Below, one piece after another: positions 1 to 64,000 of a DNA stretch of 64,000 nucleotides (its first letter is position 1; every line of letters begins with the position of its first letter). This DNA comes from Myxococcales bacterium (GTDB lineage: Bacteria; Myxococcota_A; UBA9042): contig SHZD01000002.1 of the NCBI GenBank assembly GCA_009692465.1, positions 1 through 64,000 on the forward strand, written 5' to 3'. The notes under the pieces were generated by a model. That model had not been told where the DNA came from. It worked only from the letters and a program-made list of their open reading frames with translations, and searched no databases. Position numbers and translations under genes: made by a program.

Positions 1-17
1 TCGGCGTCACTGCGTCA

Positions 18-61
18 CTTTTCTGTCAGGGACGTACGAGAGTACGCCCCTGACAGAAAAG
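18..61. repeat. Near-perfect inverted repeat (hairpin)
   Basis: CTTTTCTGTCAGGGACGTAC-GAGA-GTACGCCCCTGACAGAAAAG, about 20 bp stem with one mismatch. Confidence 0.7.
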
Positions 62-225
62 CTCCTTGCTCCTTGTCGAGCGACAGCGAGCGACAGGGCA
101 CTGGCATCCCAAATCGGGGGCCGCGGGGAATTTCGGTGGTGAATTTGGGTCAAGCCCCCCTACAATGCTCAACGCGGCGGTGTTGTGCACGAAAGGCAGT
201 ACCGCTGGCGGCTGCAAGGAGCATC

Positions 226-1059
226 ATGACGACCTTGAACTTCGAATTTGACGGCTACCGCGGGAGTTGGGCCACAATCGGCCATTGGCTTGGGCTCAGT
301 TGCTGGATTTGGTTCGCCAGTTGTGCGGGCCTGCCCGGGCCTGCTGGCTTGGCTGATCGCAAGGGCCGTCACCTCAATGAGCGCCTTAGGGTCTGGCCGG
401 CACCAGCGCACGGATTGGCCATCTCTCTGCCTGGGGCGGTGACTGCCACCGCGCTAGTGCTACACAAGCCGCGGGTCGTGATAAGCGAGGTCCTAGTCGA
501 TCCGCTCTTGCGCGCTGAGGGCGTCGGCGAATACCTCGAACTGGTCAACCTGAGCCCCAGCGCGGTCCGCCTTATTGACCTGACGTTCGTGTTGCCGTCG
601 GGCAAGCGGGTCACTCTGGACCGCTCCTCGGCGTCGGTGTTGCGCGTTGGCGAAGTCGGCGTGGTTCGCCCGCAGCCTCGGGCGGACGAGATCGGCGGCA
701 AAGGCTTGCGGCTACCCAATGACGCGGGTCGGCTGGAGTTGTGGTGGCGCAACGAGTTAATCGACACCGTTCAGTGGCACACCAAGCGCCGCCGGGTCCA
801 TGCCGGGATTGCTCTCGAACGCCTTGATCCGCGAAGCGATGGCGCCAATCCACACAGTTGGCGTCGCGCGATCGCACGGGTCGACAAACTGGAGCGCGGG
901 TCGCCCGGCTATATCATTTGGCCGTGTGCAGCTCTCACAGGAACCGCGCTGGCATCTGCGTGCGGTAGTGCTGTAGCGAGCCAGCCACGGGCAAAAACGA
1001 CAAGGGGCCGGAACTTATGCGGTTCCGGCCCCGTCGTGGGTCGCTGGGGGGGGACTTGA
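226..1059 (+). CDS. Hypothetical protein with lamin-tail-like (LTD) domain
   Basis: ORF 73..1059; segment 'VVISEVLVDPLLRAEGVGEYLELVNLSPSAVRLIDLTFVLPSG...' resembles LTD domains. The start at 226 is a guess. The 3' end overlaps a convergent tRNA. Confidence 0.5.
   Translation: MTTLNFEFDGYRGSWATIGHWLGLSCWIWFASCAGLPGPAGLADRKGRHLNERLRVWPAPAHGLAISLPGAVTATALVLHKPRVVISEVLVDPLLRAEGVGEYLELVNLSPSAVRLIDLTFVLPSGKRVTLDRSSASVLRVGEVGVVRPQPRADEIGGKGLRLPNDAGRLELWWRNELIDTVQWHTKRRRVHAGIALERLDPRSDGANPHSWRRAIARVDKLERGSPGYIIWPCAALTGTALASACGSAVASQPRAKTTRGRNLCGSGPVVGRWGGT
1004..1032 (-). terminator. Intrinsic terminator downstream of the tRNA
   Basis: GGGGCCGGAAC-ttatgcg-GTTCCGGCCCC stem; on the minus strand it is followed by a T-rich tract (TTGTCGTTTTTG). 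Confidence 0.7.
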
Positions 1060-1114
1060 ACCCTCGACCTAGCGATTATGAGTCGCTCGCTCTAACCACC
1101 TGAGCTACCCAGCG
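1041..1114 (-). tRNA. tRNA with CAU anticodon (Met elongator or Ile2)
   Basis: Reverse complement CGCTGGG-TA-GCTCAGGTGGTTAGAGC-GAGCGACTCATAATCGCT-AGGTC-GAGGGTTCAAGTCCCCC-CCCAGCG-A folds as a cloverleaf; loop CTCATAA. CCA is not encoded. Confidence 0.88.
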
Positions 1115-1233
1115 ACCGCAGCCGTCGGCAGTGCAATAGGCGAAAATTGCACAGCCACGGCGTTCGGACTGGCGCTGTGCGCCGGTTGACGAGCACCGCG
1201 GTGCCCGCAACCTTGGCCAGCGCCGCAGATTGA

Positions 1234-1656
1234 CTAGCGCTTGGAGAACTGGAAGCGCGCGCGAGCAGCGACACGGCCGTATTTCTTGCGCTCTTTGGCG
1301 CGCGGATCGCGAGTCAGCATACCGGCTGCCTTTAGGGGGCCGCGCATATCCGGCTGAAACGTGGTCAACGCCCGAGCGATGCCATGGCGAATCGCCCCAG
1401 CTTGCCCAGCGAGGCCGCCGCCATCGACATTGACATTGACGTCAAACTTGCCCGGCAACTCGACCACAGAAAATGGCTCGTTGATGACCATTTCCAAGGT
1501 GGGCCGCCGCATATATTCGGCGATTTCACGATGGTTGACCGTAATCTTGCCGGTACCCTGAGATAAGTACACGCGCGCGGTGGCTTGTTTGCGGCGGCCG
1601 GTCGCGTACCAGCGCTTGGCTGGACCTTGGGATTCGGTGACTCGTTTCGTTGCCAT
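1234..1656 (-). CDS. rpsI: 30S ribosomal protein S9
   Basis: ORF with '[15 protein letters not shown]...[14 protein letters not shown]...[27 protein letters not shown]'. Confidence 0.97.
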
Positions 1657-1777
1657 GGACTACCTGTTGAGGCGAAAAGCCTGAAGTGTGGACGGGCGTA
1701 CGCTTGTTACTGCCCGGATTGGGACCCAGTTTCTACACGGTCAAGGTCAACCGCACAGCTGCTTGGGGCGTAAGGCC

Positions 1778-2218
1778 CTAAGCTGGCAGGGATTGCGGTT
1801 CCTGGGCGGCGTGCGGATGATTGGCGCCGGCATAGACTTTGAGCTTAGTGATGAGACGGCGACCCAAAGCGCCCTTAGGCAACATGCCCCAAACGGCCAA
1901 GCGCACCGCATGCTCGGACTTGCGTTGCAAATACACCCGAGCCGGCTCGCTTTTGATGCCGCCGGCAAATCCGGTGTGCCGATGGTAGACCTTGGTTTCC
2001 ATTTTCTTGCCGGTCAAGGTCGCCTTGCTGGCGTTGACGACGACCACGAACGAGCCGCAGTCGGCATTGGGCGTGTAGCTCGGTTTATCCTTGCCACGCA
2101 AGATGTTGGCCAACTTGACCGCAGCGCGGCCCAAAACCGCACCATTGAGGTCAACGATGTACCACTGGTGGGGTACAGATTCTTTCTGCATGCTTGCGGT
2201 TTGTTTGGTCAGTGACAT
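1778..2218 (-). CDS. rplM: 50S ribosomal protein L13
   Basis: ORF with 'WYIVDLNGAVLGRAAVKLANILRGKDKPSYTPNADCGSFVVVVNA...KVYHRHTGF'; adjacent to rpsI. Confidence 0.96.
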   Translation of the reverse strand: MSLTKQTASMQKESVPHQWYIVDLNGAVLGRAAVKLANILRGKDKPSYTPNADCGSFVVVVNASKATLTGKKMETKVYHRHTGFAGGIKSEPARVYLQRKSEHAVRLAVWGMLPKGALGRRLITKLKVYAGANHPHAAQEPQSLPA

Positions 2219-2290
2219 GGGAAAACCTTGCTTTCGGTGACAGCCGTCGCCTGCGCGACTTGGGCTGAAGTGGGTTCAGGAAACTCTTTG

Positions 2291-2382
2291 TCAATTCGCA
2301 GTACTATTGTCAATTCGCAGTACTATTGTCATTCGCAGTACTATTGTCATTCGCAGTACTATTGTCATTCGCAGTACTAGTG
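2291..2382. repeat. 18-19 bp tandem repeat, about 5 copies
   Basis: (tcaattcgcagtactattg) tandem units between metK and rplM. Confidence 0.9.
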
Positions 2383-2551
2383 GCACGATGCGACGATCAT
2401 GTACCTCATTGAACTGCAGGCGTCGCGTCAAGCGTCCGGGCGCTTTGGGCCCAGCAGAGTCGCCGCACCACCTGCCCGTTCCGGGTCGCCGGGATTGGAC
2501 CCGTACCCGCGATCGCCAACCGACTCAGGGTTCTGGTCAACAGGCGGTATT

Positions 2552-2602
2552 GCGCATATCGATGCGCATATCGATACGCATATCGATACGCATATCGATT
2601 CG
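2552..2602. repeat. 12 bp tandem repeat, about 4 copies
   Basis: (gcgcatatcgat/acgcatatcgat)n. Confidence 0.9.
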
Positions 2603-2826
2603 ACTGCAATCCAAATCGATTGATGTTGGATATTTGCCGCAGCGGCGCTTCTTGTTGGATGCAAAATCCAGAAGTTAGGCCGCGACCGGTGGTCAAGTCG
2701 AAAAGTGTGGCCGGCCGAAGGGCATTTGGCCACACGAGGGCGCGAAATTTTAGAGGAGCCTGTGACGACTGTCAACGCCAAATCCGGCAATTTCAGGCTG
2801 CTCAACGCCCGTGTCAGCCGAGTTAG

Positions 2827-3990
2827 CTAGTACCCGCAGGCGGCGCGCAGGGCTTGCACGTGAGTGATGCGCTCCCACGAAAACGTGTTCTCGCCGCGGC
2901 CAAAATGGCCACCGGAGGCTGTAGCCGAATAGATCGGCCGTTGCAGGTTGAGGTGGTTGATGATCATTCGCGGGCGAAAATCGAACACTTCCAGCGCCGC
3001 TTTTTCGATTCGCTGGGGATCGACTTTTTCGCCGCCAAAGCAGTCCACTTTTACACTAGTCGGTTCGGCGACCCCGATCGCGTACGAGACCTGAACTTCG
3101 CACTCATCGGCAAGTCCGGCTGCCACAATGTTTTTTGCCACGTAGCGCGCGAAATAGGCAGCCGACCGATCGACCTTGGATGGATCTTTGCCCGAAAAAG
3201 CCCCTCCGCCGTGGCGACCCCAGCCGCCGTAGGTGTCGACGATGATCTTGCGGCCGGTCAGCCCTGCGTCGCCGTGCGGGCCGCCAATGATGAAAAGGCC
3301 GGTCGGATTGATGTGGTACTTGGTGCCCGCGTGAAGCAACTCGGCCGGAATAACTGGCGCAATCACATGTTCGTGGATCGCCGCCACGAGATCGTCGTGG
3401 CTGACATTGTCGCGGTGCATCGTGCTGATCACCACCGCATCGACAGCCACCGCCTGGCCTTGAGCGTAACGCACTGAAACTTGGGATTTACCGTCCGGGC
3501 GCAGCCATGCCAGAGTGCCGTCGCGCAGCAATTGCTCCATCCGACGAGTCAATTTGTGGGCCAAAGTAATCGGCATCGGCATCAGTTCTTCGGTCTGATT
3601 GCAGGCATAGCCGAACATCAGGCCTTGATCGCCGGCGCCTTGCTCCTTGTGCAAGCCCTCGCCTTCGGTGACGCCTTGGGCGATGTGCGCCGACTGTTGG
3701 CCAATCGACAGCAGCACGCCGCACGACTCAGACTCAAAACGATCCATGGGATCGCAGTAGCCGATGCGCTTGATGGTATCGCGGACCACTTTGCGGTAGT
3801 CGACGTTGGCCGAGGTCGTGATTTCGCCCGCCAAGACTACAAGTCCGGTCGTGGCCAGGGTTTCACAAGCAACTCGCGCCGTGGGGTCGGTCGTCAAGAT
3901 TGCGTCGAGCACGGCGTCCGAGATCTGGTCGCAAATCTTGTCAGGGTGGCCGGCAGTGACGGATTCGCTGGTAAAGGTAAAGTCGCGCAT
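2827..3990 (-). CDS. metK: S-adenosylmethionine synthetase
   Basis: '[32 protein letters not shown]...[16 protein letters not shown]...[47 protein letters not shown]'. Confidence 0.98.
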
Positions 3991-4157
3991 AGTCCTTAGC
4001 TGTCCCCAAAGGATGGTTTTGGGGGCGCGGACTATCTAAGCGCAAGCGCATGTTGTCAAGGGGCGCGCGCACCCCATCGGGCGGTGCAACTGGCGGCAGC
4101 CGCAGGTTTTGCGGTACACTAATGCCCCAAGTTCGGGTGACGGGCAGCCACAAAGCC

Positions 4158-6479
4158 ATGATTTTGCTAAATAATAGCGATTGGACCCTTCGTCTGAGGG
4201 ATCTTACAGAATCGAATGGTTTTTGTTGGCGACCGCTGGCTGGTGGCCTTCGCCGCTCAGGGGTAGCGCTCGCGGCCAAGGGTGTTTGTGCTGCCCTTGC
4301 GGTCAGTGTCCTTGCTAGCACGGCCTGCGTCGGCGGCAGCAGTGACGGCTCCTCTGGACCCGCCATTGCCAGCGTGACCGACGCTGCGGTGGCCCGCTTT
4401 AACGTTGACGTCGGCAAGTCTGCCCCTAAAACCAGTAGCGATGCCGCTCAGGACAGCAGTGGCGGCAGCGCACCGACCGGCCAATCCGGCGACAGCGCAT
4501 CACCGCCGTCTGGCACCGTCGATAGCGGCGAGCAGGCCGACTCTGCGGTGGCAGCCAGTGCGGAGGGCGTCGATTCCAAGAGTCCAGATAGTTTGGCTAA
4601 TTCGCAGAACTGTGAAAAGGACAAGTTCTGCATCGACGCCAGCGACTGCCCGGTAACCCCGTGTACTCAGGGGCAATGCAAAGGTGGCTGCTGCATCGTG
4701 TCTCCCGTTGTCGACGGCAAGACTTGCGACGACAGCAACAAGTGCACCGCCACCGACACCTGCAAAGTCGGCGTGTGCACCGGCAAGGCCAAAAGCTGCG
4801 ACGACGGCAAGGACTGTACCGCCGACAGCTGCAACACGGTCAACGGCAAGTGCGTGAGCGTCATCGCCGACAAATCGTGTTTGATCGTCGGCAAGTGCGT
4901 GGCTCAAGGCGAGGTTAGCCAAGCGAGCGCCTGCAAAACTTGCGACCCCGTCAGCAGCACTGACAGTTGGACTGTTGCCGCCAATTGCTGCGCCGACGCC
5001 AGCGAGTGCCCGCCGGCCGGTGTGTGCGATACCCCTGTGTGCGACCCTGTCGCCCATACCTGCGGGTTCGAGAAGAAAGTCGGTTGCTGCATCCAAGACA
5101 GCGACTGCAGCGACGCCAATGCGTGCACCAAGGACAGTTGCGATGTGGCGCTTGGCGTGTGCAGCTACGCGGCGATCAGTTGCGTGGATCCCAACCCGTG
5201 TCAGGCCGCAACATGCGTGGAAGCGACCGGCGAATGCAAAGCGGTCACCAAGCCCGGCTGGTGTATGGTCGATGGCAGTTGCCACACCGAGGGCGCTACC
5301 AGTTCAGCGAACCCGTGCTTGGTTTGTAACTCGGCGAAATCAAATACGGAGTGGAAAACCGCTATCGGCACTGCTTGCAGCGACAGCAACCCGTGCACCT
5401 ACGGAGACAGCTGTCAGGTCGGCGGCAAGTGCGTCGGTTCACCCCAACAGGGTTGCTGTCAAAGCAACGCCGACTGCAAACCCACCGGCGATCCCTGTGC
5501 CGCCAACGTCTGCGATCTTGGGCAAGGCTTGTGCATTTCCAAGAGCTTAGCTGGGTGTTGCACTAGCGGTACCTGCTGCGACGCGGCCACTAATTCGGTC
5601 AAGCCGGCCAAAAGCACCTGTGGCGGAGGCGCGATCAGCGTCCAGTACCAGTGCAGTGGCCAAATTATACAAAGTCAAGAAATTTCGCCTGGTTGTAATG
5701 GGGCGAGCGCCACCGGTTGCTCCAGCCAGACCCAGTTCTTGGTCAGCGGGCCGTGGCAAAACGTACAGACCTGTCCCGCCAACACCCAGTGCGCGGCGGC
5801 GGGCAGCGGCCAAAAGCCGACTTGTGCCAGCACCCAACCCGCCGGTTCTTGTGCCAATTCGTGCGGGTCCAAGAGTATCACCGGCGTTTGTTATTGTGAC
5901 GCAATTTGCACCGGTGCCGGCGATTGTTGCAAGGATTATATGACGTTTTGTGGCTGCGCTAGTGGCGAATGTTGCGATGTCACCACCAAATTCCCAAAAA
6001 CGGCTGGAACGACCTGTGGCGCGGTCAAGACCCAGTTTCAGTGCAGCGGTAAGTTGGTGCAAAAGCGCACGGGCAACCCAACTTGCGACGGCAAGAACAT
6101 CTGCGCCACCGCCACAGCGAGTATCAAGTGGGGCAGCTATGGCACCACGCAAACCTGTGGATCGACGCAGAATTGCCACGCCGCGGCCGATGGTTCGTCC
6201 GCCAGTTGCGTGGCAATTCCGACTGGCACCTGCATGGGCCACTGTGGCACCAAGAGCACTGGATCGTGCTATTGCGACACGGCGTGCAAGGGCCTAGGCG
6301 ACTGCTGCGCTGACTTTGACAGCGTCGGCTGTGCCACAATGCAAACCTGCGGCGCCAAGGCCACCACCACCTGCAAAGGCAAGTGCGGCGGCCAGGGCAT
6401 TGGCCTGTGCTGGTGTGACTCGTTGTGCGAGTCTATCGGCGACTGCTGCCCTGACAGGGCCGTTTGCGCTTGCAACTAG
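4158..6479 (+). CDS. Cys-rich lipoprotein with EGF-like/EB-like repeats and three C-terminal somatomedin-B-like modules
   Basis: ORF 4050..6479; lipobox-like 'VSVLASTAC'; repeated 'CDD..KCTATDTC...C' units; three 'C..xCG......C.CD..C...GDCC.D....C' modules at the C-terminus. Confidence 0.75.
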   Translation: MILLNNSDWTLRLRDLTESNGFCWRPLAGGLRRSGVALAAKGVCAALAVSVLASTACVGGSSDGSSGPAIASVTDAAVARFNVDVGKSAPKTSSDAAQDSSGGSAPTGQSGDSASPPSGTVDSGEQADSAVAASAEGVDSKSPDSLANSQNCEKDKFCIDASDCPVTPCTQGQCKGGCCIVSPVVDGKTCDDSNKCTATDTCKVGVCTGKAKSCDDGKDCTADSCNTVNGKCVSVIADKSCLIVGKCVAQGEVSQASACKTCDPVSSTDSWTVAANCCADASECPPAGVCDTPVCDPVAHTCGFEKKVGCCIQDSDCSDANACTKDSCDVALGVCSYAAISCVDPNPCQAATCVEATGECKAVTKPGWCMVDGSCHTEGATSSANPCLVCNSAKSNTEWKTAIGTACSDSNPCTYGDSCQVGGKCVGSPQQGCCQSNADCKPTGDPCAANVCDLGQGLCISKSLAGCCTSGTCCDAATNSVKPAKSTCGGGAISVQYQCSGQIIQSQEISPGCNGASATGCSSQTQFLVSGPWQNVQTCPANTQCAAAGSGQKPTCASTQPAGSCANSCGSKSITGVCYCDAICTGAGDCCKDYMTFCGCASGECCDVTTKFPKTAGTTCGAVKTQFQCSGKLVQKRTGNPTCDGKNICATATASIKWGSYGTTQTCGSTQNCHAAADGSSASCVAIPTGTCMGHCGTKSTGSCYCDTACKGLGDCCADFDSVGCATMQTCGAKATTTCKGKCGGQGIGLCWCDSLCESIGDCCPDRAVCACN

Positions 6480-6682
6480 GAGCCTGTCGGAGATCAAACG
6501 CATTTTGAATATCTGTCCGGTTATACACAATGAATCTATTACGATCCGACAGTCTCCTAGCCATTCAGATATTCTCAACTGTCCAAGAACTGTCCGGAGT
6601 AAATCCGTGCAGTTTCGGACAGTTGCCGCCGTCTAGCCAGGCGGCGCTAGGAGCGAGTCGGAATACTCCGACACGCTCCTAG
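6476..6682 (+). mobile_element. MITE-like element family A, copy 1
   Basis: 207 bp; ends CTAGGAGCCTGTCGG...CCGACACGCTCCTAG; similar to 4 other copies in the window. Confidence 0.85.
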
Positions 6683-6697
6683 AGGCAAGGACTCGCA

Positions 6698-7489
6698 TTG
6701 TCGCCCGCCATCTTCGATAGCCACGCCCATTTTGATGACAGTCAGTGGCCACCAGCGACGCTAGTCGCCGATTTGGGCCGCATTCAGGGTTTGGCTGGAG
6801 CGGTCAGCGCCGGCTTTGGCCCCGAGCGATTTGCCGCCAGCCGCGCCGTGTGCCGGGCGGTGCGCAAAGTCCGGCGCGCTGTCGGTTTGCATCCGTGGTG
6901 GCTGGCCGCCCATGACCAAACCCAGCGCGAGGCCGGTTGGCAAGCCGTTGTCGCCGAACTGGACGGGGCCGATTCCGACACGATCGTGGCGATCGGCGAA
7001 CTGGGTGTCGACAAGAATCGCAAGCACCTGATGGATGCAGACCAGCAGATGCGCTGGATGACCCTCGCTCTGCACCAAGCCAAGCGGCGCAATTTGCCGA
7101 TCGTGCTGCATATCGTCGGTTGGCATGGCCACGCGCTGGACGCGTTGCGCGCGGTGTCGCCGCGGTGGCGCGGCGTGGTGCACCGGTTTTCTGGTTCGCC
7201 CGAACTGATACCGCGCTATACTGACCTCGGGCTGCACGTGGCGCTGGCCTTGGAGCCGCGTTTGGACGTGAGCAAGCGGCAGGTAGTGGCGCGCGCGGTG
7301 CCGGCAGATCGGCTGCTGCTGGAAACGGACTGGCCGTTTCTCGATCTCGACTATCCGCAGGCCGTGCAGGAATTGCGGTTGATGGCTGCACAGATCGCCG
7401 ATGCCCGCGGTGAGGACCTGTCGAGTTTGATAGCGACGAACAACGCCAATTGCCGTCAAGTTTACGGTTTAGGGCTCGTAAATGAATAA
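6698..7489 (+). CDS. TatD family hydrolase
   Basis: 'IFDSHAHFDDSQW...AVGLHPWW...IGELGVDKNRKH...LPIVLHIVGWHGHAL...LLLETDWPFL'. Confidence 0.85.
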   Translation: MSPAIFDSHAHFDDSQWPPATLVADLGRIQGLAGAVSAGFGPERFAASRAVCRAVRKVRRAVGLHPWWLAAHDQTQREAGWQAVVAELDGADSDTIVAIGELGVDKNRKHLMDADQQMRWMTLALHQAKRRNLPIVLHIVGWHGHALDALRAVSPRWRGVVHRFSGSPELIPRYTDLGLHVALALEPRLDVSKRQVVARAVPADRLLLETDWPFLDLDYPQAVQELRLMAAQIADARGEDLSSLIATNNANCRQVYGLGLVNE

Positions 7490-7648
7490 GTCATTCATGT
7501 ACCGCGCCCGTTTGCCTGCTAGAGAGTTCCGCATGCCGCCAAATCGGCACCCTCGACGCATCAAACTCATGGAGCGGCAGGTGGAATGTGGGCCGCAAAT
7601 GCGGACCACCGCCGGGGTTTGGGGGCGGCGCGCCCCCAAGTTTCTAGT

Positions 7649-7805
7649 TACAGACCCGATCAAGTGGGATTTGCTCGGCGGCTCAGTGCTTGCTTGGTGG
7701 GTCGCGAGCCTGCGGCACTTATTCAGTGGCCTGCGGGTTGGCCTCAGGCCGCTCCGTTTTGTTTGGGAATTCTTTGAGGTTCGGCGTCAATTGCTCGGGT
7801 CTCTA
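7649..7805 (+). mobile_element. MITE-like element family D, copy 1
   Basis: TACAGACCCGATCAAG...TTGCTCGGGTCTCTA; near-identical to 52943-53099 in reverse. Confidence 0.8.
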
Positions 7806-7893
7806 GGTGGGTCGCAAGCTCGCGTCTTTACAGCCGACTCGCTGGTCTGCTCATTTCGCGGATCAATCGAGTTGTTCTTTTACACGCCCTTTG
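7804..7893 (+). mobile_element. Partial family B element (right half)
   Basis: 'ggtgggtcgcaagctcgcg...gccgactcg...gcggatcaatcgagttgttcttttacacgcccttt' matches the right half of family B at 32114-32253. Confidence 0.6.
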
Positions 7894-7908
7894 TTGGAGA
7901 ATGGCGAC

Positions 7909-8874
7909 GTGAGCACCGTGCAACCTATCGATCTCACTAGCGCGGAACGGCCGCGCAAACTGGCCAAATCGCGGCCGGCCGAGCGACGCTTCGATCGCTT
8001 GGTGCGGTTGGTCAGCGTGCCCGGTTTTCGGCGGCTGCAAGATGCGCACGTCATCGTATTTGGCGTCGGCGGCGTCGGTGGCTACGCCGCGGAGGGGTTG
8101 GCGCGCTGTGGGGTCGGCCACCTGACGCTGGTCGACTACGACGTGGTGTGCGCCACCAATCTCAATCGCCAGATTCAAGCCTTGGCCGGCAACGTCGGCA
8201 AGCCCAAGGCCCAACTTTTGGCCGAGCGGATTGCCGCCATCAACCCTCAGTGCACTGTTCGGGCTGAGATCGCGTTTTACAACGCCACTACTGCCGATCG
8301 GTTGTTGCCATTGCACGCTCCGCCCACTTTTGTGGTCGACGCCATCGACAATGTGACGGCCAAGCTGCATCTGCTCGACCGCTGTCGGCACAACGGCATT
8401 GCGGTGGTGTCGTCGATGGGTGCGGCGGGCAAGCTGGATCCCACCCAAATTCGGGTGGCCGACTTGTTTGAAACGCATACCGATCCGTTGGCCCGCGCGA
8501 TTCGCAAAGCGCTGCGCAAGAACTACGGTTGGCCGCAGGCATCAGCGCAAGGCAAGGCCGCCAAGTCTGGAATTACGGTAGTGTATTCAATGGAGTCGCG
8601 GCGCTACCCGCTGCCGCCCGATTGGGATGCGGAGCACGGTTTTCAGTGCATTTGTCCGCCCAACGAGGCTGACATTCACCAGTGCGGCCATCGCAACTTG
8701 ATCGAGGGTTCCGCGGTGTTTGTGACTTCGGTGTTTGGTATGACGGCGGTAAGCGTGGTGGTGCAGGCCATTGTCGCCGAACTGGTCGCTCCGACCATTG
8801 CTGCGCAACCGGATCGCTTCAATCAGCAACAGCCGTCGCAAGACGCCGTCATGGCGCTCAACTCAGTAATCTGA
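7909..8874 (+). CDS. tcdA: tRNA threonylcarbamoyladenosine dehydratase (ThiF/HesA/MoeB family)
   Basis: 'RFDRLVRLVSVPGFRRLQDAHVIVFGVGGVGGYAAEGLARCGVGHLTLVDYDVVCATNLNRQIQAL' and the family C-terminal region; GTG start inferred at 7909 after GGAG. Confidence 0.88.
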   Translation: MSTVQPIDLTSAERPRKLAKSRPAERRFDRLVRLVSVPGFRRLQDAHVIVFGVGGVGGYAAEGLARCGVGHLTLVDYDVVCATNLNRQIQALAGNVGKPKAQLLAERIAAINPQCTVRAEIAFYNATTADRLLPLHAPPTFVVDAIDNVTAKLHLLDRCRHNGIAVVSSMGAAGKLDPTQIRVADLFETHTDPLARAIRKALRKNYGWPQASAQGKAAKSGITVVYSMESRRYPLPPDWDAEHGFQCICPPNEADIHQCGHRNLIEGSAVFVTSVFGMTAVSVVVQAIVAELVAPTIAAQPDRFNQQQPSQDAVMALNSVI

Positions 8875-9864
8875 CAGCGACTTCTTTGGGTCACTGCCGC
8901 TAGGCCCGCCCGGCGTGCCCGTCCCCGCAAACGCCATCATCACGTAAAACGTGGTCCAACTGGCCGCCTGCTTGGCCGCGCCGCGGACTTTTTCAGGCAC
9001 CGGTTCGCCTTCCTGCTTGCCGCCTTGCCGCCATGCCGCCAAGTGGTCGCGCACCGCTTCGATGGCAAAGGTCATTTCGGACTTGCGCACGGTGGCTTGT
9101 TGATCGTGACGATCCAACCAATGATCGGCCAGCAAGTTATCGCCAGCGGCCAAGCACAGATACGCGCACAGCTCACAAAAGCCGGCGTCCAGTGGCGCGT
9201 CCATTGGCACTTCCATGGCCGCCGCTTGCGCGCGATCAAACAGGCGGGCGGTCAGCAATGCGGCGGCCAAATACGCTAGACCGTGGCCACTACTGAGCGC
9301 TGTCGCCAACACGAAACCGCCGCGCAACGCCATCGACGCGTTGCCGATTTCGGCCCACTCCGCCATGGCGTCCAAAAGCTTGGTTGGCCAGGCGGCCGGC
9401 GGCAGTTCGCCCATGCCCGCTAGCTCGTCCATCGCGTCGCGCGGCGACGGGGCCGCGGCAAGATGAGCTTCGACGGCGTTGAGCACATGCGCAATGGTCG
9501 GCGCACTATGGCTATCCGCCCACTGCACCGAAAAATCAGCGTCAATCAAATACAGCAACATGCGCGCCAAGCGGTCTTTGGGCCATACGTCTGGCGCCCA
9601 GCGCTCCCACAGTTCGCGGACCGCCATCCACGCCAGCACTCGCTGTTGCTCATCGTCGCTGGTGCATTGGGTCAGCCAGCTGTCCTCGATGTCAGCTTGC
9701 ATCTGCGCTTGTACGGCTTCTTGAACAAACGGGTCGCGCGCGGTTGCAATGCCCAACTGGCTCAGCATGTCGATCAGATCGGCATCCGAAAAATCGCGCA
9801 ACACAGGTTCGGCGGCATCCCAAGAGGCCAATTTGCCGGTGGGTTCGTTGCTAGCATTGCTCAT
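8863..9864 (-). CDS. Hypothetical protein
   Basis: ORF with ATG at 9864 ('MSNASNEPTGKLASWDAAEPVLRDFSDADLIDML...'); no family recognised. Confidence 0.6.
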   Translation of the reverse strand: MSNASNEPTGKLASWDAAEPVLRDFSDADLIDMLSQLGIATARDPFVQEAVQAQMQADIEDSWLTQCTSDDEQQRVLAWMAVRELWERWAPDVWPKDRLARMLLYLIDADFSVQWADSHSAPTIAHVLNAVEAHLAAAPSPRDAMDELAGMGELPPAAWPTKLLDAMAEWAEIGNASMALRGGFVLATALSSGHGLAYLAAALLTARLFDRAQAAAMEVPMDAPLDAGFCELCAYLCLAAGDNLLADHWLDRHDQQATVRKSEMTFAIEAVRDHLAAWRQGGKQEGEPVPEKVRGAAKQAASWTTFYVMMAFAGTGTPGGPSGSDPKKSLSDY

Positions 9865-9965
9865 AAAAGTACCTAATATTAAATAGTTAGACGCCGAGGC
9901 TGCGCGAGACTTTGGCTGGGTAGGCGCCCACGTCGCTGACCCAGACCTCCTACCGACTGTGGCGA

Positions 9966-10436
9966 TCAGCGTTTGAGTTGCTGCAACGCAGCCTGCACGG
10001 CTTCGGCGTGGCCTTTGACCGCGACCTTGGGCCACGCCTTGACCAGCACGCCCTGAGCGTCAATCAAAAAGGTCGAGCGAATGATCCCCATGATTTGCTT
10101 GCCATACATGACCTTGGCACCGAAGGCCCCATAAGAGCGCATGACTTCTTTGTCTGCGTCGGTCAACAGCACAAAATTGAGGCCATATTTTTTGCGAAAT
10201 CGCTGGTGAGCAGCGGCCCCATCAGCAGAAACGCCCAGCACCACCGCGTCTAGGTCGTCCGCCCAAGCCTGATTGTGGTCGCGAAAATCGCAGGCCTCGA
10301 TCGTACACCCCGGCGTATCGTCGCGCGGATAGAAATACAGCACGACCGGACGACCGTGCAGACCAGCCAACGACACCGTGGTGCCGTCATCGGCGGGCAG
10401 TGAGAATGGCGGCGCTGGTTGACCAATTTCGGGCAT
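9966..10436 (-). CDS. bcp: Thioredoxin-dependent peroxiredoxin (BCP type)
   Basis: 'PEIGQPAPPFSLPADDGTTVSLAGLHGRPVVLYFYPRDDTPGCTIEACDFRD...'. Confidence 0.93.
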   Translation of the reverse strand: MPEIGQPAPPFSLPADDGTTVSLAGLHGRPVVLYFYPRDDTPGCTIEACDFRDHNQAWADDLDAVVLGVSADGAAAHQRFRKKYGLNFVLLTDADKEVMRSYGAFGAKVMYGKQIMGIIRSTFLIDAQGVLVKAWPKVAVKGHAEAVQAALQQLKR

Positions 10437-10574
10437 GGCGATCTCCGCGGCTGGGCTGACCACAACCCTTTGCGGCGAGGGCCCAACACAGCAAAGCATG
10501 GTCCGCGGCGCTAACTTGCGCAAGTATGCTTGCTCAAGCTGCGATTGTGCCGTACGGTTGCGGTGGAGGTCGCC

Positions 10575-11309
10575 ATGCGGATCGCAATCATCAGTGACAT
10601 TCACGCCAACATTCAAGCGCTCACCAAAGTCTTGGAGCGCTGCGAACGCGAAGACGTCGACGAAGTCGTGTGCCTCGGTGACGTGGTCGGGTACGGCGGA
10701 AATCCCAATGAATGCTGCGAATTGTTGCGCGAATGGTGCAACGTCGTGCTCATGGGCAACCACGACGCGGCTACCGTAGGCGTGATGGATGCCGACTACT
10801 ACTACGACTCGGCGCGCCGGGTGTTGTATTGGTCGCGCCAAGAGTTGACCGACGAGAATTTTCGCTGGTTGTACTCGCTGCCGTACACCCATCAACGGCC
10901 CCACGCCGACGTCGCGTTTTACCACGCGGCGCCGATCATGCCGTCAGGGTTTTTCTATGTCGTTCGCGGTGAAGAGGCCGAAGCGCTGACGCGGATGAAA
11001 GAGGGCTTTTTTACCCATAATTTCATTGGACATTCGCACCTGACCACCGCCTATGAGTACACCGGCAAGAAGGTCAAAGAAGTGACCGGCCACTATCAAT
11101 ATCACGAAGGCAGCCGCTATTTGGTCAACGTCGGCTCCGTTGGCCAACCGCGCGATCGCAACCCTCAGGCCTGCTTTGTAATTTTCGACTGTGAAACCAA
11201 GGCGATGCAGCACGCGCGCGTGGCGTACGACATTGCCGGTGCCCAAGCCCGCATTCGTGAAGTCGGCCACGACGACAAATTCGCCAAGCGATTGCAGGTC
11301 GGCCAGTAG
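10575..11309 (+). CDS. Metallophosphoesterase family protein
   Basis: 'MRIAIISDIHANIQALTKVLE...VCLGDVVGYGGNPNECCELL...LMGNHD...IGHSH...VNVGSVGQPRD'. Confidence 0.9.
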   Translation: MRIAIISDIHANIQALTKVLERCEREDVDEVVCLGDVVGYGGNPNECCELLREWCNVVLMGNHDAATVGVMDADYYYDSARRVLYWSRQELTDENFRWLYSLPYTHQRPHADVAFYHAAPIMPSGFFYVVRGEEAEALTRMKEGFFTHNFIGHSHLTTAYEYTGKKVKEVTGHYQYHEGSRYLVNVGSVGQPRDRNPQACFVIFDCETKAMQHARVAYDIAGAQARIREVGHDDKFAKRLQVGQ

Positions 11310-11313
11310 AACT

Positions 11314-11380
11314 GACCGGCCAGCAGCACCGACCGGCCAGCAGCACCGACCGGCCAGCAGCACCGACCGGCCAGCAGCAC
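11314..11380. repeat. 17 bp tandem repeat (gaccggccagcagcacc), about 4 copies
   Basis: Direct reading just after the metallophosphoesterase stop. Confidence 0.9.
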
Positions 11381-11591
11381 GCGTCGGTTGCGCTAGGTGC
11401 TCGGTTCGAACTGCTCGCGCCATAACTAGTGAACATCGCTATTGACTTGCCTCCAATGACCGTTGGGGCTGGCTGGGCGTCGGCCAGACCGGCCAGAACA
11501 GTTACTGCGCTAGATCTTGCGCGGCTGGCCGCCTGTCCTAACTTTGCCGATTCTGTGGCGCCGTGCGGGCGCGATTAGGCAGGCTAAATCC

Positions 11592-13004
11592 ATGAAAAAA
11601 GAACAAGTTATCCTCGTTTTAATTCTAGTTTTTGTGGGCGGCTATGTGGCGGGCCGGGCCTCGCACAAGCCCAGTTCGTCGTCCACTTCGGCTTCGCCGC
11701 CGACGCTGGCGCCAGCAAGCCCTATGCCTCAGGTCGCGGCTGGCAGTCCGACACCGTCGCCTTCGCCTGCGCCCAGTTCGAATCCGAGTCCGACACCCAG
11801 TCCTAGCCCTAGTCCGAGTCCCAGCCCGAGCGCGGCACCCAGTGCCCCAGCCGATCCGAATCAGATCTGGCGCGCCGTGATCCATGATGACGACGCCAAA
11901 AAGGGCCCAGATTCGGTCAACGTCAAAATCGTAATCTTTGGCGCATTTGGCAATCAGGAAACCGTCGACTTTGCGCCGACCCTGCAAAACGTGGTCCAGG
12001 ACTTTGGCGACAAGGTGCAGATTCGCTGGAAGCACAAAGTGGTACCCATGCCGCATCCCGATTCGATCTTCGCTTCCGAAGTGGCAGCTGCGGCCAATGC
12101 ACAAGGAAAATTCTGGCCGCTTTTCGACAAGCTCATCAAAAGCTCGTCGATCTCGCCCAATTCGATCGAAACGGCCGCCAAGGAATCCGGGATCAACTGG
12201 GACAAGGTCAAGAAGGAAGTCGATGCCGGCAAGTGGCGTATGCAGGTGCTGCGCGACAGTTTGCTGGCCAGCGAGATCGCCGCCAATACCTATCCCAACA
12301 TCATGGTCAACGGCGTGCGGTTGGCCGCGCCTAAGACCTACGATCGGCTCAAGCCCATTATCGAAGAGCAGCTCAAGAAGTCCGAGGAGCAAGCCAAGAC
12401 AATGGGCAAGAAAGGGGTGGAGTTTTATCAAGAAATTGTCAAAGCCGGCAAAAACTTTGAACAAATGGGCGGACCCAAGCAGACCTTTGACGCCGCCGGC
12501 AGTCCCATTTTGGGCAAGGCCAACGCTAAGATTCAGGTCGCGGTGTTTGAGGACTTTCAGTGTCCCTTTTGTTCCAAGGTTGGTCCGAGCTTGAAGGAAT
12601 TCGCCAAAAAATTCCCCAACGACGTCGCCATTGTCTACAAGCACATGCCACTCGATATCCACGACAAGGCCCAAGGCGCGGCGGAGGCATCGATGGCAGC
12701 TCTGCAACAAGGACAAGACAAGTTTTGGGCGTACCACGACATCTTGTACAACAATCAGAACTCGCTGGAACAAGACAACTTGGTCAAATACGCCGAGCAG
12801 GCCGGCTTGGATATGGCTAAATTCAAGAAGGATTTGGAGCAGGGCACCGGTAAGCAGGTCATTGGCCGCGATGTCAGCGAGGGTCAACGGGCTGGCGTGT
12901 CCGGTACTCCTTCGGTGTACATCAACGGCATGAAATACCAAGGTCCGCGCGGGTATCCGCCTGAGGGCCTCGAAGCGGTCGCCCGTACCTACTACGGCCT
13001 GTAA
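11592..13004 (+). CDS. Secreted or membrane-anchored DsbA-family thiol:disulfide protein with two thioredoxin-like domains
   Basis: N-terminal TM, Pro/Ser linker, then DSBA-like domain 1 and domain 2 with 'VFEDFQCPFCSKVGPSLKEFAKKFPNDVAIVYKHMPLDIHDKA...GVSGTPSVYINGM'. Confidence 0.87.
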   Translation: MKKEQVILVLILVFVGGYVAGRASHKPSSSSTSASPPTLAPASPMPQVAAGSPTPSPSPAPSSNPSPTPSPSPSPSPSPSAAPSAPADPNQIWRAVIHDDDAKKGPDSVNVKIVIFGAFGNQETVDFAPTLQNVVQDFGDKVQIRWKHKVVPMPHPDSIFASEVAAAANAQGKFWPLFDKLIKSSSISPNSIETAAKESGINWDKVKKEVDAGKWRMQVLRDSLLASEIAANTYPNIMVNGVRLAAPKTYDRLKPIIEEQLKKSEEQAKTMGKKGVEFYQEIVKAGKNFEQMGGPKQTFDAAGSPILGKANAKIQVAVFEDFQCPFCSKVGPSLKEFAKKFPNDVAIVYKHMPLDIHDKAQGAAEASMAALQQGQDKFWAYHDILYNNQNSLEQDNLVKYAEQAGLDMAKFKKDLEQGTGKQVIGRDVSEGQRAGVSGTPSVYINGMKYQGPRGYPPEGLEAVARTYYGL

Positions 13005-13065
13005 GCGAACTCGCCAGTTCGTCGCAGCAGTAGATTGTCTGAGCGCTGGCAAAAAGCCTTGCAGG

Positions 13066-13635
13066 TCACCGCTCGCCGGTCGTCTCACCTTCGGGTGCCA
13101 AGCGGGCCAGCACGGCTTCCAAGGCTAATTCGGCGCCGCCATCGTCCGTCATCCAATCATGGGCATCGAATCGGCTCAGATCGCACACCCGCTGGCCCGG
13201 CGCAGCGTCTGGGATCGCGGCACACGCCTGCAGTTTGGCCACCAACGATCGCAGCGATCGGGTCGGCACTCGGGAAAACTGCAGCTGAGGGACGGGGTGG
13301 CAAGCCACCCAGCCGCCGTGATTGTTGCCGCAATACATCGCGGCGGTCCAAGTCAACTGCTCGCTATTTAAGGCTAAAATCGTCGGTCGGTAACCCAAGC
13401 GCCGCAGCGCCGCCGCCGCCATCAGCCCGCCGTCTAGCGGATGAACCTGACGGTCGCGCAGCGCGGTCAACGGGCTATGCAACCGCGACCAGTCGACCGC
13501 GGCGATGCGGTTGAGCCAATCTGCGATGGCTGCCGGATCACTCAGGCGTTCGATCTCGCGCAGCGCCAAATCCGGCCATTGCGCGGTCAACGCCGTGAAA
13601 CTCGCCATGCTGCTTTGGACTGCGCCTGCTGCCAT
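13066..13635 (-). CDS. Hypothetical protein
   Basis: Intact 189 aa ORF; no family recognised. Confidence 0.5.
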   Translation of the reverse strand: MAAGAVQSSMASFTALTAQWPDLALREIERLSDPAAIADWLNRIAAVDWSRLHSPLTALRDRQVHPLDGGLMAAAALRRLGYRPTILALNSEQLTWTAAMYCGNNHGGWVACHPVPQLQFSRVPTRSLRSLVAKLQACAAIPDAAPGQRVCDLSRFDAHDWMTDDGGAELALEAVLARLAPEGETTGER

Positions 13636-13763
13636 CCGTGCCCCTGCCTCTAGCGCAACCGACCCCAGCGCCGGGCGGCCACTGTGCCCCGCGCGGCGAT
13701 GACAAGCAAATCCAACGCGCGCTAGACTGAGATCACGGTGCCGGGCGGCGCCCAGAGATCAGG

Positions 13764-14717
13764 ATGGCAATAGCAGTAATTCCAGGCAACTCGCCCGATG
13801 TGCGTGTGTGGCTCAACGGCAGTATCGTCGATGCGCAGGCCGCCCGATTGCCGCACCTGACCCACTCTTTTCACTATGGTTTAGCTGCGTTCGAGGGCAT
13901 TCGCGCCTATGAAACAGCGTCAGGGCAGGGTGCGGTGTTTCGCCTGCACGACCACTGCAAGCGCTTGGTGAACAGTGCCCACATTGCAACTCTGGATGCT
14001 GGCTTGCAATTTACTGCCCAAGACATTGCCGACGGCTGTGTGCAGGCGCTGCAAGCCAATAAACTTGCTGCGGGCTACCTGCGGCCTGTGATCTACATCG
14101 CCGACGGCGCCATGGGCATTGGTGCGGCGGCCAACCCGATTCATGTGCTGATTGCGGCGTGGAAGTGGGGCGCGTATTTGGGCGAAGAAGGATTGCGCAA
14201 CGGTATTGCCGCCAAGATTTCTGCCTTCCAACGTCCGGGCCACGCCACCGTCATGTCCAAGGCCAAAATTACCGGACATTATGTCAACTCGATCTTGGCC
14301 AAACGCGAAGCGCTGGCTTGTGGGGCCGATGAGGCGATTCTGCTCAATGAGCAAGGGTATGTCACTGAAGCTTCTGGCGAAAATATCTTTATGGTCCAAG
14401 ACGGCGTGTTGATTACGCCGCCGCTCGGTCTCAATATTTTGGGCGGCATTACCCGGGCGACCATTTTGAAAATGGCCCGCGATCTCGGGGTGCCGACCGA
14501 AGAGCGCTTGTTCGCTCGCGATGAATTGTACTGCGCGGACGAGGTGTTTTTGACCGGCACCGCCGCCGAAGTGACCCCGGTCCGCGAGGTCGATGGGCGC
14601 AAGATCGGCGCAGGCGGCCGCGGCCCGCTAACGACGCAACTGCAGCGCGCCTATTTTGAGGTCGTTCAGGGCCGCAATGCGGATTACGCTCGCTGGCTGA
14701 CCCCATTTTCGGTGTAA
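13764..14717 (+). CDS. ilvE: Branched-chain amino acid aminotransferase
   Basis: 'SFHYGLAAFEGIRAYET...VFRLHDHCKRLVNSA...GYVTEASGENIFMVQDGVLITPPL...ILGGITRATILKMARDLG'. Confidence 0.93.
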   Translation: MAIAVIPGNSPDVRVWLNGSIVDAQAARLPHLTHSFHYGLAAFEGIRAYETASGQGAVFRLHDHCKRLVNSAHIATLDAGLQFTAQDIADGCVQALQANKLAAGYLRPVIYIADGAMGIGAAANPIHVLIAAWKWGAYLGEEGLRNGIAAKISAFQRPGHATVMSKAKITGHYVNSILAKREALACGADEAILLNEQGYVTEASGENIFMVQDGVLITPPLGLNILGGITRATILKMARDLGVPTEERLFARDELYCADEVFLTGTAAEVTPVREVDGRKIGAGGRGPLTTQLQRAYFEVVQGRNADYARWLTPFSV

Positions 14718-14776
14718 AATTCGAGCGGTCGCTTGGCCCTGCCAACCGCTGCACCAAACCTGACAGAAAGTAGCGA

Positions 14777-14982
14777 CTAGGAGCCTGTCGGAAATCAATC
14801 GGCTGTGAAATGTCTATCAGGTTATACACAATGAATCTATTACGATCCGACAGGCTCCTAGCCAGTCAACTATTCTCAACTGTCCGAAACTGGCCGAAGT
14901 GAATCCGTGCAGTTTCGGACAGTTGCCGCCGTCTAGCCAGACGGCGCTAGGTGCGAGTCGGAATACTCCGACACGCTCCTAG
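14777..14982 (+). mobile_element. MITE-like element family A, copy 2
   Basis: CTAGGAGCCTGTCGGAAATC...ACTCCGACACGCTCCTAG. Confidence 0.88.
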
Positions 14983-15035
14983 AGCGCGAATTCAGGCCGC
15001 AATATGGGCGGCACGGCGAAATTAGGGCGGAAGTC

Positions 15036-16409
15036 ATGGCGTTTTTCGAGCAATTTGCGGCGTGGATGCCTGAAGATTTTGCCGCTTGGCAACCAGCCAA
15101 ACGAGCATCCAACCGCTTTACCCCCGAGCGCAGTCGGGTGCGCGAGCGCCTCAAGTCGTTGGTCGAACAGGCGTTACTCCGTCAAAGTCTGCAGCGCGGT
15201 GACTTGGAACTGTGGGCCAGCAAAGCCGAGCCGCATTTTTTCAATGACCACGTAGTCGACCACGCCATCGCCCTTTTGGCGCGACCGCAGGCCTTTCGCG
15301 ATCGGCTGGAGGCGCTGAATTCTGCGGTATCCAGTGCTAATCCAGAGAAATTTCATGCGCATATTGGCGTGCGCGTCGATGTGGACGGCGTAGTCATCGA
15401 GCTGAGTGCGCCGGCCGGCGCCGCTTTTGAGCTGGAGGCCGCCCGCGCCGCCGTACACGACTGGTCGATGTGGGCGGAGTTATTGGGTTGGGCGCTGCCG
15501 GCCAGTGATGCGCGCGATGTCAGTGTGGCCCGTCGGTGGTCGGTGCAAGAGGCGCTTGACTGGGCCGACCCGATCGGTGATGTCGGGATGTGGGCGAGCC
15601 AAGCATTGCCCGCTCTGGCACAACTGCTTGAACAGACTGATAAAAACTCGAACACTCCGCCAAGCGCGGCGCTGCCAGTGCCTGCAGCCGCGGCGCTGCC
15701 GCCTGCCACGATTCAAGCTCCACCGCGCCAATGGCAGCCCTATCGGCCAACCGCCCCGGCCCCACCACGGCGGGCCCCGATCGAGCCGCGACCCAGTCTG
15801 ATCGAGCGCATCGTACCGTATATGCAAGCGCCGCCTGAGCCGCCGCCCCTGCACCACCACGACCAGCATGGGCACGGCCATGAACGGCGAGAGCCGCCGC
15901 GCGATCGCGGTGCTGAGGGCAATTGGCAGGGTTCGCCACCCGCTGGGCGCCACCGGGATACACAGTGGCGGCCCGACAGTCAGCGCCAGCCCGACCGGCC
16001 CGAGGCGCATGGGCCGCCAGATACGCGCGGTGGGCAGCGCTCAGTTGCTGATCCACGAATGGGCGACGGGCGCCCGCGGCCTGATTCCCGGTTGGGCGAC
16101 CCGGGCTCCGATGCCCGCGGCGGGCTTGCTGGAATCGATCAGCGTCGGCGTCACCCAGACGAGCACCGACCGCCTGATCGTGGCCGAGCGCCGCCGCGAA
16201 GTCACGGCGATCACCAGTCGAGTTCGCGGCCGCCTGCTGCCCCGCCGCCGCCGCAAGGCCCTCAGTCCGGTGCGCTAGTGGTGCTGACCGGTGGCTTGTT
16301 GGCCGGCAAAGAGGGCCAAGTCGTGGCCAATCTGGGTCGAACAATCAAAGTGCGCGTTGGCAAACTGGAATTCGAGCTGCCGGCCTATCAGGTTCAAGCC
16401 GCCGCCTAA
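15036..16409 (+). CDS. Hypothetical protein with Pro/Arg-rich central region and C-terminal KOW-like motif
   Basis: 'GALVVLTGGLLAGKEGQVVANLGRTIKVRVGKLEFELPAYQVQ' at the C-terminus. Confidence 0.65.
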   Translation: MAFFEQFAAWMPEDFAAWQPAKRASNRFTPERSRVRERLKSLVEQALLRQSLQRGDLELWASKAEPHFFNDHVVDHAIALLARPQAFRDRLEALNSAVSSANPEKFHAHIGVRVDVDGVVIELSAPAGAAFELEAARAAVHDWSMWAELLGWALPASDARDVSVARRWSVQEALDWADPIGDVGMWASQALPALAQLLEQTDKNSNTPPSAALPVPAAAALPPATIQAPPRQWQPYRPTAPAPPRRAPIEPRPSLIERIVPYMQAPPEPPPLHHHDQHGHGHERREPPRDRGAEGNWQGSPPAGRHRDTQWRPDSQRQPDRPEAHGPPDTRGGQRSVADPRMGDGRPRPDSRLGDPGSDARGGLAGIDQRRRHPDEHRPPDRGRAPPRSHGDHQSSSRPPAAPPPPQGPQSGALVVLTGGLLAGKEGQVVANLGRTIKVRVGKLEFELPAYQVQAAA

Positions 16410-16684
16410 GGGCCCGTGCAAAATTAAGTCGATTTTGAACCCCGGCCCCTTGCTTGCCTGCTGGGTCGCTAAAGAACTGTCCTCAACTAACTCGATCGAT
16501 CTGGGCACCACAGGAGCGGCGAGTCGGCCTTTGAGGACGCGAGCTTAGCGACCAACAAAGCCAGCAAACGGAATCAGTCCCACAATGACTTATTCTGGGA
16601 CAGTTCCTAACTCGCGGCCTTGCAATCCGGCTCGACGCTGCATTCCTATCCCGAAGCGATCGCGTCGTTCTTGCACGCGCCCCA
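16407..16684 (+). mobile_element. Family B element interrupted by a family C element
   Basis: TAAGGGCCCGTGCAAAATTAAGTCGATTTTG... aligns to 32114-32253; interrupted at 16470-16609. Confidence 0.75.
16470..16609 (-). mobile_element. MITE-like element family C, copy 1 (nested)
   Basis: TA-AAGAACTGTCC...GGACAGTTCC-TA; reverse complement of 38295-38434. Confidence 0.85.
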
Positions 16685-16710
16685 AGGCCAAGATGAGCGT
16701 AAATGCTCCA

Positions 16711-18084
16711 TTAAATCAAGCCAATCCGGACCAACGTCGCAATGGTGCTCCAGCCTAGGGCGAACACCAACGCCACCGCACCCACCCACAAAAACTGCCG
16801 CACCACTCGCCGGGTCGGCCACCACGGCGGGGTCGCAGCCGATGTCCATTGCGCCTGGCTGATCACTGGATCGGGATGCGTCGAATGGGCGGCGGCCATA
16901 TCCAGATCGGCGCGCTGGTCAGGGGTCAGGTAGGCGCGCGGATACATCATCGAAGGCTGACGGGCACTGGCTGGCGCAAAGGTTTCCGGTGCAGTTTGAC
17001 TATGTTGGGGCCGACGGGGCCGAGCTTGCGGGTGCTCTAGAGGGCTTTGCGCCACCACCGACAGCTGCGAAGGCTGGTACTCGTCGGCGCCCATTTTCGC
17101 CAACGGCGGGGTCGCAATCGCGTTTTGTGGCACCGAGCCCGGCGGCGCAGCTTGCAGCAGTTTGCGCACGTCTTCGGCGAGACGCGCGTTATCGTAACCA
17201 GGCGAAGTGGTGCGCAGCCAGCCTTCCAAATCGGCGGCCAGTAGCCCCATCGACTGATAGCGGGTCGCTTTGTTGCGCTCCAAAGCCATGTGAATGATCG
17301 CCGATAGTTCGGTAGACAGCCCGTCGGCCAGGTTATGCGCCTTGGTGATCGGATCTTCGCGCACGGCGCGCAACACCGCAAACGGCGAACCGGAGCCCAT
17401 CGCGCGAAACAGTGGCTTGCCGGTCACCATTTCCCACATGCACACGCCGAGGCTGAACACGTCGCTGCGGCCGTCGACCAGCTCGGCGCTGGCCTGCTCG
17501 GGGCTCATGTAGGCGTATTTGCCTTTGATGATGCCAGCCATCGTCTGCTGGATGCGGGCGGCGACCTTGGCGACGCCAAAGTCGATGATCTTGACCTCGC
17601 CGCCGCGCGCAATCAGCACGTTTTGTGGGCTGACATCGCGGTGGACAATGCCCAGCCGGGTGCCATTTTCGTCGAGCAGCTCGTGCGCGTGCTCCAAGCC
17701 GCGGGCAATGCCGGCGCAGACATAGGCGACCATCGTCGGCGACGCTCGCGCTCCGCGGTTTTCGCAGGTCGCCGCCAGCGTGCCCAAATCGACGCCGTCG
17801 ACGTACTCCATAATGAAAAAATAGGTGCCATCGTGGCAGCCGAGCTCAAAAGTCTGAGCGATATTGCTGTGATCAAAGCGCATCGCTAGGCGCGCTTCTT
17901 GAACCAACATCTCGACTGCGCTTTGGTCCTCGGTCAACTGGGCGTGCATGCGCTTGAGCGCCACCAACTTGTTGTCGCCGTGCGTCGTCGGCGCCTTGGC
18001 CAGATAAACCTCGGCCATGCCGCCGCGACCTAGGCGCCGCAGTAGCTCATAGGGTCCAAATTGTTGAGGAAATTCGTTGCGCAC
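16711..18084 (-). CDS. Serine/threonine protein kinase with C-terminal TM segment
   Basis: 'FGPYELLRRLGRGGMAEVYLAK...IVHRDVSPQNVLIARGGEVKIIDFGVAK...KYAYMSPEQ'. Confidence 0.95.
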   Translation of the reverse strand: MRNEFPQQFGPYELLRRLGRGGMAEVYLAKAPTTHGDNKLVALKRMHAQLTEDQSAVEMLVQEARLAMRFDHSNIAQTFELGCHDGTYFFIMEYVDGVDLGTLAATCENRGARASPTMVAYVCAGIARGLEHAHELLDENGTRLGIVHRDVSPQNVLIARGGEVKIIDFGVAKVAARIQQTMAGIIKGKYAYMSPEQASAELVDGRSDVFSLGVCMWEMVTGKPLFRAMGSGSPFAVLRAVREDPITKAHNLADGLSTELSAIIHMALERNKATRYQSMGLLAADLEGWLRTTSPGYDNARLAEDVRKLLQAAPPGSVPQNAIATPPLAKMGADEYQPSQLSVVAQSPLEHPQARPRRPQHSQTAPETFAPASARQPSMMYPRAYLTPDQRADLDMAAAHSTHPDPVISQAQWTSAATPPWWPTRRVVRQFLWVGAVALVFALGWSTIATLVRIGLI

Positions 18085-18156
18085 GGCCCAGCCACAGACA
18101 AGGGCATTACTCTAACACTGCGTCCGCAGCCAGCCAACTTTGGCGACGTCTCAAAA

Positions 18157-19098
18157 TTAGCATAAAAATTCAAGAAGTTCCACGTTGACCGCCTCTGGTT
18201 CTTCTTGCTGCAGCCAGTGGCCGGCGTCGGCAAAATAGCGCACTTCAAACGGCCCGCTGCACCAGTGTTGCGCTTCGGGTGCCAGAAAATCGCCCAACGC
18301 CGGATCCTTGCGACCCCACAGCGTCAGCACCGGACACGCGATCGGCCGCGCCAATGAGTCGGTCAGCGCCAAGAACTTGGGGATCGAGCGGTAATAGGCC
18401 AGCGCCGCTTGGGCAACTCCCGGCCGGGCGATACGCTCGCCGTAGACGGCAAAATCGGTGCGCGCAAAGGCCGAACGCTTGCCAGCGGCCCCCAAAAACG
18501 ATCGAGCCATGGCGGTCACGGGGTCTTTGGCAATCCAACGCTCGGTCAAGCCGGGAATCTGAAACATCACCATGTACCAAGACTTGAACAACTGCGACGG
18601 ATGGCGCCACAAGGACCGACGAAAAGCCAACGGGTGCGGGGCATTGAGAATGACCAACCGCTGCACAACCTGCGGATGCACAGCCGCCAGCGCCCACGCG
18701 ATGGCGCCACCCCAATCGTGCGCCACCACCATCGCCGACTCTGCGTGGCCACGCTCGCTTTGCAACACCTTGATAAGAAGCGCGATGTCCTCGGCAAGAG
18801 TGGCGATATCGTACCCGCCTTGGCGCGGGTCCGGCTTGTCACTGTCGCCATAACCGCGCAAGTCGGGTGCCACGGCCAAAAATCCGGCGTCGCCCAGCGC
18901 CCGCAATTGGTGCCGCCACGACCACCAAAACTCGGGAAAGCCGTGCAAAAACACCACCAGCTGCCCATTGATGGGACCGTGGCTGGCCACATGCAGACTC
19001 AGGTGCGGGCGAACCGTTAGCCGTCGCTGAGAAAATCCTTCAGTTTTAGGTAGTTGCAACCCTAACCACCACAGCCAGGCAACGGAATATGGGTGCAA
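18157..19098 (-). CDS. Alpha/beta hydrolase (epoxide hydrolase-like)
   Basis: 'VVFLHGFPEFWWSWRHQLRALGDAGFLAVAPDLRGYGDSDKP...VVAHDWGGAIAWALA'; start uncertain (overlaps upstream gene). Confidence 0.87.
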   Translation of the reverse strand: MHPYSVAWLWWLGLQLPKTEGFSQRRLTVRPHLSLHVASHGPINGQLVVFLHGFPEFWWSWRHQLRALGDAGFLAVAPDLRGYGDSDKPDPRQGGYDIATLAEDIALLIKVLQSERGHAESAMVVAHDWGGAIAWALAAVHPQVVQRLVILNAPHPLAFRRSLWRHPSQLFKSWYMVMFQIPGLTERWIAKDPVTAMARSFLGAAGKRSAFARTDFAVYGERIARPGVAQAALAYYRSIPKFLALTDSLARPIACPVLTLWGRKDPALGDFLAPEAQHWCSGPFEVRYFADAGHWLQQEEPEAVNVELLEFLC

Positions 19099-22000
19099 CT
19101 GCCGTTAAAGGTGTTGCAGAAGTCCTGGGTGCATGGGTTCTTGTCGTCGCATTCGACCGCGGACTTGCACACCGGCTTGGGGTTGCAGCCCGGAATTTTC
19201 TGGTGGGCGCACTTGCTCTGCAGCAAGTCGCAGAAGTCGACAGTGCACGAGTTAGCGTCATCGCAGTCGGTCTGCAACTTGCACTGTGGGTTGGGATTGC
19301 AGCCGGCAATGGGGGTGTAAATGCAGTTGCCGCTAAAGGTGTTGCAAGTGTCGAAGGTGCAACTGTTCTTGTCGTCGCACTCGGTGTTGACCTTGCATTG
19401 GGCGCCACAATTGCCGATTTTTTGGTAGACGCAGCCGACCAGCGGCAGGCACGCATCCACAGTGCAAGCGTCGTTGTCGTTGCAGGTTGCCACCTTGCCC
19501 GAGCACACGCCGTTGGCACAGGCGTCGCCGGTGGTGCAGGCGCTGTTATCGTCACAGCTACCGCCGCTCGCCGGTTTGACCCCGCACAGGCCTAGCACGC
19601 ACGCTGGGGTCAGGCACGCCATTGCGCTCGACTTGCACTCGCTATCGATTTTGCACTTGTTGCCACAGCTGGGCAGGTTGGTGAATTGGCACTTGCCGGT
19701 CAGGGTCACGCACACGTCCACGGTACAGGCGTCCGAATCCGTGCAGGCCACCGCGGGACCGCCGACGCACACCCCGACCTTGCAGGTGTCGCCCTGGGTG
19801 CACAAGTTGGGGTCGTCGCATTTGGCGCCGTCAACGACCACGCTGAACACGCACTTGGCGGTTTTGGCGTCGCAACTATCCTTGGTACACGGATTTTTGT
19901 CGTCACAGATCAACGCGACTCCAGCCTGGCAGGCGCCGCCCTTGCACACATCGCCGCTGGTACACAGGCTGCCATCGTCACAAACCGAGCCACCATTGTT
20001 GAATTGGCAGATGCCAGCCGCGCACTTGTCGACGGTGCACACATTGGCGTCGTTGCAGTCGGTGGTGGCCTTGCAGGTGGTTCCACAGCCGGCGATCGCG
20101 GTGTGACTGCAAGCGCCGGAAGCGGGATCGCACTTGTCGGCGGTGCAGTCGTTGTTATCATTGCAGTTCTTGGCGGTGCCGCCGCATTGGCCCTTGGCGC
20201 AGATATCGGCGCTGGTGCACAAGCTTTTGTCGTCACAGGCGCTGCCGTTGTTGCCCAAATTGTGGGTGCACTTGCCGTTTTCCTTGTTGCACAAATCCAC
20301 CGTGCACGGGTTGGTGTCGTCGCACCCGACTTTGGTGCCGCCACACACGCCAGCGCTGCAGACGTCGCTGCCGGTACACAGATCGCCGTCGTTGCAAGCC
20401 GCGCCGGTCAGTGCCTTGTTTTGACACAGCTTAGCCACGCAGGCGGGTTGAAAACAGACGTTCTTGGCGCCGCAATCCGCGTCAGTGGCACAGTTGGCTC
20501 CGCATTTGGGAATGCCGGTGAAAGCGCACTTGCCCGTGACCACGGAACAAGCATCGACCGTGCATGGATCGTTGTCAAAACAGGCAATTGCGGTGCCAGC
20601 GCAGCTGGCTGCCTTGCAGGTATCCCCTTGGGTGCAGCCATTGCCGTCGCTACACCCAGCGCCGTCCTGGGCGGCCAGCGCCGCGCACTTGCCGGTCGTT
20701 TTGTTGCAACTGTCGATCGTGCAAGGGTTTTTATCGTCGCAGACCACGGCTTTGCCGACGCCGCACAGGCCTTGCGCGCACACTTCGCCGACCGTGCAGC
20801 CGTTGCCATCGTCGCACAGGCCACCACTGGCGTTGGCAACCGCACAGGTGCCCACGTTGCATGTGTTCTTCGTGCATGGATTTTTGTCGTCGCAATCGCC
20901 GTCCGCTTTGCAGTCACTGCCACAGCCCGCAATCGGCGTCGCCACACACTTGCCGGTGCCCTTGTCGCAACTGTCTGCGGTGCAAGCATTGTTGTCGTTG
21001 CAGGTCACTGCGCCGGTGCCGCTGCACATGCCCAGCTTGCAGGCGTCGCCCAGCGAACACAGGTTGCCGTCGTCACACGGAGTATTGGTGGCCAGTGGGC
21101 TGGCGAGACAGGCGCCGTTGCCCTTGTCGCACGTGTCGAGCGTGCACGGATTCTTGTCGTCGCAAACCACTGTTTTACCTTTGCATACACCTGCTTGCGC
21201 TTCGACGGCACAGGCGTCACCACTGGTGCAGGCGTTGCCATCGCTGCATGCCCCGCCCGCTTGTGGTTTCTGCTGGCACAGGCCTTGTACGCAACTGTCG
21301 GTGGTGCATGGATTCTTGTCGCTGCAGTCGGCGGCAGTCTTGCAAGCGTCGCCGCAGTTGGGGATGTCCTTGAAACTACACTTGCCGCCCGCACAGGCAT
21401 CGAGCGTACACGGGTTGGCGTCCGTGCATGGCAAGGCCGAGCCCGCGCATTTTCCGGTGACGCAGCTGTCTTTTTCGGTGCAGGCGTCTTTGTCCGTGCA
21501 AGCCGCGCCATTGGCCAGCGCGATGGCGGCGCATTTGCCGGTAGTTTTGTCGCAACTGTCCGTGGTGCAAGGATTGCCGTCGTCGCATACCGCGGCAGCG
21601 CCCGCCACGCATACGCCGACTTTGCACTGATCCGAGAGTGTGCATAAGTTAGCGTCTTCGCAAGCAGAACCGTCCGCGGCATTGGCGACTACACACTTGC
21701 CGGTGGCCTTGACGCAGCTGTCGATGGTGCACGGATTGCCGTCGTTGCAGATCTGGGCGCTACCAGCGACGCATTTGCCCGCCGCACAGCTGTCGGCCGC
21801 AGTGCACAAGTCGCCGTCGTCGCACGGGCCGTCTTTGGCGGCGTTGACGCACTTGCTTTTTTCGCAACTATCAGCTGTGCAAGGGTTTTTGTCGTCACAG
21901 GGGCTGGCGTCTTTGCAGTTGCCACCGCAGCCGGCGATCGGGTCCGAAGTGCAAGCGCCAGTTTGCAGAGCGCAGGTGTCTAACGTGCAAGCGTCTTTGT

Positions 22001-23525
22001 CGTCACAGCTTTTCGCCGCCGATGCGCACACCCCCTTGCTGCAGGCGTCTTTGTCCGTGCAGGGATTGTTGTCGCTGCACGGGCCGGCCTCGGCAAACAC
22101 GCTGGTGCATTTTGCGGTCGCGCTAGCGCAACTATCGGTGGTGCACGGATTGCCGTCGTCGCAACTGAGCGCGCCGCCAGCGCACTTGCCGCCAGAGCAA
22201 GTGTCCTTGTCCGAGCAGGCATTGGCGTCGTCGCAGGCCTTGCCGTCGTCGTTCTTGCTGGCGCATTTGCCGGTGGCCGGGTCGCAACTGTCCACGGTGC
22301 ACCCATTGGTGTCGTCACACACCAGCGCCGCGCCAAAGCAGCCACCGCCCACGCAGGCGTCCTTGTCGGTGCACAGGTTGTCGTCACTGCAGGTGGCAGT
22401 GTCCAGCGGGACAGGGGTGCAAAAACCGGCGGCGCACTGGTCTTTGGTACACGGATTCTTGTCGTCGCAGTCGGCGCTAGCCTTGCACTTGCTGCCACAA
22501 CCGGCGATGGCAGTGGCCTTGCACTTGCCAGACGCCGCGTCGCAAGAATCTTCGGTACAGGGGTCCCCATCGGCGCAAACCGTTGCCGACCCTGAGCATT
22601 TGCCAGTTTTGCACGTTTCGCCGGTGGTGCAGCCGTTGTTGTCGTTGCACACATCGCCGTCGGCGGTCGCACTAACCGAGCAAGCGCCGGTTTTGGCCTC
22701 ACAGGCATCGGTTGTGCACGGATCGCCATCGTCGCACGGCACAATGACGCCGACGCAAATGCCGGTCTTGCAGGCCTCGCCGCCAGTACACAAGTTGCCG
22801 TCGTCACAGGCGGTGCCATCGGCTTGCGGTTCACTGCTGCAAGCACCGGTGGAAGCGTTGCAGCTGTCACTGGTGCAGCCATTCTTGTCGTCACAGTCGG
22901 CGTCGGTCGCGCAGCCGGTCTTGGCGCAACCAGCAACCGGGCTGAACACGCAAGCGTTGCTGGTGGCATCGCAGGCATCGCTGGTACACAGATCGCCGTC
23001 GTCGCACACTTTGGCTTTGCCTACGCACTGACCTGCAGCGCAGGCTCCACCGACTGTGCAATTGGCGCTGGCGGTGCAGGCCGCGCCGTCAGCAGCCACA
23101 CTTACTGAACAAATGCCGGCGACGCAGACTGCGACACTGCAGGAGCCCACGGCCAATTGGCAGTCGTCGTCCGTCGCGCACTGCGGCGCTGAGTCCGCTC
23201 CGCCATCCGCTGGCGCTAAATCGGTCGGCCCGCCGTCTGCGGTACCGTCACCACCCACGGCGCTATCGCCAACTGCTGGCACATCGGCAGTGGGCAGGCC
23301 ATCGCCAGCAGTGCCGTCGGGGCTCTTGGCGGTGCTGTCGCCGATGGCATCCACGCTGGCAGCGCCGACGTCGGTGCCGGTTGCACCTGAGGCCTGCGCG
23401 GACCCGGCCACAGCGGCAGTGTCCTCACCGCAGCCGACCAGCGCCGCAGGTCCACCACCTGCCGCCGCCCACGCTACTGCCAACCATGCGAACTGCCGAC
23501 GCGAACCATGCGAAACCTGCATCAC
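19062..23525 (-). CDS. Very large Cys-rich tandem-repeat lipoprotein (about 1,487 aa)
   Basis: Signal/lipobox-like 'GGGPAALVGCGED', then many 'CDD.NPCT.DSCD..TGKC....C' repeats. Confidence 0.9.
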   Translation of the reverse strand: MMQVSHGSRRQFAWLAVAWAAAGGGPAALVGCGEDTAAVAGSAQASGATGTDVGAASVDAIGDSTAKSPDGTAGDGLPTADVPAVGDSAVGGDGTADGGPTDLAPADGGADSAPQCATDDDCQLAVGSCSVAVCVAGICSVSVAADGAACTASANCTVGGACAAGQCVGKAKVCDDGDLCTSDACDATSNACVFSPVAGCAKTGCATDADCDDKNGCTSDSCNASTGACSSEPQADGTACDDGNLCTGGEACKTGICVGVIVPCDDGDPCTTDACEAKTGACSVSATADGDVCNDNNGCTTGETCKTGKCSGSATVCADGDPCTEDSCDAASGKCKATAIAGCGSKCKASADCDDKNPCTKDQCAAGFCTPVPLDTATCSDDNLCTDKDACVGGGCFGAALVCDDTNGCTVDSCDPATGKCASKNDDGKACDDANACSDKDTCSGGKCAGGALSCDDGNPCTTDSCASATAKCTSVFAEAGPCSDNNPCTDKDACSKGVCASAAKSCDDKDACTLDTCALQTGACTSDPIAGCGGNCKDASPCDDKNPCTADSCEKSKCVNAAKDGPCDDGDLCTAADSCAAGKCVAGSAQICNDGNPCTIDSCVKATGKCVVANAADGSACEDANLCTLSDQCKVGVCVAGAAAVCDDGNPCTTDSCDKTTGKCAAIALANGAACTDKDACTEKDSCVTGKCAGSALPCTDANPCTLDACAGGKCSFKDIPNCGDACKTAADCSDKNPCTTDSCVQGLCQQKPQAGGACSDGNACTSGDACAVEAQAGVCKGKTVVCDDKNPCTLDTCDKGNGACLASPLATNTPCDDGNLCSLGDACKLGMCSGTGAVTCNDNNACTADSCDKGTGKCVATPIAGCGSDCKADGDCDDKNPCTKNTCNVGTCAVANASGGLCDDGNGCTVGEVCAQGLCGVGKAVVCDDKNPCTIDSCNKTTGKCAALAAQDGAGCSDGNGCTQGDTCKAASCAGTAIACFDNDPCTVDACSVVTGKCAFTGIPKCGANCATDADCGAKNVCFQPACVAKLCQNKALTGAACNDGDLCTGSDVCSAGVCGGTKVGCDDTNPCTVDLCNKENGKCTHNLGNNGSACDDKSLCTSADICAKGQCGGTAKNCNDNNDCTADKCDPASGACSHTAIAGCGTTCKATTDCNDANVCTVDKCAAGICQFNNGGSVCDDGSLCTSGDVCKGGACQAGVALICDDKNPCTKDSCDAKTAKCVFSVVVDGAKCDDPNLCTQGDTCKVGVCVGGPAVACTDSDACTVDVCVTLTGKCQFTNLPSCGNKCKIDSECKSSAMACLTPACVLGLCGVKPASGGSCDDNSACTTGDACANGVCSGKVATCNDNDACTVDACLPLVGCVYQKIGNCGAQCKVNTECDDKNSCTFDTCNTFSGNCIYTPIAGCNPNPQCKLQTDCDDANSCTVDFCDLLQSKCAHQKIPGCNPKPVCKSAVECDDKNPCTQDFCNTFNGSCTHIPLPGCGG

Positions 23526-23960
23526 TGCCCTCCCGTTTCCGAGTCGCCTAGGGCGACACCATTTCTAAATCGCTTACGGCGACAAAATACTGCAAGATCA
23601 GTGCTGAATTGCTGATCTGCACGTTCTCTTCACGCAAATCCACGGACAAGGGCCGCAGGTGCCGATCGCAATCGGGCGGATACTGGTGGTGCGATCGCCC
23701 ACCGTTGTTCCGTCGACTTGCGGCAGGCGCAAGGGTGCGTCTACCGCCGCGTCAAGCCAAACGACCCTGCCCACCAATGCTACAGAACACTGCTCGTAGA
23801 TGCCTCGGACCACTTGCAGCGCGGCAATCAAGTAGCACTCCAATTGTAGCATACGGGTCGACTGCGCGCGCAACCTCAACCGTGCAGCGCTTACACCCTT
23901 CCCCTGCCTGCCAAAACGTCCTACCATCGCCCCGCGTCAGCCCGCAGGCTGGAGGCAAGC

Positions 23961-24587
23961 ATGAGTCCGGTACTGGCAGGTTTGGCATTGGTGATCGCGC
24001 TCGCCGTCGTGGTGATCTTGATCGCTATGCGCAAAAAAACAGCGTCGCCTGCAGCGCATGCCCCAGTGTCGCCGACAGCATCTGCCCCTGTGTCGCCTCC
24101 AGCGTCTGCCCCTGTGTCGCCTCCAGCGTCTGCCACGGCCGGTCGCGCCACCTTGGCGGCCGCTACGCGACCCGTTTCAGCCCCTGCGCCCATCGCCGCT
24201 GCCGCTAAGCCCGCGCCTGCAGTCGGTGAACTTCCAGCGGTGCTCGACAAGGTCAGTTGCACCTTCAACACCGCCTTGCATGGGGCGATGCCGCCCTTTG
24301 GGAAATTGTCGTTTAGTGGTGGCGTTGTGTTGTTTGAGGCTAGCTCACGGGTCGTCACCAAAGCGGGCGGACTGGGCGAAGATGGCTCGTCAACGCTGCA
24401 GTCGCTGGGCGCCATTGAGATGGGCAAATTTCGCTTCGAAATCGAGGCGGCGACGGTTCAGCGCATCGATTTTGGCCCTAAAAGCGCCACGGTCCACGCC
24501 GATTCGGGGACCTACCTGTTTGAGGGGCTGGCGACCTGCGGCCCATTGCTCAAGCCGTGGTTTGGTTCCCATGGGCTGGAAGACTGA
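23961..24587 (+). CDS. Membrane-anchored hypothetical protein with APVSPPAS tandem linker
   Basis: 'MSPVLAGLALVIALAVVVILIAMRKKTA' TM, then repeated APVSP(P/T)AS units encoded by a 24 bp repeat. Confidence 0.65.
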   Translation: MSPVLAGLALVIALAVVVILIAMRKKTASPAAHAPVSPTASAPVSPPASAPVSPPASATAGRATLAAATRPVSAPAPIAAAAKPAPAVGELPAVLDKVSCTFNTALHGAMPPFGKLSFSGGVVLFEASSRVVTKAGGLGEDGSSTLQSLGAIEMGKFRFEIEAATVQRIDFGPKSATVHADSGTYLFEGLATCGPLLKPWFGSHGLED

Positions 24588-24752
24588 GTTTGTGCAGGGC
24601 TGAACGGCTGTAGTTTTAAACAGTTGTAGTCTTGCGCCGCCGAAGCCGTGAGCAAGCGAAGTCGCGAGCAACCGAAGCCCTGGGCAGCGCTCAGTCTGAG
24701 CCACATCGGCGGACCAACTGACCACCAGTACCAGCTAAACGTGTTGAATTGA

Positions 24753-24998
24753 CTAGCGAATGCTGGTTGACGACGGCTCATTGCCACTGAGCGGGCGCAC
24801 AGAAAATAACGGCCGCGGTCCACGCTTGGTCGCCGCGATGGCATTGACTGCGCGCACCTCTTGCGGTTGCAGTCCAGCATCGCCCGGCATTTGGGTGGCA
24901 GTAGCGCAGCAGCCTGTCGCCACGGTCGCAAAGACGGCAGCAAGCGCGCCGACAAGTAAATGCACTAAGAGAGTTGGTGATTTGCCTAAGCGCTTCAT
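24753..24998 (-). CDS. Small putative lipoprotein
   Basis: 'MKRLGKSPTLLVHLLVGALAAVFATVATGCCATATQ' lipobox-like. Confidence 0.4.
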   Translation of the reverse strand: MKRLGKSPTLLVHLLVGALAAVFATVATGCCATATQMPGDAGLQPQEVRAVNAIAATKRGPRPLFSVRPLSGNEPSSTSIR

Positions 24999-25108
24999 CT
25001 TCACGGTCCAGCAGCGAGCGAGCGCCCGCGGCCGGTGAGACGGTTGGTGGTGCCCTACGGTTTGGGCGCCAGTCCCACCCTGCTCCAAAGGCCGCCCACC
25101 GGACCCGA

Positions 25109-26098
25109 CTACAAGAAGCGATCCATGCCGCTGACACCGTCGCTGGTTTGGCTGTCGCCGGCTTGATACTCAGGATCCAGCAACGCATTGATGTGGGCCA
25201 TCACCACATCGGTGGCCGCGCGAAACTTGGGCCCATGCGTTTCTGCAGCGGCCCGGGTCAGAGGCGCATACGCTTCGGTCACCCGGTGAGGTGCCAATTG
25301 CGGGCCATTGAGCTCCAATGGCTGACCAAACCGGTAGACAATGCGCCCCCCTTTCGACAACGGCCGATTGGTCGGATACGCCTTGTCGCTGCCATTGCAC
25401 CCAACCGGCACGATGGCCGCGCCCAGATGCTGCGCGACTTGCACCAACCCCGTATGACCGCGGGCCAAGCGGGTGCTGCGGGTGCCTTGCGGAAAAACCA
25501 AAACATTGACCCCCAACTCACAAATCGCCTGCCGATTCAGGCGGATGACGTGATCCAGCAATGGCGCAAAGCGGGCCTCAAACCAGGCGACAAAACCCTC
25601 CGCGTTGCCACCAAATTGAGCAATAAATGTCTGAACTTCAGGTGATTGTGCGCCAGTATCAACCGCAAGTGGGTCCATCGTCCCGTCGACGAGGTTGCGC
25701 AAGAAGCGGTACTCGGGGTCGGCCATCGGGCGCTTGAAGTGAGCACGAAAATCGGTTGCCAGCACATAACCGCGTGACGGCAATGGAATATTATTCATCA
25801 GGTCCAAAAACTTGGCGGTCGGCCGATGGTCGTAGTACTTGCCTTTGACCCAGGTCGCCGTGAACGGGAATCCGCGCCGGTACATGCTGTACTGTGCTGG
25901 CCAATAGTTGTAGCGATCCGTGTGGTTCATCGCCAAGAACACCGTGCGGTCCCGCGGCAAGTTGTCCAAGCCCTCCATGATGATTTCGGTGCGGCGTGGC
26001 AGCAGGTAGTCCCACGACAACACTAGATTTGCAAAGGCAATTTGGCCAATCGGGCGGCGATGTAGCCGCAGTTTGCTTAGGCGGTCGATGTCGATCAT
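25109..26098 (-). CDS. PlsC-like 1-acylglycerol-phosphate acyltransferase
   Basis: 'TVFLAMNHTDRYNYWP...VLVFPQGTRSTRLARGHTGLVQVAQHLGAAIVPVGCNGSDKAYP'. Confidence 0.8.
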   Translation of the reverse strand: MIDIDRLSKLRLHRRPIGQIAFANLVLSWDYLLPRRTEIIMEGLDNLPRDRTVFLAMNHTDRYNYWPAQYSMYRRGFPFTATWVKGKYYDHRPTAKFLDLMNNIPLPSRGYVLATDFRAHFKRPMADPEYRFLRNLVDGTMDPLAVDTGAQSPEVQTFIAQFGGNAEGFVAWFEARFAPLLDHVIRLNRQAICELGVNVLVFPQGTRSTRLARGHTGLVQVAQHLGAAIVPVGCNGSDKAYPTNRPLSKGGRIVYRFGQPLELNGPQLAPHRVTEAYAPLTRAAAETHGPKFRAATDVVMAHINALLDPEYQAGDSQTSDGVSGMDRFL

Positions 26099-26232
26099 GG
26101 ATGGAAGGCCTGTGCAGCGTTAAGCGGTGTTGGTCAGCACTTGCCGATGGTAGCGTGCGCGGCGCAAAAACGGCAACCGCTGGCGCGATTCGTCAGCAAT
26201 ATCACACGATCACTGGTCCGGGCGCGCCCAAT

Positions 26233-26247
26233 TGGCACGGTACTTGC
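26233..26247 (+). promoter_or_regulatory. Candidate sigma54 (-24/-12) promoter
   Basis: TTGGCACGGTACTTGC: GG-N10-GC with the TGGCAC/TTGC consensus, upstream of the 26441..28687 CDS. Confidence 0.7.
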
Positions 26248-26440
26248 GGTGGGGGGGCGCCGCCCCCTGTTGCTCGTGCAGCAAAAAATGCGCACGATAC
26301 GTCGGCCCCCGTGGACCTAGGCGTTTGTCGCAGTAGTGTTCCGACGCACTCTTGGACCGCGGCCGTACCTGTTCGGATTGGTGCACAGAGGCCATCGGGC
26401 CAAGCCGCTATCGCGTACAATAGGCACTTGCGAGGCAGAT

Positions 26441-28687
26441 TTGAGCGAGTTTGCGGATGAGCAACGAGAAATCTTAGCATCTGCAAGACGTTTGCGGCGC
26501 CAAGGGCACGTCGATGCCGCTCGCCAGGCGCTTGGCGCAGGATGGCAGCAGGCTGAACAGGAGCAGCGACCGCACGGCTGGCTGGCCCTTGAACTGGCGG
26601 ATATCTGTTTTGATCAAGCCGATTTGGCCCAGTCTGCCCACTGGGCAGCGCAAGCGGACCGCTCCCACCAATACCACGCCGACGCCGCAGGCTGTGCGGC
26701 TGCCGCACTGGTACTGGGCGACGTTGCTTGGGCCATCGGCCAACCGGTGCAGGCGCGGTCGCATTGGGCCAATGCGCGCTCGATTGCGGACGCCGCTGGA
26801 GCTGGCCCCCTAGCCAGCCGCGCCCTGCTGGCCTTGGCCATTGCCCAAGTCGGCGGGGACGCCGCGGTAGCCGACGCCCAATTGGATGCCGCCGAGGCCC
26901 GCGCCGCGGTCGTGCCAGTCACCGATGACCCCGATGCCCTTGAAGTCTGGAAAAAGCAAGCGGATGCCGTGCGGGCATCGCTGGCGATTCACCGTGCCTA
27001 TCAAGCGGTAGCGGCACGCCGGTGGCCAGAAGCCCGGCTGTTGCTGGGCGCCGCCGCGCAATCCGCTGGTCAACTCGCTGATCCATCGCTGTACGCCAAT
27101 TGTTTGCGCGTGGATGCCGCGTTGGCGCGCAAGGCCTGTGATCCGGATGCGGCCGTTGTTTCATTGCGCTTGGCGGTGCGGGCTGCCACCGCTGCCGGAG
27201 CCACACCGCTGGCGTGGCAATGCCGCTGTGAGCTGGCGCTGGCGCTAATCGACAACGAAGCCTGGGCCCAAGCGGCAGAATTGATACCCGCCGAGTTGCC
27301 CCAAGAACTGACACAGTTGCCCGCGATCGCCGCCGCGGTCCTGGAGTCGTTTGCGGCAATTGCACTTGCCAGCGGTGACCCGTCCGCGGCTGAGCCTGCG
27401 CTATACCGCGCCATTGAAGAGCGCCGCCGGGCCGCCGACGTCGGCGGTGAACTACGGGCCTTGGCTGCTTTGGCCGATGCGCTGCGTTTGAGTGGTGCTC
27501 GAACGGAGGCAGTGGCGGTCGAGCGGCGCCTGCAAGCACTGGCGGCTTCTACCGGCCAACTAGGCCACCAACTTGTGGTCTGCCAAGTTGCCTGTCGGTT
27601 GGCTGGCGAAGGAGTCTCGGTCGAGTTGGCCAACCGGGCCGTCCAATTGGCCGCGGCGGCCGGCGGCATCGTCGATCAATTGGTCGCCTTGGACGGTGCC
27701 GCTGACAGCCGATTGCGCCATGGCGATGCCCAAACCGCGCTCGCCATTGCCAATCAAGCGGTGGCGTTGGCCTACGAGCAACCGTTGGTTCGCCTGCAAG
27801 CCCGCAGTCAAGCCCGCCGCTGTCAGGCCCTGTTTGCGGTCGGTGACATCGCGCACGGGCAAAACGCGGCGCAACTTGCCGCTGAACTTGCTGAAACTGC
27901 AAATGATTGGCAATCACGGGCCTGTGTGTTGTTGGTGGTGGGTGGTCAGTTTGCCGCCGAAGGCCGGGCAGATGAGGCCGTACTGGCCTTTAGCCGGGCC
28001 CAACAGGCTGCAGACAGCGCCAAGCGCACCGATTTGCAAGGAGAATCTTGGCTGGCGTTGGGTCAAGTGTGGGCTGGGCTGCGCACTTTTGACGACGCTG
28101 GGGTTGCCTTCGCCAGAGCGGCCCAAGTGGCCCAAGCTTGTGGAGCGATTGGACTATGGGTGCGAGCCTTGCGCGGTCAGGCGTGGTGCGCGCGCGAGCA
28201 AGGGCAGAGCTCGCGGGCATTGGCACTGCTGGCCCAAGCCCGGCAGACGGCTCACGCCGCAGACCTGCCCGCGATTGCCTGCGCCGTGGAGGTCGATGAG
28301 GCGCAACTATGGATCAGCACAGGCGATTTGACTGCAGCCGCCCAGCAATTGACCGCGATCGACTTGCACCTGGTGTCCACCGCGGTGCGCGGCGAAGCAC
28401 TGGCGCTTTTGGGGCAAATTCACGCCAAGCAAGGCGATTTTGCCCGCGCCGACGCTCTTTTGGTACGCGCTTTGGTCGAGTTGCGCAGGGCCGGTGAGCC
28501 GCGCAGCCTAGGTGCCGCCTTGTATGTGGCCGGTCAAGTCGCTGGCGCTCGCGGCGATGGCGAGCGCGCCGGACAGGCGTTGGCGGAGGCACTGGCTTTG
28601 GCGGTGCGCGGCGGTTTGCCCGAAGTTGCCCTGATTCGCGCCACCATTGACCGTATCGGTCGGCAGGCTAGCGAGCAACAGCTGTGA
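26441..28687 (+). CDS. TPR-like helical repeat protein
   Basis: ORF 26336..28687; Ala-rich repeats ('ALRGQAWCAREQGQSSRALALLAQARQTAHAADL'). TTG start at 26441 preferred because of upstream GAGG; start uncertain. Confidence 0.7.
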   Translation: MSEFADEQREILASARRLRRQGHVDAARQALGAGWQQAEQEQRPHGWLALELADICFDQADLAQSAHWAAQADRSHQYHADAAGCAAAALVLGDVAWAIGQPVQARSHWANARSIADAAGAGPLASRALLALAIAQVGGDAAVADAQLDAAEARAAVVPVTDDPDALEVWKKQADAVRASLAIHRAYQAVAARRWPEARLLLGAAAQSAGQLADPSLYANCLRVDAALARKACDPDAAVVSLRLAVRAATAAGATPLAWQCRCELALALIDNEAWAQAAELIPAELPQELTQLPAIAAAVLESFAAIALASGDPSAAEPALYRAIEERRRAADVGGELRALAALADALRLSGARTEAVAVERRLQALAASTGQLGHQLVVCQVACRLAGEGVSVELANRAVQLAAAAGGIVDQLVALDGAADSRLRHGDAQTALAIANQAVALAYEQPLVRLQARSQARRCQALFAVGDIAHGQNAAQLAAELAETANDWQSRACVLLVVGGQFAAEGRADEAVLAFSRAQQAADSAKRTDLQGESWLALGQVWAGLRTFDDAGVAFARAAQVAQACGAIGLWVRALRGQAWCAREQGQSSRALALLAQARQTAHAADLPAIACAVEVDEAQLWISTGDLTAAAQQLTAIDLHLVSTAVRGEALALLGQIHAKQGDFARADALLVRALVELRRAGEPRSLGAALYVAGQVAGARGDGERAGQALAEALALAVRGGLPEVALIRATIDRIGRQASEQQL

Positions 28688-28826
28688 GTGTCAGCTCCGC
28701 CTTTTGTGGGTATCAACGCGCGCGGACGCTTACGCCACCATCGCCAGTGCGGTGCACCGACCCTGATCTGGGCGCGGTCGGCGGCCAGCCAGCCAATGCA
28801 ATTTTTTTGACCGTGCCGGAGCTGCC

Positions 28827-30419
28827 ATGATCAAACTGCTGTTGCCGCGCAAACTTGCCGGGCTAGCCGCGCCGAGTTCACCGAACGATGACGTCGACAC
28901 CCTGGATTTCAAACCTACCACCGGTGTGCGGCCCATGGATATCATTCCGTGCTTGACGGTCCTGTGCCACCCGGACATCGCCATGATCGGCGCTCAGCAC
29001 GTGCTGGGACTGGGCGCAGAGCCGGTGTTGCTGTCGCGGCTGGAACCGCTTTTCACGTTGCCGCCCGGACCCGATCAGGCGCCCCTGCAAGATCCTCACG
29101 TCAGCCGGCGGGCGATTGCCATCTCGCGCAACGGCGACGGCCTGCAATTTCGCGCCCCGGACGGTGGCGTCGCCTGCCATATCGGCGGCGTGCCGTTGCT
29201 ACAAGTCCAGCATGTCGCCATGACCGCGCTCGAACGCGGAGTTACGCTGCGTCTGGGTCGCCACGTGGCGCTTCTACTGCACAACCGGCCAGCGCTGGAG
29301 CTGGCCCGACCGACCGACTTCTTGGTTGGGCAGTCGCACGTCATCACCGACCTGCGCAACAACGTCAAAAAGGTGGCTCAGCACGCCGTTCACGTCATGT
29401 TGCAGGGCGAGTCCGGAGTGGGCAAGGAATTGGTGGCGCGGGCTCTGCACGAAGTGTCGCCGTGGCGTGGCGGGCCGTTTATCACAGTGAACACCGGGGC
29501 GATTCAGGCATCTCTGGCCAATTCTGAACTTTTCGGCCACGTCAGGGGCTCTTTTACCGGTGCCGTTGGCGATCACGATGGCTTTTTTGCCCGTGCTGAC
29601 GGCGGTTCGCTGTTTTTGGACGAGATCGGCGAGCTGCATTCGGACGTTCAAGCCCTGCTGCTGCGCGCGCTGGAATCTGGCGAAATTCAGCGCGTTGGCG
29701 ACCGCAAGTCGCGGCAGGTCAAAGTGCGGGTGATTGCCGCCACCGACCGGCCCGATGTGGAAGATCGTCTGCGAATTCCGCTAATTCAACGGCTCAGTGG
29801 CTATCGAGTCACGGTGCCGCCGTTGCGGGCGCGGTTTGAAGACTTGGGCCTGCTGCTGTACCACGCGCTGCGCGTCGAATTTGCGCGTATTCGCATGGCC
29901 TTTCCGCCGGTGCTGCGGGTCCGCCCTCAAGAGCCCGTCGTGCCCCCCGAAGTCTTTGAGCGCCTAGTGCAGCATGGGTTTTCTGGCAATGTGCGCGAGC
30001 TTTTCAATGTGGCCAAGCGCCTGACGATCGACGGATTGGACCGCGGCACTTCCGAAATTGTCGCCAGCGTTGAGCAAGCACTGGTGCACACCCAGGCTGA
30101 ACAATCGCCAGCGCCGCAGCTTGCGGCAGTCCAAGCTCGCGGTCATCCTTCGCCGTCCCAGATCGACGACACCATGCTGATCGCGGCCTTGCATCGCAAC
30201 AACTGGCAAATGGCCCCGACTGCCCGCGACTTGGGCATTGCCCGCAGTTCACTGTATTTGTTGGTGGATGACTGCCCCAAGGTGCGTAAAGTCGTGGAAA
30301 TCTCTCAGCAAGAGCTGCAAAGCGCGCTCAACGCCACCAGTGGCGATCTGGACCGGGCCGCGTCGCTGCTGCAGGTGTCGGCACGCGGGTTGAAGGCTCA
30401 CGTCAAGAAAACTGGGTAA
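28827..30419 (+). CDS. Sigma54-dependent transcriptional regulator (AAA+ enhancer-binding protein), FHA-like N-terminus
   Basis: 'LQGESGVGKELVARALHE...FGHVRGSFTGAVGDHDGFFARADGGSLFLDEIGEL' (Walker A/B, GSFTGA loop); Fis-like helix at the C-terminus. Confidence 0.9.
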   Translation: MIKLLLPRKLAGLAAPSSPNDDVDTLDFKPTTGVRPMDIIPCLTVLCHPDIAMIGAQHVLGLGAEPVLLSRLEPLFTLPPGPDQAPLQDPHVSRRAIAISRNGDGLQFRAPDGGVACHIGGVPLLQVQHVAMTALERGVTLRLGRHVALLLHNRPALELARPTDFLVGQSHVITDLRNNVKKVAQHAVHVMLQGESGVGKELVARALHEVSPWRGGPFITVNTGAIQASLANSELFGHVRGSFTGAVGDHDGFFARADGGSLFLDEIGELHSDVQALLLRALESGEIQRVGDRKSRQVKVRVIAATDRPDVEDRLRIPLIQRLSGYRVTVPPLRARFEDLGLLLYHALRVEFARIRMAFPPVLRVRPQEPVVPPEVFERLVQHGFSGNVRELFNVAKRLTIDGLDRGTSEIVASVEQALVHTQAEQSPAPQLAAVQARGHPSPSQIDDTMLIAALHRNNWQMAPTARDLGIARSSLYLLVDDCPKVRKVVEISQQELQSALNATSGDLDRAASLLQVSARGLKAHVKKTG

Positions 30420-30428
30420 AATCATTCA

Positions 30429-31640
30429 CTACTCGGCTTCTTGCAGCCACTTTACCGCTGCGCGCAGCATCAGTTCGCCCCCAATCGGCAGCGCGGCCTC
30501 GTCGACCACAAAGCGCGGTGAGTGGTGTGGCTCGCTGGAGCCATCCGCTAGGCCACAGCCGACAAAGAAAAAGCACGCTGGCACCTGCTCCGCAAAATAG
30601 GCAAAATCTTCGCCGGCCATCATCCGCAGCTCGGTATCCACCGTCGCCACATTGGGCATTTGCCCAGCGCACTGAGCCACCAACTGGGCCATGTGGGCAT
30701 CATTGTGCAGCGCCACGGTGTAGCGGGTGTATTCGCAATCGGCCTTGGCGCCATAGGCCCCCGCCGCCCGCACCGCCGTCGACCGCAACCAACTGGGCAG
30801 TTGGTCGGCAACTTGGCGGCCAAAAGAGCGGCACGTCCCACGCAACTCGACGGTTTCGGCGATGACGTTGAAGGCCGAACCGCCGTGAATGCTGCCCACG
30901 GTGACCACCAGCGGCTCTAGCGGGTTGTTTTGGCGCGATACCATGGCTTGCAGCGCCTGCACCACCGCGCTGGCCGCCACCACTGCATCGATCGCTTGAT
31001 GGGGCAGCGCGCCGTGGCCACCGCGACCGCGCACGATAATCTTGAAGTCGTCGACGTTGGCCATGATCGGCCCGGCTGTCGCGCTGATGTGGCCTACCGG
31101 CAGACCCGACCACACATGCAAGCCCAGCGCCGCTGTCACTTGCCGCGTCAAATCGCCGCACCATCCACCACTGAGCAGACCCTGCTCGATCATGGCGACC
31201 GCGCCGCGGCCGTTCTCTTCACCCGGCTGAAAGGCCAATACCAGCCTAAAGTCGAGCTGATCCCGATACTTGGCCAAGCGTGCCGCCACGCCCAACAGGC
31301 ACGCCATGTGCGCGTCATGCCCGCACGCGTGCATCTGACCCGCCCGCCGCGAAGCAAAGTCCAAACCGGTTTGCTCTTCGATCGGCAAGGCGTCCATGTC
31401 GGCGCGCAACAGCAACGTCGGCCCACTACCGTGCCCCACCGCGATCGCCAGCCCGGTGCCGCCGACGTCCTGCGGTTGCCAACCCATGTCCTGCAGAGCT
31501 GTGCGGACAAACGCCTGGGTATCGGTCTCGCACAGCGACAACTCAGGTTCAGCGTGCAAATGCCGCCGCCACCTGACGATTGCCGCGACTTCTTCAATCG
31601 AAAACGGCGCACACAAATCATCGCATAACTTTGAATTCAC
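30429..31640 (-). CDS. M20 family amidohydrolase
   Basis: 'WRRHLHAEPELSLCE...LLLRADMDALPIEE...MHACGHDAHMACLLGVA...GEDFAYFAEQVPACFFFVGCG'. Confidence 0.92.
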   Translation of the reverse strand: MNSKLCDDLCAPFSIEEVAAIVRWRRHLHAEPELSLCETDTQAFVRTALQDMGWQPQDVGGTGLAIAVGHGSGPTLLLRADMDALPIEEQTGLDFASRRAGQMHACGHDAHMACLLGVAARLAKYRDQLDFRLVLAFQPGEENGRGAVAMIEQGLLSGGWCGDLTRQVTAALGLHVWSGLPVGHISATAGPIMANVDDFKIIVRGRGGHGALPHQAIDAVVAASAVVQALQAMVSRQNNPLEPLVVTVGSIHGGSAFNVIAETVELRGTCRSFGRQVADQLPSWLRSTAVRAAGAYGAKADCEYTRYTVALHNDAHMAQLVAQCAGQMPNVATVDTELRMMAGEDFAYFAEQVPACFFFVGCGLADGSSEPHHSPRFVVDEAALPIGGELMLRAAVKWLQEAE

Positions 31641-32053
31641 TTGTTATTCCTTGCTAGACGCTGATGAATGTAGTGGCTTGGCTCCACCGCGGCGATCACG
31701 GTTTCGAGCACATGGCCGACTTGGTGGATACCGCCAACCGCGGGGCGCAAGCCGACAAACTCCGCGCCCATCCTGCCTTTCTGGCGCAAATCAAGCTGAC
31801 GAGCGCGCATCAGCGCCCGGGCCGCGATCTGGCTGTCGCACGCTTCACAAGCCACCAGTTGGGCTGGCGGCACGCTGTACACGACCTGATCATTGGCCAT
31901 CCAGCGCACGGACACCTCAGATTTTTCGACGCGATCGGCGTTGACTGCGCACACCGTGCTCGCGCCGTGCTCGGTCATGCGGATCGTCAGCACGAAAAAA
32001 GGCATCTGCATTCGCTTTTGGCAAGGTGTGGAAATCGAAAAAGGCGGCTCCAA
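31637..32053 (-). CDS. Hypothetical protein
   Basis: ORF overlapping the M20 gene start by 4 bp, suggesting translational coupling. Confidence 0.5.
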   Translation of the reverse strand: MEPPFSISTPCQKRMQMPFFVLTIRMTEHGASTVCAVNADRVEKSEVSVRWMANDQVVYSVPPAQLVACEACDSQIAARALMRARQLDLRQKGRMGAEFVGLRPAVGGIHQVGHVLETVIAAVEPSHYIHQRLARNNK

Positions 32054-32113
32054 GCTCCAGCGCTTTCAAGGTCGGATCGGTTGAGCACCCTAAAGTGTCG
32101 CCCAGCCCGCAAT

Positions 32114-32253
32114 TAGAGCCAGTGCAAAATCAAGTCGATTTTGCTCCCCGGCCCATTGCTTGTTTGGTGGGTCGCTAACTCGCGGCTTTGCAAGCCGCCA
32201 GTACGCCTCGTTCCAATCGCGGATCGATCGAGTTATTTTTTCACGAGCCCTTT
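32114..32253 (+). mobile_element. MITE-like element family B, uninterrupted copy
   Basis: TAGAGCCAGTGCAAAATCAAGTCGATTTTG...GATCGATCGAGTTATTTTTTCACGAGCCC. Confidence 0.75.
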
Positions 32254-32291
32254 CGGCTTTCGGCAGTGTAAAGTCATCGACGAGGGCGGGC

Positions 32292-32657
32292 TCAGCCCTG
32301 TTCGGTTGGCAGGCCCGCTTGCAACCAAGCTTTGTAGCCACCCACCAAGGAAAACACATTCGCGTATCCCATCTTCTGCAAATTATCTGCCGCGAGCGCG
32401 GAGCGAAAGCCACCGCCACAGTACAACACGATCGTGGCCTCCTTGTCCGCGACGCTGGCGACGATGTCCCGCTCCAGCACGCCGCGGCCCAAATGGCGCG
32501 CACCGGTGGCATGTCCGCTCATCCACTCGTTGTCTTCGCGCACGTCGACTAGGATGGCCTGTCCATTGGCCAAAAACGCCCACTGGTCGATAGTTGCCTC
32601 GCGAATCCGCGACTTGGCGTCGACCACTAGCGCCAAAAACTCATCACTATGCTGCAT
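32292..32657 (-). CDS. Rhodanese-like domain protein
   Basis: 'AILVDVREDNEWMSGHATGARHLGRGVLERDI...IVLYCGGGFRSALAADNLQKMGYANVFSLVGGYKAW'. Confidence 0.92.
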   Translation of the reverse strand: MQHSDEFLALVVDAKSRIREATIDQWAFLANGQAILVDVREDNEWMSGHATGARHLGRGVLERDIVASVADKEATIVLYCGGGFRSALAADNLQKMGYANVFSLVGGYKAWLQAGLPTEQG

Positions 32658-32984
32658 CGGCACCTCCACCTCGATAGTAGGTCAGGCACGGGGCGACGGC
32701 AATTCGCCATTGACAACGGCATTGTGCCCTCTACAATGCGCCCCCCGCAGCGGTCTGGGTACGGTTGTCCGCACCAAGCCCGAAGAAAAACCGCAGCGAA
32801 TACAGTAGTGTTTTCAAGCGCAACGGCATCAACCTTGCCGCGGACAACCGATGCCTATCCGCACTTGTATTCGCTCACTGTGCGCGTCCACGGTGTTGGC
32901 ATTCGCCTCACCTAACGCGCTGGACCACAGGCCATGCCCACGCACTTTGATCTGAATTCGGATCCGGTGCTCACAAGGTAAACG

Positions 32985-33617
32985 ATGGAAACTGTCTCAA
33001 TTTCAGCGCGGCCGCGCCTGCTTGCTGGCTCCGATGTGGCGAACAAGGTGCGCCGCGCCGGTTTTTTGCCAGCGATCATGTACGGAGCCGGCACGCCGAC
33101 CCGCATGGTCGCGGTCGATCCGCAAGCGGTCCGCAAGGGCTTGTCGAGCGCCTATGGGCGCAACCAGCTGTTTTCGGTCGATTTTGAGGGCAAGCAGCAC
33201 TTGGTGATTTGCAAAGATGTGCAGATCTGCCCGGTCAAGCGCACCCTGAAACACGTCGATTTCTTTGTCGTGACGCCGGCTTCCGCCATCACGGTGACGC
33301 TGTCGGTGACGCTGTCGGGTCGGTCCGCGGGCCAAAAAGCCGGTGGTCGCCTAGAGCAGATTACCCGTTACGTGACCGTCGCTTGCACGCCAACTACGCT
33401 GCCCAAGTCCATCGACATCGACGTGACCCCGTTTGAAAACGGCACCGTCATGACGGTCGACACGCTGCCGTTGCCGCAAGGTGTCACGGCTGTGTTCAAG
33501 AAATCGTACAAGATTTTCGAGCTGTTCACGGCCAAGGCCGAAGAAACGGCCGTGGTTGACGACAAGAAGAAGCCGGCTACCGCTGCCGCTGCCCCAGCCG
33601 CGGCTGCCAAGAAATAG
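32985..33617 (+). CDS. rplY: 50S ribosomal protein L25/general stress protein Ctc
   Basis: 'ARPRLLAGSDVANKVRRAGFLPAIMYG...FSVDFEGKQHLVICKDVQICPVKRTLKHVDFF'; next to pth. Confidence 0.9.
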   Translation: METVSISARPRLLAGSDVANKVRRAGFLPAIMYGAGTPTRMVAVDPQAVRKGLSSAYGRNQLFSVDFEGKQHLVICKDVQICPVKRTLKHVDFFVVTPASAITVTLSVTLSGRSAGQKAGGRLEQITRYVTVACTPTTLPKSIDIDVTPFENGTVMTVDTLPLPQGVTAVFKKSYKIFELFTAKAEETAVVDDKKKPATAAAAPAAAAKK

Positions 33618-33720
33618 CCAACGCTAAGCGGATCAGACGTGGCTCGCGCCACTGCCAGGCGATGCGCTGGGTGACTGCTTGTCACTTGGTCGCACCGAAA
33701 AACGGTCAGGCGGCGCTGCG

Positions 33721-34596
33721 ATGTCCAACGGCAAACCAGCGTCAGCCGGCCTTGAGCCACCCGTGCGAGCCATCGTCGGTTTGGGCAATCCCGGCAAGGC
33801 CTACGCAGCCACGCGTCACAACGTCGGCTTTATGGCGATCGAACTCCTGGCTGCGCGCCATGGAGCGAGCTGGAACGCGAAATTCAACGGGTTGTTTGGC
33901 CGTTGCCAAGTCGTCAGCACTCCAACTGGCGGCGCTACTGGCATTGAGGCCCAGACCTCCAGCCGCGATCGAACGGTGACCACCAGTACCGGCGACCACC
34001 GTACCGATGTCGTGCTGCTGCAGCCGCAGACATTTATGAATTTGAGCGGCCACCCGACCCAACAGTTGGCGGCCTTTTTCGGCTACAAGGCCGAAGAATT
34101 GCTGATTATTCATGACGATTTGGACCTGCCGTTTGGCAAAGTGCAAATCAAAGTGGGCGGCGGCCACGGTGGCCACAACGGCTTGCGGTCGTTGGTCGCG
34201 CAACTGGGGAGCAATGCGTTTGTGCGGGTGCGGATCGGCATCGGTCGACCCACTACGGCCGATGACAGCCCCAGTCGCGATACCGGCAGGGGCGGCGATT
34301 CTGGCAGGGGCGGCGATTCTGGCAGGGGCGGCGATTCTGGCAGGGGCGGCGATTCTGGCAGGGGCGGCGATTCTGGCAGGGGCGGCGATTCTGGCAGGGG
34401 CGGCGACGCCGCAGTGACCCAGTGGGTGCTTTCGCCGTTTAGCCTCGACCAACGCATCGCCTTGCCGGATGTCCTCCAGCGCGCGGTTGCTGCGATCGAG
34501 GCGGTGCTTCGCAGCGGCGCCCGCGCCGCGAGTAATAGCCACAACGGCAATGCTAGCCACACCGGCAGCGGTGGCACCAATCGCGCGAGTTCCTGA
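33721..34596 (+). CDS. pth: Peptidyl-tRNA hydrolase with internal (DSGRGG)n insertion
   Basis: 'AIVGLGNPGKAYAATRHNVGFMAIELLA...LLQPQTFMNLSG...LLIIHDDLDLPFGKVQIKVGGGHGGHNGLRSL...VRIGIGRP'. Confidence 0.95.
   Translation: MSNGKPASAGLEPPVRAIVGLGNPGKAYAATRHNVGFMAIELLAARHGASWNAKFNGLFGRCQVVSTPTGGATGIEAQTSSRDRTVTTSTGDHRTDVVLLQPQTFMNLSGHPTQQLAAFFGYKAEELLIIHDDLDLPFGKVQIKVGGGHGGHNGLRSLVAQLGSNAFVRVRIGIGRPTTADDSPSRDTGRGGDSGRGGDSGRGGDSGRGGDSGRGGDSGRGGDSGRGGDAAVTQWVLSPFSLDQRIALPDVLQRAVAAIEAVLRSGARAASNSHNGNASHTGSGGTNRASS
34281..34405 (+). repeat. 18 bp in-frame tandem repeat in pth, about 7 copies
   Basis: (gattctggcaggggcggc)n encoding DSGRGG. Confidence 0.95.
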
Positions 34597-34799
34597 GCGG
34601 AATTTGCATTCTTCGAACTGCGACGAGCCTGTCTGGGCCCACGCAGTTTGGGCAAACCACAGAAGGTCTGCGGTTTGTTCTCCTCGCTCACACGACTGGC
34701 ACCATGCCAGTGGGCTGTGGGCGAAAGCGCCAAGGCAACTGCCCATACACCGGCAGCCTTGCGCCTAACCATGGGGAGTTCTAGGGAGTTACAAGCGTC

Positions 34800-35261
34800 A
34801 TGCTGGTTCGAATGTATGAAACGCTGTTCATCACGCGAGTCGATGTCGATGCGGAAGTGGCGGAGAAAATCCACCAACGTCTGGTCAAGTCGCTCGAGGC
34901 GCTGGGCGGTGCTGAAATCAAGCTCGTCGATTGGGGTAAGCGCAAGCTCGCCTATGAAATCGCACGCCAAAAGAAAGGCAACTATTGGTATTTCGGCTAT
35001 ATCGCCGATCCGCAGTTCGTCAAGGAGTGCGAGCGTCAGCTGCGCATCTCCAATGATGTAATTCGCTACCAGACGGTCTGTCTGTCCAAACTCAAGCAAC
35101 TGACCGACTTTGATGTCGAGGCAGAGCGCAAACGCGCTGAAAGCCTGACCCCAGAGCGCGAAGAAGACGAAGAAGATCAGTACCTGCGGCGCAGCGATGA
35201 GCGGCGTCCCCGGCGTGGCGATCACGATGACGACGACGACGTCGGCGAGGAGGGCGTATGA
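34800..35261 (+). CDS. rpsF: 30S ribosomal protein S6
   Basis: '[71 protein letters not shown]'. Confidence 0.95.
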
Positions 35262-35557
35262 GAATGGCTGACCCACAACAACAGCAGCAGACCGGAGACA
35301 AAGGCCAAGGGGCCGCCCCTGCTCGCCAGCCGCGCCGCTTTGGCCGCCGCAAGGTGTGCCCATTTTGCGCCGACAAGACGTTGTATATCGACTACAAGAC
35401 GCCAAGCATGCTCAAGCGCTTTATTTCCGAACGGGGCAAGATCGTGCCGCGGCGGATTTCAGGCGTGTGCGCCCAGCATCAGCGCAACTTGCAGCTCGAA
35501 ATCAAGCGCGCGCGCATTATGGCTTTCATGCCGTATTCGAGCGCGACGGCTGATTAG
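35258..35557 (+). CDS. rpsR: 30S ribosomal protein S18
   Basis: '[64 protein letters not shown]'. Confidence 0.96.
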
Positions 35558-35689
35558 TCCGGCCGCAACTCGAACACCGCCGCCAGCGCGCAGGTCCCGG
35601 CAGATAGCCGGGAAGCCAGCGTCGCTCGCTGCGGGCGAATCGACAGCCGTAGTCGACCAGTCGCGACGCGACGCCTGATGACTTGCAAG

Positions 35690-35726
35690 GGTCCTGCACC
35701 GGAATAGCTTATTCTTGTGCAGGACC
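35690..35726 (+). other. Hairpin in the rpsR-rplI intercistronic region
   Basis: GGTCCTGCAC-cggaatagcttattctt-GTGCAGGACC with inner GAATA/TATTC pairing. Confidence 0.65.
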
Positions 35727-35874
35727 GACTGCTTACCTCAAGAGGGGCACGCTGACGGCGCCGCGGTGGAACCACTGGTCTTGGCCAACGCGGTCGACCG
35801 ATAGTGTGCTCCAAGGTGTTCTGCAGCCCTACCGCAGCGAAGATTTTGCCAATTAGTCCCAATGGGAGGACAAC

Positions 35875-36321
35875 ATGAAAGTGATTTTGCGCGAAAATGT
35901 GCCCAATGTTGGCCGAATCGGCGACGTTCTCGACGTGGCCGATGGCTTTGGGCGCAACTACCTGTTGCCTCGCAATTTGGCCACTCAGGCCGACGAGCGC
36001 AACGTGCGCCAGATGGACCACACCAAGCGCATTGCCGCAGCTCGGCTGTCGAAGGCGCGGGCTGAGGCTACCGAAGAAAGCAAGAAAATCAGCGGCTTGA
36101 AGCTGTCGGTTGCGAAGCACACTGGCGACGAAGGTCGCTTGTTTGGTTCGGTAACCGTCCGCGAAGTGGCTGATTTGTTGGCAGAAAAGGGCTTCAACAT
36201 TGATCGCCGTGACATCGGAGTGCCGGACAATATCCGCACAACGGGTGAGTACGCGGTGACCGTCAAGTTGCACCACGATGTGGTGGCCAAACTGACGTTG
36301 GAAGTCACCGCGGCCGAGTAG
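35875..36321 (+). CDS. rplI: 50S ribosomal protein L9
   Basis: 'MKVILRENVPNVGRIGDVLDVADGFGRNYLLPRNLA...LFGSVTVREVADLL'. Confidence 0.96.
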   Translation: MKVILRENVPNVGRIGDVLDVADGFGRNYLLPRNLATQADERNVRQMDHTKRIAAARLSKARAEATEESKKISGLKLSVAKHTGDEGRLFGSVTVREVADLLAEKGFNIDRRDIGVPDNIRTTGEYAVTVKLHHDVVAKLTLEVTAAE

Positions 36322-36338
36322 CCTTGCTGGCCCTTGGT

Positions 36339-36700
36339 TAGGCTCTGCGCAAAATCTTATCGATTTCGCACTTCGGCCCACGGATTGCACTTCGGCCCAC
36401 GGATTGCTTGGTGGGTCGCAGACTTGCGGCCTAGGAGCGTGTCGGAGTATTCCGACTCGCTCCTAGCGCCGTCTGGCTAGACGGCGGCAACTGTCCCAAA
36501 CTGCACGGATTCACTCCGGGCAGTTCTTGGACAGTTGAGAATATCTGAGAAGCTAGGAGACTGTCGGATCGTAATAGATTCATTGTGTATAACTGGATAG
36601 ACATTCTATAAACGATTGATTCCCGACAGGCTCCTAGCAAGCCGACTCGGCGCTCCGTTCTTTTTGCGGATTGATCGAGTCATTCTTGCACCTGCTCCTA
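36339..36700 (+). mobile_element. Family B element interrupted by family A copy 3
   Basis: TAGGCTCTGCGCAAAATC...GTGGGTCGCAGACTTGCGGC | A | GCAAGCCGACTCGGCGCTC...CATTCTTGCACCTGCTCCTA. Confidence 0.75.
36431..36637 (-). mobile_element. MITE-like element family A, copy 3 (nested)
   Basis: CTAGGAGCGTGTCGG...CCGACAGGCTCCTAG, 207 bp, reverse orientation. Confidence 0.88.
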
Positions 36701-36780
36701 GGCACACGATCGGTCGCCGGCAGCGGCGAACGGTGGTGCTGCATTTTTGGCCGCAGTTGTCGCGGTCGCCGGGCACAACA

Positions 36781-38262
36781 ATGACCGCACACTCAACCAG
36801 TTCGCTTGCCGTGGTGGTGCTCGCTGCGGGCCTTGGCAAGCGGATGTTTAGCCAAAAGCCTAAAGTTCTGCACGAGTTGCTCGGCGAGCCTATGCTTGGC
36901 CACGTGTTGACCGCGGCGGCAGCACTGCAGCCCAGCAAGATCGTGGTGGTGTGCGGGCATGGCCGCGCTCAAGTCGAGGCGTTTGTTCAAACTTGGACCC
37001 AGCGCCAGCGCGCCAGTTTGCCCGCCGGTCTGCAGCCTCGCTGTGTCGAGCAACCGTATCAAGGTGGGACGGGTCACGCGGTGTTGTGCGCTCAGCCCGA
37101 GTGGAGCGATTGCGACGAAGTGCTTATCTTGTATGGGGATACTCCGCTCCTGACCACCGAAACGCTGGGCGAGTTGCGCCGAGCTCGCGGTCAGGGCGTG
37201 CTGTCCCTGTTGGTGGGCGAGCTCGCCGATCCGAGCGGCTACGGCCGAGTCATTCGCGATGCCCACGGCCAAGTCAGCCGTATTATTGAGCATAAAGACG
37301 CGGACGCCACCACTCGCGCGATCGGGCTGATCAACGCCGGTATGATGTGCGTTGCCGCACCCTTTTTGGCGACAGCCTTGCCGCAGTTGCGGCCGGACAA
37401 CGCCCAAGGCGAGTTGTACCTGACCGATTTGTTGGCGCTAGCGGCGGCGGCGGGCAGCCCGGGTAATCCGCATTTGGTGGACGATCGCAGAGAGATCGCT
37501 GGTGTCAACAACCGTGCCGAATTGGCGACAGCCACTGCCCACCTGCGCGAGCGCATCAACCGCAGCTGGCAGGTGCAAGGCGTCACCTTTGACAACCCCG
37601 CCACCACCTCGGTCGGCGCAGCTGTCACCCTGAACGCCGACTGCCACCTCGGCGCACAGGTTGAACTGCGCGGAGCGACCACAATCGGTGCCGGGGCGCG
37701 CATCGACACCGGTTGTGTGCTGACTGACTGTGAAGTCGCAGAAAACGCTCATATTTTTCCCTATTGCGTCGCTACGGCCGCCACAATTGGTCCGCGCGCC
37801 CACGTCGGCCCTTTTGCGCACTTGCGGACTGGTACAGTGCTTGAGTCTGAGGTCAAGGTCGGCAATTTCGTCGAAACCAAAAAGGCCCATCTGGGCCCAC
37901 GGGCCAAGGCCAGTCACTTGTCCTACCTCGGCGATGCGGAGATCGGTGCTGATTGCAACATTGGCGCCGGCACAATTACCTGCAATTACGACGGTGTCGA
38001 CAAGTTTCGCACCATTTTGGGTCGCGGAGTCTTCATCGGCTCGGATAGCCAATTGGTCGCCCCGATTACGCTGGGCGACGACGCCTATGTGGGCGCGGGC
38101 ACTACGGTTACCGCCGACGTTCCAGCGGGCGCGTTGGTAGTGACGCGCGCTGCCACCACGGTAAAGCTCGGGTGGGTAGCCAAAAAGCGCCAGGCTCGAG
38201 CAGCGGCAAAGGCCTCAGGTGCCGACGCCACCCGTCCCGCTGGCCCCGCAGAAAGCCACTGA
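36781..38262 (+). CDS. glmU: Bifunctional UDP-GlcNAc pyrophosphorylase/glucosamine-1-phosphate N-acetyltransferase
   Basis: 'VVLAAGLGKRMFSQKPKVLHELLGEPMLGHV...YQGGTGHAV...ILYGDTPLL...GAGTITCNYDGVDKFRTILGRGVFIGSDSQLVAPITLGDDAYVGAGTTV'. Confidence 0.96.
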   Translation: MTAHSTSSLAVVVLAAGLGKRMFSQKPKVLHELLGEPMLGHVLTAAAALQPSKIVVVCGHGRAQVEAFVQTWTQRQRASLPAGLQPRCVEQPYQGGTGHAVLCAQPEWSDCDEVLILYGDTPLLTTETLGELRRARGQGVLSLLVGELADPSGYGRVIRDAHGQVSRIIEHKDADATTRAIGLINAGMMCVAAPFLATALPQLRPDNAQGELYLTDLLALAAAAGSPGNPHLVDDRREIAGVNNRAELATATAHLRERINRSWQVQGVTFDNPATTSVGAAVTLNADCHLGAQVELRGATTIGAGARIDTGCVLTDCEVAENAHIFPYCVATAATIGPRAHVGPFAHLRTGTVLESEVKVGNFVETKKAHLGPRAKASHLSYLGDAEIGADCNIGAGTITCNYDGVDKFRTILGRGVFIGSDSQLVAPITLGDDAYVGAGTTVTADVPAGALVVTRAATTVKLGWVAKKRQARAAAKASGADATRPAGPAESH

Positions 38263-38294
38263 TTTGGGGCCTGGCTCAGAACTGTCGGCGCTGT

Positions 38295-38434
38295 TAGGAA
38301 CTGTCCCAGAATAAGTCATTGTGGGACTGGTTCCGTTTGCTTGCTTTGTTGGTCGCTAAGCTCGCGTCCCCAAAGGCCGACTCGCCGCTCCTGTGTTGCC
38401 CAGATCGATCGAGTTATTTGAGGACAGCTCCTTA
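38295..38434 (+). mobile_element. MITE-like element family C, copy 2
   Basis: TAGGAACTGTCCCAG...GAGGACAGCTCCTTA. Confidence 0.82.
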
Positions 38435-38635
38435 GAGGGTGTTTATATTCATTGCGGAAGCGAGCGGAAACAGGCGCCCGCAAGGCGAGGCGGAGGCACT
38501 CTGACGACTGAGGCGCACTTGTGGTGCGTCGCAAGGAGGAAGAGGGCTGACAACAAAGCATGGCGGGGTCGATGAGTCCAGCGAACTCATCGACGGGTTA
38601 CGCGCCGCAGGCGTTTGAAGATAAACACCCTCTTA
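38433..38635. mobile_element. MITE-like element family E
   Basis: TAGAGGGTGTTTATATTCA...TGAAGATAAACACCCTCTTA terminal inverted repeats; abuts family C at a shared TA. Confidence 0.75.
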
Positions 38636-38802
38636 GAGCATCCCCGCCGTGATCTCGCCGCCGTGCCACTCCACCGCGGACTAGCTTGAACTGAGCGCCT
38701 AGCTGCGTGCCACCACGACGATCAGGAATAGAACGACTCACTTGCGTGCTGTGTACCGGCCCGCCTAAGCCGCCCATTGTGGTCGCATGGTCTAGGAGCA
38801 TG

Positions 38803-39009
38803 TTAGGAGCATGTCGGAGTGTTCCGACTCGCTCCTAGCGCCGTCTGGCTAGACGGCGGCAACTGTCTGAAACTGCACGGATTCACTCCGGGCAGTTCTT
38901 GGACAGTTGAGAAAATCTGAGAAGCTAGGAGACTGTTGGATCGCAATGGATTCATTGTGTATAACCGCAAAGATATTTAATAACCGATTGATTTCCGACA
39001 GGCTCCTAG
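38803..39009 (-). mobile_element. MITE-like element family A, copy 4
   Basis: TTAGGAGCATGTCGG...CCGACAGGCTCCTAG; preceded by a partial terminus duplication (ctaggagcatgttaggagcatg). Confidence 0.87.
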
Positions 39010-39116
39010 GCATCGCGCCTGCCCGTACTCGACTGTTGGGCTGCCAAAAATGAACCGTGCTCGGGCCCTGCGCGTCGCTATCGGACCGCAGTACCGCGCG
39101 GCGACCGGAGTTGTCC

Positions 39117-39881
39117 ATGCCTGCGCCCGTAGCGAAGGGTTTTCTAGCCCGAAATTGGTGGACGATGCTCGGCATCGCGCTGGTCGCCAATGTGGTCTTG
39201 GTGGCGACCATCTTGGCCGAACCTGATCGGTCGCGCACCCCTAGAATTGCACAAGAAAGTGGTGAGTCGACGGCTGCCGGCGCATCGGAGGCAGAGCTGG
39301 CTGCGCCAACCACCAGCCATTCGCCCCAAACGGGCACGCCGGAGCCAGATCTGCGGCTGCCTGGTTACCTGCCGCCACTCAAGGGCATGCCTGCGCCGCA
39401 AGCTGTCGCGCAACCAGCGCAGCCTGCGCCTCAAGAGCCCAACGTCAGTCCATCCTTGCCGGCGCCCAGTCCCCAATTGCAGACCGGCATGGCGATGGTC
39501 GACGAGTTGACCGTGCGCTTGAACGCACACCTGGATCGCATCGACGCGGCGACGGACAAGACCGCCGCGCTCGAGGAACTCAATCGGGACTTCAACGAGA
39601 TCGCGCGCAGTCTAGGCTCCCGGATGCAACAACTGCAGCTCGAAAAATGGCCCAATGAGGACCAGCAGCGGCTGCGCACGTACGCCGAGACCAAATTAAT
39701 GCCGACCATTGAGCGCATGCAGCGCCTGACCAATCTGCTTGGAGTGAGCGACGAGGACACGGTGGAGCACGGTAATCCCCTCGAGGAGCAGTTGGATGGC
39801 ACCCCTGCCGATGCCGAAGAATCAGAGCCGGTACAGGCTCCGCTGGTGCCGATCGACCCCGCGCCGGCCGTGGATCGCTAG
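39117..39881 (+). CDS. Hypothetical single-pass membrane protein
   Basis: 'MPAPVAKGFLARNWWTMLGIALVANVVLVATILAEP', Pro-rich linker, helical C-terminus. Confidence 0.6.
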   Translation: MPAPVAKGFLARNWWTMLGIALVANVVLVATILAEPDRSRTPRIAQESGESTAAGASEAELAAPTTSHSPQTGTPEPDLRLPGYLPPLKGMPAPQAVAQPAQPAPQEPNVSPSLPAPSPQLQTGMAMVDELTVRLNAHLDRIDAATDKTAALEELNRDFNEIARSLGSRMQQLQLEKWPNEDQQRLRTYAETKLMPTIERMQRLTNLLGVSDEDTVEHGNPLEEQLDGTPADAEESEPVQAPLVPIDPAPAVDR

Positions 39882-40035
39882 CTCGCCCCGCCGGGTTGGC
39901 CAATTGGACCCTGAACTGTTAGCGCAGTGCTTGTCTGCCGATTATCGCCAAGCAGCGCACGCATCTGCCGCCAGACCACTCACTTGACACCTCCGGCAGC
40001 ACCGCGCTAAGTCCGGTTGGCGCCGCAGCAATCGG

Positions 40036-42507
40036 TTGGACCCCGCCGAATGCACGCGCCTGAGGTTTGCCCTGTCCTCGCCCACACTTGGTCTTCGCCC
40101 ATTGGCGCTGAGCGTGCTCCTGCTGTCGTTGGCGGCGCTGGCCCTTGAGCTGCTGATTACGCGGATATTCTCAGCAACACTATATTATCACTATGCATTT
40201 TTGGTGTTGTCGCTGGCAATGCTCGGTCTGAGTGCCGGCGGTCTATGGGTGTACCTGCGCGATCCGCCCAAGCTGGGCTTGGGTCAGCGACTGGCCCACT
40301 TGGCCGTTGGATTTGCCCTATCGGCGGTGCTAGCCACCGGTCTGCACTTGTGGCTGCCGCACGGTTCGCTGCCCGAGGCGTTGCACTTGTTTGTCAACTA
40401 CGTGGCCTTTGCGGTGCCGTTTGGCTTTGCCGGCGCGTTTTTCGCCGATGCATTTGCCGAAAATCAACAGGCGATCGGCAAACTGTATGCCGCTGATTTG
40501 ATTGGCGCTGCGCTAGGGGCAGCGGCCGCGGCTGGCTTGCTGGCGGTGCTCGATGGCCCCAGCGCGGTCATCGCCGTCGCCTTGGTCGGCCTGCTGCCAG
40601 CCTTAATCTTGCCCGAGCGCCGGGCGTGGCCCAGTGGGGTTGCCGCCTTGCTTTTGGTCGGGCTGGCCCTAAATTTGACCTCGCCATGGTTTCGAATTCG
40701 TTGGGTAAAGGGTCGGCCATGGGCGATGCAGCAGACCACGCTCGAGCGTTGGAACGCGTTCAGCTACATTCAAGTCGAGGCCGAGCGCGCGCCCGGCTAC
40801 CCATCGTGGGGGGCCAAACCGCGGCCCACCGATCCTAAGGTCCGTTTTGTCAATTTGTCGATTGATGCGGGCGCCGGCACCTGGGCTGTTCAGCGCAGCG
40901 ACGACCGCACCGGTCTCAGCTATCTCGAAACCGACGTCGCCAACTTTGCCTACCACGCGCGGACGCCCGAAACCGTACTGACTATCGGCGTGGGCGGCGG
41001 TCGCGACATCGCCACTGCCCTCTATTTTGGCGCCAAACAAGTGACAGGCGTCGAGATCAACCCGATTTTTGACGAACTGCTGCGCACGCGTTTCGCTCAG
41101 TTCACCGGCCACCTCGCCACCGATCCGCGGGTGCGGGTGGTCATCGATGAAGGGCGTTCGTGGCTGCAAGCGTCCGGCCAGTCCTTTGATCTGATTCAAA
41201 TGTCGCTGGTCGACACCTGGGCGGCAACGGCGGCCGGGGCCTATGTGCTGTCGGAAAATACGCTTTACACCGTTGAAGCGATGCAGACATTTTTGCAGCA
41301 CCTGACGCCGAACGGCATGGTGGCCATTTCGCGTCACAGTTTCGTGCCGCCCAATCAATTGCTGCGAGTGGTGACCACTGCCCGCGAAGCGATGCGCCAA
41401 ATGGGGATCGCCGACTTTGGCGAGCGCGTCGCCGTGTTGCGCATGGAGCACCATCGCAACGAGGGCACCGGGGTGTGCCTGCTCAAGCGCAATCCATTTA
41501 CCGCCGGCGAAGTTGCGGCGCTGCGGCAGGCGGCGACGGCGATGGGCATGGAGGTCGTGTACCTGCCCCGCGAGCCAACCGCCGACACGTTGAGCGCGAA
41601 GATCTATCGCCAATTCATCCTGACCGCCGATCCGGCGCCGCTGTTGGCCGCTTACCCCTACGATCTGGAGCCGTCGACCGACGATTGGCCCTTCTTTTTC
41701 CACATTTCGCGCCTTGCGGACATCGTCAAGTCTGGATTCGGGTTTGCCAAAGTGGCGTCGCTGGGGCCGGCTCAAGAACAAAATATCCACGCCGTCGCGC
41801 TGCTATTTCAGGTTCTGGTCTTGGTGACGCTGCTGACGGCGGCGGTGATTCTGTGGCCGCTGCTGCGCGGGCTGCGCGCGAGAGGTCAAGCGAGCGGTCA
41901 CAATTCGGCACCCTTGCGCTGGCGATTGACCTATTTCGCCGCGCTCGGTGGCGGGTTCATGTTTGTCGAAGTGCCGTTAGTGCAACGCTTTGCCGTCTAC
42001 TTGGGCCACCCGATCTTGGCCTTGGCCGTGGTGTTGTCGGCGCTGCTGCTGTTTTGCGGACTGGGCGCGCTGTGGCTCGGTAGCGTTGCGGAACATCAAC
42101 TTGCGCGGCTGCGCATGCCGTTGCTGCTAGCGATTGCCGCCCTGACCATCGGCGGCGCTTTGGGGCTCGATTCGGCACTTGCGGCGGGTCGCGCTTTCCC
42201 GACTGCAGTGCGAATCGCCATTTCGGTCGCGCTTTTGGCCCCCGCTGGTTTGCTGCTCGGCACCGCGTTTCCCTTGGGAGTGCGCACCCTTTTGGGCGCG
42301 CGGCCGCACGAGTTGGCGTGGCACTGGGGGGTGAACGGCGCATGCGGAGTGCTCGGTTCGGTGGCAGTGATGGCGTTGGCCATTTACACCGGCTTTGCCG
42401 CGGCGCTGGTGCTGGGCGCGGCCATGTATTTGCTGGCGGCGTTGGCTATGCGCAGAGCGCTGGTTGGCGAATTACCCAGTAGTTCTCTAGATATCCCGCA
42501 GCAGTAG
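40036..42507 (+). CDS. Multi-pass membrane protein with spermidine synthase-like domain
   Basis: Many TM segments; 'TIGVGGGRDIATALYFGAKQVTGVEINPIFDELLR...VRVVIDEGRSWL...FDLIQMSLVDTWAA'. Confidence 0.82.
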   Translation: MDPAECTRLRFALSSPTLGLRPLALSVLLLSLAALALELLITRIFSATLYYHYAFLVLSLAMLGLSAGGLWVYLRDPPKLGLGQRLAHLAVGFALSAVLATGLHLWLPHGSLPEALHLFVNYVAFAVPFGFAGAFFADAFAENQQAIGKLYAADLIGAALGAAAAAGLLAVLDGPSAVIAVALVGLLPALILPERRAWPSGVAALLLVGLALNLTSPWFRIRWVKGRPWAMQQTTLERWNAFSYIQVEAERAPGYPSWGAKPRPTDPKVRFVNLSIDAGAGTWAVQRSDDRTGLSYLETDVANFAYHARTPETVLTIGVGGGRDIATALYFGAKQVTGVEINPIFDELLRTRFAQFTGHLATDPRVRVVIDEGRSWLQASGQSFDLIQMSLVDTWAATAAGAYVLSENTLYTVEAMQTFLQHLTPNGMVAISRHSFVPPNQLLRVVTTAREAMRQMGIADFGERVAVLRMEHHRNEGTGVCLLKRNPFTAGEVAALRQAATAMGMEVVYLPREPTADTLSAKIYRQFILTADPAPLLAAYPYDLEPSTDDWPFFFHISRLADIVKSGFGFAKVASLGPAQEQNIHAVALLFQVLVLVTLLTAAVILWPLLRGLRARGQASGHNSAPLRWRLTYFAALGGGFMFVEVPLVQRFAVYLGHPILALAVVLSALLLFCGLGALWLGSVAEHQLARLRMPLLLAIAALTIGGALGLDSALAAGRAFPTAVRIAISVALLAPAGLLLGTAFPLGVRTLLGARPHELAWHWGVNGACGVLGSVAVMALAIYTGFAAALVLGAAMYLLAALAMRRALVGELPSSSLDIPQQ

Positions 42508-42578
42508 TTCCGCGCGGTCGCCATTGCCCGACGCTGGTGAACCTGGGAACTCAGGTTGCGGCCGCTATCACTTCGGCT

Positions 42579-42785
42579 CTAGGAGCCTGTCGGAAATCAA
42601 TCGGTTGTGAAATGTCTATCAGGTTATAGACAATGAATCTAGTACGATCCAACGGGCTCCTAGCCAGTCAACTATTCTCAACTGTCCGAGAACTGCCCAG
42701 AGTGAATCCGTGCAGTTTCGGACAGTTGCCGCCGTCTAGCCAGACGGCGCTAGGAGCGAGTCGGAATTCTCCGACACGCTCCTAG
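42579..42785 (+). mobile_element. MITE-like element family A, copy 5
   Basis: CTAGGAGCCTGTCGGAAATC...CTCCGACACGCTCCTAG, 207 bp. Confidence 0.88.
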
Positions 42786-42846
42786 GCGCAGGCTGCACCA
42801 AGGCCCGGACAGTTCGTCAACCAAAGCAACAATTCCCAGCAGTTGC

Positions 42847-44133
42847 CTAGTGGCCCATTAGCGATTGGCACCAGGCAAGGTTTGCTTGAGCCAGACGCAG
42901 GCTTTCGCCGCGCTGGATCGCCTGCGCAAAAGCCGGCGCCGCTTGGTCACAGCGGCCCTCCCGCGCCCACAACACGCCCGCCACAAAGCTAGCTGGATAG
43001 GTCGGATCCGCCGCCACCATGGTCTGGATCAGCTCCAGCTTGCGCTCGACCCGCAGGCCGGCGTGGGCCTCAATGCGAAAACGCAGCAGCAGCGCTTGCA
43101 GGTCGGTGGCAAGGTGCGGAGCTTGCCGCACCCGCACGGCGAACTGCAAAAAGCGCGACTGAGCGAGCGCTTGCACCACCAGTTGGGCCGCCACAGTCAA
43201 GCCCTGCCCCTGTCCTTGCCCCTGTGAGTGCGCAGCAAGCCCAGAGTCCGCCAACAGCTTGATCAAGCCCGGCGCCAGCGCCTGCAGGGCAGCTGCCTGC
43301 GGATCCGCCATCCCATCACGAACTTGCACTTGCCGTAGCTGAGCGCCTGCGACCACTTGGCCAAAAATGTGAGCGACGTCGCGCCCCCAACGCACGGCCA
43401 TGGCCTGCACAGCTTGAACACCATGCAGTTCAGCGATGGTGCGCACCGTCTCTTCAATTTGACCTAGAATCTGCCGCGCTTGGCTGTCGTGTTGGACCTG
43501 TACCGTACCCATTTGCGCTTCGAGCGCCAGCCACTGGGCGACGTTCTTGCGCAAGCCAGCTTCTTGGCCGCGGGCTTGCTCGGTCTGCCGGCCGGCGTCA
43601 GCGGCGAGCAGTCGATCATCGCGCCGCACGATTTCATCCAGTTCGCGCTCGTCACTGTGCCAAAAGGTCAGCTGCAGTTGCGGCTGTAGCTCCCGTTTGA
43701 CCCCTGGTGCCACCGCGATCGCCAGCGCGCAAGTCGCCACCAACAGGGCCAATGTCGTCGCCACCAATCCGCGCGGAGGGATCAAGGCCGGCTCAATCAG
43801 ACCGTCGCTTGCGGCAGTTTGGGCACCGTCCGCTGGCGCTGCGTCTGCTGATTGCGCCCTTGCGGCGGCCGGCGGTTCCACTGGTCCAGCCGCAGTTCCA
43901 GTCTCAGCTCCAGCCGCAGTTCCAGTCCCAGCTCCAGTCTCGGCTCCAGTCTCGGCTCCAGTCTCAGCTCCAGTCCCAGCTCCAGTCTCGGCTCCAGTCT
44001 CGGCTCCAGTCTCGGCTCCAGTCTCAGCTCCAGTCTCAGCTCCAGTCCCAGCTTCAGCCACAGATTCACTTGCAGGTTCAGCCACAGGCGTCTGCGGCAA
44101 TTCGGGCTCTGGCGTCATCGGGTCGTCGGACAT
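42847..44133 (-). CDS. Single-pass membrane protein with (TGAE)n tandem region and helical C-terminal domain
   Basis: 'MSDDPMTPEPELPQTP...GTGAETGAETGAETGAETGAG...LVATTLALLVATCALAIAVAPG'. Confidence 0.65.
   Translation of the reverse strand: MSDDPMTPEPELPQTPVAEPASESVAEAGTGAETGAETGAETGAETGAETGAGTGAETGAETGAETGAGTGTAAGAETGTAAGPVEPPAAARAQSADAAPADGAQTAASDGLIEPALIPPRGLVATTLALLVATCALAIAVAPGVKRELQPQLQLTFWHSDERELDEIVRRDDRLLAADAGRQTEQARGQEAGLRKNVAQWLALEAQMGTVQVQHDSQARQILGQIEETVRTIAELHGVQAVQAMAVRWGRDVAHIFGQVVAGAQLRQVQVRDGMADPQAAALQALAPGLIKLLADSGLAAHSQGQGQGQGLTVAAQLVVQALAQSRFLQFAVRVRQAPHLATDLQALLLRFRIEAHAGLRVERKLELIQTMVAADPTYPASFVAGVLWAREGRCDQAAPAFAQAIQRGESLRLAQANLAWCQSLMGH
43893..44065. repeat. 12 bp-based tandem repeat encoding TGAE/TGAG
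   Basis: Repeated (gctccagtctcg/cagctccagtcc) units. Confidence 0.9.
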
Positions 44134-44801
44134 TGGGCCGCCAGCCAGCGTCGCATTTTGGCACTGGTCCATTTCTGCCCCGCAACAAAGCGCGCTCGCA
44201 CCTTGCCCTCGCTCAGCACCCACGTTTCGGGCAGTTTTTCGCTGCCAAACCGCACCCGCAACATCTTGTCGGCCTGACCAGATTGGCCTTGCGGATCGCG
44301 CAACCAACTGCCCGAGGGCGGCGCGATAGTTGCCAGCGTCCGCTGCAGCGTGGAGTCCGCTGCCGCCCACTCATCGTCGTACGACACCGCCACCACTTTG
44401 CAATTGCGGCCCTCGGCACTGTCGGCTAATGCCGCGATTTCAGGCAGTTCGTCGATGCACGGCGGGCACCACGAGGCCCAAAAATGCAGCAGCACCGTGT
44501 CGTGCTTGGCCAGCAATTCGCGCAGCGAGGTCGTTTTGGCTGCGGCAGCGCCGATCGGACGCAGTTCTAGCGCCACGTCGAGCTCGCCGGCCTGCAGCGG
44601 CCGGTCAAAAGTCTCCGCCCCAAGCTCGGAGGCTATGCGAACCGCGCGCGTGTGACTGGCGGCTGGTGTCACGACCCGCCACCCAACCAAGGCCATGGCA
44701 AGGACCACTAACCCAAAGCCTAAGCGCGTTCGATAGGCGGGCAACACTGCCGGTGTCAGCGACGGAGTGGATGGGGCTGCGGGTGAAGTCATCGTCGCCA
44801 A
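44115..44801 (-). CDS. TlpA/ResA-like thioredoxin-fold protein
   Basis: 'TVLLHFWASWCPPCIDELPEIAALADS...VVAVSYDDEW...LPETWVLSEGKVRARFVAGQKW'. Confidence 0.9.
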   Translation of the reverse strand: MATMTSPAAPSTPSLTPAVLPAYRTRLGFGLVVLAMALVGWRVVTPAASHTRAVRIASELGAETFDRPLQAGELDVALELRPIGAAAAKTTSLRELLAKHDTVLLHFWASWCPPCIDELPEIAALADSAEGRNCKVVAVSYDDEWAAADSTLQRTLATIAPPSGSWLRDPQGQSGQADKMLRVRFGSEKLPETWVLSEGKVRARFVAGQKWTSAKMRRWLAAQCPTTR

Positions 44802-45007
44802 AGGCTGTGGGTCGGCCTGCCGCCGATTTTGACCGGTTCTGCGCCTTACAGCAAGCGCCGCGTGGTGTTCAGATCCAGCTACTGAGCTTGAATGCTCCGC
44901 AATGTCACAGACTTTTCAGGCTGAGAGGCGCTCGTTGGCCGGCGCTACCCAACCGCACGTGAAACAGGCACCATCGCGGCCCGCCCACTCGAGGCGGCTG
45001 CGCAAAC

Positions 45008-46627
45008 ATGCAACGACATCAGGGGCGCACCGCCCGCCAAACCCGCATCGTAGCTACGATTGGCCGCGCCCCCGATGGCGACTGGCCGCCGTTTTTGAGC
45101 CAGCTGTGCGCGGCCGGCGCCGACGTCTTGCGCCTCAATTTCTCCCATGCCGATGCCGATTACGCCAAGGAACGCGTGGTGTTGCAATGGGCAAATCAAC
45201 CGACCCCCAACCTTGAAGCTCCGCGTGTCGCCACCATGGCCGACTTGCAGGGTCCCAAATGCCGCATCGGCGCTCTGGGCTCGGACGGCTTGACGCTGAT
45301 CGAAGGGGGTCTGGTTGCCCTAGTTGCCGATTCGGATTCAGACACCGCGATTGCCGCCACGGCCGCCATCGGCGTTGGCGTCATCGTGCCAGTCCCGCAA
45401 CCGACCGCCGGCTGTCTGATCAATGGGTTGCGCGCCTATTTGGCTGAACATCCCGATGAGCAGCCGACAATTCTGTTTGGCGACGGTGACTTGGTGGTTC
45501 AAGTGAGCCATTTGCTTGGCGACGCCGTGATCACCACCGTGGTCGCGGGGGGCGTCCTAGGGAGCAAGAAAGGGCTGACGGTGCGCGAGATCGATCTCGA
45601 TCTGGATCCGTTTCCTGAAAAGGACCAAAACGACCTGTTGTTTGCGCTGGATCACGCGGTCGATTTCGTCGCGCTGTCGTTTGTCCGCAGCCCCGCCGAC
45701 CTGCACCGGGTCCGCGCCTTTATCGACCTCAACCTGCGCGCTGGTCATCCGGCCCCGCGCTTAGTGGCGAAGATAGAAACGCTTGCCGCCGTCCACAACA
45801 TCGAACCCATCTTGCAGGCGGCCGACGGCATCATGGTTGCCCGCGGCGATTTGGGTTTGCAGCTTGGTTTTGACGAAGTGCCCGCGGTGCAAAAGTTTTT
45901 GGTCGATGCCGCCCGCCGCCATGGGCGTCCGTGCATTGTCGCTACCCAGATGCTCGAGTCGATGATCACGGCGACCCTGCCAACGCGTGCCGAAGCGACC
46001 GATGTTTTCAATGCGATTCTCGACGGCGGCGACGCGGTCATGCTGTCCGGCGAAACGTCGGTTGGGTCTCGGCCGTGTCTAGTGGTGCAAACTATGGACC
46101 AAATTGCGCGCAAAGCAGAGCAATTTCGTAGTGCTCAGCGCCATACCCGTCCATCGTTGGCGTTGCCGCCGGCGGAGAATTCGGGCCACGTCGAGCGCAT
46201 CAATGCCGAGTTTGCGCGCACGGCAGTTCAGTTTGCCGAAAGCCTACCGGCGTTCGCCATCGCTTGTTTTACCCGAACTGGCAATACGCCGGAACGCATT
46301 AGTCGCTTTCGCCCGCCGGTCCCGATCATGGCGTTTTGTGCCACCGAGCGCACCGCTCGCCAGAGCTTGTTGTACTGGGGAGTTCACCCCTTTGTTCTTC
46401 AAGGGTTTGATGCTAAACAGGATCGCATGGCCATGATGGTCCAACGCGCGCGCACGATCTTGCGCGAGCATTACCACATGGGTGCTGGCGATGCCTTGGT
46501 TCTGACCGCCGGGGTCGACTGGGTGCGCGGCGGCACTAACGTGCTGCAAGTGTTGATCGAAGACCACGCGGCTGCGGTGGTGGCTAGCGATCTGGTCAAC
46601 GGGGTTGGCGAGGCATCGCCGAATTAG
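45008..46627 (+). CDS. pyk: Pyruvate kinase
   Basis: 'RQTRIVATIGRAP...LRLNFSHAD...MVARGDLGLQLGFDEVPAVQKFLVDAARRHGRPCIVATQMLESMI...PTRAEATDVFNAILDGGDAVMLSGETSVG'. Confidence 0.95.
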   Translation: MQRHQGRTARQTRIVATIGRAPDGDWPPFLSQLCAAGADVLRLNFSHADADYAKERVVLQWANQPTPNLEAPRVATMADLQGPKCRIGALGSDGLTLIEGGLVALVADSDSDTAIAATAAIGVGVIVPVPQPTAGCLINGLRAYLAEHPDEQPTILFGDGDLVVQVSHLLGDAVITTVVAGGVLGSKKGLTVREIDLDLDPFPEKDQNDLLFALDHAVDFVALSFVRSPADLHRVRAFIDLNLRAGHPAPRLVAKIETLAAVHNIEPILQAADGIMVARGDLGLQLGFDEVPAVQKFLVDAARRHGRPCIVATQMLESMITATLPTRAEATDVFNAILDGGDAVMLSGETSVGSRPCLVVQTMDQIARKAEQFRSAQRHTRPSLALPPAENSGHVERINAEFARTAVQFAESLPAFAIACFTRTGNTPERISRFRPPVPIMAFCATERTARQSLLYWGVHPFVLQGFDAKQDRMAMMVQRARTILREHYHMGAGDALVLTAGVDWVRGGTNVLQVLIEDHAAAVVASDLVNGVGEASPN

Positions 46628-46755
46628 CGTTTGGCCACTCAAGGGTCCATTGCCCGCGCCAAAATCACCGCCGCCCCGCTTTGCTCTTGCCAACCCCACG
46701 TTTTCTCGCTACACCCAAGGCTAGCCTGCCAGTGTGCGGCCCCTCGGCAAGACGG

Positions 46756-47802
46756 ATGCACGTATCGCCTTTTTCGCTTCGCCGTCTCGCCTTGTTCGGG
46801 GCGATGTTGACCGGTTGGAGCGCTTGTTCGGACTCCAAAGCTGGGCCATCTGTCGGTTCAAAGGCAGTGGCCGCCGGCGACACCACAGGGACCGAGTCCG
46901 GCGACGGCATCGGCGGGGACGGCAGCGGCAATACTGGCAACGGCAACGGCGACAGCAGCGGTGGCTCTGGCTATTCGGCGCTCGACCCGGCGGTCAAGGG
47001 CAATTGGATGAAGCCGATTTTGGGCAATTGCATCAACGCCGAAGAGTGGTTGGTGTTGGCGCCACCCGAGACGCTAGTGCGCACGCTCATCGATCGCAAC
47101 GACTGCGGGCCCCATTCGTTGGCTAAAGTCGCCGGGACTATGAAGATCCTGCCCAATCAGATCCTCGAGCTGACGTTTCAGGATAAGGCCGCTTATCAAC
47201 AATGGAAACGCACCGCGGCGGTCCTCGATTCTGTGGTCGGCGTGCCCGAGCCGCAATTGGCGGACCCCAACTACAAGCGTGGCAAGCGCGGCCTGACGAT
47301 GCTCGCGTTCGTGCGCGGGACCACGGGCGGCCCCTTTGTGCGCAGTGACATCCATCAAACCGTTATCGAAAAGCCCAAACCTTTGGATACCAAGACCACC
47401 ACCAATGTCCAGCTTTTGATATCGCCGCCGCCCGATACTGCTCAAGATGGCCAGGCCTGCACGATGAGCGCGACCATTTCGGCCCAATACGAGCCGGGCG
47501 GCACCGAAAAGATCACCTACGGCAGCGAAAAACTGGACTTGCCGTGCCATTTTTCCGTCGACAAGAACACCGGTTGGCTGCGCATCGTCGCCGACGGCCA
47601 TGAGACTTCGCTGGCCTGGGACAAGCTATTTGAATCCAAAGGCTTGTGGAAAAAATACTCGAGCCAAGTGGGTCAATTGCTCTACGACAGCTTTCGGCCC
47701 AACTTGCTCCAACCGCCTGAACAGCGCGGGGTCTTAGTGTCGCTGGCAACGCTGGGCTGGTACTACGAATTCATCAACGAAGCGCCAACTTCGGTCAAGT
47801 AG
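46756..47802 (+). CDS. Putative lipoprotein of unknown function
   Basis: 'MHVSPFSLRRLALFGAMLTGWSACSD' lipobox-like. Confidence 0.65.
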   Translation: MHVSPFSLRRLALFGAMLTGWSACSDSKAGPSVGSKAVAAGDTTGTESGDGIGGDGSGNTGNGNGDSSGGSGYSALDPAVKGNWMKPILGNCINAEEWLVLAPPETLVRTLIDRNDCGPHSLAKVAGTMKILPNQILELTFQDKAAYQQWKRTAAVLDSVVGVPEPQLADPNYKRGKRGLTMLAFVRGTTGGPFVRSDIHQTVIEKPKPLDTKTTTNVQLLISPPPDTAQDGQACTMSATISAQYEPGGTEKITYGSEKLDLPCHFSVDKNTGWLRIVADGHETSLAWDKLFESKGLWKKYSSQVGQLLYDSFRPNLLQPPEQRGVLVSLATLGWYYEFINEAPTSVK

Positions 47803-47895
47803 AACGCCCGCGCAGTCCATACTGAGGGTCATCGCGGTCCGCGTAAGCGCCAAGTCGCGCTCCATAGCGTCTTGGTGGCTGAGTCGGCTAAACGG

Positions 47896-50163
47896 CTACT
47901 TCCACTCAAATTTTGCGGGATTCCACGTTTTCCACGTGCCCTGCATGTTTTGCTGCAAGTCGCGGGTGCCCGCCGGGGTGCGAAACTCCACGGTTTTGAA
48001 TAGCGCTTTGAGTTTGTCGTCCGGCTGGCGTTTGGCCAGATCGCCTTCTTCGATTTGGTAAAACGTAGCCGTCATGTGAGCGGCATCAGCCTGCATCACC
48101 ATGAAACCATTGAGGTCCACTCGACAATAGCCCAAGTTGGGGTTCACAGGGGCGGTGCCCACCCCCAACAAGAAATTGTTGGCCGTATACGCCAAGTTGG
48201 CTGCTCCAGCGTCTCGAAGCGCCTGGTCGCTGTTGGCTTGCCGAATCAGCAAGGTTTGGTAGGTCCCCGACGAAATGGCGCCAGTCACGAATTCGACCAG
48301 CTTTTGAGTGGCGTCGCCATCCCGCATCGGTGTCCCGGCGAAAAAGGCATGAATATCGCCAGAAACCACCACTGAATTGACGACTTTGGCCAGTGTTTCC
48401 AAGATTTGATCGCGGCGGTTCGGCATGCCATCCCAGTCCTCCGCCGACAACAAGAAGCGCTGGCGAAAGGCCGCCGGCAGCGAGTCAATGCCCGACAAGT
48501 CAATTTCGCGTCGCTGAAGGGTGTACTCGTTGCCCCACACTTTCCACGTCTGCGCCGCTTCGGTCATCGACTTGACGAACCAAGCTTGCTGTTCGTCGCC
48601 CATCGCCTGCTCGCTGGCGCCCTTGGTCTGGGCCCAGCGCATCTTGGCGTACAGCTCAAAAGGGGTACGCGACACCAAATAGCGAGTACCCAGCGCGCTG
48701 TAGCCGCTCAATTTGAGCATTTGTTGAAACGACACGCCCTTGAGCATCTTGGCCAATTCGGCGTCGGCGATCATGGGCGGAGCGCCGGCGACCTTAGCCA
48801 AGTCCTTGAGGCGGGCGTTGATCCACAGTGCCGACACCGGCCCCGCTACCGTCGCCGCCGAGATTTTGAGGTCCTTGGCGTTGTCTTTGAAAAACTTCGC
48901 ATACTTGCCGCCCTCAAAATCATCAATCTTCACATAAGGCTGGGCATCGTCTGGCACTTTGCCGGCATACAGCTTGAGGGCCTCATCGTCCAGCGCAATG
49001 GCGCCGGGCAGCGCGTCCTCGGGCACCACATGGTCCGAGCGATAGCGACGCAAATCGGTCATCGCCAAGTGCAGGTGCTTGCCGAATTTGAAATCTCGGT
49101 AAATCTTTAGGTTATTTGGAAACGCCGCCTTGGGGTCAAACTCAAAATCGGCTCCCGCGGCGAAATCTACTGGCATATATTCAAACCACGCCTGATCAGC
49201 GGCAGAGCGGCGCGCAGGATCGTTTTCGTCTTTAGTTCCATCGAAATACGTGGCGTTCGCCTGCCAGCAGTCGTCGCTGAACTCGTGGTCGTCCCAAATC
49301 GCGATCATCGCGAACCGCTCGTGCATCTGCTGCAGGTCGGCATCGCTGCGGTACACCTTGTATAAGTCGCGATAGTTGCTCAACGACTTCGCGGCGAAAA
49401 AGGCGTCCTTGGTGTTGGCGTTGAAGGCAATGGCGCTGGCCGGGTCGCTGAACTTGACGACCCGATCGGGAGTCTTGTCCTGAAATTCTGGATTACCAGT
49501 TGTTTCATAGACATAGTCGCCCAAATGGATGACAAAGTCCAGGTCTTCCTGATTCAATCTTGCGTAACTATTGTAGTACTTGCCGTTGAAGTCCTGGCAC
49601 GACACCACGGCAAATTTGACGGCCACGTCAGCCGTCGCCGCAGCCGCTGTCTTGAAACGACCCACTGCCGTTTTATGGGCGCCATTGGCAGTGGCAAAGC
49701 GATACCAATACAACGTGGCCGGCGCAAGTCCGGTCAGCCGGACCTTGGCACAGCCGTCGTGGTTGGCCGTTGCCGTGATGCCTTTGCTCGGTTTGCCACC
49801 AAACTGGACTAAAGTCTTCAATTCCTTGTCCGTTGCCACGGACAACTCCAGTGCGACGTCCGCGGTGGGTTTTGCAGGATCCACCGCGCGCACCCACACA
49901 ATTGCCCCGTCGGCGCGCGGATCGCCCGAACAAATCGACTGTGGAAAGAAGGCCTTGTCCCCGCCGCTAGCAACCGCCGCATCGCCAGCAGTTTCGGTAC
50001 TGCCATCGACTGCCGCTGCGTCAGTTGCGCCGGTATCCGCGGTCGAACGCGCATTTGCACCCGCATCCGTTGCCGGTGCCGTCGGTTTGGGGTCGTCAGC
50101 GCATTTGGCCAAAGTGGCGCCGGCAGCGACCACGGTGGCGCGAAGGAAAGCGCGGCGTTGCAT
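47896..50163 (-). CDS. PhoD-like alkaline phosphatase with Tat-type signal
   Basis: 'MQRRAFLRATVVAAGATLAKC'; 'FPQSICSGDPRADGAIVWVRAV...VSCQDFNGKYYNSYARL...HLGDYVYE...IWDDHEFSDDCW...VVSGDIHAFFAG'. Confidence 0.92.
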   Translation of the reverse strand: MQRRAFLRATVVAAGATLAKCADDPKPTAPATDAGANARSTADTGATDAAAVDGSTETAGDAAVASGGDKAFFPQSICSGDPRADGAIVWVRAVDPAKPTADVALELSVATDKELKTLVQFGGKPSKGITATANHDGCAKVRLTGLAPATLYWYRFATANGAHKTAVGRFKTAAAATADVAVKFAVVSCQDFNGKYYNSYARLNQEDLDFVIHLGDYVYETTGNPEFQDKTPDRVVKFSDPASAIAFNANTKDAFFAAKSLSNYRDLYKVYRSDADLQQMHERFAMIAIWDDHEFSDDCWQANATYFDGTKDENDPARRSAADQAWFEYMPVDFAAGADFEFDPKAAFPNNLKIYRDFKFGKHLHLAMTDLRRYRSDHVVPEDALPGAIALDDEALKLYAGKVPDDAQPYVKIDDFEGGKYAKFFKDNAKDLKISAATVAGPVSALWINARLKDLAKVAGAPPMIADAELAKMLKGVSFQQMLKLSGYSALGTRYLVSRTPFELYAKMRWAQTKGASEQAMGDEQQAWFVKSMTEAAQTWKVWGNEYTLQRREIDLSGIDSLPAAFRQRFLLSAEDWDGMPNRRDQILETLAKVVNSVVVSGDIHAFFAGTPMRDGDATQKLVEFVTGAISSGTYQTLLIRQANSDQALRDAGAANLAYTANNFLLGVGTAPVNPNLGYCRVDLNGFMVMQADAAHMTATFYQIEEGDLAKRQPDDKLKALFKTVEFRTPAGTRDLQQNMQGTWKTWNPAKFEWK

Positions 50164-50363
50164 GGGAAACCTCAAAGATGTGGCGAGCGCAGCATAGTGC
50201 GCTTGGCTGGCCACTGGCAAACCTGCGGAATCGAGACCGGTCGCCCAGGCGCATGCCAGCGAAAAATCGGCGACTACCACCAAAAAATAAATGTAAACTG
50301 GCTCTTAGAAGTTGCCCGCCGCCCCAATGACTCGATCGACCTTGGTTGGACCCAAGGCGGTGG

Positions 50364-51281
50364 TTAGAGCGTGGTTCCGGCAGATTCTACATTAAGATCA
50401 AGAAGTTGAAGTGCGCGATCTGCTTGTGCGCTGCCAAAATGAAAGACGCGCAGCAACTGATACCCGCCGCGCTGACTGACCTCAGTGGGAACGCGCTCGC
50501 CTGGATCGAGAACGATGAACTGCGGCTTGCCCGCATCGTCCGTGACCTCAGTCACAACCGCTGCTAGCCGTCGCGAGCCCCGCGTGCGCTGCAAGATGGC
50601 GATGTCACCGGCCTGGGCATCGTTGTCGGCGCGCAGTTGAGCAAAAGCCCGCAAGAACACTTCCAAATTGGCGCCGTTCCACGCGCGTTTGCGCTCGTCC
50701 AACGTCAGAGCCGGCTTGAATGCCAAACCGTACAGATGGGGATTGCGCGCGCGATGGCGCACGATTGCGCGCCGCAAAGGCAACTGTCCGATCATGCCTC
50801 GCTCAATCAAGTCCAAGTGATTCCCAGAGTTGGCGCGCAAATCCTCAACACTGTACAGCGTCGGCGCGACCTTGCGCGCCAAATGATCGCGGGCGGCCGC
50901 GATCAAGGCCTCAGTTAGTGGATCGCGGTCAGCGGCAGACGCCGACTTGAGCCGCGGTGGTTTGATTGCCAGCGCAACCTGCCCGGTCCTGCGGTGCGCC
51001 GCCGAAGCTGCCGTCGCCTCGCCTTCCGTTTGGGCCACAGCCGTTGGCGGCAACACCAGCGCAGCCGACGGCGCACTGCCAGTGCCATGGTTGGCGGCCA
51101 AGTGGGTGCCACTGTGCAAATCGACGCCGATCACGCGCCAGCAGGCATAGGCGACCGCGGCGATCACGGCGCCCACCGCGGCGATGCTAATCAAGGCGCG
51201 CAACAAGGGGCGCCGACTGCGCCGACCGCCGGTAAGCGCTGGACCTGCTTGATGAAATGCGGATGACTGCGGGTGGGCCAT
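50364..51281 (-). CDS. Membrane-anchored hypothetical protein, possibly DUF1287-like
   Basis: Single TM then 'PLTEALIAAARDHLARKVAPTLYSVEDLRANSGNHLDLIERGMIGQLPLRRAIV...'; assignment weak. Confidence 0.5.
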   Translation of the reverse strand: MAHPQSSAFHQAGPALTGGRRSRRPLLRALISIAAVGAVIAAVAYACWRVIGVDLHSGTHLAANHGTGSAPSAALVLPPTAVAQTEGEATAASAAHRRTGQVALAIKPPRLKSASAADRDPLTEALIAAARDHLARKVAPTLYSVEDLRANSGNHLDLIERGMIGQLPLRRAIVRHRARNPHLYGLAFKPALTLDERKRAWNGANLEVFLRAFAQLRADNDAQAGDIAILQRTRGSRRLAAVVTEVTDDAGKPQFIVLDPGERVPTEVSQRGGYQLLRVFHFGSAQADRALQLLDLNVESAGTTL

Positions 51282-51498
51282 GGCTGCTGGCTGTGCGCAA
51301 ACCGGCCGCCCTTGCTGAGTGCAAGGAGAGGGTTGCTGCAAAGCGTGGCGCCCACCTACGGCCAGCCGCAAAACCGGTCAATAGCCTTTGTGCAACTCAT
51401 TGATCTCGATCGTGTTTGTAAAACAACCTTTGGGATCGCCGATCTAGCTGCAAGCGCAAGCGATCGCCGCGCCTACAAAACTGGCATTATCCACACCC

Positions 51499-52845
51499 TT
51501 ATCCACAGGCCAGAGCCGAGGCAAACCGGGCGCGCCACTGGGCAAGATCGAGGCGGGCTCGGTCAGCATGGGCCTGTTTTCGTTGCCCTTTATCGCGTCT
51601 CTTGGCCGGGCCGTCCCCCTGTGGTTCGTCCAACGGCGCAAACAGGCCAAAATGCAGGTTCGACGGCTGAAAGTCGGGCACGCTGGCGTCGATCACGTGC
51701 AACATCAGCGCCCCCAGCGCCGTCGACGCCGGCGGTGGTTCCACAGGCAGATCGCGCAGTTGGGCGGCCAATGCCACCGCTACCCACCAACCACTCGCGG
51801 TCGATTCTACGTAGCCTTCGACCCCGGTGATCTGCCCCGCAAACCGCAGCTTCGGCTGGGTGTGCAGCCGCATGGTGGCGTCAAGCAAGCGCGGGCTATC
51901 CAAAAACGTATTGCGATGCACCGAACCGTAACGCAAAAACTCAGCCTCCTGCAGACCGGGGATCATGCCAAGCACCCGTCGCTGCTCAGCTTGGCGCATC
52001 TTGGTTTGAAAACCGACTAAGTTGAAGGCGGTGCGATGGCGATTTTCGGCGCGCAATTGCACGACGGCATAGGCCCAGCGTCCGGTTCGCGGATCGTCTA
52101 GGCCCGTGGGTTTCATCGGCCCAAACCGCAGCGATTTGGGCCCCGACGCGGCGATGACCTCGATAGGCTGACAACCGGGAAAGTAGCGGATGCCTTTTTC
52201 GAAGTCTTGTAGGGGCAACGACTCGGCAGTCACGATCGCCTCGACAAACGCCGTGTATTGAGCCTTGTCCATCGGGCAGTTCAAGTAATCGTCGCCGCCG
52301 CCCTTGCCCCATCGTGACGCCGCAAACACCTGTTGCATGTCAACCGATTCGGCCGAGACGATCGGCGCTATGGCGTCGTAAAATGCCAGCCGCTCTTGAC
52401 CCGTCAGCGTCACCAACTGCGCGGCCAAAGCGTCCGAGGTCAATGGCCCGGTGGCCACGACGGTAGTGATCGGACGATCAAGTGCAAGTTCAGTGACTTC
52501 ACCGGCGACCACCTCAATGCGCGGGTGTTGGCGAATGTGCTGCTCGACCGCCGCGGAAAACAGTTCACGATCAACGGCCAACGCATCGCCCGCCGGCACT
52601 CGGTGCTGGTCGGCCAGCCGAAAAATCAACGAGTCCAATGCGCGCAGTTCTTCGTGCAAAAGACCGATCGCATTCAAAGGGTTGTCGCTGCGAAACGAGT
52701 TGGAGCACACCAGTTCGGCTAGCGTGTCTGCCGTTTGGGCCGCTGTGCGCCGCAGGGGTTTCATTTCGTACAATTGAACCGAAATGCCACGCTGAGCCAG
52801 CTGCCACGCACATTCGCAACCGGCAAGGCCGCCGCCAACAATCAA
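51499..52845 (-). CDS. trmFO: Methylenetetrahydrofolate--tRNA-(uracil-5-)-methyltransferase
   Basis: 'IVGGGLAGCECAWQLAQRGISVQLYEMKPLRRTAAQTADTLAELVCSNSFRSDN...FPGCQPIEVIAASGPKSLRFGPMKPTGL...GQITGVEGYVES'; TTG start in the track. Confidence 0.93.
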   Translation of the reverse strand: MIVGGGLAGCECAWQLAQRGISVQLYEMKPLRRTAAQTADTLAELVCSNSFRSDNPLNAIGLLHEELRALDSLIFRLADQHRVPAGDALAVDRELFSAAVEQHIRQHPRIEVVAGEVTELALDRPITTVVATGPLTSDALAAQLVTLTGQERLAFYDAIAPIVSAESVDMQQVFAASRWGKGGGDDYLNCPMDKAQYTAFVEAIVTAESLPLQDFEKGIRYFPGCQPIEVIAASGPKSLRFGPMKPTGLDDPRTGRWAYAVVQLRAENRHRTAFNLVGFQTKMRQAEQRRVLGMIPGLQEAEFLRYGSVHRNTFLDSPRLLDATMRLHTQPKLRFAGQITGVEGYVESTASGWWVAVALAAQLRDLPVEPPPASTALGALMLHVIDASVPDFQPSNLHFGLFAPLDEPQGDGPAKRRDKGQRKQAHADRARLDLAQWRARFASALACG

Positions 52846-52942
52846 AACTTGCGGTTCGATGGTTCCACTCCCACTGCGTCGCCAGCCGTGCCGGACGCGA
52901 TGGCCATGCTATACCGAACTGCGGTGGGCCAACACCAGTGGC

Positions 52943-53099
52943 TAGAGACCCGACCAATTAACGCCGAACCTCAAAGAATTTCCAAACAAAACGGAGCGGC
53001 CTGACGCCAACCCGCAGGCCATTGAATAAGTGCCGCCGGCTCGCGACCCACAAAGCAAGCACTAAGACGCCGAGCAAATCTTATTTGATCGGCTCTCTA
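52943..53099 (-). mobile_element. MITE-like element family D, copy 2
   Basis: Reverse complement TAGAGAGCCGATCAAATAAGATTTGCTCGGCG...GGTTCGGCGTTAATTGGTCGGGTCTCTA, 157 bp. Confidence 0.85.
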
Positions 53100-53255
53100 G
53101 CCTACCGTCGGGCAGGAATCTTGCCGCGACTGCCCGTGTTCTGTCGCCCGCGGTCTTGCGCGGACTCAACGCTAGCCTAAATTACGCGCCCTGCGCGCGG
53201 TAACCAGTGCCGAGCAGATTGTAGAAACACAGCAAATTAGTTGGAGAATGGCCCG

Positions 53256-55907
53256 ATGGCAAAGAGCAAAGCACCGATTCCGCCACCGCCCAGCGCTGAG
53301 GCGCAGCAGGCTTCCCCACCGCCGCCAGACGCCCCCGCATTGCCGCCCCAAGGGCAAGAAGCTGGGCCGCCATCGACCAATTTATTAGCATTAACACTGG
53401 CTTTACTTGCCGTTGGCGTCGGCGTCTCCATCTATCTCGTCCGCCACAAATTGCACGTCCTACTCGATCCGGGCTACATGTCGAGCTGCAATCTGGGCGG
53501 CGCGATCAACTGCGACAAGGTCAACATGTCCGGCATGTCCGAGTTGTTCGGCCTGCCGATCAGCTTGTACGCCATCCCCACCTATGTGGCCCAAATTTAT
53601 TTGGTCGCCACCGCCATGCGCGCAGGCAGTGGCGGCGTCGATGCGGCCACCCGCCGCCGCGGGCTGGACATTGCCGCCGGCCTTGGCTTATTGGCCAGCG
53701 TATTTTCACTGTATTTAGCCTTGTATAGCTCGATTCGGGTGGAAGCCTACTGCCTGTATTGCATCTCGCTGTACGTCGTCAATTTTGGTTCAACCGCCTT
53801 ATTGCTGGCTGCCGGATCCAAAACCGTGGGCACGGCGGTGGCCAATTGCCTCAGTCTTCTCAAGAGCTTTGAGCAACCCGTGTTGACTTCGGTGTTGGTC
53901 GCCGGCATCGGCATGGGCTGCGCGTGGCTGGGCTACGACCACACCAAATCGGCGATGGAGCACAGCTACAAGGACTGCCTCGACTGCCAAATGGACTCGA
54001 ACTTGCCCAAGTGCAAGACGATCAAGTGTGGCAACGCCGCCGCTCCGGTCACCGTCGACGCGGCTGCCTCTGCAGCCGCCAGTGCGGCCGCCGCGAGCCA
54101 AGCCGGTGCCCAAACCAACCAAGGAGCCGCGACGGCCGGCATCGCCCCAGTCCAAGCGGGGCAGGCGATCCCAAGCGGTGCCGCGGCGGTCGGCATGGAT
54201 GGTTCCGAGTGCGGCAAGACTTACGGCGTGTTGACCAAAGAAGACGGGTGGACGATCTACAATCCGTGCTTTGATGAAGAGGACTTGCGCGATACGATTG
54301 GCCCCAAAGACGCCAAGGTCACGGTGGTCAAGTACTCCGACTTTGAGTGTCCGTATTGCAAGTACTTAGCGATGACCATGGAACCGGTCAAGACCAAGTT
54401 TAAGGATAAAGTTCGCTTTATTATGAAGCACTTTCCGATGAATCCGACCTGCAATCGCTATATGCAGGGCTACGACAAGCACCCCAATGCCTGCAATGCC
54501 CACGCCACCGGTCTGTGTGCTGGCCGCCAGAATAAGTTCTGGGAAATGCACGACAAGTTGTACGCCAATCAACCCAGCTTGGATCCAGCGGCCAACCGCA
54601 AAGCGGCTGAAGAATTGGGCTTGGACATGGCCAAATACGACGCTTGCATTGCAGATCCGTCGATTTGGCAGAAATTCAACAAGGATATCGATGCTGCGGT
54701 ACGCGCGGGCATCAACGGTGCGCCGCGAACCTACATCAACGGAATGTTGGTCACCGGCTCGGCAACCACCCAAATTTTGGAATATATGGTCCAAAAGGCG
54801 CTGGATGACCCGCGGCCGGCTTGGGTCCGTTTCGAGCAAGACAAGCTCAAGCAAGCCCAATTGGCCCCTAAACCCGACGGCACTCACATGATCGCCGCCA
54901 AGACGGCCAAAGGCGCGTTCTATATTGATCCCTATGAAGCGTCGATTGCCAAAGATGGGCGCGCGGTCAGCATTGCCGACGTCGATCCGGCGATGGCTTC
55001 GTGGGTCGAAGCCGAGCAAGCGTGCAAGCAGGCCGGCAAGCGCTTGTGCAGCGAAGAGGAGTGGGTGTCGGCCTGTTCGGGCGTGCCCGCGATCGACAAC
55101 AACACCAATCAGCAGTTTGCCGACGACGACGTCGAGGGCAATATGTATCCGTATGGCACGTTTTATGAGGCCGGCAACTGCGTCGATCAAGAGGACAAGT
55201 ACAAGGGCAAATACGTCAAGACTGGCACTAAGGACAAATGTCGCACCCCGGCAGGTATTTTCGATCTTGCTGGCAACATTGGCGAATGGACCGGCGCCAC
55301 CAAAGAAACCGCTGGCTTGATGGGCGGGCACAACAATTCGGGCGAACGGGCGGCGTGCAATCAAGGCTCACGCAGCTTTGGGGTCGGCAATCGCAATCAG
55401 ACTACCGGCTTTCGCTGTTGTGCTGATGCCGACGTTGCCCAAAAGAACGTTGCCCCGTCGGACCTCAAGGGTAGCGACACCGACTTGGTCGGCAAGCCGG
55501 TGCCCGCCTTCACCGGCAAAGACAGCAACGGCATCGTCATTGATTCCGATGGCTTCAAGGGCAAAGTCACGCTCGTTAATTTCTTTGCTTCGTGGTGCGG
55601 ACCGTGCAAGAAGGAGTTCCCCGAACTGGTCACCTTGTGGAAAGAGCACAAAAGCAAAGGATTTCAAGTCGTTAGTATTGGCGTCGACCGCGAAGAGGGG
55701 CGCTCGCTGGAATTCGCCAATGGTTTTGAATGTCCGTGGGGCGTCATCGCCGATCCGGAGTCTGAGCTGATGGGTAAATTCAACGTCTATTCGATGCCGG
55801 CGACCTTCATTGTCGACCGCAAGGGTGTGATTCAGTTCTACGACACTGGCTTTAAGCCCGAAGAGCAACTCCAAAAATTGCGCGACGCCATCACCAAACA
55901 GCTGTAA
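53256..55907 (+). CDS. Multidomain thiol-redox protein: VKOR + DsbA-like + SUMF/FGE-like + TlpA-like
   Basis: VKOR 'CNLGGAINCDKV...YCLYCISLY'; 'SDFECPYCKYLAMTMEPVK'; SUMF-like 'DLAGNIGEWTGAT...TTGFRCC'; 'LVNFFASWCGPCKKEFPELV'. Confidence 0.9.
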   Translation: MAKSKAPIPPPPSAEAQQASPPPPDAPALPPQGQEAGPPSTNLLALTLALLAVGVGVSIYLVRHKLHVLLDPGYMSSCNLGGAINCDKVNMSGMSELFGLPISLYAIPTYVAQIYLVATAMRAGSGGVDAATRRRGLDIAAGLGLLASVFSLYLALYSSIRVEAYCLYCISLYVVNFGSTALLLAAGSKTVGTAVANCLSLLKSFEQPVLTSVLVAGIGMGCAWLGYDHTKSAMEHSYKDCLDCQMDSNLPKCKTIKCGNAAAPVTVDAAASAAASAAAASQAGAQTNQGAATAGIAPVQAGQAIPSGAAAVGMDGSECGKTYGVLTKEDGWTIYNPCFDEEDLRDTIGPKDAKVTVVKYSDFECPYCKYLAMTMEPVKTKFKDKVRFIMKHFPMNPTCNRYMQGYDKHPNACNAHATGLCAGRQNKFWEMHDKLYANQPSLDPAANRKAAEELGLDMAKYDACIADPSIWQKFNKDIDAAVRAGINGAPRTYINGMLVTGSATTQILEYMVQKALDDPRPAWVRFEQDKLKQAQLAPKPDGTHMIAAKTAKGAFYIDPYEASIAKDGRAVSIADVDPAMASWVEAEQACKQAGKRLCSEEEWVSACSGVPAIDNNTNQQFADDDVEGNMYPYGTFYEAGNCVDQEDKYKGKYVKTGTKDKCRTPAGIFDLAGNIGEWTGATKETAGLMGGHNNSGERAACNQGSRSFGVGNRNQTTGFRCCADADVAQKNVAPSDLKGSDTDLVGKPVPAFTGKDSNGIVIDSDGFKGKVTLVNFFASWCGPCKKEFPELVTLWKEHKSKGFQVVSIGVDREEGRSLEFANGFECPWGVIADPESELMGKFNVYSMPATFIVDRKGVIQFYDTGFKPEEQLQKLRDAITKQL

Positions 55908-55935
55908 GCGAGCGCAGCAGCCCCCTAATCAGCGC

Positions 55936-56757
55936 GTGCGTCCGCAATCATTGCTCCTCGGCTTGCGGGACCTAGGCAAGCCGTACTGGCTGCTGATCGC
56001 CAATGCGGGGCTGCTCATCGGGTTGGCCTGCGGCTGCAGTCGAGTCGCGGCGCCCTCCCAAGTGGTGGATTGGCGATCGCTGCGGCCGGGCCTGAGCTAC
56101 GCGGCTGTTTCGATCGGCATCGACAACGGCGATCACCGCGCCAGTGCCCACGTGGTCCGCTTCGATCCCAGTCGGTACGAGTTGCAAGTGGTGCTGGCCG
56201 CCGAAACTGGCGCTTCGCTCGCGCAGGCTTCTGCCTTTCGCCAAGCTGCCCACGGTCTGGTCGCCTTTAATGGAGGCTATTTTGATCACCAATGGCGGCC
56301 TTTGGGGCTGCTGGTTAGCCGTGGCGCTGAACTGTCGCCGTTGCGCAAAGTCGACCACGGCGTGTTTGCACTGGCGCGGCACGCGGCACTGGTTCGCCAC
56401 GCCCGTCAATGGCTTGCCCCGCCCGACCTAGAGTTTGCGCTGGAGTGCGGGCCGCGGTTGCTGATCGGCGGCCAAGCCCCCCATTTTCGCTCTGCTGATC
56501 GCGCCCGCCGTACTGCACTGGCACTCGATGACCGCGGTCGGGTTGTGGTCGCTGTCACTGAAGGGGTTGTAAGTCTTGCTGAGTTCGCTAATTGGCTGAG
56601 CAAACCAGCCACTGCAGGTGGGGTCGGAGCGACAGAGGCACTCAACCTCGACGGCGGTCCGTCGTCTATGTTGGAGGTGGCGGTGGACGCTACTTTTGCG
56701 CAAGTGTTGGCGCCAACCCCCGTGCCGGTCGGTGTTGCGATTGTCGAGCGCAAGTAG
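55936..56757 (+). CDS. Phosphodiester glycosidase (NAGPA/DUF2233-like) family protein
   Basis: 'GLVAFNGGYFDHQWRPLGLLVSRG...CGPRLLIGG...ALALDDRGRVVVAVTEG...ALNLDGGPSSML'. Confidence 0.82.
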   Translation: MRPQSLLLGLRDLGKPYWLLIANAGLLIGLACGCSRVAAPSQVVDWRSLRPGLSYAAVSIGIDNGDHRASAHVVRFDPSRYELQVVLAAETGASLAQASAFRQAAHGLVAFNGGYFDHQWRPLGLLVSRGAELSPLRKVDHGVFALARHAALVRHARQWLAPPDLEFALECGPRLLIGGQAPHFRSADRARRTALALDDRGRVVVAVTEGVVSLAEFANWLSKPATAGGVGATEALNLDGGPSSMLEVAVDATFAQVLAPTPVPVGVAIVERK

Positions 56758-56921
56758 AAGGCCCCTTTGCAACATCGGAGGATCACATGTGTTTGATCGA
56801 CGCTCTCAATTTTGGAATCGGCGGCAATTTGGTGCACACTATCAGGCTGCATTGGCGGCGCCTGCGGCCGCCAGTGCTTTCGGTCTGCGCGATTTCAGGC
56901 CGTATTTTCAAGGACTTTTTG

Positions 56922-58532
56922 ATGCTTTTCGCTCCCCAACGCCCCCTGCTGACGACGACGCGCCGAGCCGCTCGGCTGCTGGCGTTGCTCGTGCTGTTGC
57001 CGGTGACCACCCTTTTGGTCGGCACGCTGCCGGGCAACGGCGTGATCACCAGCGCGTACGCGGCCGACGAAGACAAGCCAGCGCTGGCCGTCGTCCACTT
57101 CGTCAAACGCGGCGACGCCGGCATGTTGAGCGTGCAACGCATCGAAGAATACCTGCGGCAGATGCTCGACGCCGGCGGTGCGGTCAAGATGTTGCCGGCC
57201 AAAGTCGTCGAACTGGGAAAGCCGCTGACGGGACCGGTTCGCCCGGCCGCCGCGGCCAATCTACCGGTGTCGCCTCAGGCCAAAGCTATTGAAAAAGCAG
57301 ATAAACTTGTCGCTGCAGCTCGCGATATCGTCGCCGAGGGCGAGGCGCTGGCCGATGGCATCAAGCTTTTGGCGGCGGCTGTGGAGCGGTATGAGGCCAA
57401 CTTTGTCGAGTTGGCTGATTTCTCTAAGTTAGTAGATGCGTACGCGCTAAACGCCCAGGCGTTGCTGATGCAAGGCGACACCAAAGGCGCCGCTGAGTGG
57501 GTAGCCCGCGCTTTGGCGATTCAGCCGACTTTTGTGGTCGATGGGCGCAAGCAAAACAAGGACCTCAAGGCCGTAGTGGACAAATCCCGCGACGGGTTGG
57601 AAGCCAAGCCGCGCACGACCATTGCCGTCGAATCCACCCAACCCGATTCGGAGGTTTACGTCGACGGCGTCAAGATTGGCACCGCTCCGGCCACCGCCAG
57701 CGATCTGCTTGCCGGCGTTCATTTCGTTCAGGTGCGCAAGGCTGGAGCATCGCCGTGGGGCCAACAGCTACTCGCCAAAGGTAAGCCTTTGCAAACAAAG
57801 GCTATACTTCAAATGCAGGTGGCACCAGAAAACGAGATCGCCATCTCAGTGAGCCCAGACGACATCAAGGAGTTTGCCAATAAGGGCAACTTTGGCGAGA
57901 AGATCTTTAAGAATTCTGCTGCGTTGTTCGCTCGGCAAATCGCGGCGACTCACATTTTATTTGGCCTGGTCAACCGGCGCCCTAGCACCCTAGAACTACA
58001 CCTTTTCGTGTTTTCCACCAAGACCAAGAAAACCTGCAGCGTTTCGCCGATTGAGTACGCAGCCAATCTCAACAACTTGCAGATGCAGACACTGGACGCT
58101 GAAGGCAAGGTGCGTATCGCCGTCCTCAACTGCGCCACCGATGTCAGCGGCGTACCCGCCATTTATGCCAACGCTCCCCAGCCGAAAGATGAACCGGTAG
58201 CGCCGGACATCGTGCCGACCCCGCCCGATGCCGAGCCCAAGGCCGATGTCACGGACGACCCCAAACCGGAGCCCAAGCCGGAGCCGAAACCGCAGCCCAA
58301 GCCGGAACCGCGGCGCGCGGATGTGCTCAAGAAAGTTGAAAAAGACGACCCTTACAAGGACTTACTGAAGGATTCCAATGCTGACGCCACCGATAAGCCG
58401 TTCTATACCACTTGGTGGTTTTGGACAGCCGTCGGCGTGGTGGCCGTCGGTGGTGGCGGTGCGGGCGCCTACGCGGCGACTCGCGGTGGCAATGTGGTGA
58501 CCGGGTATGGTGTCAAGGTGACAGTGCCCTAG
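56922..58532 (+). CDS. PEGA-like domain protein with Pro/Lys/Glu-rich linker and C-terminal TM
   Basis: 'VESTQPDSEVYVDGVKIGTAPATASDLLAGVHFVQVRKAG'; 'PKPEPKPEPKPQPKPEPR'; C-terminal TM. Confidence 0.75.
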   Translation: MLFAPQRPLLTTTRRAARLLALLVLLPVTTLLVGTLPGNGVITSAYAADEDKPALAVVHFVKRGDAGMLSVQRIEEYLRQMLDAGGAVKMLPAKVVELGKPLTGPVRPAAAANLPVSPQAKAIEKADKLVAAARDIVAEGEALADGIKLLAAAVERYEANFVELADFSKLVDAYALNAQALLMQGDTKGAAEWVARALAIQPTFVVDGRKQNKDLKAVVDKSRDGLEAKPRTTIAVESTQPDSEVYVDGVKIGTAPATASDLLAGVHFVQVRKAGASPWGQQLLAKGKPLQTKAILQMQVAPENEIAISVSPDDIKEFANKGNFGEKIFKNSAALFARQIAATHILFGLVNRRPSTLELHLFVFSTKTKKTCSVSPIEYAANLNNLQMQTLDAEGKVRIAVLNCATDVSGVPAIYANAPQPKDEPVAPDIVPTPPDAEPKADVTDDPKPEPKPEPKPQPKPEPRRADVLKKVEKDDPYKDLLKDSNADATDKPFYTTWWFWTAVGVVAVGGGGAGAYAATRGGNVVTGYGVKVTVP

Positions 58533-58668
58533 AGAGCCGATCAAATTAGATTTGCTCGGCGTCTCCTTGCTTGTTTCGTGGGTCGCGAGCGTGCGCCCGA
58601 GGCTTGCCGCCGCTTCGGTTTTGTTCGGGAATTTATTGAGTGTCGGCGATAGTTGGTCGCGTCTGCGA
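58530..58668 (+). mobile_element. Family D element, diverged copy 3
   Basis: TAGAGAGCCGATCAAATTAGATTTGCTCGGCG...GTGTCGGCGATAGTTGGTCGCGTCTGCGA; right terminus degenerate. Confidence 0.65.
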
Positions 58669-58745
58669 AGCGGTCGACCAAGGCGTACGTAACCGGCGCC
58701 AAATTTGGACTGCGTGTGCGTATGATCAGGGGCGGAGTGACACGA

Positions 58746-60566
58746 ATGGAACAATTGGCACACTCTTGGGCAAGGCCGTTCGCGCCGAGTACTTTGCGGT
58801 GGTTAACCGTTGCTCGGCACTGGTCAAAGTGCGCCGCGCTCGTCGGCGCGGTTGCGTGTGCTGGCGAGGTCAAACCGCCGACGACGGTCGAATTGGCCGT
58901 TCGCAAACCGGTTGCCAGCGAGGACAACCCGTTCGGCTTGGCCGGCGACAAGTTTGTGGCCATTACTGCGGAGGTCCCCGGGGTTCTGGACGGCACCTAC
59001 CGCTCGGTCAAACCCTACGCCCCAGGCGCCGCGCTCGATTTGGGTTGTACCTCTGCAACCGCATGTCCTGGTATCCCTTACGCAACTGGTGTCCAGGTCC
59101 GCGTAGAGTTATGGTCCAGCGACAAAGGTGCGCCCGCGCCGCCCGTTGTCGGCCGCGGTCGTTCGGTGCCGTTTGAGCAAGCCAAGGGCGGCGCCACCAA
59201 GAAACTCATGCCGTACGTCACCCGCACCAATCGCTTTGCCCCCGCCGAGTCCGACGCCGGAAGCAAGGCGCTCATTGCGGCCAAAGCCGGCGCCGCCACT
59301 GCGACTCAACCCGGGCCGGATGGCAATGTCTATATTATCGGCGGCGCCGAGCCATTACCAAACAAAAACAATGCATTTGATATCGCCAGCTATACCAATT
59401 TTTCCGACGCCATCGCCAAGTATTCGCCCAATTTGCGCCAAGTCGGTATGGTCAGCGACCTAGGCCCAGACTACCGCCTAAAGGTGGCGCGCGCGTTTCA
59501 TTCCGCGGCAGCCAGCCGCAACATCGTCGCCATTGTCGGCGGTTACATCGCGGGTCAAAACAGCGCCAAATTCACCAACTCCATTGAGTACATTGAAAGC
59601 AACGACAAGGTGCGCACAAGCATTGGCAAGTCGCCCGATTTGGTCTTCGCCCGCGCCGGCGCGAGCGTCGTGTGCCTTTTTGACGACGACGAGTATTTTC
59701 TGATTCTGGCCGGCAAAGGCGAAATCGACTGCACCAAGGAGGCCTACTGCGCCGGTAACACTTGGGAATTATGGCATAAAACTGCAGGAAACCTGGCTCA
59801 AGGACAACTCAAGGATCCGCGCTGGAATCACGCGGTCGTCAAAGTACCAAGTGCCGATGGCGGCTATGTCATGCTCATCGGTGGCGAAAATGACGTCGGC
59901 GTGCTGCAGACCTTTGAAGTAATTCAGTATTCTAAACAAGGGTTTGTGTCCAAAAAGGGTCAGGCCTGCAAGCCCGAAGCCAAAGGCTACGGCACCTGCG
60001 AACCACCGACTTCTTCGACATTTTACTGGGAACCGCTTACTCAGGGGCTTCCCGTTGCCCGCACGCTGCCCGGCGCGTTGTTTTCAACCGTCCCCCGTGG
60101 TACGGCCAACTTCGACTATCGCTACGTGTACATCGTGGGTGGCTTTGAAGACACCGCACACACCAAACCGTTGGCCCGTATGGATGTTTTCAACATTGGC
60201 AAAGGCAGTTATCTCAATCCAGATGGTTACCCGATGCAGGTCGCGCGCGGCGCGCCGATGGTAGCGCTGGTGCCCCATGGGCCCACCGAAGGGCAAGTCT
60301 TGATTGCCGGCGGCAGTAAGTCGGACACCCAGCATCTGAACAGCGCGGAATTCGTGTTTGTTCGCGTGGTTGATCGCACAGTGTCGCCGCCGACCACGTC
60401 GATCGAAATCGCCCCAGTGGACAATGATCTGCCCGACGGCGTGCGCGTCTTGGGCAACGCGGTGGCTCTCAACACCGGGCACGTCCTCGTGGTCGGCGGC
60501 GTCGGCACCGGTGCTGGCAATGCCCTTGAAGTTCGCAACGAGATTGCCTTATGGAATCCTTTTTGA
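58746..60566 (+). CDS. Kelch-like beta-propeller lipoprotein
   Basis: Lipobox-like 'CAALVGAVACAG'; repeated 'VYIIGG', 'VAIVGGYI', 'VMLIGGENDV', 'VYIVGGFED', 'VLIAGGSK', 'VLVVGGVG'. Confidence 0.75.
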   Translation: MEQLAHSWARPFAPSTLRWLTVARHWSKCAALVGAVACAGEVKPPTTVELAVRKPVASEDNPFGLAGDKFVAITAEVPGVLDGTYRSVKPYAPGAALDLGCTSATACPGIPYATGVQVRVELWSSDKGAPAPPVVGRGRSVPFEQAKGGATKKLMPYVTRTNRFAPAESDAGSKALIAAKAGAATATQPGPDGNVYIIGGAEPLPNKNNAFDIASYTNFSDAIAKYSPNLRQVGMVSDLGPDYRLKVARAFHSAAASRNIVAIVGGYIAGQNSAKFTNSIEYIESNDKVRTSIGKSPDLVFARAGASVVCLFDDDEYFLILAGKGEIDCTKEAYCAGNTWELWHKTAGNLAQGQLKDPRWNHAVVKVPSADGGYVMLIGGENDVGVLQTFEVIQYSKQGFVSKKGQACKPEAKGYGTCEPPTSSTFYWEPLTQGLPVARTLPGALFSTVPRGTANFDYRYVYIVGGFEDTAHTKPLARMDVFNIGKGSYLNPDGYPMQVARGAPMVALVPHGPTEGQVLIAGGSKSDTQHLNSAEFVFVRVVDRTVSPPTTSIEIAPVDNDLPDGVRVLGNAVALNTGHVLVVGGVGTGAGNALEVRNEIALWNPF

Positions 60567-60891
60567 CAGGTTCGGTGCCGGTTGAGCCCAAGTCGAGTCT
60601 GCAAATCGCTCGGTGTGATGCGGTTCAGACCGCTAATGTGGTGTCGCCCGGGCCGGGGTAGTTCGGTTCGGTCAGCCGTTGTGCCTTCACAATTGCACGT
60701 TGACGACGGTTCAATTGCACTTTGACGACGGCGCCCGCTCGGGCACACTATGGGTCCCGCGCCGCTGGCGACAGCTGCGTAGCTAAGGCCGCCTCCGAGC
60801 GCTCAGGTTATCTCGTACAAGTTACCCCCGCAGTGCGCTTGCCCTGCCACCCATCCTAGAGCCGATCGGCCACCCTGGAGAGCAATCCACC

Positions 60892-63800
60892 TTGCAGCGC
60901 TTGCCTACACCTCACCGGCAGAGCACAGCGCGCGCTCCAGCCTATTCGTGTCCGAAACCATTACATGCCTTTGTCGGAAAACTATTTGCAATTGTTGCTA
61001 CTATTTGCGCTTTGGTTGCCGCGCCAGACGCTCATGCTGTCGTCATTGGCACCTATCCGCAAACGCCGACGGAATTCAAAGTTCATGGCAAGGCCGTCCA
61101 ACTGGGGGCGTCGCTTGTCACCAACTTCACCGACTACCGCTTCAACGACAAGCTCAAGCCGGAATCCGCCGACACCGTCAAGATTGCTCAAAAGTTACCG
61201 CAAGATGCGGTGATCATTGCCGCCTACTTGTATTGGGGCGGCTCCCAATTGGCCGCCGAGGCCGACAGCAACGCCACATTTACGGTAGCCGACGGATTTT
61301 CATCCAATGTCGAGGCTGACGTCTGTCAGGCCCGCACGGATACCGCGGGCAGTGGCACCCACTTTTTGTGTCGCAAAGACGTGACAGCGCTCATCGCCGC
61401 CCACCCCGGCAGCGATTTTTGGAACGGCAATTACAAAGTCGGCGACGTCAGCGCCAAAGTGGCGGCCATCAAGTTCAAATCGCCTAACACCAATGATTGC
61501 GGGACCAAGCCCACGGGCGTGCCCGAAGATGTGTGCTGCGCGCCCAGCGACGGCTTCTGTCAGGCCCGCCATGCCTCGTGGTCGCTGGTCATGGTTTACG
61601 ACACCAAGTTCAGCGAATCCACCCAGCGTGACATTTTCCTGTACGACGGCTTCGTTCTGCTCGACGAGACTCCGACCAGCACTGGCCAGATTTTCTTTAC
61701 CATCAACAACTTCTTGGTCGGCGACCCGCCAGACGCCCAATTGGCCTACTACGCCATGGAAGGTGACAAGCAATTGGGCAATCCGGCGCAGGACCCGCCG
61801 GGCACCGCCGATAGCCCACCGTGTGGAACATGTTTTGATTTCGTGCAGTTTAACGGCACCAAGCTGACGGGCGGCGCCGGTAACAACGACGTTAACAACA
61901 TCATGAACTCGACGCCAGAAGCGGGTATCGATCTGGATTCATTCGATATCTCGCCACTGGTCAAGACCGGTGACACGTCGGCGACGTTTCTGGTGTCGTC
62001 CGGCAATGGCTCACTGGCCGACAACACCCAGCAGGTCAACAACGCCGGGGCCGGCGAGATGTTTCTGTACGGCTATACGTTGCTGCAGATCAATCGCAAA
62101 GCCCCAAATTTCAAGAACATTATCAGCGGGTTGTCGGTCAATGCCAGCGAGGCTTCCGCTGGCGACGTGCTCACTTTTACGCTCGACCTGCTCAACAACG
62201 GCCAACTTGACGCCGAAAACAGCGTAGCCAAGCTCGGGTCCTTTCCGCCGCCCGGCCTCGACTATGTGGCCAATTCAACAACTGTCGACGGCGTGGCCCA
62301 GCCCGATGTCGGTGGCACGTCACCGCTCGCGACCGGCCTCAATTTGGGCAACATCACCAATACAGCTGGCGGCAAATCGGTCCGCAAGATCACTTTCAAA
62401 TTCAAAGTGAAATCGCCACCGGGCGTCAATGAGGTCACCGCATTTTCGGTGCTGGACTACCAGTACAAGGGCAGCGCCGCCTCCACCACCATCTACAAGG
62501 ACCAGTACGTCGGCAACCCCGTGACGGTCAAGATCGTTGCGCCCAAGCTGGCGACGCCCAAGCTGACCGCCCAACCTACTGCCGCCGCACCGGGAGCGAA
62601 TATCACCTTCAATCTGGAACTGGAAAATATCGGCACCAACCCAATTCTGGTCAATTTTGACTGGGCCGCGCCGCCGGAAATGCAGTTGGGATTGACGCTC
62701 ACCTGCCCAGCCAGCGTGCTGATTGGAACCACCAAGCTCAGCGTGTCCCAAACGGCTGGGGTCAATGGCACCGGCGCGGTCGCAGCGGTCAACTTGCAAC
62801 TGGCTCCAGGGCAAAAAGTGCTGTGCAACTGGGAGGCTGCGGTGCTCAGCGCTCCGCAATTGACGGCCAAGGGCGTCAACCCGATCAACAACCACGCCGT
62901 TCTGTCCCAAGCCAGCGTGACCGCAGACGGTAAGCTGCTGGTGTCGGACGATCCGGCCCAATCTGGGGCCACTGATCCGACCAAAGTGCTGCTATCGGCG
63001 CTGTCGGTTTTTACGACGTCGAGCAAGTCGGTCACCGACCTGAGTCCGTCGACCCCGCTGTTGGCCGGTGATCAGGTGCAATTTACGCTGACGCTGGTCA
63101 ATACCGGACCCGTTTCAGGCACCGTAACCGTGACCGATCCATTGCCCTCGGCGCTCGAATTCGTGTCGACGAGCAGTCCAGAGTTGGTGCTCAACGGCGG
63201 AACGCTGCAAGCCAGTAATGTCGTGATTGCTGCCGGCGCGACTAAGAACCTGATTTTTATTGCTAAAATCAAGGATTCGACCCCGCCCGGTACGTCGTTC
63301 GCCAATGTGGCGACCATCAGCCCCAACGACGGCGGCCCGCCCAAAGTGATTCAAACCCTGCCGCAAACCGTGCCAGTCGGCCCCGATCTGGCCACTTCGA
63401 CCAAGAGCGCGGTGGACACCAATGGCGGTGACTTAGAACCGGGCGATTCGCTGCTCTACACGCTGACGTTTAAGAATTCGGGCAAAGAAGACACGGGCAC
63501 TTTTCAAGTTGTCGATCCGATCGACCCTAATATCGTTGAAGTTACCGGCATTACCGCTGGCGGTGTGCTCGATCAGGCTAGCAAGCAAATCTCCTGGAGT
63601 GTGCCGCCGATCGCCGCGGGTGGTCAGGTGCTCCTGCAGTTCACCGCCAAAATCGGGGCGCTGGTGCCGACAGGGACGACTATCACCAATCAGGCGACCG
63701 CCAGTGGCGGCGAACTGTCCAAGCCGACTGCGGTTTCGGCCTCGATCAAAGTCCAGGCGCAGCCCAATATCTCGGTGTTCACCAATTCCGTGACGTCGTC

Positions 63801-64000
63801 GGCTGGCAGTGCCTTTAATCCAGGCGACACCGTGACCTACGTGTATACCGTGCAAAATACCGGTAGCGGTGCGGTGCAAAAGGCCCTGCTTTCGGCCGGT
63901 TTTGATGCCAGCCTGCAGATTGTCTCGACCACAGGTGGTGGCCAAATAACCGGTCAGACGATCAACTGGGACTTGGCGACGCTGGCTAAGGGGCAACCTG
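60892..64000 (+). CDS. Secreted DUF11-repeat surface protein (partial; continues past the window)
   Basis: Hand-translated open frame from TTG 60892 (RBS GGAGAG): LQRLPTPHRQ...KLFAIVATICALVAAPDAHA|VVIGTYPQTP...; DUF11-like 'LAGDQVQFTLTLVNTGPVSGTVTVTDPLPSALEFVSTSS'. Absent from the ORF track. Confidence 0.83.
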   Translation, partial: MQRLPTPHRQSTARAPAYSCPKPLHAFVGKLFAIVATICALVAAPDAHAVVIGTYPQTPTEFKVHGKAVQLGASLVTNFTDYRFNDKLKPESADTVKIAQKLPQDAVIIAAYLYWGGSQLAAEADSNATFTVADGFSSNVEADVCQARTDTAGSGTHFLCRKDVTALIAAHPGSDFWNGNYKVGDVSAKVAAIKFKSPNTNDCGTKPTGVPEDVCCAPSDGFCQARHASWSLVMVYDTKFSESTQRDIFLYDGFVLLDETPTSTGQIFFTINNFLVGDPPDAQLAYYAMEGDKQLGNPAQDPPGTADSPPCGTCFDFVQFNGTKLTGGAGNNDVNNIMNSTPEAGIDLDSFDISPLVKTGDTSATFLVSSGNGSLADNTQQVNNAGAGEMFLYGYTLLQINRKAPNFKNIISGLSVNASEASAGDVLTFTLDLLNNGQLDAENSVAKLGSFPPPGLDYVANSTTVDGVAQPDVGGTSPLATGLNLGNITNTAGGKSVRKITFKFKVKSPPGVNEVTAFSVLDYQYKGSAASTTIYKDQYVGNPVTVKIVAPKLATPKLTAQPTAAAPGANITFNLELENIGTNPILVNFDWAAPPEMQLGLTLTCPASVLIGTTKLSVSQTAGVNGTGAVAAVNLQLAPGQKVLCNWEAAVLSAPQLTAKGVNPINNHAVLSQASVTADGKLLVSDDPAQSGATDPTKVLLSALSVFTTSSKSVTDLSPSTPLLAGDQVQFTLTLVNTGPVSGTVTVTDPLPSALEFVSTSSPELVLNGGTLQASNVVIAAGATKNLIFIAKIKDSTPPGTSFANVATISPNDGGPPKVIQTLPQTVPVGPDLATSTKSAVDTNGGDLEPGDSLLYTLTFKNSGKEDTGTFQVVDPIDPNIVEVTGITAGGVLDQASKQISWSVPPIAAGGQVLLQFTAKIGALVPTGTTITNQATASGGELSKPTAVSASIKVQAQPNISVFTNSVTSSAGSAFNPGDTVTYVYTVQNTGSGAVQKALLSAGFDASLQIVSTTGGGQITGQTINWDLATLAKGQP

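What the first reader, a model, noticed from the sequence alone, without database searches (positions are those of the whole stretch)
16407..16684. Nested insertion with visible TA target: family C inside family B
The uninterrupted B copy reads 'ggtgggtcgcTAactcgcggctttgcaa' (about 32174-32200). The 16407 copy reads 'ctgggtcgcTA-AAGAACTGTCC...GGACAGTTCC-TAactcgcggccttgcaa'. The join matches a TA duplication around a 136 bp insert (16472-16607), so the second copy serves as an in-window empty site.
Basis: seen in the sequence. Interest (0 to 1): 0.68.

Follow-up and report, generated by a model that had tools for sequence, protein, structure and literature searches.

The report
Jumping DNA piece inside its relative
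A 135-base transposase-less jumping DNA element has landed inside a related 135-base element and duplicated three bases (TAA) of its target; this is a clean, multiply supported case of an ordinary process, in an uncultured bacterium carrying at least about 180 copies of each element.

Summary
The nested insertion is real. Removing 16473-16610 restores a 135-bp element of "family B", as in the intact copy at 32116-32250. Two corrections follow.

(1) The duplication is three bases (TAA, class TNA), not TA, and the insert is 135 bp. In 86 genomic C copies the middle base of the flanking TNA agrees in 74 (55 expected). In 35 B copies it agrees in 31 (16 expected).

(2) B and C are not unrelated. 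Both consensuses are 135 bp and align without gaps at 73/135 once B is reversed (shuffle maximum 57). C therefore sits in its own relative, in opposite orientation.

The orthologous site in genome G004 carries a B-type element without C. Three other congeners lack both elements. The genome holds at least 179 C ends and at least 184 B cores.

Most likely these are non-autonomous MITEs moved in trans by an IS5/IS1031-type transposase. TNA duplication is that group's signature. A complete IS5-family element with TTA duplications exists in a related genus. A sister MITE in G002 interrupts an IS5 transposase gene with TTA duplications. The transposase for C and B themselves was not found.

The conserved terminal hairpin has compensatory changes between subfamilies. 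This is unexplained but not decisive.

The parts
16407..16409 (+). TAA: stop codon of the upstream ORF (15036-16409) and left TNA target duplication of the host B element
   Evidence: TNA duplications of B established on 35 copies
16410..16472 (+). left 63 bp of the interrupted B element (GGGCCCGTGCAAAATTAAGTCGATTTTG...GGGTCGCTAA)
   Evidence: 92% to B copy L055 over 63 bp; 86% to 32115-32178
16470..16472 (+). left copy of the TAA target duplication of C
16473..16607 (+). C element, 135 bp, terminal repeats AGAACTGTCC / GGACAGTTCC (family consensus GGAACTGTCC), opposite orientation to the host B element
   Evidence: 94-98% to about 40 best genomic copies; 86 copies with both ends, 83 of them exactly 135 bp
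16577..16601 (+). C terminal hairpin GTCCCACAAT-GACTT-ATTCTGGGAC (one C-C mismatch in this copy)
   Evidence: compensatory changes between the C, B and G002 subfamilies
16608..16610 (+). right copy of the TAA target duplication of C
16611..16682 (+). right 72 bp of the interrupted B element, ending ...CACGCGCCC
   Evidence: 81% to B copy L054 over 75 bp
16683..16685 (+). CAA: right target duplication of the host B element, apparently decayed from TAA
   Evidence: two of 35 B copies show the TAA/CAA pair
32116..32250 (+). uninterrupted B element (135 bp), flanked by TTA (32113-32115) and TTT (32251-32253); paralogous empty site
38297..38431 (-). second C copy, TTA on both sides (38294-38296, 38432-38434)
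38435..38631 (.). element D (197 bp, GAGGGTGTTTAT...ATAAACACCCTC ends, TTA on both sides), sharing one TTA with the C copy; same ends as a complete IS5-family element in a related genus (L158)

Best explanation
The finding is a nested transposition. A 135-bp MITE without a gene (C) inserted into the TAA in the core of a related 135-bp MITE (B). B itself had earlier inserted at the TAA stop codon of the upstream gene. Shown here: the boundaries, the TNA duplication, the paralogous and orthologous C-free sites, the high copy number, and the common ancestry of B and C. Inferred: both are moved in trans by an IS5-family (IS1031-subgroup-like) DDE transposase that makes a 3-bp staggered cut at TNA. 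The cognate transposase gene is missing from this assembly or lost.
For: Both flanks match B and, with C and one TAA removed, give exactly 135 bp. TNA duplication: middle base agrees in 74/86 C copies (mean 55 in shuffles, 0 of 10,000 reach it) and in 31/35 B copies (mean 16). Orthologous gene pair in G004: B-type element without C; G002, G003 and G005 have neither. At least 179 C ends and at least 184 B cores. B and C consensuses share 73/135 ungapped positions with B reversed; shuffle mean 35, maximum 57. In G002 a sister MITE interrupts an IS5_3/DUF4096 transposase gene with TTA on both sides, and joining the flanks continues the reading ...SKDYEQ. In G019 a complete DUF4096 element has TTA|GAGGGTGTTTACAT...ATGTAAACACCCTC|TTA, the ends of element D, which abuts a C copy in this window. 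Published: the IS1031 group prefers 5'-TNA-3' and makes an exclusive 3-bp repeat; ISLrh of that group has the terminal repeat GAACCTGTCTAGTATCT, resembling GGAACTGTCC (PMC12016507).
Against: No DUF4096 transposase occurs in this assembly, and no long element with GGAACTGTCC ends was found in it or in 22 relatives, so the mobilising enzyme for C and B is not shown. The assembly is a 294-contig, 92% complete genome. The base left of the C-side TNA is C in 69/86 copies with no matching G on the right, an asymmetry that a simple symmetric model does not predict.
Confidence: 0.82

Rival explanations
1. The insert is a TA-duplicating element of the IS630/mariner kind, as 'TA target' suggests, 136 bp long.
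For: TA flanks both sides of this copy and of most copies.
Against: Copies with TTA/TTA (7) and TCA/TCA (1) do not fit a 136-bp insert between two TA, and the middle base covaries between the two sides. B shows the same with TTA/TTA 14, TAA/TAA 11, TGA/TGA 1. With TNA the two terminal repeats become exactly symmetric.
Confidence: 0.06
2. The nest arose by recombination between the B and C cores, which share GGTCGCTAA, not by transposition.
For: C carries a related core (GTTGGTCGCTAAGCTCGCG on the reverse strand), and the junction falls in the shared GTCGCTAA of B.
Against: The inserted piece is a complete C with both termini and a duplicated TAA. Homologous exchange through the core would leave chimeric half elements. 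83 of 86 analysed C copies, mostly in unrelated flanks, have the same 135-bp limits.
Confidence: 0.04
3. B and C are maintained as a functional structured element (for example an RNA processing or transcription-end signal), and their spread reflects use by the host as much as transposition.
For: The terminal hairpin keeps a 9-10 bp stem in four subfamilies through changes on both sides, e.g. C-G in 86/86 C copies against A-T in 36/36 B copies. The 16.4 kb and 38.3 kb copies lie just beyond gene ends.
Against: Presence and absence at orthologous sites and many unrelated flanks show mobility. Compensatory changes can come from hairpin-templated repair without selection. Site location relative to reading frames was only weakly different from controls.
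Confidence: 0.12

Closest known systems
Bacterial MITEs such as ERIC and Correia (review PMC10969869)
   Same: Short, inverted terminal repeats, tens to hundreds of dispersed copies; the review cites 711 ERIC copies in Photorhabdus luminescens.
   Different: No sequence relation was tested; the duplication here is TNA (3 bp); the subfamilies share a body but have different terminal decamers.
IS1031 subgroup of IS5 (e.g. ISLrh, PMC12016507)
   Same: TNA target with an exclusive 3-bp duplication; ISLrh terminal repeat GAACCTGTC... resembles GGAACTGTCC.
   Different: C and B encode nothing, and no transposase gene with their termini was found.
IS5-family element at L158 786-2058 (genome G019) and element D of this window
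   Same: Same taxonomic family of bacteria, TTA duplication, DUF4096 transposase; D has the same ends and abuts C.
   Different: Its terminal repeat GAGGGTGTTTACAT differs from those of C and B, so it is the likely partner of D and not shown for C.

Membership tests
MITE (non-autonomous miniature inverted-repeat element) | short, no transposase gene | tested here: met
   135 bp in 83 of 86 copies; at that length it cannot encode a transposase
MITE (non-autonomous miniature inverted-repeat element) | terminal inverted repeats | tested here: met
   GGAACTGTCC / GGACAGTTCC, exact in 62 and 73 of 86 copies respectively
MITE (non-autonomous miniature inverted-repeat element) | target site duplication | tested here: met
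   TNA, middle base concordant 74/86
MITE (non-autonomous miniature inverted-repeat element) | multiple dispersed copies and polymorphic presence between relatives | tested here: met
   at least 179 ends; C absent at the orthologous site in four congeners
MITE (non-autonomous miniature inverted-repeat element) | identified autonomous partner with the same termini (helpful, not strictly required) | tested here: inconclusive
   none found, but the assembly is incomplete
IS5 family, IS1031 subgroup | 3-bp TNA duplication | tested here: met
   published rule in PMC12016507
IS5 family, IS1031 subgroup | encodes DUF4096 + DDE_Tnp_1 transposase | tested here: not met
   C and B carry no gene, so they are not IS5 members themselves; such transposases occur in congeners without these termini
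IS5 family, IS1031 subgroup | terminal repeats recognised by an IS1031-group transposase | not testable with these tools
   needs a transposition assay
IS630 / mariner type | TA duplication | tested here: not met
   three bases are duplicated and TTA/TTA copies occur

The most novel reading that the evidence does not exclude
The elements form a superfamily that keeps one body and one hairpin-ended architecture while the outer ~10 bp of both ends change together (GGAACTGTCC, GGGCCCGTG, GGGACTGGAA; a mixed-end form in G004). That would mean the ends are rewritten in concert, for example by hairpin-templated repair, allowing one MITE lineage to switch between transposases, with the paired structure itself under selection.
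Probability: 0.2. Interest if true: 0.55.

Novelty: new member of a known kind. Interest (0 to 1): 0.34.

Why it matters
The locus gives an order of events (B into a stop codon, then C into B). It has both a paralogous and an orthologous C-free site, which fixes the element's exact boundaries and duplication. It exposes an abundant MITE superfamily in a group of uncultured bacteria; searches of the open-access paper library did not bring up an earlier description. The shared body with changing ends makes it possible to ask how MITEs change transposase partners.

Tried and rejected
The DDE_Tnp_1 hits in the own genome (L151-L153) were checked: L151 is a fragment of an IS5_2-type transposase and L152 an ISAs1-type fragment joined to other sequence; no inverted TNA-flanked ends were found in L151 or L152. 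A pattern search for other GGAACTGTCC ends in the genus found mainly more 135-bp copies and a few lone ends. A search in 22 relatives found only G004 copies plus four isolated matches without a partner end. I first read the transposase in G002 as flanked by MITEs acting as its ends; it is instead an IS interrupted by one MITE and abutted by another. A test of whether C sites avoid reading frames was inconclusive: 54% against 66% of controls lie in stop-free stretches of at least 150 codons. Rfam gave only a tRNA. Paper searches found no description of this family.

Full report
Observation. The sequence around 16407-16684 is as quoted. Reading the junctions base by base gives GGGTCGC-TAA-[AGAACTGTCC ... 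GGACAGTTCC]-TAA-CTCGCGG, with the bracket at 16473-16607. The other copy at 32116-32250 reads GGGTCGC-TAA-CTCGCGG. The flanks are B: left 92% over 63 bp and right 81% over 75 bp to the best B copies. Taking out C and one TAA leaves 63 + 72 = 135 bp, exactly the length of B.

Copy number and exact limits. The own genome (5.8 Mb, 294 contigs) holds at least 179 C 3' ends and at least 184 B cores at up to 3 mismatches, against 0 for the reversed control patterns. I fetched stretches around about 100 C copies. In 86 copies both ends could be read; 83 of these are exactly 135 bp between GGAACTGTCC and GGACAGTTCC. The three bases outside are TNA on both sides in most copies. The middle base agrees in 74 of 86 (shuffled mean 55, none of 10,000 as high), including seven TTA/TTA and one TCA/TCA. 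B behaves the same: 31 of 35 agree (mean 16). The duplication is therefore three bases, TNA, and at this locus TAA. The last element base is C whatever precedes the left TNA, so the duplication does not extend to four bases.

Empty sites. The gene pair on either side (an ORF without a Pfam match at 15036-16409 and a protein-kinase gene at 16711-18084 on the minus strand) is found in same-genus genomes. In G002, G003 and G005 the two genes nearly touch: neither B nor C is present. In G004 a B-type element lies at the same place, in the same orientation, without C; its left arm is shorter than in this genome. G004 appears to be the GenBank MAG SXRM01 ('Proteobacteria bacterium' F1-140-MAGs058), inferred from a matching contig length. 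The left duplication of B is the TAA stop codon itself, so B's insertion kept the stop. The second C copy in the window (38297-38431) is also absent from the corresponding place in five congeners; G004 has a B-type element there.

B and C are relatives. Both consensuses are 135 bp. With B reversed they share 73 of 135 positions without a gap (shuffle mean 35, maximum 57). They share AAATAACTCGATCGATC near one end, TTAGCGACC.AC.AAGCAAGCAA in the middle, and a terminal hairpin with loop GACTT. Sister forms occur in G002 (GGGACTGG.. ends) and G004. The hairpin stem keeps pairing while its sequence changes on both sides: for instance C-G in 86/86 C copies and A-T in 36/36 B copies at one pair; C-G, G-C and A-T in C, B and G002 at another. 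One pair of the stem is unpaired in most C copies (26/86 paired). This could be selection on structure or hairpin-templated repair; the data do not separate them.

Mechanism. TNA with an exclusive 3-bp repeat is the published habit of the IS1031 subgroup of IS5, and one member, ISLrh, ends in GAACCTGTCTAGTATCT (PMC12016507). In the same bacterial family, G019 carries a complete DUF4096-transposase element with TTA|GAGGGTGTTTACAT...ATGTAAACACCCTC|TTA. Its ends are those of element D, which abuts the second C copy here. In G002 a sister of B/C interrupts an IS5_3 transposase gene; TTA flanks it on both sides and joining the flanks continues the reading frame (SKD-YEQ). So IS5-type TNA transposition has operated in this lineage and this superfamily moves with TNA duplications. 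The enzyme that moves C and B was not found: no DUF4096 gene is in this assembly, and no long element with GGAACTGTCC ends was seen in it or in 22 relatives.

Nesting is not unique. A second C (L010, contig C16) lies at the same TAA of a B-like core, judged from its left flank only. Eighteen of 86 C copies abut what looks like the end of another element across a single shared TNA; in the window about 0.6% of TNA sites have such an end on their left side (ends matched with up to two mismatches). Tandem copies at 138-bp spacing (135 + 3) occur here and in G002. C abuts D on its left nine times and on its right once, which I cannot explain by random orientation.

Verdict. Confirmed nested insertion, with the duplication corrected to TAA (TNA) and the two families joined into one. 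It is a new MITE superfamily of a known kind; the mechanism is established knowledge applied by analogy, and the cognate transposase remains to be found.

Noticed in passing
window 36385-36697: A second nest: 'family A' (about 207 bp, CTAG on both sides, ends GAGCSTGTCGG) lies inside a B-like element; flanks ...GTGGGTCGCAGACTTGCGGC | CAAGCCGACTCGG... match B on both sides, with CTAG where the B consensus has TTTG.
   Followed up: partly
window 38294-38634: C and D in tandem: TTA-C-TTA-D-TTA; D (197 bp) has the termini of a complete IS5-family element found in a related genus (L158).
   Followed up: partly
C copies genome-wide: The base before the left TNA is C in 69/86 copies with no mirror preference on the right, and D abuts C on the left nine times against once on the right: an unexplained orientation bias.
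   Followed up: partly
L148 (G002) 541-681 and 1709-1849: Two inverted sister MITEs at an IS5 transposase gene, one interrupting it with TTA duplication and one abutting its 5' side; superficially looks like a composite transposon.
   Followed up: yes
G002 contig C6 47022-47355: Three MITE copies in tandem at 138-bp spacing, consistent with repeated insertion into the neighbouring TNA.
   Followed up: no
window 19062-23525 (-) and 4050-6479 (+): Long ORFs made of many cysteine-rich repeats coded by divergent DNA repeats (families D2-D9).
   Followed up: no
window 7649-7806, 52942-53099, 58530-58595: A further repeat family sharing the TTGCTTG.TTGGTGGGTCGC motif with B but with other ends.
   Followed up: no
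window 43837-44112 and 34259-34424: Short tandem arrays of 12-bp and 18-bp units within ORFs.
   Followed up: no
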